Source: Anaerolineae bacterium
GTDB lineage: Bacteria; Chloroflexota; Anaerolineae; Aggregatilineales; JAFGMM01
NCBI GenBank assembly: GCA_027494055.1
Contig: JAOSJO010000012.1
Span: 682,001 to 746,000 of the forward strand
Direction of reading: 5' to 3'
Length of the DNA stretch: 64,000 bases
In this document: positions 1-64,000 of the stretch, one piece after another
How positions within the stretch are numbered: the stretch's first letter is position 1
Layout: every line of letters begins with the position of its first letter
Program-made: the position numbers and the translations under genes
The notes under the pieces: model-generated
Seen by the model: the letters and a program-made list of their open reading frames with translations, nothing else
Database searches by the model: none
Told to the model about the DNA's origin: nothing

Positions 1-1123
1 CCAGTCCACACCCGGTTGGTGACGAGCGCGTCCACGCCGGCGCACTCATCGACCTCGTTGAAGTGCGGGATCGCCTGTTCGGCAAATAGCTCCTCGCCGG
101 TGTTGGGGTCATAGACGGGCGGGCGCTCAGCGTTGTTGAGCAGGCCCTCCACCAGGTCGGAGGCGGGGGCAAGGTCCTTGAGACCCTGCTGGTACTGGAT
201 GCCGATGGCGGCGCAGCCGAAATCGTAGGCGATGCGCACCGCAGCAATGTACATCTTGCATTGCAGGAGAATCTGCGCGTCGGTGAGGTGGTTTTCGGGT
301 CAGGCCCGGTGACGAACTTCATCCCCCTGGCGTCCAGCCAGTCGCGGACCTTCTGCGCCTCGGCGTCGGGCACCTGCGTCATGGCGTAGTAGAGGGCCGA
401 TTGGCTCAGCCGCTCCTTGAAGATGCCCATCGGGTTGAGCAACTCGTCGTCGACGATGGCGTTGTACATGCCCATGCAGCCCTCGTCGAAGATGCCCATG
501 ATGGCCTTGTCGCGCAAGAGGTGCTGCGCCAGCTTGCGCCCATAGGTCGCTTCTTCAGCGGGGAGAGTAAACGCAGCCAGGTCGTGGACATGGCTGGTGT
601 CGTGCGTGATCTTCCCCTCCCGGAGCCACTGGCGGACGCCGTCGCGGAAATAGGCGTCGGTGAAGTCCACGCTCCAGATCGTGCTGTACGGCGCGCCGGC
701 CTTGGTCATGCTCCCGTTCAGGTTGAGCATCCCCACCAGGCCGGGCCACTGGGCGCTCCAGTTGGCGACGGTCAGGATGGGGCCGCGGTGGCTCCGCAGG
801 CCGGGCAGCACGTGGTGCGTGTACTGCCATACCGCCTCGGCCACGATGAGGCGGGCGTCAGGGTGGATGTTCTTGAAGACCTCCATGCCCATCCGCTGAC
901 TGGAGATGAAGCCGTGGCGCTCCACCGGGTCATAGGGGTGGCCGCGCTTCACCGCAATGCCCTCCTGGGCGAAGGCGTCTATGACGTGCCGCTCCATGTC
1001 CGCCTGGGCGGCCCAGCACTCCTGGTTGGCCGACAGCCGGAGGTCGCCGCTGGCGACGAGGACGGCCTCATTTGGGCCTGGGGGAGCCGGCTCGACGAAA
1101 GATGGAACTCGATACGCTGGCAT
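1..1123 (-). CDS. Fucose/arabinose isomerase-like sugar isomerase (3' end outside window, one frameshift)
   Basis: The reading frame starts at an ATG at 1123 preceded by GAGGAG and runs off the window edge. The protein resembles the L-fucose isomerase family (COG2407), which interconverts aldoses and ketoses in a metal-dependent way. I see the block [11 protein letters not shown] near residue 210, whose acidic residue is a plausible metal ligand, and VTNRVWTG near the visible end. The frame breaks near position 300, where one base appears missing; beyond it the protein continues as [16 protein letters not shown]. The substrate cannot be decided from sequence. Family assignment is by motif feel, moderately sure. 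Confidence 0.6.
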
Positions 1124-1229
1124 GATGCGCTCCTCTGTAATCGATTTCTCCGGATAAACAGAAACAAGCGGGCGCAGGAAACTCTATCATGTCCACCAAG
1201 CGCCCGCCTGTCTCGCCCTCGTTCGTGAG

Positions 1230-1311
1230 TGCCCCGGAGAGGACTCGAACCTCCACGCCCAAAGGGCACAGGCCCTCAACCTGCCGCGTATGCCAATTCC
1301 GCCACCGGGGC
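1230..1311 (-). tRNA. tRNA-Leu (GAG)
   Basis: On the minus strand an 82-nt cloverleaf folds: acceptor GCCCCGG pairs with CCGGGGC, the anticodon stem GCAGG/CCTGT holds the loop TTGAGGG with anticodon GAG, a long variable arm (GCCC TTT GGGC) marks a class II tRNA, and the T arm carries GGTTCGAGTCC. CCA is not encoded. Confidence 0.97.
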
Positions 1312-1429
1312 GCGTGTAATGTGCATTGTATTTTACCATTGCAGGCGCGGGTGTCAATTACCTGCGCCTGAATCATGCGCGCCCGGAAGGGTGATACCGG
1401 ACGCTTGCAGAGGCTTGTGCGCCGGCCGC

Positions 1430-1715
1430 CTAAACGTGGCCGTTCCCTCCGGGCGCTGTCACAACCCTGATGACCACCTGATGCGAGTCCACCGACGCGC
1501 GCACCTCTTCACCCTCGATCAGGGCGCCAAAGCGGAGCTGCAACCGGCATCCCCAGGCAGTCAGGGCGCGCCCAAGGTCGATCAACCTGGCCTCGAAGAA
1601 ACCCGGCGTGCGCTTGCGGCGCAGCGCTTCCACCACGGGATCATAGGACTCCAGGCCGGGGGCGCAGGTCCGCGGTGCGCGGAACGATCTGGTTCAGGTC
1701 CAGGTCACTGAGCAT
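1430..1715 (-). CDS. Small hypothetical protein, about 94 aa, frameshifted
   Basis: The ATG at 1715 begins MLSDLDLNQIVPRTADL; after a one-base slip near 1660 the protein goes on as APGLESYDPVVEALRRKRTP and ends at 1430. I recognise no family. The basic N-terminal half and the valine-rich end (ASVDSHQVVIRVVTA) suggest a small two-part fold. An alternative is that only the 68-aa GTG-started part is translated. It is followed by the tRNA-Leu gene on the same strand. Confidence 0.4.
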
Positions 1716-1781
1716 AACGTCACCCCCTGGCATCAGTATAGCGCCCCTATCATACAACGATCACCGCAAGACTTCCAGCGG

Positions 1782-2063
1782 CTATGACGGGTAGGAGCGC
1801 GCGCAGGGGTCAGACGGCGGGGGCGTCACCCGATAGGGCTGCGACCGAGCGACGCCAAGCTCACCGTAACGCGCCTCAAGCGCCTGGCCGAGTGCCGTAA
1901 GCCACTTCCCCAGCCGCAGCAGCGCCGCGCGGTGAAGCGCCGCCGGCCGCTTGCCGCGCCGCGCTTCCTTGGCGAGCCTCTGCATGGCGGCCCGGCGCTC
2001 CAGGTTCCTTCTGTGCTCCCTCATATGGTCCCCGGTGGCGGGGTTAGGTTGGCAATTCCACAT
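1782..2063 (-). CDS. Small basic hypothetical protein, 93 aa
   Basis: I chose ATG 2063 because GGAGGA stands 8-10 nt upstream; a longer frame starting at 2183 would overlap the ArsR-type gene. The product is rich in Arg and Lys (HMREHRRNLERRAAMQRLAKE) and predicted helical, followed by a short proline-rich tail. No family recognised. It lies directly downstream of the ArsR-type regulator on the same strand and could share its transcript. Confidence 0.45.
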   Translation of the reverse strand: MWNCQPNPATGDHMREHRRNLERRAAMQRLAKEARRGKRPAALHRAALLRLGKWLTALGQALEARYGELGVARSQPYRVTPPPSDPCARSYPS

Positions 2064-2116
2064 CTCTGATTTCCTCCAGTCCTCCCTCGTGACACAACAC
2101 CCGGTTGTGACCGCTT

Positions 2117-3212
2117 TTACGCCAGAAATTGCTTCAGCGCCTGGCACGTATCCTCGACTCGCTCGCGGTTGAGGCTGTAACATTTGGCGCCGTCTTCGCG
2201 GCGCTCGCGCACAAAGCCCGTCGCCGACAGTTGCCGCAGGTGCCGCGACGCCGCCGACTGGCTCAGGTCGAGCCGGTCCATGATCTCCTGGGCGCGCAAT
2301 TCCTGCGCGTCGCCCAGCAAGCGCAGGATGCGCAGCCGCGTGTCGTCAGCCAGGGCGCTGATCCGCACCAGCAGGTCGGAGCGGCTGAGCGAGGCGATCT
2401 GCACGCCCTCCGGCACGCGCGCGCCAAAGATCACGCGCGCTTCCCCCCTCATCGAACCACCAGAGCTTCAGGTAGGGGCCGATGTGCGCCGACGGGGTGA
2501 GGGTGATATGGTCCGCCCGGTCGATGACGTCCTGCCACTCTTGCGGCAACGGGCGCCCGGTGATATCGCGGAACGCCGCATCCAAGCCCATGCGCGCGTA
2601 GTCCACTTGCTGGAAGGCGGTCGCGGACTCCTTCAGCATCGGCTCGACGCGCGCCCACTCCGGCTTCAGGTACGTCTCCCACATGGCCTGCATGTGCGCG
2701 ACGACCACCTCCTTCAACGCGGGCGGATCGTTGAGCAGGTCGAAGGCTTCATCGTGCAGGTCGCGCTCAAAGTATTCGAGCTTGTCCATAGCGCGGTAGA
2801 GGTTCTCGACCTGCGTCAGAAAGGCCTGCCGATCAGCCAGCAGTTCAACCGGGTCTGACACCGCGATCTCGAACGCCGCGTCCTCGCCGTGCTTTTCCCA
2901 CATCCTGTCGATGATGCGGTCGCGCATCGCGACAGGGTCCGCGCCGGCCAGCTCGTCCAGGTAGGCCGCGAAGCTCGGCCACCCCCGCCCGTGAGGGATG
3001 GCGGCGCTGTGCAGCGGGCCGAGCACGAGCCTATTGGCGTGCAGTCGCTCCGGCGGGAGCGTGCGCGCCATCTCCGTCACCCACTCCCCCAGCCCGGAGT
3101 AGTCCTCAACCGTGTTGAGCACGCCCAGGCTCGTGAGCGCGTTGAAGACCGGTTCGTGCGCCACCGTGATTGTCTTTGTCCTGGGCGGCGCGACGAAGTC
3201 AAATTCGGCCAT
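2117..3212 (-). CDS. ArsR-family transcriptional regulator with large N-terminal domain (one frameshift)
   Basis: The gene encodes about 365 residues. The last 90 form an ArsR-type winged helix: DDTRLRILRLLGDAQEL, the recognition helix LSQSAASRHLRQL and the wing VRERREDGAKCYSLN. The first 270 residues are a separate helical domain like those of large ArsR-type proteins in Chloroflexota and Actinobacteria, whose ligand is unknown. No metal-binding CxC motif is seen, so it is probably not a metal sensor. The frame breaks at a run of six C at about 2441-2446; joining WWFDEGG to EARVIFGARVPEG restores the protein. The promoter and two identical-armed palindromes just upstream suggest autoregulation. 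Confidence 0.75.
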
Positions 3213-3267
3213 TTCTCTCTCCCGCTAAGCGATCTACCCGGTGAAGGGCGTTTCTCGGTTATGCGAC

Positions 3268-3287
3268 TTACCCACTTTTCCGGGTAA
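3268..3287. promoter_or_regulatory. Palindromic operator 1 (TTACCC-N8-GGGTAA)
   Basis: The 20-mer TTACCCACTTTTCCGGGTAA lies just downstream of the predicted transcription start of the ArsR-type gene. Its arms are identical to those of the second site 73 bp away, about seven helical turns, so both sites face the same side of the DNA. Confidence 0.6.
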
Positions 3288-3296
3288 TGCGCATAT

Positions 3297-3325
3297 AGTC
3301 TAGCATGATATCTCCCGCGTGTCAA
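3297..3325 (-). promoter_or_regulatory. Promoter of the ArsR-type gene (TTGACA-17-TAGACT)
   Basis: On the minus strand a perfect -35 box TTGACA (3325-3320) is spaced 17 bp from TAGACT (3302-3297). The start would fall near 3290, giving a leader of about 78 nt to ATG 3212. The promoter sits exactly between the two palindromes. Confidence 0.65.
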
Positions 3326-3340
3326 GGGCTGATTCTCGCT

Positions 3341-3360
3341 TTACCCACTAAAGCGGGTAA
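3341..3360. promoter_or_regulatory. Palindromic operator 2 (TTACCC-N8-GGGTAA)
   Basis: The 20-mer TTACCCACTAAAGCGGGTAA lies upstream of the -35 box. Its arms extend to nine bases with one mismatch. A repressor bound to this and the downstream site could loop or cover the promoter. The rest of 3213-3516 holds the promoter already listed and, before plsX, a TAGAAT (3472-3477) with no good -35. Confidence 0.6.
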
Positions 3361-3516
3361 CATGCACGGGTGCGCCGGTCACACCGATGCCCGGCTCCCG
3401 CAAGCCCGCGCACCAGGGCCGCGCCGCGCCCTCGACGCCGGCGCACACGCTGCAAATTGCAGGTTTTGCGGTAGAATCTGGCGTGACAATGCCGTCAGTA
3501 TGAGGAGCAGGGTTCT

Positions 3517-4546
3517 ATGCGCATCGTCGTCGATGCAATGGGCAGCGACAACCGCCCCACACCCGACGTCGCCGGCGCGGTCATGGCCGCCCGTGAATAC
3601 GGGCTGGACATCGTCCTGGTCGGAGACGAGCGCGTCATCGCGCCGACGCTGGCCGCTGAGGACACCGCCGGCCTCAAGGTCGACGTCGTGCACGCGCCAG
3701 AAGCCATCCTGATGAACGAGCACCCGACCGAGGCCGCACGCGCCAAGAAGAACTCATCGATGCACGTGGGCATGAACCTGGTCAAAGAGGGCGCGGCGGA
3801 TGGATTCGTCTCTGCGGGCAACACCGGCGGCCTGCTGGCCGTCGCCACGCTACACACGCTGCGGCGCATCCCTGGCGTGATGCGCCCGGCGCTGACGGTC
3901 ACGTTCCACGTCCACGGGCAGTACATCCTGCTCTGCGACATCGGCGCGAACGTGGACTGCAAGCCCGAATGGCTCCAGCAGTTCGCGCTCATGACGGCGC
4001 TCTACGCCGAACGTGTGCTCAAGATCGCGAACCCGCGTGTCGGGCTGCTTGCCAACGGCGAGGAGGACACCAAGGGCAACGAGCTGATCAAGAAAGCCGC
4101 CGAGCTGATCCGCCAGACGCACCTGAACTTCATCGGCAACGTCGAACCCAAAGAGGTCCTGGTGACGCACCAGGCCGACGTGGTGATCCAGGACGGGTTC
4201 GTTGGCAACATCCTGATCAAGACCTACGGCGCGACCGCCGAACTGATCCTCAACCTGATGCGCGAGGGAGGCGCACCGGTCGCTGCTCGTCGGCCTGGGG
4301 CTACAAGTCGCCAAGCCAGGCCTGCGCAACCTGCGGCACCAGATCGACCCGATGGAGTTTGGCGGTGCGATGCTGCTGGGCGTCAACGGTGTTGTAATCA
4401 GTGCGCACGGGCGCACCAACGCCCTGGGGATCAAGAACGCCATCCGTCAGGCGCGCGACGCGATCAACGGCGGCGTGGTCGAGGCCGTCCGCGACGGCAT
4501 CGCGCGCTACGCTGCCCAGCCCGAACGCGCCGAGGAACACGAGTAG
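3517..4546 (+). CDS. plsX: Phosphate acyltransferase PlsX (one frameshift)
   Basis: PlsX converts acyl-ACP to acyl-phosphate, the donor for PlsY in bacterial phospholipid synthesis; it is a peripheral membrane enzyme. The start MRIVVDAMGSDNRP is the family signature, followed by SAGNTGGLLA, GLLANGEEDTKGN and QDGFVGNILIKTYG. The ATG at 3517 has GAGGAG nine bases upstream. The frame breaks near 4268; the second part continues as LLVGLGLQVAKPGLRN and then MEFGGAMLLGVNG to the stop at 4546. The joined length of about 342 residues is normal for the family. The fabF gene that follows fits the usual fatty-acid cluster. Confidence 0.93.
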
Positions 4547-4552
4547 CTGAAC

Positions 4553-4615
4553 CACGGAGACTCAGTGGGCGCCGGGTATTCAACTTGATCCCTGGGTGAT
4601 CCCGGCGTCTCTGTG
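4553..4615. repeat. Long hairpin between plsX and fabF
   Basis: CACGGAGAC (4553-4561) pairs with GTCTCTGTG (4607-4615, one mismatch) and inside it CGCCGGG (4570-4576) pairs with CCCGGCG (4601-4607). There is no T-run, so it is more like a dispersed palindromic element or mRNA processing site than an intrinsic terminator. Confidence 0.4.
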
Positions 4616-4666
4616 ATCTAGGTCCCGTCCTGATTGACAAGGCACATACTGGAGTTATCAACCACG

Positions 4667-5936
4667 ATGGAATACACACGCAATGGCCGGCCGCGCGTTG
4701 TCATCACCGGCATGAGCGCCATCACGGCGCTGGGCGATCTGCGCGAGACCTGGGAGGGCCTCAAGGCCGGGAAGTCCGGCATCAGCCGCATCGAAGTCAG
4801 CTTCACATACCCGCCCGACTTCGACGTGCAGATCGCCGGCGAGATCAAGGACTTCGATCCCATCAAGTATGGCGTCAACCCAAAGGAAGCGCGGCGCATG
4901 GCGCGTTCGTCGCAGATGTCGGTCGCGGCCACGCATGTGCTTCTCGAAGACGCCGGCCTGACGGTGGATGACGTCAGGGCGGAGGGCGAGCGCGTGGGCG
5001 TGGTCGTGGGGTCGAGCATGGCCGGCCACGACATGGCGCAAAAGCTCACCACCGAGTGGAAGACGCGGGGCCACAAGCTCCCCAGTCCATTCGGGCTGGT
5101 GAGTTCGCTGCCCAACATGCCGGCCTACTACGTCAGCCAGACCATCGGCGCGCTCGGCCCGATCACGGCGATCTCCACCGCGTGCGCCACCGGCACCCAG
5201 GCGCTCGGCGACGCCGCCGAACTGATCCGCAGCCGCCGCGCCGACATGGTCTTTGCCGGCGGCGTGGAGTCGATCATCACCGACTACTGCATCGCCGGCT
5301 TCGCCGCCATGAAGGCGCTCCCCACGAACTACAACGACCGGCCCGCCGAGGCCAGCCGCCCCTTCGACGCCGACCGCGAGGGCTTCGTGTGCAGCGAGGG
5401 CATCGCCATGATGGTGCTCGAGTCGCTGGAGCACGCCGAAGCGCGGGGCGCGCGCATCTACGCCGAGATTCTGGGGCACGCCTCCTCGTCGGACGCATAC
5501 CACTTCGCCGCGCCGGAGCCGGAGGGCGCAGGGGCCGCCCGCGCGATGCGCTGGGCAATCGAAGACGCGGGCATCAACCCGGAGCAGATCGATTACGTCA
5601 ACGCGCACGGCTCCTCCACCCCGCTCAACGACAAGACCGAGACGCTCGCCATCAAGAAGGTGCTCGGCGAACGCGCCTACAACACGCCGGTCAGCTCGAC
5701 CAAGAGCCTGTTGGGCCACCTGCTCGGCGGGGCGGGGACCATCGAGGCCGCCGCGTGCGTGATGACGATCAACGAAGGCGTCATCCACCCGACGATCAAC
5801 TACCACACGCCCGACCCGGAATGCGACCTCGACTACGTGCCCCAACGTGGCGCGCGAGGCCAGAGTCGATGTCACGATCTCCAACTCGTTCGGGTTGGGC
5901 GGGCAGAACGCCTGCATCGTGATCGGGCGCGCATAG
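4667..5936 (+). CDS. fabF: Beta-ketoacyl-ACP synthase II (one frameshift near the C-terminus)
   Basis: The enzyme condenses malonyl-ACP with acyl-ACP in fatty acid elongation in the cytoplasm. The Cys-His-His triad is visible in [24 protein letters not shown] and [15 protein letters not shown] prefer ATG 4667 ([15 protein letters not shown]) to the TTG at 4634. A weak TTGACA-16-TATCAA (4634-4661) would give an almost leaderless mRNA; GGAG at 4651 is somewhat far. An extra C at about 5842 shifts the frame; reading GTG CCC AAC restores [19 protein letters not shown] and the stop at 5936. Length about 422 residues, usual for FabF. Confidence 0.9.
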
Positions 5937-5940
5937 AGCG

Positions 5941-7469
5941 ATGTGGGTGCGTGTACTGGCGCACGACGGCACACGCCGGATCGGGGCGCGACGTGCGGTG
6001 GCCCTCATGGCGGCGCTTGTGCTGCTCCTGGCGGCTGCGCCGTCCGTCGCCGCGCCGGCGCGCCAGTCTATGACCTATCCCATCGCCTACGGCCAGTCCG
6101 CGCGCAACCTCATCAACCACCGGCACCATGCCTGGCTGTACTACTTCGAAGCGCGCCGGGGCGACCGAGTCACCATCACCGTCGATGCGCTCGACGGCGA
6201 CCTCGATCCCTTCATCTCGCTCCGCGACGCCGCCGGCAACGTGCTGGCTGAAGACGACGACAGTGGGCCGGGCACGAACGCGCGCCTGGTGTACGACGTG
6301 CGGCGCGACGGGCGTTACGACATCTTCGTCACGCGCTACCAGGGCGAGCTTGCCCCCAGCGCGGGCCGCTTCGAGCTGAGGCTCGAAGGCGCGCCCAACG
6401 GCATGTTCGGCCCGCCCCAGCAGGGCGGGAGGTCATCGGCTACGGGCAGGGCGCGTCGGCCAACCTCACCGCCGGGCAGCCCGCCGCGTGGTATGTGTTC
6501 CCCGGCTGGCGCGGCGATACGGCTCAACCTCGGCGTCGCGCTGCGCAGTGGGGACTTCACGCCCAGGGCGGAAGTCTACCTGCCCGGCAGCGCGCGCCCC
6601 TTCCTCGACCTCACGGCAGACGCGAGCCGGCGCATCCTCGCTGAGGGCGTGACGCTGCCGCTCACGGGCTACTACGCGATCCGGGTCGCCGCCGCGCCCA
6701 CCGACGCCGCCGGCGTTGACGGCGGGGTGCAGATCAGCCTTCAGGGCGCGGCAGGGACGCCCCGGAGCGCCAGGAGGGCGCGCAGATCGACAGCCTTACG
6801 CCCGGCGCGGATACCGAGGGCGTGCTGAGCAACGCGGCCCCAGAGCGCCATTACGCCTTTCACGGCGCGCAGGGCCAGTTCGTGCGCGCGACCATGACGG
6901 TCACAGACGGCGACCTTTCCCCGCTGCTCATGTTGCTGGACGCGAACGGCGACACGGTCGCGTTCGACGACACCTCCGGCGAAGCGCAGATCGCGCAGGC
7001 GCGGCTGCCGCGCGCAGGCGAGTATCTTTTCGTTGCGGGGCGCGTCCAGGGTGAAGGCGCTTACCGGCTGGCGATGCAGCCGCTGGCCGGCGCGGAGCTT
7101 GCGCTGACCGAGGGGGCTATCTCGGTGACGGTGCAGTGGGACGGCGACGCCGACCTTGACCTCATCGTGCGCGACCCCGCCGGCGACGCGCTGTCGCCGC
7201 AGACACGCCAGGTCGCCAGCGGCGGCGTTCTCCAGGTGGACGCCAACGCCGCGTGCGCGGCCACTATGCCCGACCCCGTCGAGCACGCCTACTGGCCGGC
7301 CGGCGCACCCTCTGGCATCTACGAGGTCATCGTCTGGAACCGGGACACCTGCGGCGCGCACAACCCCGTGCCGTTCGCGCTGGTCGTCACGGTGAACGGG
7401 GAGACCGTCGCCCAGGTCCAGGACGAACTGCCCGCTGACGGCCAGTACCGCACGACAATCACACGCTAA
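5941..7469 (+). CDS. Secreted protein with three PPC (pre-peptidase C-terminal)-like domains, several frameshifts
   Basis: Residues about 20-40 form a signal peptide (ALMAALVLLLAAAPSVAAPA), so the protein should be exported. Beta-rich PPC-like repeats follow, recognisable by G-x-L-D-P-F/L-L-x-L-x-D-x-x-G and D-D signatures: LDGDLDPFISLRDAAGNVLAE, a second unit around 6540-6730, and a third with GDLSPLLMLLDANGDTVAF. The C-terminal part (QWDGDADLDLIVRDPAGD) resembles a YfaP-type beta domain. Frames change near 6418, 6520 and 6745. It begins four bases after fabF but its role is probably extracellular and unrelated. No catalytic domain is seen. Confidence 0.6.
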
Positions 7470-7514
7470 AAGCGACGGTCTGCCTGCGATTTCCCTACAG
7501 GCGCGCGTGTGGCG

Positions 7515-7543
7515 TTGTGCCGGCGCAGCGCACCGCTTATAAT
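7515..7543 (+). promoter_or_regulatory. Promoter of the DnaJ-domain gene (TTGTGC-17-TATAAT)
   Basis: TTGTGC at 7515-7520 and a consensus TATAAT at 7538-7543 are spaced 17 bp. The start would be near 7550, with TGGAG and ATG 7576 following. Confidence 0.6.
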
Positions 7544-7575
7544 GCGTACAGAGCAACCGGCCACTGCCTGGAGTA

Positions 7576-8443
7576 ATGGACAACCGCAACCCCTTACGAA
7601 GTGCTTGGCGTGCCGCTCAGCGCCACCGAGAGCGAGATCAGGGCGGCCTACCGCGCGCTGAGCCTGCGCTATCACCCCGACCGCCTCAACAGCGTACCGC
7701 TGCCGGCACGGGATGATGCTGCGCACATGATGCGCGCGCTCAACGCCGCCTACGCGGTGCTCAAGGACCCCAGGAAGCGCGCCGACCTGGACCAGCAACT
7801 GAAGCGATCCCGGTCGATCATCGTGCCCCCGCCCGCCCCGCCGGGAGAAATTGTCGTTGATGCAGCGCCTGCGCCGCCTGGGGTTTTCGTGCCGTATGAG
7901 CCGTCGCGCCCCACCGCCGCGACGTCCCCGCCGCCCTTCGCCCCGCAGCCAGAGCCGTCCTACCCCAAGCGCGCAACGTATGCGCCGCGCGCCGCATCCG
8001 CCACGGTGTTCGAACCCTTCGGGCCGCAAACGACTGGGGCCGTCCCCACGCCGGTTCCCCTCATCCCGCAGGTGGACTGGGTGCGGGTTGCGACCTTCGC
8101 GATGCTCACGTCGCTGGGTTGGGTGGCCGTGTCGCTCGTTAACATGGCGTTGCCGTGGCCGGCGACGGTGGCGGCGGTGGTGTTCTACGCCGGCGTGCTG
8201 GCGCTCCTGCTCGCGTTCCTCAAGCCCGCCCGCGCGCGCCAGCCTCTGACCGCCCCCAACCTCCTGCTGCGGGGGGTGCTGCTGGCGCTGCTCACGTTGC
8301 TCGTGCTGATTGCGTTCGTGCTGTCGCCGCGCGCCACAGCGTACTTCAGCGCCGCGTTGCAGACCGTGTTCCAGCTTGTCGGCCTGGCGTTTGTCCTGAT
8401 CGTGCATTGGGGTGTGTGTCTGGTCAGTTACCTGCTGATCTAG
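7576..8443 (+). CDS. DnaJ-domain integral membrane protein
   Basis: The N-terminal 65 residues are a J domain: TPYEVLGVPLSATESEIRAA, the HPD motif in LRYHPDRLNS and ALNAAYAVLKDPRKRADLD. J domains stimulate Hsp70 ATPase. A proline-rich linker of about 100 residues leads to four predicted membrane helices (from VRVATFAMLTSLGWV to VLIVHWGVCLVSYLLI), so the J domain is membrane-tethered. There is no G/F region or zinc finger, unlike DnaJ itself. ATG 7576 requires removal of one extra base near 7583; without it translation could start at GTG 7601. The Hsp70 partner is not in this window. Confidence 0.7.
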
Positions 8444-8507
8444 CGCGCGGTTCGCCGGCCCCGGCGCAGGTTGGTGGCAGGCGGCCAGGGGCAGGCCCGC
8501 GTGGGGG

Positions 8508-8536
8508 TTGTGCGAACCCCGCCTTCAGTGTATGGT
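8508..8536 (+). promoter_or_regulatory. Promoter of the VPVT-repeat gene (TTGTGC-17-TATGGT)
   Basis: TTGTGC at 8508-8513 and TATGGT at 8531-8536 are separated by 17 bp; the -35 is identical to that of the preceding gene. A GGGAGGG Shine-Dalgarno precedes ATG 8587. Confidence 0.5.
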
Positions 8537-8586
8537 GAATAAGGGGCGCGGTCGCCTGCCCGGTCTCGACGCGAAGGGAGGGCGCA

Positions 8587-10823
8587 ATGCAGAACCGTCA
8601 GGGCTTCATGATCTTTGGTGGTTTGCTCGTCGTGCTGGCGTTGCTGGCGCTCGCCCTGCTCCTGGGGGCCGCGCTGGCGAACAACGCGCGGCTTCAGCAG
8701 GAGGCGACCCTCCCCATCACGCTCACGCCCCCGCCAACCCAACCGCCAGAACAGGTGACCGCCCTCCAGACGGTCCTGGTGCCCGTCACCGTCGAAACCA
8801 CGCGCAGCGTCCCGGTGACGGTGCCCGTGCTCCAGACGGTGGAGGTGCCCGTCTCGGTACCGCAAATCAACGGAAGTCACACGCGAGGTCGCCGTCGTGC
8901 AGACGGTCGAGGTGCCGGTCACTTTCGAGGTCGTCGTCACCGAGATCGTGCGCGACGTGGTTGAAGCGCCGGTCACGGTGGAGGTGACGCGGGAAGTGCC
9001 CGCCACAGTCCCGGTCATGATGGAGTTGCCGGTCACTGTCGAAGTCACGCGCGAGGCCCCGGTGACCGTCGTGCAGACCGTCGAAGCGCCGGTCACGGTG
9101 GAGGTGACGCGGGAGGTGCTCGCCACAGTCCCGGTGATGATGGAATTGCCGGTCACCGTCGAGGTGACGCGCGAGGTCCCCGTGACGGAGATCGTCTCGG
9201 AGACTGTGGAGGTGCCCGTCACCGTCGAACCCCCGCGCGAGTCGACCCCGTGACGGAGATCGTCGAAGTCCCGGTGACCGTCGAGCAGACAATCGAAGTG
9301 CCGGTCACGGTCGAAGTGACGCGCGAGGTCCCCGTGACGGAGATCGTCGAGGTACCCGTGACCGTCATTGCGCCGCAGACCGTGGAGGTACCGGTCACCA
9401 TTGAAGTCACGCGCGAGGTCCCCGTGACGGAGGTCGTCGAAGTCCCGGTGACCGTTGAGCAGACAATCGAAGTGCCGGTCACGGTCGAAGTGACGCGCGA
9501 GGTCCCCGTGACGGAGATCGTCGAGGTACCCGTGACCGTCATCGCGCCGCAGACCGTGGAGGTACCGGTCACTATTGAAGTCACGCGCGAGGTCCCGGTC
9601 ACGGAGATCGTCGAAGTCCCAGTAACCGTCGTCGTGCCGGAGACAGTCGAAGTGCCGGTCACAGTCGAAGTGACGCGCGAGGTCCCCGTGACGGAGGTCG
9701 TCGAAGTCCCGGTAACCGTCGTCGTGCTGGAGCCAGTCGAGGTGCCGGTAACGTCGAAGTGCCGGTAACCGTCGAAGTCACGCGCGAGGTCCCGGTGACG
9801 GAGATCGTCGAAATCCCGGTAACCGTCATCATGCCGGAGATGGTGGAAGTGCCGGTCACTATCGAGGTTACGCGCGAAATCCCGGTGACGCAGGTCTTCG
9901 AAGTCCCGGTAACCGTCGTCGTGCCGCAGACAGTCGAGGTGCCGGTCACGGTCGAGGTGACGCGCGAGGTCCCCGTGACCCAGTTCGTGCCGGTGACCGT
10001 CCCCTTCCCGGTGACGCAGATCGTCCCTCAGACCGTTCCGGTGCCAGTCGAGGTACCCGTGGAGGTGCCCGTGACGGTGCCGGTACCGGTCACCGTCGAA
10101 GTGACACGTGAAATCATCGTCACGCAGATCGTGCCGCAGACCGTAGAAGTGCCTGTCACTGTGCTTGTCCCGGCTGAGCCGCCGCCCGAAGTGATCCCGA
10201 TCACGCTCTTGCCGGTCATCCCCGTCGTGCCGCTGCCGGTCTCGCCCTTGCAGGTCACGCGCGTCACAAGCATCTATGACCAGCCGAATAACCTCTGGTA
10301 CTTCGTCGGGGAGGTCGTGAACCAGGGCGAGGCGGGGTACCACAACATCGAAGTCAAGCTCGACCTGCTTGACGACGCCGGCAACGTGGTGGGGACGCAG
10401 ACCACCTCCGCCGACGTGCCCTACCTGCGGCCACAAGAGGCGTCGCCATTCGTCGTGGCGTTCCAGTCAGCGCCCGCCTGGACGCGCTTCCAGGCCAGCG
10501 CGCAGGGAGAGCCAATCCCGGAGGGCGTCGTCTACCCGTTCCTTGCGTCAGGCGATGACAAGGCCGGGTTCGACCGGGCAGCCGGGGGCTTCGTGGTCAC
10601 CGGGATGCTCGGCAACGTCGGGAACACCGTTGCGCAGCGCCCGAAAGTGTCGGTCATCGTCCTGAGCGCCGACGAGCGCGTGATTGGGTACGGCTCAACG
10701 TTCCTGGAGACGGCGGTGCTCAACCCTGGGGAGCGCGCGCCCTTCATGGTCACCGTCGGCCTCACCACAGGCGAGGAAATCGCCAGCTACCGCCTGTACG
10801 CGGGGGCGATGCCGCAGCGCTAG
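8587..10823 (+). CDS. Membrane-anchored stalk protein with VPVT tandem repeats (three frameshifts)
   Basis: An N-terminal membrane helix (GFMIFGGLLVVLALLALALL) anchors about 744 residues outside the cell. Residues about 50-525 are built almost only of alternating units such as VEVPVTVEVTRE and VPVTEIVEVPVTV. The regular valine/threonine alternation implies beta strands and probably a rod. The C-terminal 200 residues are a globular beta domain (NLWYFVGEVVNQGEAGYHNI) like FxLYD domains. Frames change near 8866, 9240 and 9755, the last two inside the repeat. Similar repeats are common in Chloroflexota proteins, with no proven function. It converges on the histidine kinase gene, sharing the stop tetramer CTAG. 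Confidence 0.7.
8760..10180 (+). repeat. Coding tandem repeat region (VPVT units)
   Basis: Units of 36-39 nt recur with variations, and longer blocks of about 180 nt repeat nearly exactly (for example 9243-9420 and 9423-9600). Such DNA is prone to slippage and assembly collapse, so copy number here may be wrong. Confidence 0.8.
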
Positions 10824-12460
10824 CACGCCTCCTGCCCGCCCGGCGTGCGGATCGGCAGGCGCACGCGGAAGGTCGCGCCCTGCCCAAACTCAGAGGCGAC
10901 CTCAATCGCGCCGCCGTGGGCCTCGATGATGCCGTAGCTCACCGAAAGGCCCAGGCCTGTGCCCTCGTGCTTGGTCGAGAAGAACGGCTCAAACAGGCGC
11001 GAGAGGTTCTCGCTCGCAATGCCGACGCCGGTGTCGGCGAACGTCACCACCACACAGCCGTTTTCCTCCGCCGACACCACCCGCAGCGTGCCGCCCTCAG
11101 GCATCGCCTCGATGGCGTTGAGGGTCAGGTTCAGAAACACCTGGCGGAGCTGGTCGGCGGTCGCCTCAATCGTCGGCAGCGGTCCCAGGGCGGGTTCCAG
11201 CGCGACTCCCGCGTTTTCCATCTGCTTGCGCGTCAACGTGAAGATTTCCCCCAGCAGATCATTGACATCGACCGCGCCGCGCTCGTCGCTGCTGTTGCGC
11301 GAGAAGGTCAGCAGCCGCGTGGTGATGTCGCGGATGCGCCGGACGTGCTGCTCCGCCACCTGCAACATCTCTTTGTCCACATCGTAATCGGCTTCGATGT
11401 CCTCGATTGCCAGCTCCAGGCAGTTGCGGATGGCCTGAAGCGGGTTGTTGACCTCGTGCGCGATGCTGGCCGATAGCCGGCCCAGCGACGCCATCTTCTC
11501 CGAGCGCACCAGTTCCTCCTGCGCGGTCTGGAGCGCGGCTGTGCGTTCTTCTACCATGGCCTCAAGGTTCTCGGCGTAGTTGCGCAGCTCGCCATAAAGC
11601 TCGGCATTGCGCACCGCCAGCGCCGCCTGCTCGCCAATGGACTTGAGCAGGCGGAGGTGGTCCTCGTTGTATGCCCCCGGCTCATCACAGGCGAGCGCCA
11701 GCGTGCCGAGCCTGCCGCCGTGATGGTAGAGCGTGGTCCACAGCACCGACCGGTACCCATAGGGCGTCATGATCGGGGCGAGCGGCGACTCGTCGCCGGC
11801 CCAACCGTCATCGGGCGCCTGCTGGAAGTGCGCCGCCAGTTCCTGCGCAAGCGCCGCCGGATCCGTCGCCGGCTCCGGGAAGCGCAGAAAGCGGAAGCGC
11901 CGGAGTGCGCCGTCCGCATCATAGACCAGCAGCGCGGCGTTGTGCGCGGCGACCGCCGCCGCCGTCTCGGTCAGCACGGTCTGGAGCAACGCGTCCACTT
12001 CCAGGCTCTCGTTGAGCCGGCCGCCAAAGCCCACCAACGTCTCCAGCTCGCTGGTGCGCCGCTTCAGGTTTTCCTCAAGGTGGTAGGCGCGGATCTTGCT
12101 GTGTGCACGCGCCGCCAGTTCGCGCGGGTTGAACGGCTTGCGCACGTAATCGTCTGCGCCAATGCCCAGGCCACGCTCGACGTCCGTCGGCTCCTTGGCG
12201 CGCGCCGTGATGAAGATCACCGGCACGCGCGCAGTGCGCGGGTTCTGGCGCAGCTTCTCCACGACCTCGAACCCGTCCATGCCCGGCATCATCACATCCA
12301 GCAGGATCAGGTCGTAGTCGTTCTCGGCGGCCCTTTCCAGCGCCGACTCGCCGTCGCGGGTGTCGTCGACAACAAAACCTTCGCGCTCCATGATGCGGCG
12401 CAGCAAGATAACGGCGTTCAGCTCATCGTCGGCAACCAGGACGCGCGTGGGTTTATCCAT
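10820..12460 (-). CDS. Receiver-GAF-histidine kinase hybrid
   Basis: The 546-residue soluble protein has a CheY-like receiver at residues 5-125 (VLVADDE, phospho-acceptor Asp in LILLDVMMPGMDGF, Lys in VRKPF), a GAF domain about 150-300, a coiled linker, a HisKA domain with the H-box SIAHEVNNPLQA near residue 350, and an HATPase with FLNLTLNAIEAMPEG, FADTGVGI and GTGLGLSVSYGI. It should receive a phosphoryl group from another kinase and modulate its own kinase activity; no partner gene adjoins. The ATG at 12460 is clean and there is no frameshift. The stop overlaps that of the convergent gene. Confidence 0.9.
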   Translation of the reverse strand: MDKPTRVLVADDELNAVILLRRIMEREGFVVDDTRDGESALERAAENDYDLILLDVMMPGMDGFEVVEKLRQNPRTARVPVIFITARAKEPTDVERGLGIGADDYVRKPFNPRELAARAHSKIRAYHLEENLKRRTSELETLVGFGGRLNESLEVDALLQTVLTETAAAVAAHNAALLVYDADGALRRFRFLRFPEPATDPAALAQELAAHFQQAPDDGWAGDESPLAPIMTPYGYRSVLWTTLYHHGGRLGTLALACDEPGAYNEDHLRLLKSIGEQAALAVRNAELYGELRNYAENLEAMVEERTAALQTAQEELVRSEKMASLGRLSASIAHEVNNPLQAIRNCLELAIEDIEADYDVDKEMLQVAEQHVRRIRDITTRLLTFSRNSSDERGAVDVNDLLGEIFTLTRKQMENAGVALEPALGPLPTIEATADQLRQVFLNLTLNAIEAMPEGGTLRVVSAEENGCVVVTFADTGVGIASENLSRLFEPFFSTKHEGTGLGLSVSYGIIEAHGGAIEVASEFGQGATFRVRLPIRTPGGQEAC

Positions 12461-12510
12461 GTCAAAGGCCTCAGGCGTATGCTGTTAGATTCTTTGTTAA
12501 CCCCGCCTTT

Positions 12511-12539
12511 ATTCTATCAAGGTGTTGTGCAAACATCAA
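12511..12539 (-). promoter_or_regulatory. Promoter of the receiver-histidine kinase (TTGATG-17-TAGAAT)
   Basis: On the minus strand TTGATG (12539-12534) and TAGAAT (12516-12511) are 17 bp apart, giving a leader of about 44 nt before ATG 12460. Confidence 0.55.
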
Positions 12540-12626
12540 CGCCAGGACAAGAAACGCGCGCTCGCTTTCGCCCACGCGCCGCCCTCATGCTACAATCTCG
12601 AAGAATTGAACCACACAGGGGTCATA

Positions 12627-13826
12627 ATGAGCGACGACAACAACCGAACGCTGATGTTTCTCGGCGCGGCGCTGCGTGGCACCCTCGCGGGGCTGGCGCT
12701 TGCCCTGATGTTCGCGGCCGGCTTCCTGGTGCGCGACCTGGTGGGCGCGCCGACAGTCCGCGCGCAGGACGAGTACCCGGTCCTCAACGAGGTTGTCGGG
12801 CTGCTGTCTCAGCACTACGTCCGACCCCTCCCTGACGCGAAAGCGCTCGAATACGGGGCGATCCGGGGCATGATCGGCGTGCTGAACGACCCGCACACGT
12901 TTTTCATCGACCCGCCCGTCGCGCAGAACGAATCGGACGCGCTCGCCGGGGAGTATGGCGGCATCGGCGTTGAGTTACAGCGTGACAGCGTGGGCGACTA
13001 CGTGCTCTACCCCTATCCCGACGGCCCCGCAATCGCGGCGGGGATTGAGGACGGCGACAGGCTGCTCGCCGTGGACGGCGCGTCCATCACGCCCGACATG
13101 CCCCACGACGCGGTACAGCGCCTCCTGCGCGGCGACGTCGGCAAGCGCATCAGCGTCACCGTGCAGCACCGCGACGGCGCGACCGAGACGTTCGAGATCG
13201 AGCTGGCTCTGATCGAAGTGCCGAGCGTGCTCTGGAGCACCGTCACCGAAGAGCCGAGCTTCGGCTACATCCGGCTGCTGCGCTTCACGAGCCGCACGCC
13301 CGAAGAACTGGAGCAGGCGCTCACGGAGCTGATTGAGGAACAGGAAGTCGTCGCGCTGATCCTCGACGTGCGGCACAACTCCGGCGGGCTGCTGCAAGAG
13401 GCTATCGACGTGGCAAGCCAGTTCCTCGATGGCGGCGTGGTGCTGTACGAAGAGAAGCGCGACACCGACCGCGAACCCAAAGAGGCCAGCGGCGGCGGCC
13501 TGGCGCTGGACACGCCGATGGTGGTGCTGGTGGACGGCGCGTCGGCGAGCGCGGCGGAACTGGTCGCCGGCGCGCTGCAAGACCGGGGGCGCGCGATCCT
13601 GATCGGCCAGAAGACCTACGGCAAAGGCTCGGTGCAGTGGATCTTCAAGCTCTCCGACGGGTCATCGCTGCACGTCACCGTCTCAGAGTGGTTCACGCCA
13701 TCGGGCGCGATGCTCGACGGCATGGGGCTGACGCCGGACATCGAGATGATCCACGCCACTGACTTCGACGCCGAACTCGGCGAGGCGATTCGCTACCTGC
13801 TCGCGCAGGTCGGCGTGCCGCAGTAG
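12627..13826 (+). CDS. S41-family C-terminal processing peptidase
   Basis: This 399-residue protein has one N-terminal membrane helix (TLAGLALALMFAAGFLV), a helical linker, a PDZ domain about 100-190 (GGIGVELQRDS, AAGIEDGDRLLAVDG) and the S41 catalytic core. The nucleophile Ser lies in DGASASAAELVAGAL and the general-base Lys in KTYGKGSVQ, as in CtpA/Prc. It should cut C-terminal ends of envelope proteins on the outer face of the membrane. I chose ATG 12627 (MSDDNNRT) with AGGGG upstream rather than an earlier in-frame codon at 12522. A TACAAT at 12591-12596 is a likely -10 with a weak -35. Confidence 0.88.
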   Translation: MSDDNNRTLMFLGAALRGTLAGLALALMFAAGFLVRDLVGAPTVRAQDEYPVLNEVVGLLSQHYVRPLPDAKALEYGAIRGMIGVLNDPHTFFIDPPVAQNESDALAGEYGGIGVELQRDSVGDYVLYPYPDGPAIAAGIEDGDRLLAVDGASITPDMPHDAVQRLLRGDVGKRISVTVQHRDGATETFEIELALIEVPSVLWSTVTEEPSFGYIRLLRFTSRTPEELEQALTELIEEQEVVALILDVRHNSGGLLQEAIDVASQFLDGGVVLYEEKRDTDREPKEASGGGLALDTPMVVLVDGASASAAELVAGALQDRGRAILIGQKTYGKGSVQWIFKLSDGSSLHVTVSEWFTPSGAMLDGMGLTPDIEMIHATDFDAELGEAIRYLLAQVGVPQ

Positions 13827-13870
13827 CGCCGGTAGCCTAACCGCCCGGCGTCGGTTAAAATAGGCTGCGT

Positions 13871-13916
13871 CAAGGGCACAGCGCCCCCAGCGGGGACCGT
13901 GGCGGCTGTGCCCTTG
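13871..13916. other. Perfect 12-bp inverted repeat upstream of smpB
   Basis: CAAGGGCACAGC (13871-13882) pairs with GCTGTGCCCTTG (13905-13916); CCCC-AGC-GGGG inside can form a second hairpin. There is no T-run. A TAAAAT at 13856-13861 would start transcription just before it, so it may be the 5' leader of smpB rather than a terminator of the protease gene. Confidence 0.5.
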
Positions 13917-13946
13917 TTGACCGGCAGATCCATTCCGGGTGATTCG

Positions 13947-14444
13947 ATGGCGAAAAAGGGCAAAGGCAAGCCGGCCGGCGACAGCAACAACCGCACCGTC
14001 GCCACCAACCGCAAGGCACGGCACGACTACATCCTCGAAGAGACCTTCGAGGCGGGCCTGGCGTTGACCGGCTCCGAGATCAAGTCGATCCGCGCCGGCA
14101 GCGTCAACCTGGCGGAGGCCTACGTCCAGCCTAAGGGCGACGAGATGTGGCTGATCAACTGTCACATCGCGCCCTACGACCCTGCCAGCCGCGAGAACCA
14201 CGACCCGCGCCGCCCGCGCAAGCTGCTCCTCCACAAGCGCGAGATCGCCCGCCTCAGTAGCCGCGCCATCGAGCGCGGTTACACCATCGTCCCGACCCGG
14301 ATGTACCTCAAGAAGGGCCTCGCCAAGGTCGAGATTGCGCTCGCGCGCGGCAAGCGCCAGTATGACAAGCGCGCCACCCTCGCAAGAGAGCAGAGCCAAC
14401 GTGACATCGAACGGGCGCTCAGGCAGCGCAGCCGCGAATACTGA
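13947..14444 (+). CDS. smpB: SsrA-binding protein SmpB
   Basis: SmpB binds tmRNA and brings it to stalled ribosomes for trans-translation. The 165-residue product shows the family core: TNRKARHDYILEETFEAG, TGSEIKSIRAGSVNL, INCHIAPYDPAS, RKLLLHKREI and the basic tail KRQYDKRATLAREQ. It is complete. I chose ATG 13947 (MAKKGKGKP), as the in-frame codon at 13899 is weak. tmRNA itself is not seen nearby. The following glycosyltransferase starts inside its 3' end by 44 nt. Confidence 0.97.
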   Translation: MAKKGKGKPAGDSNNRTVATNRKARHDYILEETFEAGLALTGSEIKSIRAGSVNLAEAYVQPKGDEMWLINCHIAPYDPASRENHDPRRPRKLLLHKREIARLSSRAIERGYTIVPTRMYLKKGLAKVEIALARGKRQYDKRATLAREQSQRDIERALRQRSREY

Positions 14445-16437
14445 GGCCGCACCCCCGAAACCGCACGCGAGGGGCCTCAGCCCCCTGGCCGAGTTGCTGG
14501 CCGTGGCGACCATCCTGCTCGTCGCGGCCCTGTTCCGCTTCCACGCCCTCGACGCGATCCCGCCCGGCCTGACGCACGACGAGGCCGACGTCGGCTTCTA
14601 CGCCGCGGCCTTCGCGCGGGGCGAGCGCGCCGAATACGACGTGCCCTACGGCTACGCCTACGAGCCTTACGGGCGGGTCTCCGCCGGCCTGCTGATGCGC
14701 GCGCTCGGCGCGACCGACCTCGCGCTGCGCGCGCACCAGGCGCTCTACGGGCTGCTCGTCGTCGGCCTGACTTACGTCTGGGCGCGGGCCGCGTTCGGGC
14801 GCTTCGTCGCGCTGAGCGCGGCGGCGCTGGCGGCGGTCCTGTTCTGGATCGTGTTCACCAGCCGGATGGCGCTTAACAGCCAGCCCGCGCCGGCGGTGTT
14901 CCTGGTGGCCGTCATCGCGCTGTGGCGCGCGCTGTACGGCAACGCGCCGGGCCGGGGACGCATGGGCTGGTGGGTCGTCTTCGCGCTGGCGGTGGCGGCG
15001 ATGCTCCACGTCTACGAAGCCACGCGCGCCGCGTGGTTTGCATTCCCGGCGTTCCTCATCTACCTGCTGCTGGCCGACCGGAACCGCCTCCGGCGGCGCG
15101 GGCCGACCTTCGCGCTGGCGCTCGGCGTGGGGACGGCGCTCGCGCTGCCGCACCTGCTCGACCCCGGCGCGTGGGGCCGCACCGACGCGCTCGGCGGCGC
15201 GGTGAGCGCGTTCTTCAGCGGCGCCCCCGGCCCGCTGGTCACCAACGCGCTCCAAGGCCTGGGCACCCTCACCGTCAGCGGCGACACGCTGATCACGTAC
15301 AACCTCCCCGGCCAGCCCGTGCTGTGGCCGCTGCTCGCCGCTTTCTTCTACCTCGGCCTGGCCGTCGGGGTCGCGCGCGTCCGACAGCCGGCCTATGCGT
15401 TCCTGCTGCTGTGGCTGGCGTTTGGTCTGGTCCCCACGCTCGTGATCGGGGCCTACACGAGCACGCTGCACAGCATCGTCGTGCAGCCCGCCGTGTGCCT
15501 GCTCCCTGCGATTGGCGCGGCGTGGCTGGCGGCGCGGCCCGCGACGAAGCGTCTGGGGCGCTACCTTGCCGCCCTGTGGGTCGCCGCCCTGCTCCTCACC
15601 GCCGGCATCACCTGGCGCGATTACTTCGCCGTGTGGGGCGAGGCTGCGGACGTGCGCGCGGCCTACTTCCACACGCTGGCCGCGATCACCGCGCGCGTGG
15701 ACGCCGACCCTGGCGCGGGCGTCGTCACCATTTCGTCGCCGTTCCCGGAGCCGCCGCTCGACCCGTTCATCGGCGCGCTGCGCATCCGCGAGGGCGACGC
15801 CGACGTGCGCTGGATGGACGCGCGCCGCGCGGTTCTCCTGCCGCCGGCGGATGACGCGCGGCTGTTCGCGTCGGCGGACGCGCCGCTCGACCCGCTGCTG
15901 GCGGACCTGCTGGACGCGGCACACGTGGAGCGCGTCACGCTCCGCCCCAACGACCTGAACCCCCACTATGACGTGTTCCGGTTGCGTCCGCTGGATGCGC
16001 GCGCGCGCCTTGCCGAAGTGCTCCAGCCCAGGGAGGGGGCCGTCTTCGGCGGCGCGCTGGCGATGGCCGCCTGCCACGTCGCGGTGCGCGACGGCGCGGC
16101 GGAAGTCGTGACGCTGTGGGCGGTGCGCGACCCTGACGCGCTCGGTGCGCCGCCCCTGACGCAGTACGCGCACGCGCTGACGATCACCGTCCAGGCGCTC
16201 GACGCGGCGGGGGCCGTCATCGGCCAGGAGGACGCGCTTGGCGCGCCGGCGGCGGGCTGGCGCGCGGGCGACATGTTCCTGCACGTCCACCGGTTCGCCC
16301 TCCCCGACCCGCTGCCGCCGGGGCCGGTGCAGTTCATCGCCGGCGTCTACGACCGCGCCAGCCTTGCGCGCCTGCCGCTGACGCTGGACGGCCAGCCGGC
16401 GGGCGACGCGCTCACACTGAGTTGCCTGGGGCCTTGA
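14401..16437 (+). CDS. GT39/ArnT-like membrane glycosyltransferase
   Basis: About 678 residues with some eleven membrane helices and a soluble C-terminal half. The first outer loop has the acidic motif THDEADVGFYAAAF, typical of GT-C enzymes that use polyprenyl-phosphate sugars (Asp-Glu catalytic pair). The C-terminal 260 residues form a beta-rich domain (residues about 560-678, AALTITVQALDAAGAVIGQ-like) that may bind the acceptor. I propose GTG 14401 as the start; it overlaps smpB by 44 nt. The acceptor (protein, lipid or polysaccharide) is unknown. No frameshift. Confidence 0.7.
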   Translation: MTSNGRSGSAAANTEAAPPKPHARGLSPLAELLAVATILLVAALFRFHALDAIPPGLTHDEADVGFYAAAFARGERAEYDVPYGYAYEPYGRVSAGLLMRALGATDLALRAHQALYGLLVVGLTYVWARAAFGRFVALSAAALAAVLFWIVFTSRMALNSQPAPAVFLVAVIALWRALYGNAPGRGRMGWWVVFALAVAAMLHVYEATRAAWFAFPAFLIYLLLADRNRLRRRGPTFALALGVGTALALPHLLDPGAWGRTDALGGAVSAFFSGAPGPLVTNALQGLGTLTVSGDTLITYNLPGQPVLWPLLAAFFYLGLAVGVARVRQPAYAFLLLWLAFGLVPTLVIGAYTSTLHSIVVQPAVCLLPAIGAAWLAARPATKRLGRYLAALWVAALLLTAGITWRDYFAVWGEAADVRAAYFHTLAAITARVDADPGAGVVTISSPFPEPPLDPFIGALRIREGDADVRWMDARRAVLLPPADDARLFASADAPLDPLLADLLDAAHVERVTLRPNDLNPHYDVFRLRPLDARARLAEVLQPREGAVFGGALAMAACHVAVRDGAAEVVTLWAVRDPDALGAPPLTQYAHALTITVQALDAAGAVIGQEDALGAPAAGWRAGDMFLHVHRFALPDPLPPGPVQFIAGVYDRASLARLPLTLDGQPAGDALTLSCLGP

Positions 16438-16464
16438 AGGGGGCGAGGCGACGCGTGACGTGCC

Positions 16465-18453
16465 TCAGTCGTCCAACTGCACGCTGTCCGCAACCGGGTT
16501 GCCGGCCGCATCGACGGCGAACACGCGCTCGATGCCCGGATAGGTATACATTGCGGCGCGCAGCTCCAGCGACGGGGCATCGGCGTCCTGCTGCGCGAGC
16601 GCGAACCAGTTCACGATGATGTCGCCGGGCCGCCAGTACGCCGCCACGTAGGAGGGGCCGTCGGTCTGCGCGACCGCGCTCTCGCCGTCGAAGTAATACA
16701 CCGTGAAGTGATACTCCGCCGCCGGCGGCCCTTGTTCAACCTGCCACGCGACCTGAATCTGCCCGTCCTCGGCCCAGCGATGGCCGGCGATGCGCGCGCC
16801 GTTGCCGAGCCGGGCGGGCGGCTGCGCGGGCGTGAAGTCTGCCAGCAGGGCGTCGCGCTTCGCCGGGTCGTAGCGCATCAGCGTGTATTCGCCCTCGTTC
16901 TCCCGAAGGGGATGCGCGCCTGCACTTCGGACGCGGCGCGGTACCACGCGGCGGCGGGCCACGCGCCCGGCTGGACCAGGATCACCGCCGGGTGGTCGGG
17001 CAGCACGGCTGCCGCCGCACCATCGACGAAGCGGTGCGGTACGTCGTGTAGCATCACGTCGAACGCGCCCGGCCCCTCGTACTGGTACGGGCGGTCGCCC
17101 TCGCCCACGACGATGACCTCCACTGCGTCGGTCGTCTCCAGGAGGTCGAGCGCCGCGCGCGCGCCCCGCATCTTCATGCCCAGCGGGGCGCCGAAGTCGC
17201 CGGGGTGTGACGCGCCGCCGCGCACGTGTAGAAGCCGCTCAGCATCAGGACCTGCGCGCCAGCGATTGCCGCCACAGCGACCGCCACGCCCCCTGCCAGC
17301 CACCGGCGGGGACGCATCCCCCGACAGAAGCCAGGCCCACCGTCGCTCCCGCGCCCATCACGAGGTAGGGCGCGGGCCACAGGGCGATATAGTAGTGCGG
17401 GAAGATGGGCGCCCACTGCACAGTAAACAGGACAATGTAGGCGACAAGCCACAGCAGCGCCGTCAAACCGAACACGCCCTCCGCTGCCTGCCGGCGTCGC
17501 CAGCTCTGCGCCGCCAGGACCACGCCCGCGCCAACGACAAACACGACCTCCAGCGCGAGGAAGAAGGCCACGTCGTCCTCGACATAGGCGGGATGGTCGG
17601 GCACGGCGTCGGGGAAGCCCCACTCGCGCAGCCTGTAGCCGGCGGTGTTCTGCACCGTGTATTCGAGCGCCTGCGCGCTGACGCGCACCTGGTGATCCTG
17701 AATCGCTGCGTCCTGCGTCATGACGATGTTCGGGTTCCGCGCCACGCCAACCACGAAGGGGACGGTCAGCACCACCGCGCCGGCCACGCCGAGCGCCACC
17801 ATGCGCCAGTCAACACGACGCCAGTTCGCCAGCACGAGGAACGCCGTCACAAGCGCGAGCGGCAGCGCCGAGAAGTGCACGCCAATCGTAAACGCGAGCA
17901 GGAACACGTGCGCCGCCTGCCAGCGCCGCCGCCCCTCGATGAAGCCGACCGCGCCGGTCGCCACCGTGAGCACCGCGAAGAGCGGCTGGGTGCCAGGCGT
18001 CCATACCTTGCGCGCCTGGTAGACCGAGAAGGGGCTGACCGCGTGCAGCAGACCCGTAATCAACGCGGCGTAGAAGCCGAAGTAGCGGCGCGCCAGCCAG
18101 TAACCGACGGCCACGCTCAGCGCGCTCAGCAGCGCGATCCAGGCCGTCGCCAGCAGCGGGTCCGGCGCGAGGAAGTACGGCGGCGCGAGCACCCAGATCG
18201 CGTTGGGCGGGGTGGGGATGCCGGTCGAGGAGGTGACGCCGTAGAGCGGCGGCCAGCCGTCGCGCGCGAAGACCACCGCCAGCCGCGAGGCCGACGCCTC
18301 GTCGAGCTTGAAGTCGATCACGCCCGGCCAGCCCCAGCGCAGGGCCAGCGCCAGCGCGAAGACGCCGAAGAGGCCGGCGAAGTCGTACCAGCGCCAGGGA
18401 CGCGGCGTGGCCTGCCGGGGGGACACGTCACGCCCCGAACGGGCGTCGGTCAC
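16465..18453 (-). CDS. GT39-like membrane glycosyltransferase (about three frameshifts)
   Basis: The start GTG 18453 overlaps the mutS stop in the tetramer GTGA, so translation is coupled. The N-terminal half has many membrane helices (WYDFAGLFGVFALALALRWG) and the loop motif FKLDEASASRLAVVFARDG, the usual acidic site of GT-C enzymes. Frames change near 17325, 17215 and 16905; rejoined, the C-terminus reads DAVEVIVVGEGDRPYQYEGP and ends in a beta domain (VAWQVEQGPPAAEYHFTVYY). Roughly 662 residues. Coupling of an envelope enzyme to mutS is probably only positional. Confidence 0.65.
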
Positions 18454-21044
18454 GCCTCGTCCTTCTTGACGAACCGCCGCTGCCACTCGTACAGCTTGCT
18501 GATCGCCTCAAGTGGCGACATCGTGGCAATGTCCAGCCGGCCAAGCTCCTCGACGAGCGGGCTGGTCTCCGGGAAGAGCGCGAGCTGCGCCGCCTGCTCG
18601 TGCCCGGTGTGGACCGCGCGCCCGGTCGTGCGCTCAAGCTCGGCGAGCAGGTCCCTGGCGCGCTCGGTGACGGCGCGCGGCAGCCCGGCAAGCTGCGCCA
18701 CGTGGATGCCGTAGGAGCGGTCCGCGCCGCCGGGGACCATCTTGTACAGGAAGACCACCGAGTCGCCCTCCTCGGCAACGGCCATGTTGAAGTTCTTCAC
18801 CGCCGGCAGCAGCTTCTCCAGGTCGGTGAGTTCGTGGTAATGCGTGGCAAAGAGCGTCTTGGCCTTCAGGCGCGGGTGGTTGTGGATGTACTCGACAATC
18901 GCCCACGCGAGCGACATGCCATCGTAAGTGCTGGTGCCGCGCCCGATCTCGTCCAGGACCAGAAGCGAGCGCGTGGTCGCCTGGTTGAGGATGAGGGCGG
19001 TCTCGGTCATCTCGACCATGAACGTCGATTGCCCCGCCGAAACCTCGTCCTGCGCGCCGATGCGCGTGAAGATGCGATCCACGATGCCGACCGCCGCCTC
19101 GGCGGCGGGGACGAAGCTCCCGATCTGCGCCATGAGCACGATCAGCGCCGCCTGCCGCAGCGCCACCGACTTGCCGGCCATGTTCGGGCCGGTGATGATG
19201 AGGATCCGCTGGTCGGGCGTGAACGCCACGTCGTTCGGGACGAAGCGCCGCCCCACGAGGTACTGCTCGACCACGGGGTGCCGCCCCTCCCGGATGGTGA
19301 GCACGTCCTCATCGGTGAGCGTCGGGCGCGTGTAGCCCTCGCGCGCCGCCACCTCCGCCAGCGCCGCCACCACGTCCAGCCGGGCGACGGCGCGCGCGGT
19401 CCGCAGCAGGCGCGGCACGTGCGCCGCAATCTCGGCGCACAGCGCTTTGAACAGCCGGCCCTCGATTTCGAGGATGCGCTCCTCGGCGTTGAGGATGAGC
19501 GACTCGTACTCCTTGAGTTCCGGCGTGATGTAGCGCTCGGCATTCACGAGCGTCTGCTTGCGGATGTACGCCTCCGGCACGAGGTGGGTGTTCGCCTTCG
19601 TGACCTCGATGTAGTAGCCGAAAACCTTGTTGTAGCCCACCTTCAGGCTGCCGATCCCGGTGCGCTTGCGTTCGGTCTTCTCCAGGCCGGCGACCCAGTC
19701 CTTGGCGTTCCGGCTCGCGTTGGCGATGTCATCCAACTCCTGGCTGTAGCCGGGCCGGATGACGCCCACCTTGTCGAGCGTGGCCGGCGGCTCGTCGGCG
19801 ATGGCCGCCGCAATGTGCCCGGACACGTCGGCGCAGGCGTCCAGCTCCTCGCCGATGCGCGCCAGCGCGCCGCCCGCGCGCTCGATCAACGCGGTCAACG
19901 CCGGCACGGCCTCCAGGCTCGCACGGAGCGTGAGCAGGTCGCGCGGCCCGGCCCGGCCCGTCAGCACGCGGTTGGTCAGCCGCTCCAGGTCGGAGATGGA
20001 CTTGAGCGCGCCTACCATCTCTGCCCGCAGCGCGGCGTCGCCGAACAGCGCCTCGACCGCGTCCAGCCGGCGGTTGAGCCGTTCGCGGTCAAGCAGCGGC
20101 TGGCTCACCCACTGGCGCAGCAGACGCGCACCCATCGGCGTGGCCGTCCGGTCAAGAACACCGAGCAGCGACCCGCGCGTCCTGCCGCCGCGAAGGGTCT
20201 CGGTCAGTTCCAGGTTGCGCCGCGTGGCGGCGTCCAGCGCCATGAACGCCTCGGTGCTGTAGGCGCGCAGCGTCTTGATCTGCGCCAGCCCGTCGCGCTG
20301 CGTGTCCTGTAAGTAGCCGAGCAGCGCGCCCGCCGCCTGGAGCGCGAACGGCTGGTCGGCGATGCCGAAACCCTGTAGCGTCGCAACCTGGAAGTGATCC
20401 AGCAGCGCCCGCTCCGCTGTGCCCTGGTCAAAGCGCCAGCCCGGCAGCGGCGTCGTGAAGGTCCCTTCCGGGAACGTCGCATGGGCGATAAGCTGCGGCA
20501 GCACCACCTCGCGCGGCGCGAGGCGCGTGAGTTCGTGGACCACGGCTTCAGGCTCGGTGATCTGCGTGACGGCGAACTCCCCGGTCGTTACGTCGGCGTA
20601 GGCCAGGCCCATGCGCCGCCAGCCGTCATCGCCGGGTTCCATGTCGGGCGCAAGCGCGACGATGTAGTTGTTGCGCCGCTCGTCGAGCATCGTCGGCTCG
20701 ACCACCGTGCCCGGCGTCATCACGCGCGTCACCTCGCGGTCTACCAGGCCCTTCTTGGGTACGGGGCCAACCTGGTCGGCGATGGCGACGTGATAGCCAC
20801 GCTCGATGAGCTTGGCGACGTAACCCTCCAGCGCGTGATGCGGCACGCCGGCCATCGGGATGCGCCTGTTCTTCGCGACATTGCGGCTGGTGAGCACGAT
20901 GTCCAGCTCGCGCGCCACGAGTTCGGCGTCGGCGTCGAAAGTCTCGTAGAAGTCGCCGAGCCGGAAGAAGACAATCGTATCCGGGAACTGCTTCTTAATA
21001 TCCAGGTATTGGCGGCGGATGGGCGTGACTTCGTCTCTGGTCAT
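18450..21044 (-). CDS. mutS: DNA mismatch repair protein MutS
   Basis: The 864-residue protein recognises mismatches and uses ATP to recruit MutL. The mismatch-reading Phe-x-Glu motif is in GDFYETFDADA near residue 33. The ATPase shows Walker A TGPNMAGKSVALRQ, Walker B LLVLDEIGRGTSTYDG and the signature EVSAGQSTFMVEM, then TLFATHYHELT. After the Walker Ser the residue is Val, where Thr is usual. Length is normal and there is no frameshift. It lies 91 bp behind an oxidoreductase gene and is coupled to a glycosyltransferase gene. No mutL in the window. Confidence 0.97.
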   Translation of the reverse strand: MTRDEVTPIRRQYLDIKKQFPDTIVFFRLGDFYETFDADAELVARELDIVLTSRNVAKNRRIPMAGVPHHALEGYVAKLIERGYHVAIADQVGPVPKKGLVDREVTRVMTPGTVVEPTMLDERRNNYIVALAPDMEPGDDGWRRMGLAYADVTTGEFAVTQITEPEAVVHELTRLAPREVVLPQLIAHATFPEGTFTTPLPGWRFDQGTAERALLDHFQVATLQGFGIADQPFALQAAGALLGYLQDTQRDGLAQIKTLRAYSTEAFMALDAATRRNLELTETLRGGRTRGSLLGVLDRTATPMGARLLRQWVSQPLLDRERLNRRLDAVEALFGDAALRAEMVGALKSISDLERLTNRVLTGRAGPRDLLTLRASLEAVPALTALIERAGGALARIGEELDACADVSGHIAAAIADEPPATLDKVGVIRPGYSQELDDIANASRNAKDWVAGLEKTERKRTGIGSLKVGYNKVFGYYIEVTKANTHLVPEAYIRKQTLVNAERYITPELKEYESLILNAEERILEIEGRLFKALCAEIAAHVPRLLRTARAVARLDVVAALAEVAAREGYTRPTLTDEDVLTIREGRHPVVEQYLVGRRFVPNDVAFTPDQRILIITGPNMAGKSVALRQAALIVLMAQIGSFVPAAEAAVGIVDRIFTRIGAQDEVSAGQSTFMVEMTETALILNQATTRSLLVLDEIGRGTSTYDGMSLAWAIVEYIHNHPRLKAKTLFATHYHELTDLEKLLPAVKNFNMAVAEEGDSVVFLYKMVPGGADRSYGIHVAQLAGLPRAVTERARDLLAELERTTGRAVHTGHEQAAQLALFPETSPLVEELGRLDIATMSPLEAISKLYEWQRRFVKKDEA

Positions 21045-21135
21045 TGGTTGTCAGTCCCGTTCCATTCTCACCGGTTTCTACTTGCCGCGTGGCGCGCGTT
21101 CAACAGCCCCGCGTCCGGATGAAACTCAACCAACC

Positions 21136-22237
21136 CTACGCATCCAGCGTGCCTGGCAGCAGGCCCAGCGGCAGGGGGCGCGGGCTGTGCGCAGGTGCTC
21201 TCGACCTGGATGTGCTTCCCGGCCTCGGAGGCGTCGTGGAAAGCGTGCATCAGGTCGAGGACGTGATACGACATCTCGCCGCTGCACCGGTGCGGTCGCC
21301 CTGACGTGATCGCGTAGGCCATGTCAGCCACGCCGATGCCGCGCCCCACCTCCGCACTGTGCGTGAGCGGCACTTCCATCCACGCGCGCGTCTCGAAGCG
21401 CGAGACCCGCACCGGGCCGCCGTGCGCGTTGGGGTCCGGCACGCTGAGCGAGCCTTCGGAGCCATATATCTCGATGCGGGGCAGGTTCGCGTCCCATACG
21501 TCAAAGCTGGTGATGATCGTCCCCACAGCGCCGCTCACGAAGTCGATCACGCCGGCGACGTGGGTGGGCACCTCGACCGGGATGTGCTCACCAAAGCGCA
21601 CTGCCGTGGTGGCGACCCGCTCTGGGAACGACACCCTTGCCGTACCCGTGACGCGCTGCGCCGGCCCCAGCAGGTGGACAAGCGCCGTCAGGTAGTACGG
21701 CCCCATGTCGAACATCGGGCCGCCGCCACCCTGGTAGAAAAACGCCGGGTTGGGATGCCACGACTCCGGGCCGTGGCCGGTCATGAAGGCAACCGCCGCC
21801 ACCGGCGCGCCGATCCACCCGTCATCGATCAGCTTGCGGCAGGTCTGCAGGCCCCCGCCGAGGAAGGTGTCCGGCGCGGCTCCAACCCGGACGCCCCGCT
21901 CTTTTGCGGCGGAGAGCGTCTTCTGCCCGTCCTCGCGCGTCACCGCGAGCGGCTTCTCCGTGTGGACGTGCTTGCCCACCGCAATGGCGGCGAGGTTGAC
22001 CTCGACGTGCGCCTTCGGCGGCGTCAGGTTGACAACGATCTGGATGTCCGGCGCGCTGACCAGCGCATCGACCGGCAGCGCCCGGATGCCGAACTCCTGC
22101 GCCCGCTGCTGCGCAAAGTCCGGGTTCAGGTCGGCGCAGGCGACAACATCGAGGATGTGAAACGCGCGGCATCCTTTCATGTAGGCGGGAAAGATATTCC
22201 CGCAGCCGACGATTCCTACGTTCACTTTGGCGGTCAC
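21136..22237 (-). CDS. Gfo/Idh/MocA-family NAD(P)-dependent oxidoreductase
   Basis: The N-terminal Rossmann fold begins KVNVGIVGCGNIFPAYMKG and the catalytic-lysine motif is HTEKPLAV. Family members oxidise or reduce sugars, inositols or related polyols. The large beta-sheet domain follows (GGGPMFDMGPYYLTALVHLL, IEIYGSEGSLSVPDP). A C5 run near 21178 appears to carry a slip: correcting it ends the protein PLPLGLLPGTLDA at 21136, whereas the uncorrected frame runs to 21068. Substrate unknown. About 366 residues, normal length. Confidence 0.8.
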
Positions 22238-22336
22238 GGACTCATGTCTCCTTGCGATGTCGAGCCAATGAGGATCAACTCAAACCGGCACGGCGCAGCG
22301 CAACGGGCAGAGGGGACCCCGGCGCGCCCGCCGGCG

Positions 22337-22897
22337 CTAAATCGCCTCGAAGGCGATATCCTGCGCACGCAAGAGCGCCTCCGCTTCGCGCGCCGTCAGC
22401 ACGCGATACGCTGGGGTATATGTCGTGCGATACGCCTCGGAGTGGTGCATGGCCGGCCACCCGGTTCGCGCACAGGCCATACCGAACAGGCGCGCCTCGC
22501 GCAGATCGACGTGCTCAGCGGGCGCGCCCGCCGCCCACGCACAGAATACGTCCCACCAGCGCGCTAGGGTTGCAGGCGCGTCAGGCCGCGCCGCCGCCGC
22601 GCGCACAAAGGCATCACGAAGCCGGGGCAGGTCCCCGCCGCGCGCCGCGTAGGGACGCAGGTGCAGCCGCATCATTGCGTCATCCGGGTGGATCGACTCG
22701 ATGAGCGGCGCGGGCGCGTCACCGGGGCGGCCTTCCAGGTCGCTCTCGATCCACTCCAGCGCCTTCTTCTTGTCCCCAATCATGTGCCCCGGTCCGAACG
22801 CCGCCTGATGCAGGAGCTTGTACACGTCCTGGAATGTGCTTATCGGGTATCGGCGCAGATGGCGCTGGATCAGCGTGACCACCGCATCATCGCTCAT
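22337..22897 (-). CDS. Conserved-looking hypothetical protein, 186 aa
   Basis: A soluble, mostly helical protein starting MSDDAVVTLIQRHLRRYPIS, with GAGGAG 13-18 nt upstream of ATG 22897. It includes DVYKLLHQAAFGPGHMIGDK and an Ala/Arg-rich middle. I recall similar uncharacterised proteins in other bacteria but cannot name a family. No frameshift. It is flanked by the oxidoreductase downstream and the DsbA-like gene upstream, all on one strand. Confidence 0.6.
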   Translation of the reverse strand: MSDDAVVTLIQRHLRRYPISTFQDVYKLLHQAAFGPGHMIGDKKKALEWIESDLEGRPGDAPAPLIESIHPDDAMMRLHLRPYAARGGDLPRLRDAFVRAAAARPDAPATLARWWDVFCAWAAGAPAEHVDLREARLFGMACARTGWPAMHHSEAYRTTYTPAYRVLTAREAEALLRAQDIAFEAI

Positions 22898-23030
22898 GGC
22901 GTCAACGTCTCCTCAGATGCGGGCTAATGATAACACGACAGCACAGCGCATCCAACGGAGAGCCGGCAGCAGGCGCAAAAAAGCGCCGGACCGCGCCGGC
23001 GCTCGCCTCAACGGAGAAGGACCAAGGCGG

Positions 23031-23927
23031 TCAATTTGCGCCCTCGGACAGCTTCGCGTCGATGAGTTGCTGGAAGACCTCAAGCGGCTGCGCGCCGACC
23101 AGCACCTCGCCGTTGATGGCGAAGGTCGGCGTCCCGGTCGCCCCGGAGTCGCGCGCAGCGAGCGTGTCGGTCTGGATGCGCGCCAGCGTCGCGTCCGAGT
23201 CCATGCACGCCTGGAAGGCCTCCAGGTCCAGGCCCATCTGGTACGCAATCGCCGACAGGCCCAGGTTGTGGAACGTGCCGGGGTTGTTGAACAGGTAATC
23301 GTGATACTCCCAGAAGCGCCCTTGCGCATCGGCGCACATGACTGCCTCGGCGGCGTGGAGCGATCCCTCGCCCAGTATCGGGAAGTTCCGGTAGACAAAG
23401 CGCACCTGATCGCCGTAAACGTCGAGGAGCTGGCGCAGCGTGCTCGCGTAGAAGCGGCGGCAGTACGAGCACGCGAAGTCGGAGTATTCGACGATAGTCA
23501 CGGGCGCGGCCTCCGCGCCGATTGCCGGGCTGCCATCCTCCGCGTAGTGATAGCGCGTATAGCCCACCTGCGCCGGCGTGGTGATCGGCACCGAGGCGTA
23601 CAGCATCTCGATCACCTCGTCGTAGGTGTAGAGCCGGTCACGCGGGTCCGCCGTCGGCTCGGTCGTGACGCCGGCGTCTGCGGTCGCCGGCTTGTCAATC
23701 GTCGGCTCGGCGGTGGCTTCCGCCGTCGCTGTAGGCTGCGCCGCGACCGCCGCCGGCCCGCCGCCGATTGCGCCGGTGCTGCTGAACAGGAACGCCGCCG
23801 CGCTGAAGCCGACGATGAACGCCAGGCCGACGACAAGCGACCAGTATACCCAGCCAGGGACCGGGTTGGCGCGCGCTGGCGCTTTGACGGACGGTTGCGG
23901 GGCAGCGCTTGGGACTTCGTTGGTCAT
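23031..23927 (-). CDS. Membrane-anchored DsbA-like thiol-disulfide oxidoreductase
   Basis: ATG 23927 (MTNEVPSAAPQ) follows AAGGTGA. One membrane helix (WVYWSLVVGLAFIVGFSAAAF, residues about 25-45), a Thr/Ala-rich linker and a thioredoxin-fold domain of the DsbA/BdbD type (Thioredoxin_4) follow. The active site is FACSYCRRFY, the cis-Pro loop is TGTPTFAINGEVLVGA. The enzyme should form or shuffle disulfides in exported proteins. A DsbB/VKOR-like partner is not in the window. 298 residues, intact. Confidence 0.85.
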   Translation of the reverse strand: MTNEVPSAAPQPSVKAPARANPVPGWVYWSLVVGLAFIVGFSAAAFLFSSTGAIGGGPAAVAAQPTATAEATAEPTIDKPATADAGVTTEPTADPRDRLYTYDEVIEMLYASVPITTPAQVGYTRYHYAEDGSPAIGAEAAPVTIVEYSDFACSYCRRFYASTLRQLLDVYGDQVRFVYRNFPILGEGSLHAAEAVMCADAQGRFWEYHDYLFNNPGTFHNLGLSAIAYQMGLDLEAFQACMDSDATLARIQTDTLAARDSGATGTPTFAINGEVLVGAQPLEVFQQLIDAKLSEGAN

Positions 23928-24044
23928 CTTGGTCACCTTAAGATCAACAATTTTTCTCAACGGTATCCACAAGTATAGGGCATAAGCATACCGCGTTTTG
24001 ATAGAGAACGGTAGAAGAACCGCCCGCCCCGCGCGGCGGCGACC

Positions 24045-25188
24045 TCACGCCGGGAAGTGCGTTTCGAACGCGCGCCGGGCCGCGTCGTACCCCATCGCGA
24101 TGAGCTGGCGGCTGGCCGGCTCATCATAGTCGATGATCCGGGTCACCGGCAGGAACGCCTCCGGCGCAACGATCACGACCTTCACCATCCGGAAGGTTGG
24201 CGTCTCGCCAGCCTCGATCTGCGCCGCGCAGCGCGCATTGTAGAAGCGCGTCAGCTTGAGGTTCTCGCGGAACGACGCCAGCAACGCCCAGTCCAGCGTC
24301 CACGTGACCGCCTCGCCGAAGTCCTGCGGCAACTGCTGCCGGCCGGGCGGCACCGGGTCGCCGCGCTCCCACCAGGGCGTCATCATCACCACCACCGCCT
24401 CCATTGGCTCGGTGAGGGGCCGGTCAGACGCCGCGTCGAGGGCGGGGCCAAGCGGCGTGTTCGCAACCACCGCGCCGTCCCAGTAGACCTCGCCGTCCAC
24501 GTCGCGCGTCCACGGGTAGACGAGCGGGATGCTGCAACTGGCAAGGATGCGCTCCAGCGTGATCTCCGTCTTCACGTCGTCGCGCGGCTCGCCCGTCCCG
24601 CGCCGCATAATCACGCCGTTGCTGAAGGTGGCGCGCTCGCCGGTGCGGACGTTGGTGGCGTTGATGAGCAGCCGCTTCCGCGCTGCTGTTGACCTTCGCC
24701 ATGTCGAGGTGGAGCCGGCTCACCATGGTCTGGAGCAGCGGGCCGGTGTCGAGGAGGTTGTTCCACCGGCCGATGAGCCACTCACTCAGGCGCGACGGGA
24801 GCAGCGGCAGCGGCGGCCAGGACTCCTGCGCCGGCGGCGAGGTCGATTGCTCTGGCGACACCACCGGCAGCGTGACGCCGATGGACTGCTTGAGCAGCCG
24901 GTTCCACACCCAGCGCGTGAGCATGCGCATCCCCGGCGGCAGCCCCCTGGATATGGTGCTCGCGCAGCGTCAGCCAGACGCGTTCCAGTTCCTCGGCGGC
25001 GACGCCCTGCACGATGGCCGCGCCGTTCACCGCCCCGATGGAGGTGCCGATCACGATGTCGGGCGTCCACGCGCTCTGGTGCGCGGTGTCGACGCCCGCC
25101 TTGCCGGCTTCAGAGAGGTATCTATAGACACCGGCGTGGAACGCGCCGCGCCCCCGCCGCCAGAAAGAATGAGTGTGCGAATGGTCAT
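24045..25188 (-). CDS. Patatin-like phospholipase (three frameshifts)
   Basis: Rejoined, the protein begins MTIRTLILSGGGGA, the oxyanion glycine loop, and continues FHAGVYRYLSEAGK. The nucleophile elbow is VIGTSIGAVNGAAI and the catalytic Asp is in YWDGAVVANTPLGP, so the Ser-Asp dyad is intact. Patatins hydrolyse acyl chains of phospholipids at the inner membrane face. Slips lie near 25155 (run of G/C in the glycine loop), 24945 and 24690. Length about 380 residues. The adjoining heme O synthase gene is unrelated in function. Confidence 0.8.
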
Positions 25189-25269
25189 GGCCGCCCCCTG
25201 TGCAACACGCCGGCGTTTCACAACCTATTCTGAGTGAAACTGCGAGCCGGCACAAGGCGCAGCGCGAGG

Positions 25270-26178
25270 CTAGAGCACCAGCAACGTATCCACGCAGATC
25301 GCCAGCAGCGCCACCGCCAGGTAGAGGTTGGAGCCTTTGAAGACCTCAATCGCCTGGTCCCGCTCCGGTCTGCGGAAGAGGCGCAGCGACCCGCGCACGA
25401 GGGAGGCCGTCGCCAGCCCGACCGGCACGAGGTAGATCAGGCCGAGGCTCTCATGCGCGACCATCAGCAGCGCGATCCCGCCGGTGAAGAGCGCGTGCAC
25501 CAGCATCCAGAAGGCGGCGCGCGGCGCTTCCACGACCGCAGGCAGCATGGGGACGCCGGCCCGCACGTAGTCCTCGCGGTACACGAGCGAAAGGCTCCAG
25601 AAGTGCGTGGGCGTCCACGCAAAGACCAGCGCCGCGAGCAGCACCGCGCCGGGGTCGGCCCAGTTGCCCGCCGCCGCGCTCCCCGCGAGCACGGCGCAGC
25701 TCCCCGCCGCCCCACCGAGCACGATGTTCAACGGGGTCCGCGGCTTGAGCACGACCGTGTAGATCACGACGTAAATGAACGCGCCCAGCCCCAGGAAGAA
25801 AGCCAGCGTCAGGTTGCCGGCGGCGAGCGCAAGCGCCACCGCGCCCGCGACCAACGCCAGGCTCACCGCGACGACCGGGGCCGGGCGGTACTCGCCGCGT
25901 GCCATCGGACGCCGCTGCGTGCGGCGCATCCGCGCGTCGCTCTCCAGTTCGAGCACCTGGTTAAGCGCCGACGCCCCCGCCGCCGACATCGTGCCGGTGA
26001 GCGTCAGCAGGAGCAGATCGGCCATGTCGGGGCGGCCATGCGCCGCCAGCATCAGCCCGCCGATAGACGCGAAGAGCAGTAGAATCACTATACGAAGTTT
26101 AAAAAGCACAACAACCGACGCGAAGAAGCGCCGCGCCGGGCGGTCGTTAAGCACAATCTGTGTCTGGGCGTGCGTCAT
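25270..26178 (-). CDS. ctaB: Protoheme IX farnesyltransferase (heme O synthase)
   Basis: This UbiA-family integral membrane enzyme adds a farnesyl group to heme b, giving heme O for terminal oxidases. The first Asp motif is ALNQVLELESDARMRRTQRR and the second region EDYVRAGVPMLP is diagnostic for the CtaB branch. Nine helices are predicted in 302 residues. It is intact. Cytochrome oxidase genes and ctaA are not in this window, so the gene stands apart from its pathway. Confidence 0.9.
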   Translation of the reverse strand: MTHAQTQIVLNDRPARRFFASVVVLFKLRIVILLLFASIGGLMLAAHGRPDMADLLLLTLTGTMSAAGASALNQVLELESDARMRRTQRRPMARGEYRPAPVVAVSLALVAGAVALALAAGNLTLAFFLGLGAFIYVVIYTVVLKPRTPLNIVLGGAAGSCAVLAGSAAAGNWADPGAVLLAALVFAWTPTHFWSLSLVYREDYVRAGVPMLPAVVEAPRAAFWMLVHALFTGGIALLMVAHESLGLIYLVPVGLATASLVRGSLRLFRRPERDQAIEVFKGSNLYLAVALLAICVDTLLVL

Positions 26179-26279
26179 AACTACTCCGTTTCACGCCGGT
26201 TCCAGAATGCACAAAGCACACGCACAACTGTACACCGTTCGCCGACCAATGTCGATAAAAAAGGTAATAGAAAGCCAGG

Positions 26280-27467
26280 TTACAGATCGCTGCCGCGCTG
26301 GATTGCCTCGTCGCCGAAGCGGTCGCGCAGTTCGTCGAGCGCGGCCTGCAGGCGGCGGGCCTGCTCGATCTCGTCCACGTCGTCCCACAGGCCCAACTGG
26401 CGGTGCGGGGCTTCGGCCTGCGGGTCCTCGAACCCGCTGACGCCCACGCCGATCAGGCGGACCGGCCTCCCCTCCGGCCAGTTCTGCTCGAACAGGCGCA
26501 ACGCCGCCGCGCAGATTTCTGCGTCCTGGTCGGTCGGGTGTTCGAGCGTCACCTGCCGCGTCAGCGTGGTGAAGTCCGCCCAGCGCAGCTTGAGCTTCAC
26601 CGTCGCGCCGCGCAGCCCCGACTGCCGCACCTGCCGGCCCACGCCCTCCGCGAGGCGGCGCAGCACGCGCCGGAGCTTCGCGCCGTCGCGCACGTCGCGC
26701 GCAAAGGTGGTCTCTTTGCTGATCGATTTGGCCTCGTGCACCGGCTCCACGGGCCGCTCGTCGATGCCACGGGCGTGGCGCGCCAGGTCGCGCCCGTGTT
26801 TGCCGAAGCGCCGTATGAGGTCGTCCTCCGGCCAGAGCGCCACGTCGCCGATGGTGTGCATGCCGAGTTCGATGAGCTTTTCGGCGGTCTTCGGCCCTAC
26901 GCCCCACAGGTCGGTGATGGGCAGCGGCGCGAGGAACGTCGCCTCCTGACCGGGCGGGACCACCTTGATCGCGTTCGGCGGGTCGTCGCCCTGCGCGCCG
27001 GCCTTGCCCACGTTGTTGGCGATTTTCGCCACGAGCTTGTTGGTCGCCGCGCCGAGCGAGCACGGCAGCCTCAATTCGTCGTTGATCGTTGCCTGCAAGC
27101 GCCGCGCAACCGTCTCCACGGCCTGCGGCAGCATCGAGACATCGAGGAACGCCTCGTCAATCGAAAGCTGCTCCACCAGCGGCGTGAGGTCGCGCAGCCG
27201 CGCCATGACTGCGTGCGACGCCTCATGATAGGCGGCGTGGTCGTGCGGGACGATAATCAGGTCCGGGCACAGCCGGAGCGCCGTCGCCATCGGCATTGCG
27301 GAGCGCACGCCGAAGCGCCGCGCCGGGTACGAGCACGAGGCCACCACCCCGCGCTGGTCAGGCCGCCCGCCGACGGCGAACGCCTTCCCGCGCAGCGAAG
27401 CGTCGCGTTGCGCCTCCACCGCGCAGAAAAAGGCGTCCAGATCGAAGTGCAGAATCTTGCGCACCAT
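26280..27467 (-). CDS. dinB: DNA polymerase IV (Y family)
   Basis: Error-prone translesion polymerase. Catalytic residues appear in ILHFDLDAFFCAVEA (first Asp) and LSIDEAFLDVS (Asp-Glu pair), with the Y-family signature SYPARRFGVRSAMP, the helix-hairpin-helix LWGVGPKTAEKLIELG and the little finger. The C-terminus PHRQLGLWDDVDE is a possible clamp-binding motif (QLGLW). I prefer ATG 27467 (MVRKILHF) to the TTG at 27494. 395 residues, intact. I see no convincing LexA box upstream. Confidence 0.93.
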   Translation of the reverse strand: MVRKILHFDLDAFFCAVEAQRDASLRGKAFAVGGRPDQRGVVASCSYPARRFGVRSAMPMATALRLCPDLIIVPHDHAAYHEASHAVMARLRDLTPLVEQLSIDEAFLDVSMLPQAVETVARRLQATINDELRLPCSLGAATNKLVAKIANNVGKAGAQGDDPPNAIKVVPPGQEATFLAPLPITDLWGVGPKTAEKLIELGMHTIGDVALWPEDDLIRRFGKHGRDLARHARGIDERPVEPVHEAKSISKETTFARDVRDGAKLRRVLRRLAEGVGRQVRQSGLRGATVKLKLRWADFTTLTRQVTLEHPTDQDAEICAAALRLFEQNWPEGRPVRLIGVGVSGFEDPQAEAPHRQLGLWDDVDEIEQARRLQAALDELRDRFGDEAIQRGSDL

Positions 27468-27610
27468 GTCCCACGTCCCCGCCTCAGTGTACAACAGCTA
27501 TCGCGCCGCGCGCTACCATCGGCTGCGCCCCCGCCGCGCTCTCGCGACACGGAGGGTTTGACTGCCGTCACAGATGTATCTGTTCACGTTGTCCACTCGG
27601 CTCGTACCGT

Positions 27611-27723
27611 TGTGTGTTCTTCGTAGCCCGACGACTAAAGTCGTCGGTTAATCGCAGAAAGTGGCGGGAAAGAATACGAATTAGCCCGCGACTTCAGTCG
27701 CGGGAACCAAAAGGTGAACAGAT
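27611..27723 (+). repeat. Dispersed double-hairpin element, copy 1
   Basis: The 82-nt core at 27627-27708 has a first palindrome CGACGACTAAAGTCGTCG, the linker GGTTAATCGC, then GAATACGAATTAG and a second palindrome CCCGCGACTTCAGTCGCGGG. Flanks TGTGTTCTTCGT and GTGAACAGA are also shared with the copies at 54.9 and 59.5 kb. It resembles REP elements mobilised by RAYT transposases; no such transposase is in the window. Confidence 0.8.
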
Positions 27724-27801
27724 ACCATCGCCTCGCTCCCTCTGGAAGGTAGCACAACATAATAGCGTGGTCGCTCCTTTCGGTGCTCTTCTACCGCCAG
27801 A

Positions 27802-27831
27802 TGTAGGGGCGACCCGGCGGGTCGCCCTACA
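27802..27831. repeat. Palindrome with GGGCGACCC arms
   Basis: GTAGGGGCGACCC (27803-27815) is mirrored by GGGTCGCCCTAC (27819-27830). It is a second, unrelated REP-like palindrome in the same intergenic space. Confidence 0.6.
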
Positions 27832-28082
27832 GGCAGCATGGAATCCCATGTTCTGAATCTAGACCACTATTATACAGACCTATCCCTCTGAATGAGGGGT
27901 CTGCATTGCCTTCCGAATTGGCGTTATTCGCGTTATTCGCGGTTCATTCTCCTCTATTCTCTACATAGAGGCTCCGGTTTCTGTTGTGCGTTCGATGAAA
28001 GTAATATAGAGTCTTTGTGTACCCTATAGCTTGATTCTGGGGCAACGCACACCCCCTGTCCCCGAAGCTGGAGAGACGCGCG

Positions 28083-29440
28083 ATGACCGACAGCATGATG
28101 GGCCGGACGCTCGAACATTACCGGATCGACAACCTGTTGGGTCAGGGCGGCATGGGTTCGGTCTACCTGGCGACCGACCTCAACCTGCGGCGCGAGGTCG
28201 CGCTCAAGGTGATGCATCCACACCTGGCGGCGCGCGCCGAGTTCCAGCAGCGGTTCTTTCAGGAAGCGCGCGCGGCGGCGCGCCTCGACCACCCGAACAT
28301 CATCCAGGTCTACGACTCCAGCTTTTCCGAGGGCCAGCTTTTCCTGGTGATGGAATTCGTGCGCGGCGGCAGCGTGCGCGATTACCTCAAGCACCTTTAC
28401 GCGGAAAAGAAGTACATCGACCTTGCTGAAGCGGTCGATCTGACGCGCCAGGTCGCCGAGGCGCTGCACTACGCGCACGAACAGGGCATGGTCCACCGCG
28501 ACATCAAGCCCGACAACGTGCTGCTCAAGCCGGCGAGCAGCGGCGGCGCCACCGGGGAGTTCCGCGCGCTGCTGACCGACTTCGGCCTGGCGAAGTTGGC
28601 GGAGGGTGGCGTGCAGTCGATCACCGGGCAGCCGCTCGGCACCCTGCCCTACATGTCGCCGGAGCAGTGCCTCGCGGAGGAGATCGACGCCCGCAGCGAC
28701 ATCTACTCGCTCGGCATCATGCTCTACGAGCTGGCCGTCGGCCAACTGCCCTACACGCCGGGCACCATCACCGAAGCCATCCGCCTGCACACCCGCGAGC
28801 CGCTCCCGCCGCCGTCCCAGTTCCGGCCCGGGCTGCCGCCCGCGCTGGAAAGCGCGCTCATGAACAGCCTGGCGAAAGCGCCGGCGGCGCGCTTTCAGAC
28901 CGCGCGCGAGATGGCGGCGGCGCTACGCGGCGTCGAGGAGGCGCTCGCCAGCGGCGCGCTCACCCTGCCGGAGACACCCCTCACGCACGTGGACAGCCTC
29001 AACACCTACCTGATGAGCCGGCCAATCCCGGAGGCGATGCCGCCGCACACCTACCAGCCGGTCACGCCCGGCCAGGCGGGCGTGGACCGGCTCGTCATCA
29101 CCGCCGAGGGGAGAGCACGCGCGTGTTCCCGATTGCGCAGAGCGTGATCCGCATCGGGCGCGTGCCGGGCAACGACCTGCAGCTCAGCGGCGAGAAGGTC
29201 TCGCGCCGCCACGTGCGCATCGAGCGCGACCCCGGCGGCCTGTATCGCGTCACCGACCTGGGATCGACCAACGGCACCTGGCTCGGTGACAAGCGCCTCA
29301 CGGCCAACCAGCCTGAAGTGTGGCAGCCCGGCGAGACGCTGCGCATCGGGCAGTTCTGGCTGCAACTTGAGGCCGCCGCCCGCTACGACGCCACGCGCGC
29401 GTACAGCGCCGCCGGGCCGGGCGGCCGGCCCCTGCGCTGA
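28083..29440 (+). CDS. Ser/Thr protein kinase with C-terminal FHA domain (one frameshift)
   Basis: Residues 10-285 are a Hanks-type kinase of the PknB class: LLGQGGMGSVYLA, the ATP-anchoring Lys in VALKVMH, catalytic MVHRDIKPDNVLLKP, LTDFGLAKLA and LPYMSPEQCL. After a linker the FHA domain (IRIGRVPGNDLQLSGEKVSR, RIERDPGGLYRVTDLGSTNGTW) can bind phosphothreonine, perhaps of the kinase itself. No membrane helix is present. A missing G near 29108 shifts the frame between ITAEG and ESTRVFPIAQS. The stop overlaps the next ATG (TGATG), so the two proteins are coupled and probably act together. Confidence 0.85.
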
Positions 29441-31930
29441 TGACCGGCAGCATGCCGGGCGCGACCGTGCTCCAGAGCAGCGCCGGGCGCATCGTGATGG
29501 CGGCTGCGCCCACGCATGTCGAAGTCGAGGCCGGCGGGCGCGCCGACATGCAGGTCGAGGTGCTGAACCAGAGCGACGTCGTGGACCACTTCGCGGTGCG
29601 CGTGCGCGGCCTGCCCAGGGAGTGGGTCACCACCCCGGAGGGGTCGGTCCAGCTCCTGCCCGGCGCGCGCGCCACCACGCCGGTGAGCTTCCACCCGCCG
29701 CGCCAGACCGCCAGCGCCGCCGGGCGGCACAACTTCGAGTTGCGTGTCACTAGCCAGGAGCAGCAGAGCGAGGTCGCCTCGATGGCCGGCTCGCTGCAGA
29801 TCGCGCCGTTCCGGGGCTTCCAGAGCGACCTGCAACCCAAGCGCATCAAGGGCAAGGGCGTCGCGCACCTGACGGTCACGAACACCGGCAACGCGCCGGC
29901 CGAATACACGGTGAATGCGCGCGACCGCGAGGACGGCGTGCGCTTCGCCAGGACGCCGCAGCTCACAGTCCCGCCGGGCCAGGCGACCGAGACGCCCATC
30001 CACCTGCAGCCCAAGAGCCGCCCGCTCCTCGGCGCGCCGCACCTCATCCCCTTTGAGATCGGCGTGCAGGAGGCCGGGGGCGCGCAGCAGATGCAGGTCG
30101 GTGAGTTCATCGTGACGCCGCGCCTCCCCTACTGGCTGCTCGGCGTCGCGACGCTTGCCCTCACCGTCTGCCTGATCGGGGCCGTACTGCTGGCCGGCAG
30201 GTACACCCAGGACCGCGAGAGCCAGACGGCGACGGCCATCGCAGACCGCGCGACGCAGACCGGCGCGGTGACCGTGACCGCCGAGGCCGTTGCGCGCACC
30301 GCGACCGCCGCGCTCCACCTGACGCAGACCGCCATCGCCGCCGACGATGCCGCCGCCGCAACCGCGACCGCCGTCGCCGCTCAGCTCACGCAGAGTGCCG
30401 CCGCAATCGAGGCCGCCACGGCGACCAGCATCGCGCTCACGGCCATCGTCACAACCGATACCGACGGCGACGGGATCAGCGATGTGCAGGAACGGGCGCA
30501 GGGGACCGACCCCAACAACCCCGACAGCGACGGCGATGGCCTCTCCGACGGCGAAGAAGCCGCGCACGGGACCAACCCCCGCGTGGCCGACACGGATGGC
30601 GATGGCGTCAGCGACGGCGAGGAGGTCCACACGCTCCACACCAACCCGGCAAACCCCGACAGCGACGGCGACGACCTGCAGGATGGCGCTGAGCGCGCCC
30701 TGGGCACAGACCCCAACCACCCGGACACCGACGGCGACGGCGAGCGGGACGGCAGGGAGGTCAACGTGCTTGGCAGTGACCCCGCTCGACTCGGCGGACC
30801 CGCCGACCGCCCCGCCCGATCCGGTGCCGCCGGTGTCGAGATCAACCCTGGCGCGACGTTCACGCTGGACAGCGAGTGGATCCTGGGCCGGTACGCGGTG
30901 CGCCATTGGACGCCAACCAGCGGTGTGACCAACCCCATCGCGGCTGATGTTGTGACCATTGACGCCGCCGGCGAGGCGCGCATCCAGGTGGAGCAGGTGA
31001 TGGACGTCGGCGCGCACACTGGCGACGACATCACCGGCGAGGGCAACCCCGACGTGATCGTCGACACCTACTCAGGCGGGGCGCACTGCTGCTTCTCGAC
31101 CCAGGTCTACGACATCGGCGCGGTGGCGGCGCGCGTGCTCAAGACGCGCGAGTCGAACTGCGCCGGCAGTTTCGAGAACCTGGACGGCGACGGCGTGCTG
31201 GAGTTCACCACGTGCGACGACATCTTCGCCTATGCATACTGCTCCTATGTCGAGTCGCCGATGCCGGGCGTCGTGCTGCGGTACGAGCCGGGCCGGGGCT
31301 ACTACCCGGCGACCGCCCAGTTCGTCCCGTCGGGCGCGACCTTCGACCACACCGACATCCTCACGCAGATCGCGGCCGGCGCTTATGACAGCGACGAGTC
31401 ATACCGGTGCATGGTGCTGCGCGTCGTGCTCGACTACCTCTACGCGGGCAACGCCAGCCAAGCCTGGGCGCAGTTCGAGGCGCTCTATACCCTGCCCGAC
31501 AAGGACGAGTTCCGCCGCGACATCGAGGACACCGCCAGGCGGAGCAGCCTCTATACCTCGCCGGGGTCGTACGCCGCCGCCCCGGAGCAGGCGGTCACCG
31601 CCTACTACCAGGCGGTCGCAAACCACCAGTACGACCTCACCTGGCCGATGCTCACCGACGCCTTCAAGGACGTGTTCAACGCGCCGCGCGAGGGGGAGCA
31701 CGGAGCACGATTTTGCGAGCTACGCCGAGTGGTGGGACACCGTCGCGGCCATCGAGACGAGCAACGTCCACGTCGTCGAGCAGTCCGGGAACCGCGCCGT
31801 GGTCTATGCCGATCTGGTCTACAATCTGTACGACGGCAGGCGCATTGCCGACTCGGCCCCCTATATCGAACTGACCTACACGCCGGGCGCGGGGGGCTGG
31901 CGCTTCGAGGACAAGCGCAACGCGCCGTAA
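29440..31930 (+). CDS. Ig-like/TM/thrombospondin type 3 repeat protein (frameshifts)
   Basis: About 829 residues. Two beta domains (residues 25-225) resemble NEW3/CARDB-type Ig folds and have no signal peptide, so they should be cytoplasmic. One membrane helix follows (YWLLGVATLALTVCLIGAVLL, about 230-252). Outside are an Ala/Thr-rich stalk, four to five calcium-binding thrombospondin-3-like repeats (DTDGDGISDVQE, DSDGDGLSDGEE, DTDGDGVSDGEE) and a C-terminal domain with two Cys-rich spots (GGAHCCFST, YAYCSYVESP) and a final NTF2-like part. Slips lie near 30785, 30830 and 31700. It overlaps the kinase-FHA gene by one base and may be its substrate or sensor. Confidence 0.7.
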
Positions 31931-31960
31931 GCGCGCCAGCCTGGCAGGCCGGCGCGTCGC

Positions 31961-33272
31961 CTAGCCGTCCGCATTCGCGGTGAGCGCCAGCGCGTCGATC
32001 CGGATCACGCCCTGCTGCGGCGTCTCCCAGTGGCCGATGTCGAAGTCGATCTCCGTCACGCGCGCGGGGTCCAGCGCGTCGGGGCCTTCGTCAGCGGCCC
32101 AGTCCGGCTTGGCGAACGCATCCCACGGCAACGTGACCAACGCCCATTCCGCATCGGCGGTTTCGAGCGCGGCCACGAAGGGCGCGCCCTCGACCATCAG
32201 CACAACCGAGAGGCCCAGGCCGGGCATGTCGGCCCGCCACACGAAGCTGAGGCCCGCCGCCTCGTCCCATCCTTCCGCATCCACCTCGCGGCCACAGCCG
32301 CCGTAGACCTCAGGGCCGGTATCCAGCGCGAGTTGCAGCGCGGCGTCGCTCTCGTACCCCGGCTCGCCTGCTGCGCACGTGAGCGCCCCGCCCTCGTCAA
32401 CCCACGACCACCAGTGCGCATCGAGGTCGCCGCCCTCAAAGTCGTCGATCACGCCCGCGACTTCGATTACCGGCGTCTCGACCTCCGGCTCAGGCGTCGG
32501 CTCGACTTCGCCGGGGATGAAATCACGGATGGCCTCATCGACGAACGCGACGAAGAGCGGGCCGACGGTCTGATTGGCGCGCTCGTTCGGGTGGCTGTCC
32601 CACTCGTCGGGGCGGTAGGCCTCCCGCAGGTAGCCGTCCTCGTCGGCAAGCAGGTCGAAGATGTCAAACACGGCAATGTTCGGATGCCCCTCCAGGTACT
32701 CGTCCGAGGTCAGGTATTCGGCCCAGCGCCGGGCGCGCGCGGCAGCTTCAGGGGGTGGTGGCGTTCGGCACGAGCGGCGGCGTCGTGAACGGGATGAAGA
32801 GCTTGTCCGGGTACTGGTCGATGGCGTCGCGGATGCTCAGGTAGTAGCGCTGATAGTCGCGGAACTGCGCCTCGCTCTGGATGTCGGAGGCCGGAAAGCA
32901 GCTCTTGAAGGCGATCACATCGTGCTGCAACATGTGGCTGAGCGTGTTTTCGGGCGGGTCGGTGACCGGCTGGTTGAAGATGTCGTACCAGCCGTCGGGG
33001 TCGGTGTTGTCGCCCGGCACGTCCCAGTTGACGCCCAGCCAGTCGCCCGCCGGGTCAACCAGCCCGTCGCCGTTGTAGCCGTGATCCCAGAACGCATACC
33101 CCAGGTCGGTGAACGCCGCGCGCACCTCGCCCTGCACGATGAGGTTCTCGCCGGTCGAGTGGTGCATGAAGATGATGCTGACCGGCTCGTCTTCCTGGGC
33201 GATGCCGCCATTCAGCCCGGCAACGGCGAACACCACGCTGAGCAAGAGCGTGCACACTCCTCGCCGGAACAT
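31961..33272 (-). CDS. Secreted SGNH-hydrolase-like protein with C-terminal carbohydrate-binding-type domain
   Basis: A signal peptide (GVCTLLLSVVFAVAGLNGGIA) precedes a domain starting SIIFMHHSTGENLIVQGEV and ending EWDSHPNERANQTVGPLF, where the Asp/Ser-His pair is placed like the last SGNH block; the nucleophile is not certain. The last 150 residues (VIDDFEGGDLDAHWWSWVDE, IGHWETPQQGVIRIDALAL) look like a CIA30/CBM11-type jelly roll. A slip at a run of C near 32755 splits the gene; the rejoined linker is PEAAARARRWAEYLTSDEYL. About 436 residues. It converges on the thrombospondin-repeat gene with a 30-bp gap. Confidence 0.6.
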
Positions 33273-33353
33273 GTTCGTATCCTCCTGTGCGCGTCACGGT
33301 GCCACAACCATACTACAACAGATTCGTGACAGACAGAACAAAGTACATCACGG

Positions 33354-34967
33354 CTACGGGCTTCCCCAGTCCAGCCGGTAGATCGCCATGTTCTCCCCGC
33401 CCGCGGCGGGCGCGGTTCCGCTGGTCCGGTACACCGGCGCCACGCGCGGGTCGGCCACGATCTCCGGATACCAGCCGGGGAAGGTCATCAGGTAGGCCGC
33501 GCCGCGCGCCTCCATCAGCGCCAGCAGCGCCGGCTCGTCACGGATGATGGGGATCACCTCCGGGCTGACCAGCCCGGCCAGGTCGAGAATCGGGCGCGGC
33601 GCGAAGTACCCCACCGCGCCGATGTCGTGCACCGCCAGCAGGTCCTCCGGCGGGATGGCCTCGGCCAGGTAGCGCGCGGCGGCGACCATCTCCGTCTGGA
33701 TGATCGAGACATCGGTATCATACGCACGCAGGCCGATCACCCAGAACATGAGCAGTATCCCCACGGCGGCGAGCGCCAGCGCCCGGCGGAGCACGCGGCC
33801 CGGCAAGCGTCGCCGCCCCGCCCGGAGAAGCAGCAGCGTCCCGCCCACCCCGACGACGATCAGGGGCGGCAGCGCCGGGATCACATACCGCCCGTGCTGG
33901 TACGTCACCGGGAGCCGCGCGGCGTAGAGCATCACCAGCGCCAGCGCCCAGACAAGCGGGAGAAGCCCCGCCAGTGCGCCTCGGTTGCGCCGCAGCGCAC
34001 GCACGCGCGCCGCAACCGCCCAGACCGCGCCCGGCAGCAGCGGGAGGGCCACGCCCGCCGTCAGCGGCGTGCACACGTCGAGCAGGCGCTTGAGGTAAGG
34101 CGCGCTGAGCAGCGCGGAGTATTCGGCCTGCTTCGCCGCCGAGGTGTTGGGCAGCACCGTCCCGCTCAGGCTGAGGTTGAGCAGCGCGACCGGCGCGACG
34201 CCGATCAGCCACCCCGCCGCCACGCCGCCGCCCCACGCCAGCGCGCGCCGCCCGCCGTGGGCCAGCCCCAGCAGCCCCGCCAGGCCCACCAGCAGCACGC
34301 CCTCAGGCCGCGTCGCCGTCAGCGCCGCGCTGACCACCCCCAGCGCCAGGCCGCGCGCCGCCGTTGCGCCGCCTGTCGTGCGGGTTGACTCGTCCTCGCG
34401 CACCTCGGATGCGACCTCACCCCCCATCCCCTCTCCATGTAATGGAGAGAGGGTGTCGCGCCGGTGCGCAGCGCGGCGCGACGAGGGTGAGGTAAGCGCC
34501 ATCACCCCCATCCCCAGCGCGACGAACAGCGCCGTCTCCATGCCGGAGGCCGCCGCCCAGATCAGGTGCCACTCCAGCGCGACGCCCAGCCCGGCAAGCG
34601 GCCCCACGTGGCGCACGCCGGGGAAAAGCCGCTCCGCGATGCGCGCGCCGAGCATCCCGGTAAGCGCCAGGCAGAGCGCACCCAGCGCCAGCGCCCACAG
34701 GCGATACGGCACGCCCAGCCCGTGCCCAACGGCGAGCAGCGCCGTCCACAACGGCGCGGTCGAACCGGCGCTCGGCGCGCCCGGCGTAAACGCCCACTCG
34801 CCGCGCTCGGCCAGGTTGCGCGCGTAGACCTGGTGGATCCACCCATCGTCGAGCGGGAAGCCCTCGCCGCCGGCCGCGGCCACGTAGAGCGCCGTCGAGG
34901 CCAGCGCCGCGACCAGAATCAGCGCGTCGTACCGGCGCAACCCCAATGCAGCGAGCCATCTCATCAC
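33354..34967 (-). CDS. GT-C family membrane glycosyltransferase
   Basis: Intact, 537 residues, about ten to eleven membrane helices. The first periplasmic-side loop has PLDDGWIHQVYARNLAERG, an Asp-Asp catalytic-type motif as in GT39/ArnT relatives. The C-terminal soluble end includes VHDIGAVGYFAPRPILDLAG, shared with the product of the gene at 45.5-47.2 kb (AGDIGAVGYFSRATIFDTVG), so they belong to one subfamily. Its ATG overlaps the upstream stop by four bases (ATGA). Residues near 160-187 are encoded by an inserted palindromic element. Donor is presumably a polyprenyl-phosphate sugar. Confidence 0.75.
   Translation of the reverse strand: MMRWLAALGLRRYDALILVAALASTALYVAAAGGEGFPLDDGWIHQVYARNLAERGEWAFTPGAPSAGSTAPLWTALLAVGHGLGVPYRLWALALGALCLALTGMLGARIAERLFPGVRHVGPLAGLGVALEWHLIWAAASGMETALFVALGMGVMALTSPSSRRAAHRRDTLSPLHGEGMGGEVASEVREDESTRTTGGATAARGLALGVVSAALTATRPEGVLLVGLAGLLGLAHGGRRALAWGGGVAAGWLIGVAPVALLNLSLSGTVLPNTSAAKQAEYSALLSAPYLKRLLDVCTPLTAGVALPLLPGAVWAVAARVRALRRNRGALAGLLPLVWALALVMLYAARLPVTYQHGRYVIPALPPLIVVGVGGTLLLLRAGRRRLPGRVLRRALALAAVGILLMFWVIGLRAYDTDVSIIQTEMVAAARYLAEAIPPEDLLAVHDIGAVGYFAPRPILDLAGLVSPEVIPIIRDEPALLALMEARGAAYLMTFPGWYPEIVADPRVAPVYRTSGTAPAAGGENMAIYRLDWGSP
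34414..34493. repeat. Palindromic element inside a glycosyltransferase gene
   Basis: Within 80 nt there are three nested inverted repeats: CCTCACCC/GGGTGAGG at the ends, CCCTCTCCAT-GTA-ATGGAGAGAGGG, and TCGCGCCG/CGGCGCGA. It reads in frame as SPSSRRAAHRRDTLSPLHGE and falls in a loop between membrane helices. Elements like this usually lie between genes. Confidence 0.7.
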
Positions 34968-36556
34968 GGCAGGTTCACCTCGAAAACACGGATGTCGTTC
35001 GCCGGGTCATCGTCGTCGCCGCCGATCAACAGCACCTCCGTGAGGAAGTCGGCCTCCTCGCGGCCCAGGAACAGGTTGCTGAGCGGCGGCGTGCGGTTCA
35101 CGTCGAGGATGACGTGCGTCACGCCGTATTGCGCCGCGACGGCGCGGACCGTCGCAACGCCGCCGTTGGGCACGACCACGCCCGGCAGGCCGGTGTGATA
35201 GTAGAACCCTGCCGGGTCGTTTACCATCACCACTGCGTCACCGGGGAGGCGCGCGCCGAGCGTTGCATACGGCGTGCCGGCCGTCTTCCAGTCCGCGACA
35301 CGGGCCGCAAAGAGGCTGACCGAAAGCACGGCCATCATGACGACGAGCGCGCCGGAGAACAGCATCCGGGCCTGCGCCGCGTTCCAGGCGCGGCGGCGCG
35401 CGGCGACCCACCTGACCGCGTCGTCGATGCCGAGCACGCCCAGGCTGAACCAGAACGGCAGCAACGCCGTCGATGAGTGGAACAGCCCGCCGCGCATCCC
35501 CGGATAGGCGAAGGCAAACGTCATGGCGAGATGCAGCCCAAGCGCGTACACCCACACCCCCGACAGGAACGGGTCGTTGCGCCGCTTCCACAGGCCAATC
35601 AGGGTGAACGGCCACAGCACGAGCAACCCCTGCTCCGCGATGAAGTGCTGCACGTTCGTCGCCAGCGCCCCCCACCGCGACGCAAGGATGTTGCCCACGC
35701 CCCAGTCGAGAAAGTGCTGCAACGTCAGGCCGTCAGGCGGGTAGTTGACGATCTCCTCATAGCTGCGCAGCCACATCGTCGCCAGGCCGCCCGCCGGCAG
35801 GGGCGGCGCGCCAAGCGCGACGTTCCGCAGCAGCCACGGAGCCATCACCAGCGCATAGGCGAGCAACCCCGCGCCGGCGTGCAGGGCGCGCTCCCGCCAA
35901 CTGGCGCCGTGGCCGGAGTCCTGAGTCGGCACCGGCCACAGCGACGCCAGGGCGAGCACCGCCGCCAGCAGAAGCCCGTCCGCGCGCGCGAGGTGGGCCA
36001 GCCCCGCCAGCGCGCCGCTGCACGCGAACCAGCGCCAGTCGCGACGTGCGCGCCCCAGCCCCATGCCGGCCAGCGACAGCGCGCCGGTCACGCCGTAGAG
36101 CGCGAACGTGTCTGGCTGGAGCCAGAACGCCGTGTAGAACCCGGAGAAGATCACGAGCAGGCCCACCACCCAGGCATGGCGGCGCGTCCCGCCGAGGCGC
36201 GCGCCGCACCAGAAGGCCGTCGTCGCCAGGCCGGCCCAGAGCAGCACCATCGGCCACGGGACCGGGCTGCCGACCCCCATCGCCACAACCAGAGAGGCCA
36301 GCGGCATCCAGTAGAGGTGGCCCGGCTGCGGCAGCGCGCCGCGCGCGCCGATGTACGTGATCGCCACGTAGGGGTCGGTCAGCCCTGCGCCCTGCGTCAG
36401 CCGGACGGCGGCGTTGTGGTAGTAATAGGCGTCGGTGTACCCAGGCTGCCCGGTGTAGCCGGCCACGGTCATCACGCACGCGGCGGCGAGCGTCAGCAGG
36501 AAGATGGCGGCGTACTCGCGCCGGCGGGGCGGCTGCCGCGATCTCACGGCGGGCAC
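34964..36556 (-). CDS. GT-C family membrane glycosyltransferase
   Basis: Intact, 530 residues with about eleven predicted helices. The N-terminal helix AAIFLLTLAAACVMTVAGYT leads to the loop PGYTDAYYYHNAAVRLTQGAG, whose Asp is the probable catalytic site. The C-terminal 130 residues are soluble (GDAVVMVNDPAGFYYHTGLP). Its start overlaps the upstream gene by 13 nt and its stop overlaps the downstream gene by four, so it sits in the middle of a translationally coupled glycosylation operon. Confidence 0.72.
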   Translation of the reverse strand: MPAVRSRQPPRRREYAAIFLLTLAAACVMTVAGYTGQPGYTDAYYYHNAAVRLTQGAGLTDPYVAITYIGARGALPQPGHLYWMPLASLVVAMGVGSPVPWPMVLLWAGLATTAFWCGARLGGTRRHAWVVGLLVIFSGFYTAFWLQPDTFALYGVTGALSLAGMGLGRARRDWRWFACSGALAGLAHLARADGLLLAAVLALASLWPVPTQDSGHGASWRERALHAGAGLLAYALVMAPWLLRNVALGAPPLPAGGLATMWLRSYEEIVNYPPDGLTLQHFLDWGVGNILASRWGALATNVQHFIAEQGLLVLWPFTLIGLWKRRNDPFLSGVWVYALGLHLAMTFAFAYPGMRGGLFHSSTALLPFWFSLGVLGIDDAVRWVAARRRAWNAAQARMLFSGALVVMMAVLSVSLFAARVADWKTAGTPYATLGARLPGDAVVMVNDPAGFYYHTGLPGVVVPNGGVATVRAVAAQYGVTHVILDVNRTPPLSNLFLGREEADFLTEVLLIGGDDDDPANDIRVFEVNLP

Positions 36557-38040
36557 TCCGAACGCTGCGCCGCCGGGTCCGGCCCGGCGAAGCGGTATAC
36601 GTCGAGGTCGTTGAAAGCCATCACGTCTGACTGCGCGAAGTTATCCCGCAGCCATGTCAGGGACGGGCTTGCCTCGCGTCCGTGATAGATCACGAACCAC
36701 ACACGTGCTGCGCCGCGCACCGCCGCCTGGACGCACGGCGTCTCCTGAATGCCGAGGGCGCGTTGCATCTCCAGAGCGAGCACCTCGCTGCCGGGAGCAA
36801 CCGGGTCAGCGATGAACATGCCCGGCAACGCGCGCTCGTAGTACAGCATGGGGAGAAGCGTCATCCGGTCGCTGTGCACGATGGCGTCGCCTGGCCCGTA
36901 CGACTGGGTCAGATATGCAGCGGCGCGATCAAAGGGGGGCCAGGGGATCGTATCCCACGTATAGTGCAGAGCAAGGCCAAAGCCGGCTGTAGCCAGCCAT
37001 AGCGCCGCGAGCGCCCCCGCCAGGCGCGGGGGAACTCCCCGTTCGACGAGCAGGCACGCCAGGGCAACATAGAATACTAACGCTGATGCGAGCATGGCGC
37101 GCTGGAGATATATCGGCAGGAACTGGCCGACCACAAACATCAGCGCCGGCGGCGCAAACGCCAGCCACAACACCATTCCCGCGCGCCAATCGAGCGCCGC
37201 CCGCGCCCGGTACGCCCTCAGCAGCACGGAAAGAACGGCCAACAGCGCCACCGCGACGGCGACCGCAAACACCGGCAGCGAGAGCACGTTGACGAAGGGC
37301 ATGGTCAGCACGAACAACGTCCGAAACGCCTGAAACAGGTCTGGCTTCGGTACCCAGTAAGCCCCGGAGATATAGCCGATCTGTCCGGCCAGGTTGGCGA
37401 GCCACGGCAGGTACAGCGCCAGCGCCGCCAGCCCCGCCGCAATCACGCGCCCACACACGTCCCACCGGCGCGCCGCCATCGGAAACAGGGCAAGCGCGAC
37501 CAGGTAGAACGCTGCAAGCTGCTGCGTGTACATGCTCAGCGCGGCAAACACCGCAAAGCCCACCCACCAGCGCCACGCGCGCGGGTCTCGCCAGCCGCGC
37601 ACGAGGCACCACGTCGCCAGCAGGAGCCAGAGCGCCATCAGCGCATACATGCGCGCCTCCTGCGAGTACTCTACGTGGAACGGCGCGATTGCCACAAGTA
37701 AGGCGGCCGCGCGCGCGGCGCGCCGGCCGAACAGGTCGGCGGCGAGCCGGTACACAACGGCCACGGTCAGGATACCCGTGAGCACGCTGCACGTGCGCAC
37801 GCCCTCTGGAGACTGGCCCACGAGCCACATCCATACCCTTAAGACGCCGTAGTACAGGGGCGGATGCACATCCGTCACCGGGCCGCCGATCTCTGGTTGC
37901 CAGCTCTGCGCATAGAGCACCGAATAGGCCTCGTCATACCCGATCGCACGCCCGCCAAGGTTCACGACCCGCAACGCTGCCGCCAGCAGAAGGATGAGCA
38001 CGAGCAGGACGCGCCACGCCCGCCTGTGCCGGGGGATCAT
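36544..38040 (-). CDS. GT39-type mannosyltransferase-like membrane protein, tandem paralog A
   Basis: Intact, 498 residues. Typical PMT/GT39 start: LRVVNLGGRAIGYDEAYSVL with a Tyr-Asp-Glu motif, then DVHPPLYYGVLRVWM and EYSQEARMYALMALWLL, strongly like ArnT/PMT relatives. It ends FNDLDVYRFAGPDPAAQRSE, almost the same as the next upstream gene, so the two are recent duplicates. The donor should be polyprenyl-phosphate mannose or glucose; a dolichol-phosphate mannose synthase-like gene lies at 47.1 kb. Confidence 0.8.
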   Translation of the reverse strand: MIPRHRRAWRVLLVLILLLAAALRVVNLGGRAIGYDEAYSVLYAQSWQPEIGGPVTDVHPPLYYGVLRVWMWLVGQSPEGVRTCSVLTGILTVAVVYRLAADLFGRRAARAAALLVAIAPFHVEYSQEARMYALMALWLLLATWCLVRGWRDPRAWRWWVGFAVFAALSMYTQQLAAFYLVALALFPMAARRWDVCGRVIAAGLAALALYLPWLANLAGQIGYISGAYWVPKPDLFQAFRTLFVLTMPFVNVLSLPVFAVAVAVALLAVLSVLLRAYRARAALDWRAGMVLWLAFAPPALMFVVGQFLPIYLQRAMLASALVFYVALACLLVERGVPPRLAGALAALWLATAGFGLALHYTWDTIPWPPFDRAAAYLTQSYGPGDAIVHSDRMTLLPMLYYERALPGMFIADPVAPGSEVLALEMQRALGIQETPCVQAAVRGAARVWFVIYHGREASPSLTWLRDNFAQSDVMAFNDLDVYRFAGPDPAAQRSECPP

Positions 38041-38088
38041 GGAGCGGCGTCGTCCCCTGCCTGATTGTCATGCTATCACCTTGCGCCC

Positions 38089-39632
38089 TCATGGGCACGC
38101 CGCGCGCTGCGCCGCCGGGTCTGGCCCGGCGAAGCGGTACACCTCGAGGTCGTTGAACGCGACCGCCTCCGCCGTCGCATAGTGCGCCAGCATCCAGCCC
38201 AACGAGGCCGGGCCAGCCTCGCCCGACTCCTGTATCTCGCGCTCGAAAACCACGAACCAGACGCGCGCCGCCCCCGCTGCCGCCTCGCCCACACACGCCG
38301 CCTCCTGAATGCCGAGGACGCGCTGCGTGGCGACCGCCAGCGTGTCCTGTGGCGCGCCGGGCGGGTCGGCGACGAACGTCTGCGGCAGGGCGCGGTCGTA
38401 GTAGCGCATGGGCAGATACGTGAGCTTGTTGCTATGCACGATCACGTCCCTGGCGCGACCACCTCCGCGAGGTACGCGGCGGCCCTGTCGAATGGCGCGT
38501 TGGGGAACGTATCCCACCCGTAGTGCTGAAGCAGCCCCGCGCCGCCGACCACCAGCCACAGCGCCGCCACCACACCGACGATGGCTCTCGGCACGCCGCC
38601 GCGCGCGACGAGCCACGCCACCGCAACATAGAAAACCAGCGCGCACGGGAGCAGCGCGCGCAGCAAATAAACGGGCAGGAACTGCCCGGCGACGAACATC
38701 AGCGCGGGCGGGGCGAACGCCAGCCACGCCGCCAGGCCGAGCCGCCAGCCGGCAGCGCGGCGCGCGCGCGGCGACCGCAGCACGTGCAAGGCGAGCAGCG
38801 CGATCAGCACCATGGACACCGCCAACCCACCGAGGAGGATCCACTGCGGCAGGTCGAGCAGCGGCACGGCGAACGCAAACAGCGTCTGGATCGCCTGCGC
38901 CAGTCCCGGCGGCGGCACCCAGTACGCCTGGTTGATCTTGCCGAGCTGCCCCGGCAGGTTGGCGAGCCACGGCAGGTACAGCGCCAGCGCCGCCAGCCCC
39001 GCCGCGACCACGCGCCCGCACACGTCCCACCGGCGCGCTACGAACGGGAACAGCGCGAGCGCGAGCAAGTAGAACGCCGCAAGCTGCTGCGTGTACACGG
39101 CAAGCGCCGCGAAGACTGCAAACCCCAGCCAGTAGAAAGAGGCGCGCCGCCGGCCTCCGCCCTGCCACCCCCGGACAAAACACCACGTCGCCAGCAGGAG
39201 CCAGAGCGCCATCAGCGCGTACATGCGCGCCTCCTGCGCGTACTGGACGTGGAACGGCGACAGCGCTGCAATCAACCCTGCGGCCAGCCCGGCGCGCGGG
39301 CCGAAGAGGTCAGCCGCCAGCCGGCAGACCACCGCCACGGTCAGCACGCCGACGAGCACGCTGAGCGCGCGCACGGCCTCCGGCGACTGGCCGACGCGCC
39401 CCATCCACGCGCCCAACAGCGTGTAATAGAGCAGCGGGTGCACGTCCGCCGCCGCGCCGTCCTCCTGCGCGAGCGTGCCCTCAAGCATGGCGTCGAGGCC
39501 GGTCTCGGCGTAGAGGACGGCGAACGCCTCGTCATACCAGAGCGTGCGTCCGCCGAGGTTCACCACGCGCAGCCCTGCCGCCAGAAGCAGGATGGCGACG
39601 AGCCAGAGGGACAGCACGCCGGGCCGTTTCAT
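38089..39632 (-). CDS. GT39-type membrane glycosyltransferase, tandem paralog B (one frameshift)
   Basis: The start ATG 39632 (MKRPGVLSLWLVAILLL) follows AGAGAGGG. The protein tracks paralog A along its whole length: LRVVNLGGRTLWYDEAFAVL, DVHPLLYYTLLGAWM, QYAQEARMYALMALWLL and WDVCGRVVAAGLAALALYLP. The frame breaks near 38457; the remaining part, DVIVHSNKLTYLPMRYYDRA to the stop at 38089, matches the end of paralog A. About 513 residues. Its ATG overlaps the stop of the upstream GT87-like gene by four bases. Confidence 0.78.
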
Positions 39633-40900
39633 CCCGCCCTCTCTGACGGCGCGCTCACCCTGGCAAGCTGGCCCACAACCTGCGGCGCGCGCTCCCGCCA
39701 GAGCTTGCGTGTCGCCAGCAGCAGAAGCAACATCCCAAACGGCAGCGGCAGATAGACAATCGGATGCTCGAAACGTTCCTGTACCGTGGTCAGGAACAGC
39801 GCCCACATCCCCACAAACAGCGCCGCCTCAATGAGCAGGACAACCCACGGCCCTCGGCGGCGGTCAGCGCCGGTGAGCACCTTGAAGTAGAACACGAGCG
39901 GGATAATGAAGACGACGAAGTGCGGCGTAGCTGTGCGCAAGGCGACGAGATGGGTGATCGTGAGCGTCAGGCAGACGGTCCACAGGAAGTCACGCCCGCG
40001 CCGGAGCTGCCCCCCACCAGACCCAGGCCAGCAGGATCAACAGCGCGACGGTGATGACCCCTCGCTGGTGGGGCCGAGAAACGGCAGGTAGAGATGCGTC
40101 AGCACCCAGAGCGGCGAACCGATGGCGGTGTACGAGGGATACTGCCCTAACTGGTCAAGCCACGAGCCAAACCACGACGGCAGCGCCAGAAACGAGAGCG
40201 CCATCAGCGCACCCCACACACCCGCGAAGGCCGCCACAAACCGCCAACGCCGCGTCCACAGCCCCCACAAGAGCAGGACCGGCACCACGAGGAAGCCCAT
40301 CTGTGGCTTGATCGTCGAGAGCGCCAGCGCCGTGCCGGCCAGCGCGCCACGCCCACGCGCCAGCGCCCACAGCGCCAACACCTCGAAGAAGTACACCGCC
40401 AGTCCCGGCTGCCCCAGGAACAGGCCGCGCGTCGCCGGGTAGAACAGCAGCGTCCACACCAGCGAGGCGGCCATCAGCCATAGCGGGGGCCGCCAGCCAA
40501 AGAGGTCCGCCAGCAGCAGCATCGCCCCGATGAGCGCCGCCTCAAGGATCACGATCCATATCGCCTCCGCCCAGGCGTAGGGCAGCGGCGCAAGCGGAGC
40601 GATCAGGAAGACCGTGTAGAGGGGATACGCAAAATAGCCGGGGTCCTCGTCCTCGACCACAGGTCGCCCGTAGATGCCGATCTGAATCGCCAGGCTCGCC
40701 TCATCGCCGTAGGGGTCCAGGCCCTCCAGCCAGAAGGAACGCGCGCCGGACCAACGCGAGTAGAAGTCGTTCGCGCCGGGGAACTGCGACGTGAAGATAG
40801 CGTATGTGGCATAGACGTTCACGGCAAGCAGCACGATCAGCAAGACCGCGAACAGCGCCTTCGTTCTCAGTGACGCGCCCAACTGCGTCGTCGTGCTCAT
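39629..40900 (-). CDS. GT87/DUF2029-like polyprenol-dependent glycosyltransferase (frameshifts)
   Basis: About 423 residues with nine or more helices. The loop ANDFYSRWSGARSFWLEGLDPYGDEA is the family's acidic entry loop and LSTIKPQMGFLVVPVLLLWG is the K-P-Q signature of GT87 enzymes (PimE/mannosyltransferase relatives). The frame slips near 40060 and again near 39990; the C-terminus reads HFVVFIIPLVFYFKVLTGAD and ends at 39629. It is coupled to paralog B by ATGA. Confidence 0.7.
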
Positions 40901-40958
40901 CTACACCCCCTCTTGTGCGGGATCGTCGCAAGCGCCAGAGTGGCATGCCGTTGTCACG

Positions 40959-43065
40959 TTATTGCCAACGATACAGCGTGTAAAGGCGCGCGCCGTCGGC
41001 TTCGCCAATCCACTCCGAGGCCAGGAATCGGTCTGCAAATGCCGCAAAAGCCTCCACGTCCCCCGGCTCGAACGGGTCTGCGCCGGGCGCCGTCAGCTCT
41101 GTCATGCCCAAGTCCCAGAGTAACACGTGCGTGACCCCTCCGCCTGCCAGCGCGCCGCGATGGCGTCGATGTCCCCTTCGGAAACGCGCATATCGTGATA
41201 CCAGTGATCCAACAGCGCGTCGGGCCAGCAATCGATCCCGGCACGACAGTAGAACGAGCGCGGTTCCCACAGGAACATCACGCCCGCGCCGTCCGGCAAC
41301 TGGTTGACCTCCTCAAGCGCCGCGTAGTGCCATCCCAACTGGTCGCGAAGATAGTCCTGGGGCGAGCGCGCGCCAACGAGCACAGACACAGAATTCAAGC
41401 CCACCGTGAAGAGCACGCCGCCAAGCAGACTGATCGCCAGGACAAAGACGACCGCCCCGTGGATCACAAAGCCGAGGCGGATGCCAGCGACAGCCATCTC
41501 CCGCAAGCTCTCCAGTCCAAGTGCGGCGATTACGGCCAATACGGGGAAGATTTGGAGCAACAGGCGCGTTTGTTCCAGAAGGACCGAGGTCGCCACGCTG
41601 TACACCCAGACAGCGCAGGGAACAATCAGAAACAGCGCCGCGCGCTTCACAAAACGGCGCTCCGGTTGCCTCAAGGCGTGCCAGCCGATGGCGAGCAAAG
41701 GGATCAGGATCAGGAACAACGGGCCAATCGTAGCGCCCAGGCTGCCTTTGCCGTTTGGATCGCACAGCAACAGCGCATCGCCAAAGGGGCTTGCGAAGCC
41801 GGCAGCCCCTTCCTGGCTGCACACCGTCGCGTCCCAGGGGAGCAGAAGCAGGCGCAACGGCGCCGTACTCAGCAGGCCGCTCCCAGGACGTGTGTACCAT
41901 GCCTGCCGGTAGACGTCCCAGCGCGGCGCATCGAAGAAAAACGGGTAAACCGGATTCGTAAACAGAATCATATTCTTGATCAGCCAGGGCGCGAAGCTCG
42001 CCAGGGCCACCGCCCCAAAAGATCGAACCGCTGACGAGGGCCGCGCGCAGCCGATTGCGCCACGCGATCCCACAGCGCGAGCACGCCCAATCCTGCGACC
42101 GCGCCGACCGTTGTGTATTTTGCGCCGAGCGCGCAACCGGCCATCAGGCCGGCGACCGCCAGAGCAGGCAGCGCGCTCTCTTCACGCCACACGTCGAGGA
42201 GCACAAAACCGGCCATGACATAGGCCATCGCGGCCAGATCAACATACGGCCAGGCGAACTCCCACCAGATCGTCTCCGCCGTGAGCAGGACCGCCGCCGC
42301 CATCAGTCCCACGCGCGCCTTGCCGGTCAGCCGCGCGGCAAAGCCGCCGGCCAGCATCAGCATCAGGACGCCGAACGCCCAGTGTATCAGCGCCGCGCCC
42401 GCCGCCGGACCGCGCCACGACATCAGCCACAGGTAAAGCATCTCGACCAACTGGGGGAAGCCGAAGAAGTGGTTGTCCACGTCGCCGCGAAAGCGCCCCG
42501 CCTCGACGAACAGCTTCGGCCCGGTGGAGGTGATAGACCAGCGCGTCCCACTTGGTCGCCGGGGCCAGCGCGTTGACAAACGCCATCACGAGCATCACGC
42601 CGAGGAAGATGACGAGGAAGACCGACCACCCATCGCGCAGCGCATCCGCCCGCCCCGGAGCCAGCCGAGTAGGGCGCGCCACCACGCCGCCGCGTCGCGC
42701 GCGAGCAGCGCCGCGGCGATAACCATCACGCCGAGGAACAGCGGCCCGTTGATCAGGCCGATCACAGCCAGGGCGAGCACCACAACCGAGATCAACCCCA
42801 GGCCGGCCAGCGCGTCCACCGCCAGCTTCTCAGGCGCGCTCAGCGACGCCAACCCTTCCGGCAGCGCCCGTCGCAGGAGCCTGCGCCCCAGGCCGCCCGC
42901 CACCGTCACGAGCAGCGCCACGCCGAGCACGTCCAGCAGCGTCCGCAGGATGCCGACGGCCTCGCCCGGCTGAAACGGCTTGTGGAAGATGTAGTACGCG
43001 CCGAGCACGAGCACGACCCACAGCAGGCCCAGCAGCGCGCCAAGTTGTCGTGTCGTCCTGTTCAT
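40959..43065 (-). CDS. Large GT-C membrane glycosyltransferase (about four frameshifts)
   Basis: Starts MNRTTRQLGALLGLLWVVLV at 43065 and should be about 700 residues. After three N-terminal helices comes ATKWDALVYHLHRAE, an aromatic-Asp motif where GT39-like enzymes have the catalytic Asp; further on WEFAWPYVDLAAMAYVMAGF and PWLIKNMILFTNPVYPFFFD. The soluble end is THVLLWDLGMTELTAPGADP to LYTLYRWQ at 40959. Slips lie near 42650, 42550, 42030 and 41125. Given the number of breaks it may be a true pseudogene, but neighbours show the same kind of damage. Confidence 0.6.
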
Positions 43066-43108
43066 GCGATTGTCTCACTTCTGAAGCGCCTGGACACCTC
43101 TGCCTCCC

Positions 43109-44574
43109 TCACGGGTTCGTCTCTGCGCGCACAAACACCACCGCCTGTTCGTCCTCATAGGCGACGGCCCAACCCGCATCGTGGCGCATCGCGTTCGCCA
43201 TCAGGCCGCCGGACTCGATCACCACGAACCCGATGTCGTACGCTTTGAGCGTCTCCTCCCAGCCGGGCAGGCCGCGCCAGGTGTTCAGGAACACGCGCAA
43301 GAAAGCGTCGTCGTAGAGGTCGGTGCGCCCATCCACGTAGACGGGGTAATCGGGCACGGCAAACATGAGGTAGCCGCCCCAGTTGTAGCTGTTGAACATC
43401 TTCCCTTCGGGCCGCGCCGCGCTGAGCCACGCCGCCGCGCGCACCGGCAGGGCCGCCTCCTGCGCCTGTTTGACCGCGCGAGGCGCCAGCTCGCCGGTCA
43501 CCTTCAGTGCCGCGCCAAGCAATATCAACACGAGCAGCGCCAGGTTGACCCACCGCATCGCGCCGCGCGCCGCCGCCTGCGGCCTGACCTGCCAGCCGCG
43601 CTCGTCCAGGATGGCGTCAACGTGGCGGGTGAGCACGGGTGTCGCCACCACCGCGAACACCGCGATGTTGCGCGCCGCCGTCAGCGCCAGGAACGCCGTG
43701 CCGGCCGTCAGAACGAGGTCGGTCCAGTCCAGCCGCCGCCGCGATAGCCCTGCCGCCGCGTAGACGGCGAGCAGCAGAAACGCAAACGGCCACATCTGGC
43801 GCGCGTGAAAGTTGGGCGAGGCCCACTCCTGGATGAAGTCCTGCAGCGCGCCGATGCCCACCGTGCGGAACGGGTACGCGAGCATCTGCGGCCCATACGG
43901 GTTGACGCACACCGCCGCCGCCGAAAGCGCCGTGACCAGAACCAACCTGCGGACACCCGCCCAACTGACGACGTGCTCGGCATCACCCCACCTGAGGAGG
44001 TTGCCCAGCGCCTCGCCAGCGATTGCGCCCAGCAGGAGGATGAAGCCGATGGCAAAGCCGCCGTGCAGGTTCACCCAGAGGAGCATCACCAGCGGGATAA
44101 GCAGGAGGCGGTCCCGGCCGGCGCGCTTGTGCAGGTACAGCAGGTAGAGCACCACGGCGCTGAGCAGAAACGACAGCATCTGCGGGCGCGCGGACCAGAA
44201 CACCGCCGCCGCTGCCGCGCCCAGCGCCACCGAAAACGCGCGCACGTAAACGCTGCCCGCGCACATCGCGTAGACAAAGCCCATGCCGGCGGTCGCGACG
44301 AGGGCCGTGAACAGCGCGACGCCCGCGTCCCCGCCGAGCCGCCAGACAACCGCAAGCACGATCTGCGACCCCAGCTATGGTCGAGCCACGGCGCACCGTA
44401 CATGGTATGTGAGAAAGGATCGGTGTAGGGCACGGCGCGGTGCGCCAGGATGTGCTCGCCGCTGCGCAGGTGCCACCAGGTGTCCGTGTCGAGCGGGGCG
44501 CGCGTCGCCATCGCAAACACCAGGGCGAAGAGGATGACCAGAGCCACGCGCTGGATGGTGAGTCTTTGCAGCAT
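43109..44574 (-). CDS. Membrane protein, GT-C-like fold (one frameshift)
   Basis: Starts MLQRLTIQRVALVILFALV at 44574. The early loop TDTWWHLRSGEHILAHRAVP and PWLDHSWG are features of a widespread family of multi-spanning bacterial proteins related to GT-C enzymes. One G is missing near 44367; the frame then continues QIVLAVVWRLGGDAGVALF. The C-terminus MFNSYNWGGYLMFAVPDYPV and VDGRTDLYDDAFLRVF is a well conserved soluble motif of this family. About 488 residues. It is the first gene of the minus-strand glycosylation run. Confidence 0.65.
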
Positions 44575-44586
44575 AGCGCCCCCGTG

Positions 44587-45470
44587 TCAGCAGTCGTCAC
44601 CGGCCAGGCACGCGCCGACCCACCGGGTGAGGCGCTCGTCGATCAGGGCAGGGTACGGGTAGCCCAGCGCCCCGGCGGTCTCAACCGCCAGCGCGCGAAA
44701 CAGGCCCATCGTCGCCAGCAGCGCGCGGGCGATGTCACCGGCTTCGTAGCGCGCGTAGGTGTCGCGCAGGCCCGCGAGCGCGCGCGGGTCGGCCCACGTT
44801 TCGATGAAGCGCCCCACGTGCCAGGTGTCGTAGTCCCCGCCGTGGCGCGCCCGCGCGTGCCATTCGATCATCTGGAGCAGCCGCGCCTTCATCACGTCGT
44901 CGCAGCGCCGCTTGGCCTCGTAGACTTCGCCGCGCCGGAGCTTCTTGGCGGCGCGCTCCGCGTTGAGCCAGAACGCGCTAATGGTCGCCTCAAACGCCGC
45001 CGCCGCAGGTGGCGCGGCCCGCTGCGCCAGCGGCAGGCTCATGCGGGCGACGCCGCCGTCCTTGTCCACGAGCGTGCGCATCCCCGCCGGAGCACGACGT
45101 CCATGCCCCGCGCCTGCACCACGCGTGCGACAGCGGCAGGGTCATCTTCGGGCAGGGCGACGAAAACCACGTCCACGTCGCGCACGCCCTCGAACATGAT
45201 GAACCACTCCGGGTCTTCCGCGCCGGTCTGTTCAAGAAACGCGAGCCACACGTCGCCCAGGGCGTCCAGCCACTGCCGGTCACGCACGTAGGGCGCGACG
45301 TCAAGGACGAAGGTAATCAGGTCCAGGTCGGACCAGCGGTCGGCGGGGTGCACCTCCTGCCGCGCCCGCGAGCCGACGACGAGCAACGCGCGCACGTCGG
45401 GGCGCGCCTGCGCCCACGCGGTGAAGCGGGCTTCCAGGGCCTCATAGTCTGCTGCAACCGAATCGTTCAT
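44587..45470 (-). CDS. Aminoglycoside 6-adenylyltransferase-like nucleotidyltransferase (one frameshift)
   Basis: ATG 45470 begins MNDSVAADYEALEARFTAWA. The nucleotidyltransferase motif is VVGSRARQEVHPADRWSDLD, with the two catalytic Asp of the G-S-x-(x)n-D-x-D pattern, and the C-terminal helical part (ISAFWLNAERAAKKLRRGEV, LLQMIEWHARA) matches the ANT(6)/AadS family. One slip near 45088 splits it. True family members adenylylate streptomycin; environmental homologs often have unknown substrates, so I do not call it a resistance gene. About 294 residues. Confidence 0.75.
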
Positions 45471-45499
45471 GTGATTATGCCCAGTGCACCGCCCTCCAG

Positions 45500-45505
45500 T
45501 ATAAT
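45500..45505 (+). promoter_or_regulatory. -10 box TATAAT, near-leaderless start
   Basis: A consensus TATAAT ends only 10 bp before ATG 45516, so transcription would begin about four bases ahead of the start codon. No good -35 is seen. Confidence 0.4.
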
Positions 45506-45515
45506 GCAACTTACC

Positions 45516-47160
45516 ATGAAAGAAGAATCGACGAAAGAGGAAGGCCGCGCTGCGCTGCCGCTGGCCCGCCTGGACTGGGCGCTGATTGCGCTCCTGGCGG
45601 CTGTCGCCATCATCGCGCGCGCGGCGCCCGGCCCGCGCACCATCGACGATGCGTACATCACCTTCCGGTACGCGCGCAACATCGCCGAGGGCGTGGGCTT
45701 CGTCTACACCCCGGCCAGCACATCCTCGGCACCTCGACGCCGCTCTTTGCGCTCGTGATGGCGGCGCTCGGTTTTTTTGACCGGACGCAGCGATTACCCC
45801 ACCTGGGCCGTCATCGCCAAGGCGGTTCCTTGCCGACGCGGCGACCTGCGTTGCTGCTGTACCTGCTCGCGCGCCGGCTCCTGGGCAACCGCGCGCCGGC
45901 GCTGGCTCTGGGGCTGCTGTGGGCCGTTGCGCCGTTCAGCGTGACCGTCGCCATCGGCGGGATGGAAACCAGCGTGTTCATCCTGTGGATGGTGGCGACC
46001 TTCTGGCTGTACGTGAGCGGGCGCGACCACTGGGCCGGCCTCACCGCCGCGCTGGGCGTGCTCACCCGGACGCCAGGACGGGCTGGATGGCAGGCTGGTC
46101 TCCTGCACCAGCTCTGGGCGCGCTTCCGGGCACGACCACCGCCCCCTGCGCGACTGGCTCCCCCTGGCGCACGTGGCTGGTTTTCGGGCTGGCGCTGCTG
46201 CCCTGGGTGGTCTTCGCGCTCGCATACTTCGGCACGCCGTTGCCACGATCCGCGGGCGCGAAGATCGTGACGTAACGCTCCCGCCGAACGCCACGCTCAT
46301 CCGGCTCATACAACACGTCGCTACGCCCTTCTTCGAGTACGACGCCATCGGCCCGGCCGGCACCGCAATCGGGCTTGTGCTGTATCCGGCGCTCTTCCTG
46401 ATGGGCGCGATCAGGGTGCTGCGCGGGGGCGCGGGACGGCGGGCGGGCGCTGCCCATGCTGGCCTACCCCTGGGTCTACGGCGCGATCTTCGCGCTCAGC
46501 AACGTGCTGCTGTTCCGCTGGTATCTCGCGCCGCCGCTCCCACCCTACTTCCTCGGCATCGTGTGTGGGATGTGGGCGCTCGCGAGCGCGGTTTCCGGGG
46601 CGGGGGCGCGCCGGCAAGGCGAGGCCACAGGCTCCGCGACCGCGCGCGGGGAACCGTGCGCACCTCGCCTTTGTTGCGTTGTCTGGCGGCGCTGTGGCTG
46701 ATCCTTTCGCTGAATGCGTGGGCGCTGACCCCCGACCCGGGGCAAACCATTCGCCCCGGAGATGGCCTTCATCCGGCTAGAGCTGCTCTACGAGCGGGTG
46801 GGACGCCTGTTGGCGGACGAGTACGGCGTCACCGCCGACACGGTTGTCTCGGCGGGCGACATCGGCGCGGTGGGTTACTTCAGCCGCGCAACCATCTTCG
46901 ACACGGTGGGCCTGGTGACGCCGGCGGCGACGGCCTACTACCCGGTCGATCCGGACATCGTCGCGCCGGGCAACAACTACGCCATCCCGCCGCGCCTGAT
47001 CCTGGACGCGCAGCCGGAATTCCTCGTAATTGTGGAGTCTTATGGGCGGTTGGGGCTGATGCAAGACCGCGACTTCAACGCGCAGTACGAACAGATCGTG
47101 AAGTTGGGCACCGACATCTACGGCAGCCGGGGGATGCTGGTCTTCAGACGTTCATCCTAG
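45516..47160 (+). pseudogene. GT-C family glycosyltransferase, many frameshifts
   Basis: ATG 45516 begins MKEESTKEEGRAALPLARLD, then a helix and the motif TIDDAYITFRYARNIAEGVG, typical of this GT-C subfamily. At least six frame changes follow between 45720 and 46790, with intact pieces such as VTVAIGGMETSVFILWMVAT, PWVVFALAYFGTPLP and MLAYPWVYGAIFALSNVLLF. The end, VVSAGDIGAVGYFSRATIFD to LVFRRSS, matches the 33.4-kb enzyme. I label it pseudogene because the damage is heavier than elsewhere, but sequence error could explain it. It converges with the next gene, overlapping by 17 bp. Confidence 0.6.
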
Positions 47161-47887
47161 CGCGTCCCATCGTCGCGTGGCGCACGCGCCGCCCCGCAAG
47201 CCGGAACACCGTGTACTGCGCCTTGAAAATCTCCTGGCGCGAAATCTTGGAAGCGCCGCGCTGCCGGTTCTCGAAGATGATAGGCACCTCGCCGACTGAG
47301 AAGCCCGCCTGTTGCGTCAGGAACAGCATCTCGACCAGAAACGAATAGCCGCTGGAGAAGATTTCGTCGAGCGGGATCGTCTCCAACACCTCGCGCCGGT
47401 AGCAGCGGAAGCCCGCCGTCGCATCGTGCGCGTGCAGGTTCAGCATGGTGCGCGCGAAGCGGTTCGCGCCCCGGCTGAGGAGGATGCGCGCCGCCGTGCA
47501 GTGGCGCACGCCGCCGCCCGGCACGTAGCGCGAGCCGATCACCAGGTCGTACCGGGCGCTCGCGGCGATCATGTCGGGGATGTAGCGCGGGTGGTGCGAG
47601 AAGTCCGCGTCCATGGTCAGCAGCCGCCGCGCGCCGAGGGCGAAGCCCTGCTTGAAGCCGGCGATGTAGGCCGTGCCCAGGCCCAGTTTGCCCTCGCGGT
47701 GCACCACGTACACGCGGCCGGCGTGCTGCCGGGCGAGCGCGTCCGCGATGTCGCCGGTGCCGTCGGGCGAGTTGTCGTCCACGACGATCACGCCAACGTC
47801 CAGCGGCAGGCCCATGATCTGGCTGACCAGGTCCGCGATGTTCTCTTTCTCGTTATAGGTCGGGACGATCACATAATTGTCAATCAT
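47144..47887 (-). CDS. Polyprenol-phosphate mannose synthase-like GT2
   Basis: A 247-residue GT2 enzyme without membrane helices, like dolichol-phosphate mannose synthase Dpm1. Motifs are VIVPTYNEKENIADLV, VVDDNSPDGTGDIADAL, LLTMDADFSHHPRYIPDM (DAD metal site), GSRYVPGGGV and FLVEMLFLTQQAGF plus IIFENRQRGASKISRQEI. It would load mannose from GDP-mannose onto polyprenyl phosphate, the donor needed by the GT39/GT87 enzymes next door. Intact. Confidence 0.9.
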   Translation of the reverse strand: MIDNYVIVPTYNEKENIADLVSQIMGLPLDVGVIVVDDNSPDGTGDIADALARQHAGRVYVVHREGKLGLGTAYIAGFKQGFALGARRLLTMDADFSHHPRYIPDMIAASARYDLVIGSRYVPGGGVRHCTAARILLSRGANRFARTMLNLHAHDATAGFRCYRREVLETIPLDEIFSSGYSFLVEMLFLTQQAGFSVGEVPIIFENRQRGASKISRQEIFKAQYTVFRLAGRRVRHATMGRARMNV

Positions 47888-47916
47888 GTCTCCTCACACT
47901 GCCGCCGCGCGGCGCG

Positions 47917-49505
47917 CTAAGGCCCGATGCCGTATTGCTCCCAGACGCGCGCGACCGCCTCCATGTCAGTGCCGGCCGGCAGCGCCGCCCACAAGTCATC
48001 CGGGCGCGCAACCGCGCCGGTGTTGGCCTCGGCGTAAGCGCGCATCCACGCGACAAAACCCGCATCGCCGAGGATGCCGCGCATATCATGGACCATCAAC
48101 ACGCCGAGCAGGTAGTTCACGTTGATGTACTGGCGCAACGACTGGTACTCATAGATGGGCTGCCCCAGCGTGCCCTGCGGATTATACGACCTGACCCGGA
48201 ATCCCCACCACCAATTGACGAGGTCCGGGTGCGCGGCTTCGATGAAAAGCAGTTCGCTGTAGGTCGCCAGCGCCTCGTCGAGCCAGGGATCGAGCGCCTG
48301 GTCGTTGCCGACCATTGCGTACCACCACTGGTGCGACAACTCGTGCGCCGTGATCAGGGTGAGCCAGCCCGACGGCGACCCGTTATACCCACGGAAGTAG
48401 TTTGTGGAGACAAACACCAGCCCGGAGAACTCCATCCCGTCGGGGAAGTCAGACGCCACCACGACCGCGCGGTCGTACAGCATCGGCCCGTAGAGCGCGT
48501 GGTAGCGGTCCAGCGCCGCCACTGCCGTGCTGAGCGTCTGTTGCGCCGCTGCGTCGCCATCGCCCTCCGCAAACTCGTCGAAGTAGTACACCTCAACCAT
48601 GACGCCCGACTGGGTCTGACCTGAGAGCACACGGGCGCGCGTGCTGATCGAGAACGCCATGTCGCGGGCGCGCGCCATGCTGAAGCGCCACGTGTCGTCG
48701 TCAACCTGGAGGACGTTCCCCGGCCCGGCCACGAGGGCGCCGTCCGCGCCCTCAACGCTGACCTCGATGTTGAAATCCGCCATCGGCAGGACGTAATGCT
48801 CGCCCACCCCGTAGGCGTCGTGGAGCAGCCAGCCCTCGCCGGGGCGGTGCGCGGTCAGCGTGGGGAACCAGCGCCCCAGGTTGAGCTGCCGCTCGCTGAA
48901 CCCCAGGTGGTCAGAGCGCCCCCGGAACCCGGTCGTCGGTATCGGCATCGGCGCGAGCACGAAGTCCAGGCGCATGCCCACCGTGCAGTTGACGCCGAGC
49001 GCCTCCGGCAGCTCGACGACAAGGCGCGGGCCGGTCAGTTCATAGCTGAGCGGCGCGCCATCGTCGGCGACCGCCAGGTAGATCAGCGAGAAGACGCCGG
49101 CCTGCCGGTTGGCATCGACCTGGAACACCAGTTGCGCCAGGGGCGCGCCCGTTTCATTGCGGAAGCGCACGACCTCGGTCGCGCGCACGGTGTTGAGCCG
49201 CAGGTCCACGACGGCGTTCATCTCGTAGCTGAGGTTTGCGCCGGCCTCCGCCGGGCAGGCGGCGCGCTGCGGGGACCGTAGGGCTGGGTGTGGGAGTCGC
49301 GGTTGGGCGCGGGGCCTCGTCCACGGGGGTGGTTTCTGGGCCTGGGTGCTGGGGGCGCTGGCGTCGTTGTTTCGGCGGCGACGACCACCCGCACCGTCGT
49401 GGGCGAAGGCGGCTGCGTCGGGACGGGCAGCGGTGTCGGCTGCGGCCGACACGCCACCAGGGCGAGAAGCAGCCCCATGGTGCGGAGCAGGTGCGAGAGG
49501 ATCAT
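47917..49505 (-). CDS. M1-like gluzincin metallopeptidase lipoprotein (one frameshift)
   Basis: The N-terminus MILSHLLRTMGLLLALVACR ends in a lipobox (LVAC), so the mature protein should be lipid-anchored outside the membrane. A Pro/Thr-rich linker follows and carries a slip near 49365. The catalytic domain has the zinc motif TAHELSHQWWYAMV and the third ligand Glu in PWLDEALATYSELL, as in M1 aminopeptidases; the exopeptidase GxMEN motif is replaced by PDGMEFSGLVFVS, so substrate preference may differ. About 529 residues. Confidence 0.82.
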
Positions 49506-49512
49506 GGGGCGG

Positions 49513-49542
49513 ATAATACCGTTTCTAATCGAGGCTTACCAA
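49513..49542 (-). promoter_or_regulatory. Promoter of the metallopeptidase (TTGGTA-18-TATTAT), leaderless
   Basis: On the minus strand TTGGTA (49542-49537) and TATTAT (49518-49513) are 18 bp apart. The -10 ends seven bases before ATG 49505, so the mRNA should start at or next to the start codon. Confidence 0.5.
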
Positions 49543-49549
49543 AAAAGGT

Positions 49550-49589
49550 GCTCCCGCCTGGTTGTGAGGGGGGAGAACCAAACGGGAGC
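49550..49589 (+). other. Two-part hairpin ahead of a 12-codon ORF
   Basis: GCTCCCG (49550-49556) pairs with CGGGAGC (49583-49589) and TGGTT (49559-49563) with AACCA (49576-49580), leaving a purine loop GTGAGGGGGGAG. I could not match it to a riboswitch class I know. Confidence 0.45.
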
Positions 49590-49612
49590 GTTCGCCAAAG
49601 GAGGAGACAGCT

Positions 49613-49651
49613 ATGGGCATCTTCTTGCTTACGACCACTAGGTTACCCTGA
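49613..49651 (+). CDS. Possible 12-aa peptide (MGIFLLTTTRLP)
   Basis: ATG 49613 is preceded by AAAGGAGGAGA with ideal spacing, the strongest Shine-Dalgarno in the window. The frame codes MGIFLLTTTRLP and ends at TGA 49651. It could be a leader peptide, a free micropeptide or the remnant of a lost gene. No homology can be judged at this length. The rest of 49506-49833 holds the regulatory sites listed separately. Confidence 0.35.
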   Translation: MGIFLLTTTRLP

Positions 49652-49690
49652 TGCCATACATGCTTGCAGTACTGAAATGCAGCCCGGTTT

Positions 49691-49706
49691 AGTGACAGAT
49701 GTCACA
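49691..49706. promoter_or_regulatory. CRP/FNR-like palindrome AGTGA-N6-TCACA
   Basis: AGTGACAGATGTCACA matches the CRP half-site pattern TGTGA-N6-TCACA at nine of ten positions. Its centre is about 84 bp upstream of the predicted start of the YcaQ-like gene, a usual activator distance. No CRP-family gene is in the window. Confidence 0.3.
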
Positions 49707-49739
49707 TTAAATCACGCCCCGCGCCGGCGTGCCCATGGC

Positions 49740-49755
49740 TAGAACATTTGTCTCA
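49740..49755 (+). promoter_or_regulatory. LexA-box-like site upstream of the YcaQ-like gene
   Basis: TAGAACATTTGTCTCA shares its first 12 bases with the site in the recA promoter. The left arm GAAC is perfect; the right arm is weak. It overlaps the -35. Confidence 0.4.
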
Positions 49756-49776
49756 CGACGACACCTGCATTATAAT
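49748..49776 (+). promoter_or_regulatory. Promoter of the YcaQ-like gene (TTGTCT-17-TATAAT)
   Basis: TTGTCT at 49748-49753 and consensus TATAAT at 49771-49776 are 17 bp apart; start near 49783, leader about 50 nt. Confidence 0.6.
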
Positions 49777-49833
49777 TGCGGGCGACAAATGACATCACGT
49801 AAACGATTGCCTTACGCATGCACTGAGGTCGCC

Positions 49834-51103
49834 ATGCCCAAATCGACGCCTGTTTATCCCTTGCGCGCGCTCCGGGCGCTGGCGCTGCACGCCCAGGGGC
49901 TGGACGCCCCGCCGGCGGGACCCGCCACGCCCGACGCCATCTACGACGCGGTCACGCGGCTTGGCTGCGTGCAGATCGACACGCTCCAGGTGGTGCACCG
50001 CAGCCACTATCTGGCGCTGTGGAGCCGGCTCGGCGCGTATGACCCCGCCGATTTTGACCGGCTCATTTACGGCGACGCCGGCGTGCCGCCGGGCCAGAAT
50101 ACGCGCCACCTGTTCGAGTACTGGCGGCACGCGGCCAGCATCATCCCGCTGACTAACTACCGCTACCAGGTGCCGCATATGCGCTGGTATCGCGAGCAGG
50201 GCAGCCCCTGGTACCAGGATTTCCTCGACAAGCCGGAGAACCAGGCGCTCATCCGCGCGATACTGGAGCGCGTACACCGCGAGGGCGCCGTGCGCGCGGC
50301 GGACTTCGAACGCGACGACTCCCGGCGCGGCTCGTGGTGGGACTGGAAACCCGCAAAGGCGGCGCTCGAACATCTCTACAACCAGGGTGAATTGATGATC
50401 GCCGACCGGGTCAACTTCCAGCGCGTGTACGACCTGGCGGCGCGGGTGCTGCCCGACTGGGTGGACACCACCGACCCCGGCCCAGAGGCCGCCGGCCGCT
50501 ACCACGTGGAGCAGGCGGTGCGCGCGCTGGGGGTCTGCCAGCCGGCGCAGGCCGCCGAGTACGCCTACATGAAGCGCGGCAAGGCCAAACCTTTCGTCGA
50601 GGCGCTCATCGCCGACGGGACCTTCGCCGTGGTGCAGGGCGAGACGGTGGACGGCAAGGCGCGCGAGATGATCGTTCACCGCGACAACCTCCCGCAGCTT
50701 GAGGCGGGCCGCTGACGGCGCGCTGCCGCCGCGACACACAACCTTCCTCAGCCCGTTTGACAGCCTCTTCTGGGCGCGCGACCGCGACATGCAGTTCTGG
50801 GAGTTCCGCCAGGTCCTGGAGTGCTACAAGCCGGAGGCGCAGCGCATCTGGGGCTACTACTGCCTGCCCATCCTGCACCGCGACCGGCTGGTGGGCCGCT
50901 TCGACCCCAAGCTGGAGCGCGACACCGGCACGCTGCGGCTCAAGACGCTCTATCTCGAACCGGGCGTCGCGCCTGATGAGCCGCTCGTGGCGGAGGTGGC
51001 CGCCGCCATGCGCGACTTCATGGCGTTCCACGACGCCACCGACCTGGTCATCGAGCGCAGCGACCCGCTGGCGTTCGGCGCGAAACTGCGCGCGGCGCTG
51101 TGA
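49834..51103 (+). CDS. YcaQ-like winged-helix DNA glycosylase family protein (one frameshift)
   Basis: The protein belongs to the HTH_42/YcaQ family (residues VTRLGCVQIDTLQVVHRSHY, LFEYWRHAASIIPL, PHMRWYREQGSPW). E. coli YcaQ opens DNA interstrand crosslinks as a glycosylase through a QxD/QxQ-type site; here QID in GCVQIDTLQ is in the right place. Three winged-helix units and a C-terminal barrel (HTTFLSPFDSLFWARDRDMQ) are visible. One slip near 50712 divides it. I chose ATG 49834 (MPKSTPVYPL) with GAGG upstream. About 422 residues. The LexA-like site fits a repair role. Confidence 0.8.
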
Positions 51104-51172
51104 AGCGCGCCGGGTGGGAAAAACGCCCAGGGCAAACGCACATGGCGCGGTAAAATAGGGTGCAAACGCGAG

Positions 51173-51198
51173 CCGGGGACCCTCGTCTGAGGCCCCGG
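51173..51198 (+). other. 5'-leader hairpin of the phosphoribosyltransferase gene
   Basis: CCGGGG (51173-51178) pairs with CCCCGG (51193-51198) and CCTC with GAGG inside, loop GTCT. A TAAAAT -10 box stands at 51151-51156 without a clear -35, and the same TAAAATAGG string occurs before smpB. Confidence 0.4.
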
Positions 51199-51238
51199 TG
51201 ATCGCGCGCGCTTCGCGCTTTCTGAGGAAGGGAACGCC

Positions 51239-51982
51239 ATGCCAACCCCCGCAGCACAGGCCCTATCGCATGAGAACGCCCCTATCGACGCGGAATTCTG
51301 GCTGAACCCGGAAGGCGTCGCCGTCGAATACGATACGCTGCGCTTCCTCTACGTGCCCGACCACGTATTGACCTTTGTCGCGGCGCAGATCGCGCGCAAG
51401 GTCTACCGCTACCAGATCGACAACATCAGCACCAAACAACAGATCACCCACGCGGTCATGGTCACGATGGGCGGCCTGCTGCCCGGCGTGATGCTCCACG
51501 ACCACCTGGCGTGGACGTTGAACAAGAACATCCCACCCATCGACTTTGGTACGCTGGGGGTGCAGTGCTACGCCGGCCCAGGGCAACCCCTGGAGGAGCC
51601 GAGCGTCATCCGCCCCCTCTCGATTGATGTGTCGGGCCGCGTCGTCGGCGTCGTTGACGACCTGGTCGATCTCGGCGGGACGGCGACGTTTGTCGCGGAC
51701 TACCTCACGAACGAGCACGGGGCCAGCCGCATCATCCTCATCGCCCCTTTCCTCAAGAGCAGGGACGTGATATCGGCGATGGCGGTGATCTCCTACGGGC
51801 AGGTGCCCAAAGACACGTGGATCATCATGCCGCGCGAGAAGGTGGAAACGCTCGTCAAGCGCGTCCCCTACTGGCGCGACAACGGGGCCACCTTCGACGT
51901 GTGCCAGGAGAACCTGCGCAGGATCGGTTACCCGCAGTACCTCCTGGACATCTACCTGCGCGCGGCCTACGAGCGCGGGTAG
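51239..51982 (+). CDS. Phosphoribosyltransferase-fold protein
   Basis: The PRPP-binding loop is VVGVVDDLVDLGGTATFVAD, with two adjacent Asp and the G-G-T end, as in type I phosphoribosyltransferases. The N-terminal half (LRFLYVPDHVLTFVAAQIAR, TMGGLLPGVMLHDHLAW) could form the hood. It may be a purine salvage enzyme, like hypoxanthine or xanthine-guanine transferases, or a regulatory PRTase. 247 residues, intact, ATG 51239 after AGGAAGGG. Confidence 0.75.
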   Translation: MPTPAAQALSHENAPIDAEFWLNPEGVAVEYDTLRFLYVPDHVLTFVAAQIARKVYRYQIDNISTKQQITHAVMVTMGGLLPGVMLHDHLAWTLNKNIPPIDFGTLGVQCYAGPGQPLEEPSVIRPLSIDVSGRVVGVVDDLVDLGGTATFVADYLTNEHGASRIILIAPFLKSRDVISAMAVISYGQVPKDTWIIMPREKVETLVKRVPYWRDNGATFDVCQENLRRIGYPQYLLDIYLRAAYERG

Positions 51983-52036
51983 CCGTGACCAGGGCCGGCG
52001 TGGCGGCGCACAGCACCGCGAACGCACGCAAACCGC

Positions 52037-52103
52037 GAAGTCACGAAAGGGTTGGGGGCATCTTTCGCGCCTTTCGTGTCTTCGTGTTTTGAACCTGCGC
52101 TGC
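52037..52103 (+). repeat. 67-nt palindromic repeat, copy A
   Basis: From GAAGTCACGAAAGG through CGCGCCTTTCGTGTCTTCGTG to CTGCGCTGC; arms GAAG..CACGAAAGG and CCTTTCGTG..CTTC pair. It recurs 169 bp downstream in the same orientation. Confidence 0.75.
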
Positions 52104-52205
52104 TTCCCGAACTTCGTCAGGCCATCGAGCGCCAGATAGCATGACAAAGTGGGTGAAGGGAGATGCACGCACCAAAGATTCGTAACACGAAAGCACGAAA
52201 GGTAC

Positions 52206-52272
52206 GAAGTCACGAAAAGGTCGGGCGCATATTTCGCGCCTTTCGTGTCTTCGTGTTTCAAACCTGTGCTGC
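52206..52272 (+). repeat. 67-nt palindromic repeat, copy B
   Basis: Same length and about 85% the same as copy A; further partial arms (CACGAAAGCACGAAAGG) lie just upstream at 52188-52203. Together with copy A it fills the gap 51983-52308, where I see no gene. Confidence 0.75.
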
Positions 52273-52308
52273 CTCCCCGGACTTTGTCCCGCAATGCGCG
52301 CGCCGGCG

Positions 52309-52315
52309 AAACTTG
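52309..52315 (+). repeat. Left target-site duplication AAACTTG
   Basis: AAACTTG here and at 53715-53721 directly flank the insertion sequence. Confidence 0.6.
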
Positions 52316-53714
52316 GGGGTGTGAGCAAAAGTTGACAGGGAAAAGGTAGACAAAAAGCCTCAAGCGTGGTAGGGAAGAAGCTGACCAGCAAATTCCACAC
52401 CACGCGAGAGGTAGACATGGATTTTATCACATACCTGCAAGAGCGCCTGCTGCGTGAGCTGCCCGAGGTCGTCAAGGCGTATCCAGGCGACCTGGATGCC
52501 GAGGACTTGTCCGGGATGGAAACCGCCGTGCGACAGATGGTCCATGAGTTGGGCAACGCGGTGCTACAGGCGTGGCTGGAAGCGCAGGATGAGCCGTACC
52601 CGGCGGACACGCAGCCATGCGCCTGCGGAGAGGTCGCCAACTACGTGCGCAAGCGGCGCGGGATGACGCTCACCCTGCACGGGCGGGTGTACTACCGGCG
52701 GGCGTATTACGTGTGCCCGCACTGCGGCGGCGGGCACTACCCGCTGGACGCGCGCTTAGGGATCACGCCAGGACAGATGAGCGCGGCAGTGGTCAAGCTG
52801 GCGGCGCTGGTGGGGGTGAGACGCCTTCGGGACCAGCAGCGATTTGCTGGCGCAAACGACCTTGCTGGACCTGAGTCCGAACAGCATCCGCAAGGCATGT
52901 CAGCAGGTGGGGAAGCGGTGATGGCGACCGAAGCGCGCAGCTTGCGCACAGTCAGGACCTGGAGGCGCAGCAGGCGCACAAGCGCGCCACCGACAAGCCG
53001 AAACGCCTGTACGGTTCGGTCGATGGCTTTCTCGCCCCCCTTCGCCGATGGCTGGCACGAGATGAAAGCGGGCGTGTGGTGGACGCTGGATGCGCACGCG
53101 CGGGTGCGCTTGCGCCGGTATTACGTGGACACCGCCCATGCGGAAGCCTTCGCGGACCTGGTGTGGGCGACCGGGTTTGCGCTGCACGCCGACCAGGCGG
53201 AAGAACTGATCTTCATTGCCGATGGCGCGGCTGGATCTGGCGCATCGTGCAGCAGCACTTCCCCCGCGCGGTCCAGATCGTGGATTGGTATCATGCCTGC
53301 ACTTACCTGACGGCGGTCGCCCACGCCGCCTTTGGTGAAGAGACGCCCGCAGCCCTTGCCTGGCGGGGCAGCAGCAAGCCCACCTGTGGGCGGACGCAGG
53401 CGCTGTCGCGCGCGCGTGCCGCGCCCTTGCGCCGCGCCTGAAGCCGTCCACAGCGCGCGCGTCTACTTCGCCCACAATCGCATCCGCATGCGCTACGCCA
53501 GGTTCCGCGCCAGGAGGTTGAAGATTGGCTCTGGCACGATGGAGTGGCTGCAAACAGATCGGCCTGCAAGCCTCAAAATCGCGGGCGCCCGTTGGAGCGA
53601 GGCGGGCGCGTGCAAGGTGGCAAAGGCGCGCGCCGCGTTTTCTCAGTGGCGACTGGCCTCAGCTTGGCCCCTCCTTCCCCTTTGCAGCTGCCTGACAACT
53701 TTTGCCTGCACCCC
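52316..53714 (+). mobile_element. Insertion sequence, ISKra4-like, 1.4 kb, degenerate
   Basis: The left end GGGGTGTGAGCAAAAGTTG and the inverted right end (complement of CAACTTTTGCCTGCACCCC) match at about 20 of 24 positions, followed by CAGG on both sides. A 7-bp direct repeat AAACTTG borders both ends. One transposase frame fills the middle. The right end abuts the recA promoter. Confidence 0.75.
52417..53695 (+). pseudogene. Transposase remnant, ISKra4-like, several frameshifts
   Basis: ATG 52417 starts MDFITYLQERLLRELPEVVK. A zinc-ribbon-like stretch (CACGEVANYVRKRRG, YYVCPHCGGGHYPLDARLG) and GITPGQMSAAVVKLAALVG are followed by broken DDE-type pieces: LIFIADGA, VQIVDWYHACTYL and RLKIGSGTMEW, which are typical ISKra4-class blocks. 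At least five frame changes (near 52820, 52920, 53230, 53350 and 53550) make it inactive unless they are base errors. The exact stop is uncertain. Confidence 0.65.
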
Positions 53715-53721
53715 AAACTTG
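53715..53721 (+). repeat. Right target-site duplication AAACTTG
   Basis: The last three bases, TTG, are also the first three of the recA -35 box. Confidence 0.6.
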
Positions 53722-53747
53722 ACATTCTAGAACATTTGTACTACAAT
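53719..53747 (+). promoter_or_regulatory. recA promoter (TTGACA-17-TACAAT)
   Basis: A perfect TTGACA (53719-53724) is 17 bp from TACAAT (53742-53747). Start near 53754; the 46-nt leader carries a small hairpin TTTCCC/GGGAAA at 53762-53781. Confidence 0.8.
53728..53743. promoter_or_regulatory. LexA (SOS) box-like site in the recA promoter
   Basis: TAGAACATTTGTACTA is a near-palindrome fitting the Gram-positive-type SOS box GAAC-N4-GTTC with one mismatch (GTAC). It fills the spacer between -35 and -10, where a repressor would block polymerase. Confidence 0.6.
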
Positions 53748-53799
53748 CCTCGCATAGCTCGTTTCCCCAATGATTGGGAAATCGGTATGGAGGATGACA

Positions 53800-54882
53800 A
53801 TGAGCGACGGGCGAATTGAGGCGCTCGACCGAACCCTGGCCGACCTGACCAAGCGCTTCGGCGACGGCGCGATCATGCGGCTCGGCGAGGCAAACCACAT
53901 GGTGGTGGACATAATCCCGACCGGCTCGCTGGCATTGGATATCGCGCTGGGCGTGGGCGGCGTGCCGCGCGGGCGCGTGACCGAAATCTACGGCCCTGAG
54001 GGGTCGGGCAAGACGACGCTCTGCCTGCATGTCGTCGCAGAGGCGCAGGCGCGCGGCGGCATCTGCGCCTTCGTGGACATGGAACACGCCCTCGATCCCG
54101 AATACTCCGCGAACCTGGGCGTGGACATCGAGAATCTGTACGTATCACAGCCGGACACTGGCGAACAGGCGCTTGAGATTGCCGAGGCGCTGGTGCGCTC
54201 CGGCGCGGTGGATGTGGTGGTGGTGGACAGCGTGGCCGCGCTCGTGCCGCGCGCCGAGATCGAGGGCGAGATGGGCGACGCGCACGTGGGCCTGCAGGCC
54301 CGCCTCATGAGCCAGGCGCTGCGCAAGCTCTCCGGCGCGATCAAGCTCTCCAACAGCGTAGTGATCTTCACCAACCAGCTTCGTGAGAAGATCGGCGTGA
54401 TGTTCGGCAACCCGGAGACCACGCCCGGCGGGCGCGCCCTGAAGTTCTATTCCAGCGTGCGCCTGGACATCCGCCGCATCCAGCAGATCAAGCAGGGCGG
54501 GCAGGTCATCGGCAGCCGGACGCGCGTGCGCGTCACCAAGAACAAGGTAGCGCCGCCCTTCCGCGAGGCCGAGTTCGACATCATGTTCGGCACTGGCATC
54601 AGCAAGGCGGGCGACCTGCTGGACATCGGCACGGCCATCGACGTGATCGAGAAGCGCGGCGCGTTCTTCCGCTACAACGGCGAGTTGATCGGCCAGGGGC
54701 GCGAAAACGCAAAGGACTTCTTGCGCGCCAACCCGTCTATCGCATACGAGATCGAGATGACCATCCGCGAGGCAACCGAGGTGCTCCCGGCGCAGACCTA
54801 CATGCACCAGGAGGGCGACTACGACGCGGAAAGCGCCCTGGTTGCCGTAGACGATGGGGACGCGGAACTGTTCGACGGCTAG
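53800..54882 (+). CDS. recA: Recombinase RecA
   Basis: Strand-exchange and SOS co-protease, 360 residues. Walker A is [15 protein letters not shown], Walker [14 protein letters not shown], then [20 protein letters not shown] and the DNA-binding loop 2 region [20 protein letters not shown], all canonical. ATG 53800 ([13 protein letters not shown]) with GGAGG at good distance is preferred to an earlier in-frame codon at 53770. The acidic tail ([10 protein letters not shown]) is typical. Intact despite the insertion just upstream. Confidence 0.98.
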
Positions 54883-54908
54883 CGGGGACGTTTCTGCTCG
54901 CGCCGTTA

Positions 54909-55036
54909 TGTGTTTTTTCGTAACCTGCCGACTAAAGTCGGTGCGACTGAAGTCGTCGGTTAATCGCTGAACGGGGCCGGAAGGAATACGAATTAGCCCG
55001 CGACTTCAGTCGCGGGAACCCAAAGGGAACAGACAC
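54909..55036 (+). repeat. Dispersed double-hairpin element, copy 2
   Basis: Same order as copy 1: flank TGTGTTTTTTCG, palindromes around GACT(A/G)AAGTC, GGTTAATCGC, GAATACGAATTAG, CCCGCGACTTCAGTCGCGGG and AACAGACAC. The first palindrome is partly doubled, so this copy is about 15 nt longer. It follows recA; the rest of 54883-55183 holds the inverted repeat and -10 box listed next. Confidence 0.8.
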
Positions 55037-55079
55037 ACGGGGACATTTCCTCCTCTGCATTCACAACTTCATTACGGGC

Positions 55080-55117
55080 GACAACTGCACTGGTTTCCTC
55101 CCACCCGTGCAGTTGTC
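55080..55117. promoter_or_regulatory. Perfect 11-bp inverted repeat upstream of the FGGY kinase
   Basis: GACAACTGCAC (55080-55090) is mirrored by GTGCAGTTGTC (55107-55117) with a 16-nt spacer. A TATAAT stands at 55131-55136, so the right arm overlaps the -35 position. It could be a regulator's operator or an RNA hairpin ending the recA unit; no T-run favours the operator. Confidence 0.5.
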
Positions 55118-55183
55118 TTCTGGCGCGCGTTATAATCGCCCAAATCGGCGCGCCGCGATCTGCGCCGGCAAGGGGGACTCAAC

Positions 55184-56711
55184 ATGGCGCAAGCGCCCAT
55201 CGTGCTCGGCATCGACGTAGGAACCACAGGCTGCAAAGTCGTCGTCGCGGAATACGCGGCCGGCGAGGTGAGGATACGCAGCGCCAGCGCCGCGCCCTAC
55301 GAAGTCCAGACGCCGCGCCCGTCATGGGCGGAGCAGGACGTGGAGGTGGTGTGGGCCGGCATGGTACGCGCGGTGCGTGACGCGCTCCACGCGGCGGCGG
55401 TCGATCCGGGGCGCGTGCAGGCGCTGAGCTTCAGCGGCGCGATGCACAGCCTGCTTGCCCTGGACGCAGACGGCCAGCCGCTCACGCCCGCGATCATCTG
55501 GGCGGACGCGCGCAGCGCCGGCCACGCCCGCCGCCTCCGCGCCGAGGCCGACGCTGCTGCGCTCTACCGGCGCACCGGCTGTCCGATTCACGCGATGTAT
55601 CCGCTCGCCAAGCTGCGGTGGCTCCGCCACGAGCAGCCGGAGGTCTTCGCCGCCGCGCACGCCTTCCTCAGCATCAAGGACTACCTGCTCTACCGGCTGA
55701 CAGGCCGCCTCCTCACCGATTACGCGATTGCCTCCAGCACGGGCTGCTTGGACCTGCGCAACCTGCGCTGGGACCCCGACGCCCTCGCGCTCGCGGGGGT
55801 CGCCGAGGGCCAACTGCCCGAACTGCGCCCGCCAGAAGCCCGCATCGAGGGCGGCCTGCGCCCCGAAGCCGCCGCAGCGCTGGGCGTCCCCGGCGACGTC
55901 ACGGTTGTGCTGGGCGGCAGCGATGGCGCGCTCGCGAACCTGGGCGCGGGCGCGGTGACGCCGGGCCGCGCGGCGCTCACCATAGGCAGCAGCGGCGCGC
56001 TACGGCTGGTCGGCGCGCAACCCGCCACCCACCCACACGAGTACACCTGGTGCTACCTCGTCACCGGCGGCGCTTACCTGATCGGCGGCGCGATCAACAA
56101 CGGCGGCATCGTGTTCGACTGGTTTCATGACACGTTCGCGCACGTCGAGGGCGAGCAAGGCGCAGGCCGCCGCGCTTCCGCCCGGCGCGGAGGGGCTGAT
56201 CTTCCTCCCCTACCTGAGCGGCGAGCGCTGCCCGCACTGGAACGCCGACGCGCGCGGCGTGGTCTTCGGCCTCTCGCTGCGCCACGGGCGCGCCCATTTC
56301 GTGCGCGCCATCATGGAAGGCGTCGCGTTTCGCATGTACAGCGTGTTCAACGCGCTCTCCGACCTCGCGGACATCCACGAAATCCGCGCTTCCGGCGGCT
56401 TCATCCGGTCGCCGCTGTGGCTGCAGATCGTCGCGGACGTCTTTGGCCGGCAGATCGTGCTCCCCGACACCCAGGAGATGTCGGCGATCGGCGCGGTGTT
56501 CATGGCGATGTACGCGCTGGGCATCGCGCCCTCGCTGGCGGCAACCGAGCGACTGGTGCGGGTTGGGGTTGGCGCGCAGCCCGACATGGCGCGCCACGCG
56601 CGTTACCGCGCCCTCTTCGCGCAGTTCGAGACGCTCTACGACCACCTGCGCCCGGACTTCGCCGCGCTGGCGGCGTTCCGCGCCGATGAGGCCGCCGCCG
56701 CGTCGCCATGA
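55184..56711 (+). CDS. FGGY-family carbohydrate kinase, gluconokinase-like (one frameshift)
   Basis: An ATP-dependent sugar kinase of about 508 residues. ATP/phosphate loops are LGIDVGTTGCKVVVAEY and LTIGSSGALRLVG; the substrate region SFSGAMHSLLALDADGQPL and IIWADARSAGHARRL resembles gluconate kinases (MHS) more than xylulokinases (MHG). The signature EGVAFRMYSVFNAL and ASGGFIRSPLWLQIVADVFG complete the C-terminal domain. One slip near 56150 splits the frame. Product would be 6-phosphogluconate if the substrate guess is right. Confidence 0.78.
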
Positions 56712-56740
56712 CGGCGCGAGGGGTTCCGCACCGGTGAAAT

Positions 56741-56769
56741 TTGACACACCCGCCGGTTGCGGTGATAAT
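56741..56769 (+). promoter_or_regulatory. Promoter of the GAF histidine kinase (TTGACA-17-GATAAT)
   Basis: Perfect TTGACA at 56741-56746, 17-bp spacer, GATAAT at 56764-56769. Confidence 0.65.
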
Positions 56770-56826
56770 GGACTGTCAATCCAGTAATTATCCTTTGGCA
56801 ACACATAGAGGCAGCAGGCAGCAGCC

Positions 56827-58255
56827 TTGTCAGGGACCGAACCCGGCGATAACGTCGATCAACGCATCCACCGCTATATGTCGGCCATCGAGCGGATGAT
56901 AGGGGGCGTATTCGACCTGGACTTAGGCCCCCACGCTGACGATGCACTTGGCGACCTGGGCCGAGGTCTGGAGGCGCTGGCCGGGGTGCTGGCCGCGCGT
57001 TCCCGCGAACTGGAAAGCCTCAGCTTCATCACCGAACAGCTCAATGCGGGCCTGGTGCTGGACGATACGCTTGAGCAGGTGTTCTACACGTTCCGTAACG
57101 TGATCCCCTACAACCGCATCGGGTTCTCGTTGCTCGTTGAAGAGGACGGGGAGACGATGGTGCGCGCGCGGTGGGCCAAGACCGACCAGCCCGATGTCGC
57201 GCTCGAAGTGGGCTACCAGGCGCCGCTGGCGGGCAGCAGTCTCCAGCACATTGTGGACACAGGGGAGCCGCGCATCCTCAACGACCTGGAGGCGTACATC
57301 CAGGAACACCCCGACTCGGAATCGACCCGCCTGATGCTGCGCGAGGGCATCCGCTCCAGCCTGACCTGCCCCCTCATTGCCAACGGGGTGTGCATCGGCT
57401 TCATGTTCTTCTCCAGCACCGAGCCGAACGCCTATCACCAGGCACACGTGCGCATTTTCAAGCAGATCGCGGGCGAGCTGTCGCTCATCGTGGAGAAGGG
57501 CCGGCTGGTTGACCGCCTGCTGGCGAAGAACGCCGCCATCGAAGCGCAGAACCGCCAGTTGCACGAACTCAACGAGATGAAGAACCGTTTCCTGGGCATG
57601 GCGGCGCACGACCTGCGCAACCCGCTTGCCGTCGCGCTGAGCGCCAGCCAGTACCTGCTTGAGGCAGGGGATGCCCCCTCACCGACGACCAGCGCGACCT
57701 TGCCGGCATCATCGAGCGGTCCACCGGGCGTATGCTCACGCTGCTCACCGACCTGCTGGATGTGTACCGGATCGAGACCGGCCATCTGGAACTGGCGCTG
57801 GTCGAGGTCGAGCTTGAACCGCTGCTTGAACATGCCATCGCAATGCACCGCCTGCTGGCGTCCAACAAGGCGATCACCATCGACGGCAGCCATATCGAGC
57901 CGCTGACCGCGCGCGCCGACGCCGACCGCATCAGCCAGGTGATCGACAACCTCATCAGCAACGCGGTCAAGTACTCGCCGGCTGGCAGCACCGTCACCGT
58001 CACGGCGAAGCGGCGCGGCGACCGCGCCTGCGTTTCCGTCAAGGACCAGGGCCGGGCATCCCGCAAGACGAGCGCCGCCGGCTGTTCAAGGAGTTTGGCC
58101 GCCTGTCCACGCGCACGACCGGCGGCGAGACGAGCACCGGCCTGGGGCTGGCGATTTCCAAGCGCATCATTGAGGCGCACAGCGGGGAGATCGGCATCAC
58201 GAACCGGTCGGGCCAGGGGTCCACGTTCTGGTTTACCCTCCCGCTCGCCGATTGA
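56827..58255 (+). CDS. GAF-domain sensor histidine kinase (two frameshifts)
   Basis: A soluble kinase of about 475 residues: helical N-terminus, GAF domain about 75-225 (VIPYNRIGFSLLVEEDGETM, SSLTCPLIANGVCIGFMFFS), HisKA with H-box GMAAHDLRNPLAVALS near residue 262 and HATPase motifs QVIDNLISNAVKYSP, VKDQGPGIP and TGLGLAISKRIIEAHSG. Slips near 57680 and 58050 interrupt it. The proposed start is TTG 56827; ATG 56878 is an alternative. It has no receiver and no adjacent regulator, so its partner is unknown. Confidence 0.82.
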
Positions 58256-58401
58256 CCAGCACCCATAGCGCGGCCCGCCCGCTGGCGCATCTTCCGAAGC
58301 TGCGGCAGAATCACACGCGCATTGCGTAAGAATTGAACTTGTAGAGACGTGGCGCACTCAGGCCGCGCGCGGCGGCTTTCAACCGAAGGAGCAGGGCGGC
58401 A

Positions 58402-59410
58402 ATGGCAAATCAGGTGACAGCGGCGGCGCACCCCAACCTCGCACTGGTCAAGTACTGGGGCAACCGGGACGATGCGCTCAACCTCCCGATGAACAACTCA
58501 ATCGCCGTCAACCTCGGCGGCGCCACCACGACCACCTCCGTGACTTTCGACGACAACCTGCGCGCCGACGCCGTGACGATCAACGGGCGCGAAGTGCGCG
58601 GCGCAGGCTATGACCGGGTGGTCCGCCACCTCGACCGGGTGCGCGCGCTCGCCGGCATCGAGACGCGCGCCGCTGTCGCGTCGGAGAACGACTTCCCCGC
58701 GTCGGCGGGGGATTGCGTCGTCGGCGTCGGCGTTCGCCGCGCTCTCGCTCGCCGCGAGTAAGGCCGCCGGCCTGGCGCTCGACGCGGCGGCGCTCTCGCG
58801 GCTGGCCCGGCGCGGTTCCGGCTCGGCAAGCCGGTCGATCCCCGACGGGTGGACGGAATGGCTGGCCGGCGCGGACGACGCGACCTCTTACGCGGTGCAG
58901 ATCGCGCCGCCAGAGCACTGGGACCTGAGAATCACGACCGTGATCCTCGACACGGAGCCGAAGGAGATTGGCTCGTCAGAGGGGCACCGGCTGGCGCACA
59001 CCAGTCCGTTCTACGCCGCGCGCCAGGCCGAGCTGCCCCGCACGCTGGAGGCGGTCCGCCGGGGCCTGCTGGCGCGCGACTTCCGCACGATGGGCATGGC
59101 CGCCGAGCGCGAGGCGGTTTCGCTGCACGTGATCGGCATGACGTCGGTCGTGTCGGACCGCGCGTGGCTGAGCGGCGTCTACTACTGGGGGCCGGGCACG
59201 ATGCGCGTGATCCAGGCGTGCCAGGCGTGGCGGCGCGATGGCCTGGAGGTGTACTTCACCATCGACGCCGGCGCAAACGTGCACCTGCTCTGCGAGGGCG
59301 CGAACCAGCCGCAGCTTGAGGATGCGCTGGGCCGGCTGCTGGGCGCGCGCGGCGGGCGCACGATTGTGAGCGCGCCGGCGCGCGGCGCGTGGGTGGTGGA
59401 AACCGATTGA
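58402..59410 (+). CDS. mvaD: Mevalonate (di)phosphate decarboxylase (one frameshift)
   Basis: A GHMP-fold enzyme making isopentenyl (di)phosphate. Signatures are AHPNLALVKYWGNRDDALNL, MNNSIAVNL, the ATP loop ASSASAFAALSLAAS and the catalytic-Asp region FTIDAGANVHLLC. One slip near 58710 separates FPASAG from the ATP loop. About 335 residues. Some Chloroflexota (Roseiflexus) use the monophosphate in an alternative pathway, so the exact substrate is open. No other mevalonate gene is in the window. Confidence 0.82.
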
Positions 59411-59432
59411 ACCGCGACGCCCGTTGAGATTG

Positions 59433-59546
59433 GTGTCTGTTCATCTTTTGGTTCCCGCGACTAAAGTCGCGGGCTAATTCGTCTTCCTCCGTGTCATGTT
59501 CTGCGATTAACCGACGACTGCAGTCGTCGGGCCACGAAAAACACAC
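59433..59546 (-). repeat. Dispersed double-hairpin element, copy 3 (inverted)
   Basis: The 82-nt core 59450-59531, read on the minus strand, runs CCCGACGACTGCAGTCGTCG, GGTTAATCGCAGAA, GACGAATTAGCCC and CGCGACTTTAGTCGCGGG, the same length as copy 1. Two base pairs change together between copies (TAAA/TGCA, TTCA/TTTA centres), so pairing is kept. Non-coding space continues to 59852 with the promoter and leader RNA listed next. Confidence 0.8.
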
Positions 59547-59664
59547 TACAGCGTGATACTGAGCGTACGGGCTGAAGAAATGCTGAGATTGGGCGTCTTT
59601 GATCCAGTGTTAACCTTCCTCAATACTCCTTAATAGGACTTTTACCAATTCCATGAACGCCCCG

Positions 59665-59673
59665 TGCTATAAT
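59665..59673 (+). promoter_or_regulatory. Extended -10 promoter TGCTATAAT
   Basis: TG-C-TATAAT at 59665-59673 with no clear -35. Transcription would start near 59680, 173 nt ahead of the small ORF. Confidence 0.6.
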
Positions 59674-59679
59674 AACTAC

Positions 59680-59790
59680 AAATTTGGTCTTCTTATAAGG
59701 AACCCCAATACGGCGATAGGCAGCGAAGAAGCACACCGGCTGCCAGAGTAGCTCACGTGTCGAGCCAGGCCGTCTTGGGGTGTTTTTCTT
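59680..59790 (+). ncRNA. Candidate structured leader RNA (three-way junction plus U-run)
   Basis: P1 pairs 59702-59708 (ACCCCAA) with 59775-59781 and, after one mismatch, ACGGC (59710-59714) with GCCGT (59769-59773). P2 pairs GGCAGC (59719-59724) with GCTGCC (59739-59744). P3 pairs GCTC (59751-59754) with GAGC (59762-59765). Loop 2 holds ACAC and loop 3 GTGT, able to kiss. TGTTTTTCTT follows P1 directly. It may be a ligand-sensing attenuator of the protease operon or a free small RNA. It matches no riboswitch consensus I know. Confidence 0.5.
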
Positions 59791-59793
59791 CTG

Positions 59794-59809
59794 CGGCGGG
59801 GACCCGCCG
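59794..59809 (+). other. GC hairpin after the leader RNA
   Basis: CGGCGGGGACCCGCCG folds into a six- to seven-pair stem just 3' of the U-run and 30 nt before the Shine-Dalgarno of the small ORF. Confidence 0.4.
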
Positions 59810-59852
59810 GCACTGGTGTACAGCGCGCCGATCCATGAAGGGAGTTTCTTAC

Positions 59853-60074
59853 ATGGACATTGAAGCCACACTACGAAAACACGAGGACTTCTTGATGGGC
59901 CTGCCCAACGTCGTTGGCGTGGGCATTGGCGAGAGGGCTGGGAAGGAGGTGATAACCGTATTCGTGACGCATAAGGTGCCGGCCCACACGCTGGCAGCCG
60001 AAGAGATCGTCCCCAAGACGCTGGACGGTTACGAGACCGATGTCGAAGAGATAGGATACATCTCAGCACAATGA
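59853..60074 (+). CDS. Stand-alone protease N-terminal-domain protein, 73 aa
   Basis: ATG 59853 follows AAGGGAG at eight bases. The product MDIEATLRKHEDFLMGLPNV continues VGVGIGERAGKEVITVFVTH and ends in DGYETDVEEIGYISAQ. Its whole core aligns with residues about 37-95 of the protease encoded next (NVVGLGVGVKWSNG, QKVDEDMLRSADVIPSELGG, QTDVLAVGEL). It has no signal peptide. It may act as a free propeptide-like inhibitor or partner of the protease. Its stop TGA overlaps an in-frame ATG of the next gene (ATGA at 60071). Confidence 0.7.
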   Translation: MDIEATLRKHEDFLMGLPNVVGVGIGERAGKEVITVFVTHKVPAHTLAAEEIVPKTLDGYETDVEEIGYISAQ

Positions 60075-60112
60075 AAAAGAAACCACGACCGAGACGACAA
60101 GAGGAGACGACG

Positions 60113-61153
60113 ATGGGCGTTGACGATGCCAAGATGATGCTCGCCGAGGACAACGAGGCCGAAGCGATGGCCGCGCACGCCAAGGCGGTTGACGAGTTCC
60201 TTGACCCGGAGCATGTGCCGGCAAACGTCGTGGGCCTGGGCGTTGGCGTCAAGTGGTCGAACGGCCAGCCCACCGGCGAGCCGGCGGTGCTCGCCCTGGT
60301 GAGCCAGAAGGTCGATGAAGACATGCTCCGCTCCGCCGACGTGATCCCTTCCGAGCTTGGCGGCATGCAGACCGACGTGCTTGCCGTGGGCGAGCTCCTC
60401 GCCGGCGGCGAGCCGATAGACGCGGGCGTGCAGACGCTCCGGAACCGGATACGGCCGGCGGAAGGCGGCTACAGCGTGGGGCACATCAACATCACGGCGG
60501 GCACCATCGCCACCTGCGTGTACGCCATCCTTCCTGAAGCGGGCCGCTACAATCCGGGGATCGGCATCCCCAACCGGTACTTCATCCTGAGCAACAACCA
60601 CGTCCTCGCCAACAGCAACAACGCCAACCTGGGCGACCCGGTGCTGCAACCCGGCCCGTTCGACGGCGGCACCGACCCGGCGGACCGCATCGGCAGCCTT
60701 GCGGCGTTCGTCCCGATCACGTTCTGGCCGCCGGTCCCGCTCAACCAGCACCGCAACCTGGTAGACGCCGCCATCGCTACCGTCGAATTCCACGACGGCG
60801 ACCGCGAAATCTACTGGATCGGCTATGTGCGCGCCTGGATGCGCCGCAGCGAGGTCAAGGTCGGGATGCTGGTCCAGAAGACCGGGCGCACGACCAACTA
60901 CACCGTGGGACGGATCACGACGATTGCCGCGACGGTCAACGTGAACTACGGCGGCGGGCGGGTGGCCCGGTTCGTTGACCAGATCGTGACGACCAACATG
61001 TCCGCCGGCGGCGACTCCGGCTCGCTCGTCACCACGTTCGACAACGTGGCGGTGGGGTTGTTATTCGCCGGCTCGCCGAGCGCCACCATCCTCAACCAGA
61101 TCGAGCACGTGCGCCGCCTGCTGCGCGTAGAGGTTGCCGAAGAAGTGGTCTAG
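60113..61153 (+). CDS. Trypsin-like (chymotrypsin-fold) serine protease
   Basis: The catalytic triad is visible: His in FILSNNHVLANSN, Asp in HRNLVDAAIATVEF and Ser in SAGGDSGSLVTTFD. The first 100 residues form a separate domain shared with the small protein upstream. No signal peptide or membrane helix is seen, so it is probably cytoplasmic, unlike most members of the fold. I chose ATG 60113 because AGAGGAGA precedes it ideally; ATG 60071, coupled to the previous stop, would add 14 basic residues. 346 residues, intact. It converges on a glycosyltransferase gene. Confidence 0.8.
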   Translation: MGVDDAKMMLAEDNEAEAMAAHAKAVDEFLDPEHVPANVVGLGVGVKWSNGQPTGEPAVLALVSQKVDEDMLRSADVIPSELGGMQTDVLAVGELLAGGEPIDAGVQTLRNRIRPAEGGYSVGHINITAGTIATCVYAILPEAGRYNPGIGIPNRYFILSNNHVLANSNNANLGDPVLQPGPFDGGTDPADRIGSLAAFVPITFWPPVPLNQHRNLVDAAIATVEFHDGDREIYWIGYVRAWMRRSEVKVGMLVQKTGRTTNYTVGRITTIAATVNVNYGGGRVARFVDQIVTTNMSAGGDSGSLVTTFDNVAVGLLFAGSPSATILNQIEHVRRLLRVEVAEEVV

Positions 61154-61225
61154 TCGCGCCGCGAATCAATTGCGCGAGGGCTGCCGGGGTCGTCAGTTCG
61201 GGCGACTGTGGCAGCCCTGCATACA

Positions 61226-61302
61226 ATGGCGTTGGCGAAGCGCCCCTCTCCCCCATGCCTCTCCAGGGGTGAGGACGCAAATTATGAAATCGCCAACGCC
61301 AT
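61226..61302. other. 13-bp inverted repeat with inner hairpin between convergent genes
   Basis: ATGGCGTTGGCGA (61226-61238) is perfectly mirrored by TCGCCAACGCCAT (61290-61302); the loop carries CCCCTCTCC and GGGGTGAGG pieces like the element at 34.4 kb. It may act as a two-way terminator or be a mobile palindrome. Confidence 0.5.
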
Positions 61303-61305
61303 CGC

Positions 61306-63686
61306 TTACCTGTCCCTCCCCCTCTGCCCTCCAGCCACCAGTCCGTCTCCTCCGCCGTCGCGACCACGCGCAGGCGCGGCAGGTCGAGCGCGTCGCCCTC
61401 CCAGTGGCCGTCCGGTGCGATGATGGGCAACCGCCCGCCCCCGGCCTGGTCCATCCAGCCGACCTGCAGCAGGTAGAAGCCCGCCGCCGTCCCCGCCGGG
61501 AAGCGGATGCGCCGCTGGTCCTCGATGACCTCGCCCGGCGTCCACGTGCTGGGCAGGCTCATGCCCTGCTGCGGGTAGCCGTCGAAGCGCGCCGGTATCT
61601 CGCCGTCCGCGCCCACCGCCTGCAAGAACACGCGCAGGTCCTCCACCGCCTCGTCCTCCAGCGGGCGGAGCGCCTTCCAGTAGAACGTGACGTAGCTGTT
61701 GCGCCCTGGCTCCACCACGCGCGGGAAGATGTCGTAGCCGACGAGCGCAATCCGGTCGCCGAAGTTGAAGTAGAGCGGGTTGGGGATCACGTCCGGGTAC
61801 ATCTGCCCGTAGCCGTCGTAAGCCGGGATGTTCACCTGCCCCAGCACCGCCGCGTCGCCGTTCGCGTTGGGCGCGTCGCCGCGCACCGGCAGACGCGCGC
61901 CGCTCTCCCGGTCGAACAGCCCCACCTCGACGCGCAGCCAGTCCGGCGCGAAGGCGGTCGGCGGCACATCGACGCGATACGTCTCGACGAACGCGCGGCC
62001 CGGCTCCCAGAGCGTCGAGGGGTACGCGCCCAGGCCGGTGTAGGTCGCGCGCATCGCCACCGGGAGGTCGTACAGGCCGAGCAGGTGCACGAACACGCTC
62101 AGCGGCGCGTCGGTGCGCGCTAGCGGCTCCCAGTGCAGCGTCACGAACACGGGCGCGCCGGGCTGCACCGTGTCCGCGCTCAGTTCATACCCGCGCAGCC
62201 GCGCCACGTCGCCGAACGCCGCGTCGATGGCCCCGGCCGGCTGGGTGGCGGCGGTCGGCTCCGGGGGCGGCGTGTAGGCGGGCGCAAGGTAGCCGGCCAG
62301 CGCCCAGATCGCGCCCGCGCACAGGAGCGCGCTGACGAGCGCGGCGAGCGCGCGCGCTGCGCCCCGCCCCGGCCAGGGGAGCCGCGTCACAAGCGCCGCC
62401 AACCCCGCGAACACCAGCAGGCCGTAGGCCGGCAGGCCGGGGAAGTAGAAGCGCCCCATCGCGCCCGCCGGGCTGACCAGGATGTAGAAGAACAGCACCA
62501 ACGCCATCCCCACCGCCTGCGCGCCGAGCAGCGCCAGCGCGCCGACGTGCGTTCTGGCTTCCGGGAAGCTACGGCGGTCGCCCTGCGCAGGGCATAGAGC
62601 GCCAAGCCCACCAGACCGGCGACGCCGACAACCGCCATGAGCGTGTAGAGAGCGCCCGGCAGCGGAACCTGCCCGTAGCCGAAGCGGCCCCAGAGCGTGG
62701 TCCACGCGAAAGGCAGCTCCATGAGGGCGAGCGTCAGGCTCGCGCGCGGGTCGCGCACGCCCCAGATCTCGGTGACGCGCACGAAGCCGGTCGGCTCGCC
62801 GTAGAGCACGGCGTTGCGCACGAACCACCACCCACTCACCAGCGCCGCAACGCCGAGCACGATCCCCAGCGCGCGCAGCGCCTGCCGCCACGCGCGCCGC
62901 CGCCACGCCGCCAGCAGCAGCGCGAGCCCGATCACGCCGATCATCGGCAGCAGGTGTGTCTTCGTCAGCAGCGCCACGCCGTAGGCCAGCCCCAGCCATG
63001 CCGCGCGGCGGGCGTCCAGCCCGCGCGCAACCACGCGGACGCTCAGCAGCAACACCACCGCGCCGGCCGCGGCGGCGGGAACGTCGTTGTTGACCGCGCC
63101 GCTCAGGTAGAGGAACTGGGGGTTGAACGCGAGGAACGCCGTCCCGCCGACCGCTATCGCCCGGTTGCCGAACACCTCCAGGCCAATCAGGTACGTCGCC
63201 CACACCGCCGCCGCGCCCCACAGCGTGGTCACAAAGCGCGCCAGGTGCGACGCCAGCGCCGGCCCGCGCCAGGGGGAACGCCTCGTCGGGGCCGTGGAGG
63301 TACAGGTTCTTGTTGTCAACGCCGACTTCGAAATCGCGGTAGGCCCAATAGGGGTTAATTGGCGGCTCGGCGTCGAGGTCGGGCGTGGGCACCCAGAAAC
63401 TCGCCAGCGCCGCCGTGACGTAGTACAGCGGCGGGTGGTGCGCCTGGATGTTCGGCGCGACCAGCCGGTCCTGCGTCGGCAGCCGGCGCTCGTTGACCAG
63501 GTAGCGCACGAACCGGTAATGGCGCACCTCGTCCGTCGCTTCGTGGATCGGGTTCACGAGGCCATAGGCAAGCGCGAGCGCCAGGTAGCCCACCAGGACC
63601 GCCACGAACGCGGGGTGCGCCCTCACGGCCCCAACGAGACGACCGGCAAGCGAACGGCGCGCCATGCCCTCTGCTGGCGCGTTCAT
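61306..63686 (-). CDS. GT39-like glycosyltransferase with C-terminal beta domains (frameshifts)
   Basis: Starts MNAPAEGMARRSLAGRLVGA at 63686, overlapping the upstream stop by ATGA. The loop NPIHEATDEVRHYRFVRYLV carries the acidic GT-C site and HHPPLYYVTAALASFW is typical of PMT-like enzymes. The frame slips near 63275 and back near 62570; the middle reads FNPQFLYLSGAVNNDVPAAA. Two beta domains follow (FVTLHWEPLARTDAPLSVFV, VTFYWKALRPLEDEAVEDLR). Correcting a run of G near 61328 ends it at 61306; otherwise it runs into the protease gene. About 793 residues. Confidence 0.68.
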
Positions 63687-64000
63687 TCGGGAACCTCAAG
63701 CGCACCCACGATCACCATCTCGCGCCCGTCCTCGGTCGCGTAGCGCGCGCCGGTCCAGGGGTCGAAGAGGCCCACGCCCACCCGGTAAGCGCCCGGCGCG
63801 AGCGCGTCCCAGGGCAGGGTGAGGCGCAGCTCGAACACGTCGGTGGGGTGCAGGGTGTAGGGATCGACGCCCAGGCCGCCGGCCGCGTGAACCGGCGTCT
63901 CCCCGTCCGGCAGGAGCACGTGCACGAAGACCTCCAGGCGCGGCGTGGTTGGCTCGCCGGGGGCGGGCGGCTTCGCGAAAAGCGGGCGCGCCGGCAGGTC
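63683..64000 (-). CDS. C-terminal beta domain of a further protein, 5' end outside window
   Basis: The frame is open to the window edge and ends at 63683. It codes RLEVFVHVLLPDGETPVHAA and LTLPWDALAPGAYRVGVGLF, the same beta-domain type as at the C-terminus of the next gene, so it is probably another GT39-like enzyme. The stop is coupled to the next start. Confidence 0.6.
   Translation of the reverse strand, partial: DLPARPLFAKPPAPGEPTTPRLEVFVHVLLPDGETPVHAAGGLGVDPYTLHPTDVFELRLTLPWDALAPGAYRVGVGLFDPWTGARYATEDGREMVIVGALEVPE

Follow-up and report, generated by a model that had tools for sequence, protein, structure and literature searches.

A promoter-like element and a predicted promoter-proximal terminator ahead of a NAL1-like protease operon in an Anaerolineae bacterium

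In the window (the whole stretch of 64,000 nucleotides analysed here), a protease operon is preceded by a promoter-like element and, after it, by a long-range stem and T-run resembling a terminator, and we see about an even chance that this locus would yield a short RNA of ~110 nt, with only leaky read-through into the genes downstream. The best reading of the element is a lineage-specific promoter plus a promoter-proximal terminator. Since no convincing relative of the RNA was found, the short-RNA leader is probably a local, ordinary leader of the terminator type rather than a new riboswitch class; we class the element as an orphan, whether a leader of that type or a small RNA. The computations behind this reading concern the sequence elements, their fold energies, their rarity in shuffled sequences and their absence from the relatives examined, whereas promoter use, transcription start and termination are predicted.

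Promoter-like element, stem and T-run

The letters and coordinates of the locus were re-read, and every element named in the first-pass annotation (a helix P1, the hairpins P2 and P3 with loops of 14 and 7 nt, a T-run and an extended -10) is present at the place given there (Table 1).

Table 1. Features of the leader region and of the operon behind it (window positions).
Feature	Position	Strand	Remarks
Extended -10 promoter element TGCTATAAT	59665..59673	+	exact; no recognisable -35; RNA start predicted near 59680
Predicted RNA	59680..59790	+	~110 nt, ends in T-run; placed from promoter and terminator positions
P1 5' arm CCCCAAUACGGC	59703..59714	+	pair probabilities 0.89-1.0
P2 hairpin	59719..59744	+	GGCAGC 59719-59724 / GCUGCC 59739-59744; 6 bp; 14-nt loop with ACAC 59733-59736; -9.8 kcal/mol alone
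Rival inner hairpin GGCUGC/GUAGCU (rod-like folds)	59738..59753	+	pair probability 0.84 once P1 made
P3 hairpin	59751..59765	+	GCUC 59751-59754 / GAGC 59762-59765; 4 bp; 7-nt loop with GUGU 59757-59760; -3.4 kcal/mol alone
P1 3' arm GCCGUCUUGGGG	59769..59780	+	ends 2 nt before T-run
T-run of predicted intrinsic terminator	59783..59787	+	sequence; T5
73-aa protein, weak NAL1_N-like match	59853..60074	+	Pfam PF25608, 19.8 bits against a cut-off of 27
360-aa trypsin-like serine protease, NAL1_N-like N-terminal part	60071..61153	+	PF25608, 26.6 bits against a cut-off of 27

The motif TGNTATAAT occurs once in the window, as the extended -10 itself, and ten times in 400 kb of the same genome. Among the nine of these control sites that lie far enough from the end of their stretch to be scored, seven have the start of an open reading frame no more than 250 nt downstream; the same holds for 637 of 2000 random positions, in a test that is crude in a genome of 68% G+C. 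By this comparison TGNTATAAT behaves like a promoter motif in the window genome. At those seven sites 6-79 nt separate the -10 from the start codon; here the interval is 179 nt and includes the structured segment. The motif does not recur between the T-run and the operon. A two-hexamer sigma-70 scan of 59400-60100 reported no site either, but this silence before the operon is weak evidence, because the extended -10 was likewise missed by the same scan.

P1, described in the annotation as 12 bp with one mismatch, indeed consists of 11 pairs and one U.C mismatch (12 pairs over 13 positions if A59702-U59781 is counted) and directly adjoins TGTTTTTCTT. It is near-certain in the fold model, so that a stable stem is followed directly by a T-run, as in an intrinsic terminator. 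When 59680-59790 is folded, the minimum-energy structure pairs AAGGA (59697-59701), just 5' of the stem, to the U-rich tail, as in A-/U-tract terminators. The two arms are separated by 54 nt, and a terminator scan that admits only loops of 3-8 nt sees just a 5-bp stem (59765-59778) at the T-run. Over transcript lengths from 101 to 271 nt, P1 pairing reaches at least 0.99 at 12 of 13 lengths; the exception is 173 nt, with a pairing of 0.78 and a minimum-energy fold (-62.1) without P1, against -61.7 with P1 imposed.

The placement between an extended -10 and the protease operon thus stands as the sequence anatomy of a structured RNA with a terminator at its end, and a simple course of events can be proposed. 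Transcription would start near 59680 from the extended -10; the emerging RNA could form P2 and then P3; the 3' arm of P1 would subsequently pair with its 5' arm just before the T-run, producing an intrinsic terminator. The operon would be supplied by read-through; we infer this from the stretch between the T-run and the first start codon, in which the scans showed no further promoter-like site. This account requires neither a ligand nor a factor.

The same anatomy would also suit a gene for a free, trans-acting small RNA, its terminator standing by chance before an operon that is driven by another promoter, one missed by the scans. The extended -10, the length of ~110 nt and the terminator-like end make up a complete gene of this kind, and a comparable leader is absent from all six close relatives of the operon; against this, no convincing homolog was found, hence there is no sign of a conserved RNA gene, and no second promoter was seen before the operon, in a scan that also misses the extended -10. 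We regard a free small RNA as unlikely.

As a separate observation, several genes of the window appear, by eye, to be split over two overlapping frames, namely the decarboxylase, a kinase-like gene and a membrane-protein-like gene (within 58402-59410, 55184-56711 and 61092-63686), the decarboxylase being one frame of 332 aa in the family relative (genome G001). The splits look like assembly indel errors or recent frame breaks, and base-level errors of this sort could also touch the arms of P1 or the T-run.

Competing interior folds and the rarity of the stem

The annotation drew the RNA as a compact fold of three helices. Its closing helix holds, P1 being near-certain, whereas P2 and P3 are not the minimum-energy interior and account for only ~16% of the equilibrium ensemble, the remaining ~84% being folds with the rival inner hairpin. 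The two arrangements are nearly tied in energy, at -35.4 kcal/mol for the P2/P3 junction (with P1) and -36.0 for the rod-like fold, in a model that has no loop-loop contacts and therefore ignores them in this comparison. The loop sequences ACAC and GUGU are complementary, as had been pointed out. The contact had been put forward as a possible counterpart of that in purine riboswitches, but this complementarity loses its force as a sign of ligand binding, because the two tetramers can instead pair in an ordinary nested fold: in the rod-like minimum-energy structure they are nested around GGCUGC/GUAGCU, a pairing that takes 0.38 of the ensemble.

The balance depends on transcript length. In growing transcripts of 66-86 nt P2 leads (0.84-0.99; 0.98 at 66 nt and 0.93 at 86 nt) and then drops to 0.16 once P1 is made, while P3 goes from 0.52 at 86 nt to 0.16 in the full RNA. 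Formation of P1 hence shifts the interior away from P2/P3 along the transcript-length series, and the P2/P3 junction may be a kinetic intermediate. When the interior was shuffled, two hairpins of the P2/P3 type appeared in 38 of 2000 sequences and never (0/2000) with 4-nt complementary loops, in a test framed after the sequence had been seen.

These figures bear on whether the RNA could be a riboswitch-like attenuator, in which the P2/P3 junction with its ACAC/GUGU contact would stabilise or break P1 in response to a small molecule. The lead of P2 and P3 in the nascent RNA, before P1, is consistent with it, as is the loop complementarity unmatched in shuffles, framed after the fact though it was. 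Furthermore, GAAGAAGCACACC of the P2 loop is complementary to GGTGTTTTTCTTC, where P1 ends (59725-59737 with 59779-59791, 12 of 13 pairs), and the two could conceivably form an antiterminator, but complementarity of at least 12/13 arises in 274 of 5000 shuffles. Against the attenuator stand also the preference for the rival inner hairpin (0.84 to 0.16), the lack of any Rfam match, the lack of a convincing homolog and so of any covariation, and relatives of the gene pair that carry no leader. Ligand control is unsupported, with nothing positive beyond the architecture, and we judge such an attenuator very unlikely. Highly improbable, too, is a rare and narrowly distributed attenuator sensing a ligand or a protein, in which a three-way aptamer junction would close directly into the terminator stem and control a protease operon (trypsin-like, NAL1-type) that had come from other phyla.

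The stem itself is less exceptional than the combination in which it occurs. When the intergenic region (59411-59852) was dinucleotide-shuffled, 2 of 2000 sequences reached the score of P1 plus T-run. In a scan of both strands, stems scoring 14 or more numbered three in the window and eight in 400 kb of the same genome; four of those eight reach the P1 score of 17 or exceed it (20, 18, 17 and 17), without a promoter-like word. A long-range stem before a T-run alone is therefore not unique, and such stems also occur by themselves. Within the 464 kb scanned, only P1 has an extended -10-like word (TGNTANNNT) at most 70 nt upstream. The fold energy of 59679-59790 corresponds to z -2.03 (7 of 200 shuffles as good), and that of the whole 188-nt stretch to z -0.70 (46 of 200 as good), with a minimum-energy fold lacking P1.

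Also to be weighed is an inverted repeat of chance origin, or a decayed one, in a patch of lower G+C and never transcribed as a unit. The intergenic region and the RNA have 51-52% G+C in a window of 68%, which makes T-runs and -10-like words easier to come by; the 188-nt fold is unremarkable, and stems of equal score are found elsewhere in the genome. That shuffles preserving composition reach the P1 score so seldom, and that the extended -10 is exact and correctly placed, argue the other way, and we hold a chance repeat to be decidedly improbable.

Relatives of the RNA and of the operon

At the gathering cut-off, no Rfam family, the purine riboswitch (RF00167) included, matched anywhere in the window, in agreement with the earlier remark that the sequence fits no known class. 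With E values up to 10, three sub-threshold matches were obtained in 59400-60100, of which one covers the RNA (SgrS, on the other strand, with 11 bits against 37). A sub-threshold Acido-Lenti-1 match (22.9 bits against 37) includes the first of two short palindromes, at 59454-59473 (CCCGCGACTAAAGTCGCGGG) and 59511-59530 (CCGACGACTGCAGTCGTCGG), which resemble REP-type repeats. A tRNA-like origin was rejected, the only tRNA that ARAGORN finds in the window being a tRNA-Leu at 1229-1311.

DNA homology within the window's own family (2 genomes) returned the window itself as the only real match, the other four being stretches of 16-26 nt with E values of 0.18-0.7. Plasmid and phage collections held no match to the RNA, and an exact 22-mer was found in none of the viral contigs. 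A covariance model of the single sequence (R1) was run on overlapping samples of the order (154 genomes), class (396) and phylum (400), and gave no convincing homolog in any of them, samples of more than 40 genomes being searched with stricter filters that may miss weak homologs. R1 found one copy in its own genome at E ≤ 10.

In the order, R1 matched at E ≤ 1 in 22 of 154 genomes, at 23 places in all, the window's own included. Of the 22 places besides the window's own, ten were aligned; the other twelve are L050-L061 (E 0.41-0.90). None of the ten was retained as a homolog: the best match (L041 in genome G005, E 1.7e-4) is part of a decamer array, and L062, from the same genome, aligns without a T-run; L043 keeps TTTTT with three P1 pairs broken and L048 keeps TTTT with four broken; in L042, L044, L045, L046, L047 and L049 the aligned tail has no T-run (L047 being aligned over positions 10-71 only). 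Several of the matches in the order look, by eye, like coding sequence. At E ≤ 0.05, and again counting the window's own, R1 matched in 4 of 396 genomes of the class and 3 of 400 of the phylum; of the five other matches, four lack a T-run in the tail and L188 covers only the P2/P3 part.

The array containing L041 belongs to a group of repeats built from a degenerate 10-nt unit, RRCAGCNAAR, which were seen in genomes G003, G004 and G005 (about 1460-1730 of locus L065, from contig C64 of G004, as well as L131, L132, L134 and L137). In the stretches read, the units are often followed by their own reverse complement and stand after a stop codon or between genes; such arrays could fold into very long hairpins. 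A pattern of three units has 168, 105 and 19 overlapping matches in three genomes of one genus, and none in the reversed control. That the RNA is a distant member of these arrays, as the position of the best covariance match and two decamer-like units in the window (ACGGCGATAG and GCAGCGAAGA) might suggest, is largely refuted and extremely improbable, the three-unit pattern being absent from the window genome and from 151 of the 154 genomes of the order, with all three exceptions in genus g4.

The operon has a different distribution. Its 360-aa protease matches 1hpg, a glutamic acid specific protease (E 5.7e-5), and H177, D232 and S316, invariant among 14 aligned proteins (the protease and 13 chosen relatives of 65-73% identity), would form the catalytic triad. 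Related loci number 18, the closest in records of Blastocatellia, Methylococcales, Calidithermus, Acidobacteria and Methylomirabilota. Since the closest relatives are thus in other phyla, and since the protease passes E 1e-60 in the window only within the sample of its own phylum (1/400), horizontal acquisition of the gene pair is suggested. More distant proteases, at E 1e-10, occur in 104 of the 154 genomes of the order, the window genome included. All six close loci from other phyla (L093, L094, L095, L096, L098 and L102) have the same two-gene unit, in which the gene for a ~73-aa NAL1_N-like protein precedes that for a trypsin-type protease, an arrangement suggesting that the two proteins work together and move horizontally. 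Both the RNA and the operon are missing behind the decarboxylase gene of G001, where a convergent gene comes next after ~85 nt.

The leader does not follow the genes. Within the 700 nt before the first gene, none of the six close loci has a comparable stem and T-run, the best scores being 10 in L093, 8 in L094, 7 in L096, 12 in L098 and 11 in L102, with none in L095, against 17 in the window. R1 gave a single match on the 18 related loci, at E 2.4 and downstream of the gene (L103). Neither set points to a conserved leader of the NAL1-like protease operon; the homologs keep the genes without the pairing, the very pattern that the first-pass annotation had set against its proposal, and its suggestion of a ligand-binding class is unsupported, for want of an Rfam match or a convincing homolog. 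Similarly, none of 29 oriented loci of more distant proteases in the order has a long-range stem (L013 offering only 226 nt of upstream DNA); two exceed the stem threshold, both with short local hairpins (L019 and L037). The element appears to be specific to the lineage of the window genome and, as a single copy without homologs, is no evidence of selection.

A second NAL1-like protease locus in the same assembly (1215-1355 of L008, from contig C13 of G000) has a perfect 13-bp long-range stem, TGTGGGGGCCGAA / TTCGGCCCCCACA, which encloses a predicted three-way fold (z -1.74), is followed by CGGGTTTTT and lies ~160 nt upstream of the protease gene. With a score of 22 it outranks every stem in the 464 kb scanned, where the top score is 20. 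This stem speaks for a leader-type structure at such protease genes; as a second member of the present leader it is doubtful, given no sequence similarity by eye, the lack of a long-range stem at all 29 other protease loci of the order, and a contig of 9.9 kb on which the protease match is broken into separate pieces.

Comparison with known systems

The locus illustrates that a three-way junction drawn convincingly from one sequence may turn out to be a leader of the terminator type that is not conserved and has a competing fold; it also offers a concrete case for 3'-end mapping. Were the leader regulated, a bacterial NAL1-like protease operon would be under RNA control, an arrangement of which we know no description.

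Purine riboswitches (RF00167) have a three-helix junction architecture with complementary P2 and P3 loops. The present RNA resembles them in the drawing of its junction, in its complementary P2 and P3 loops and in having a terminator adjacent; it differs in having no Rfam match, in a P1 that doubles as the terminator stem, in a preference for a rival interior fold and in the protease operon downstream. Chloroflexi-1 RNA (Rfam RF01698) is a candidate structured RNA listed for Chloroflexus aggregans (PMC2864571), presumably of the same phylum as the window genome, and is set apart from the RNA described here by the absence of an Rfam match in the window. From intrinsic (Rho-independent) terminators and leader attenuators the locus differs in its arms 54 nt apart and its structured interior, with termination and read-through being predicted and any regulation hypothetical; in common with them it has a G+C-rich stem that ends 2 nt before a T-run, an A/G-rich tract 5' of that stem, and a placement between a promoter-like element and an operon.
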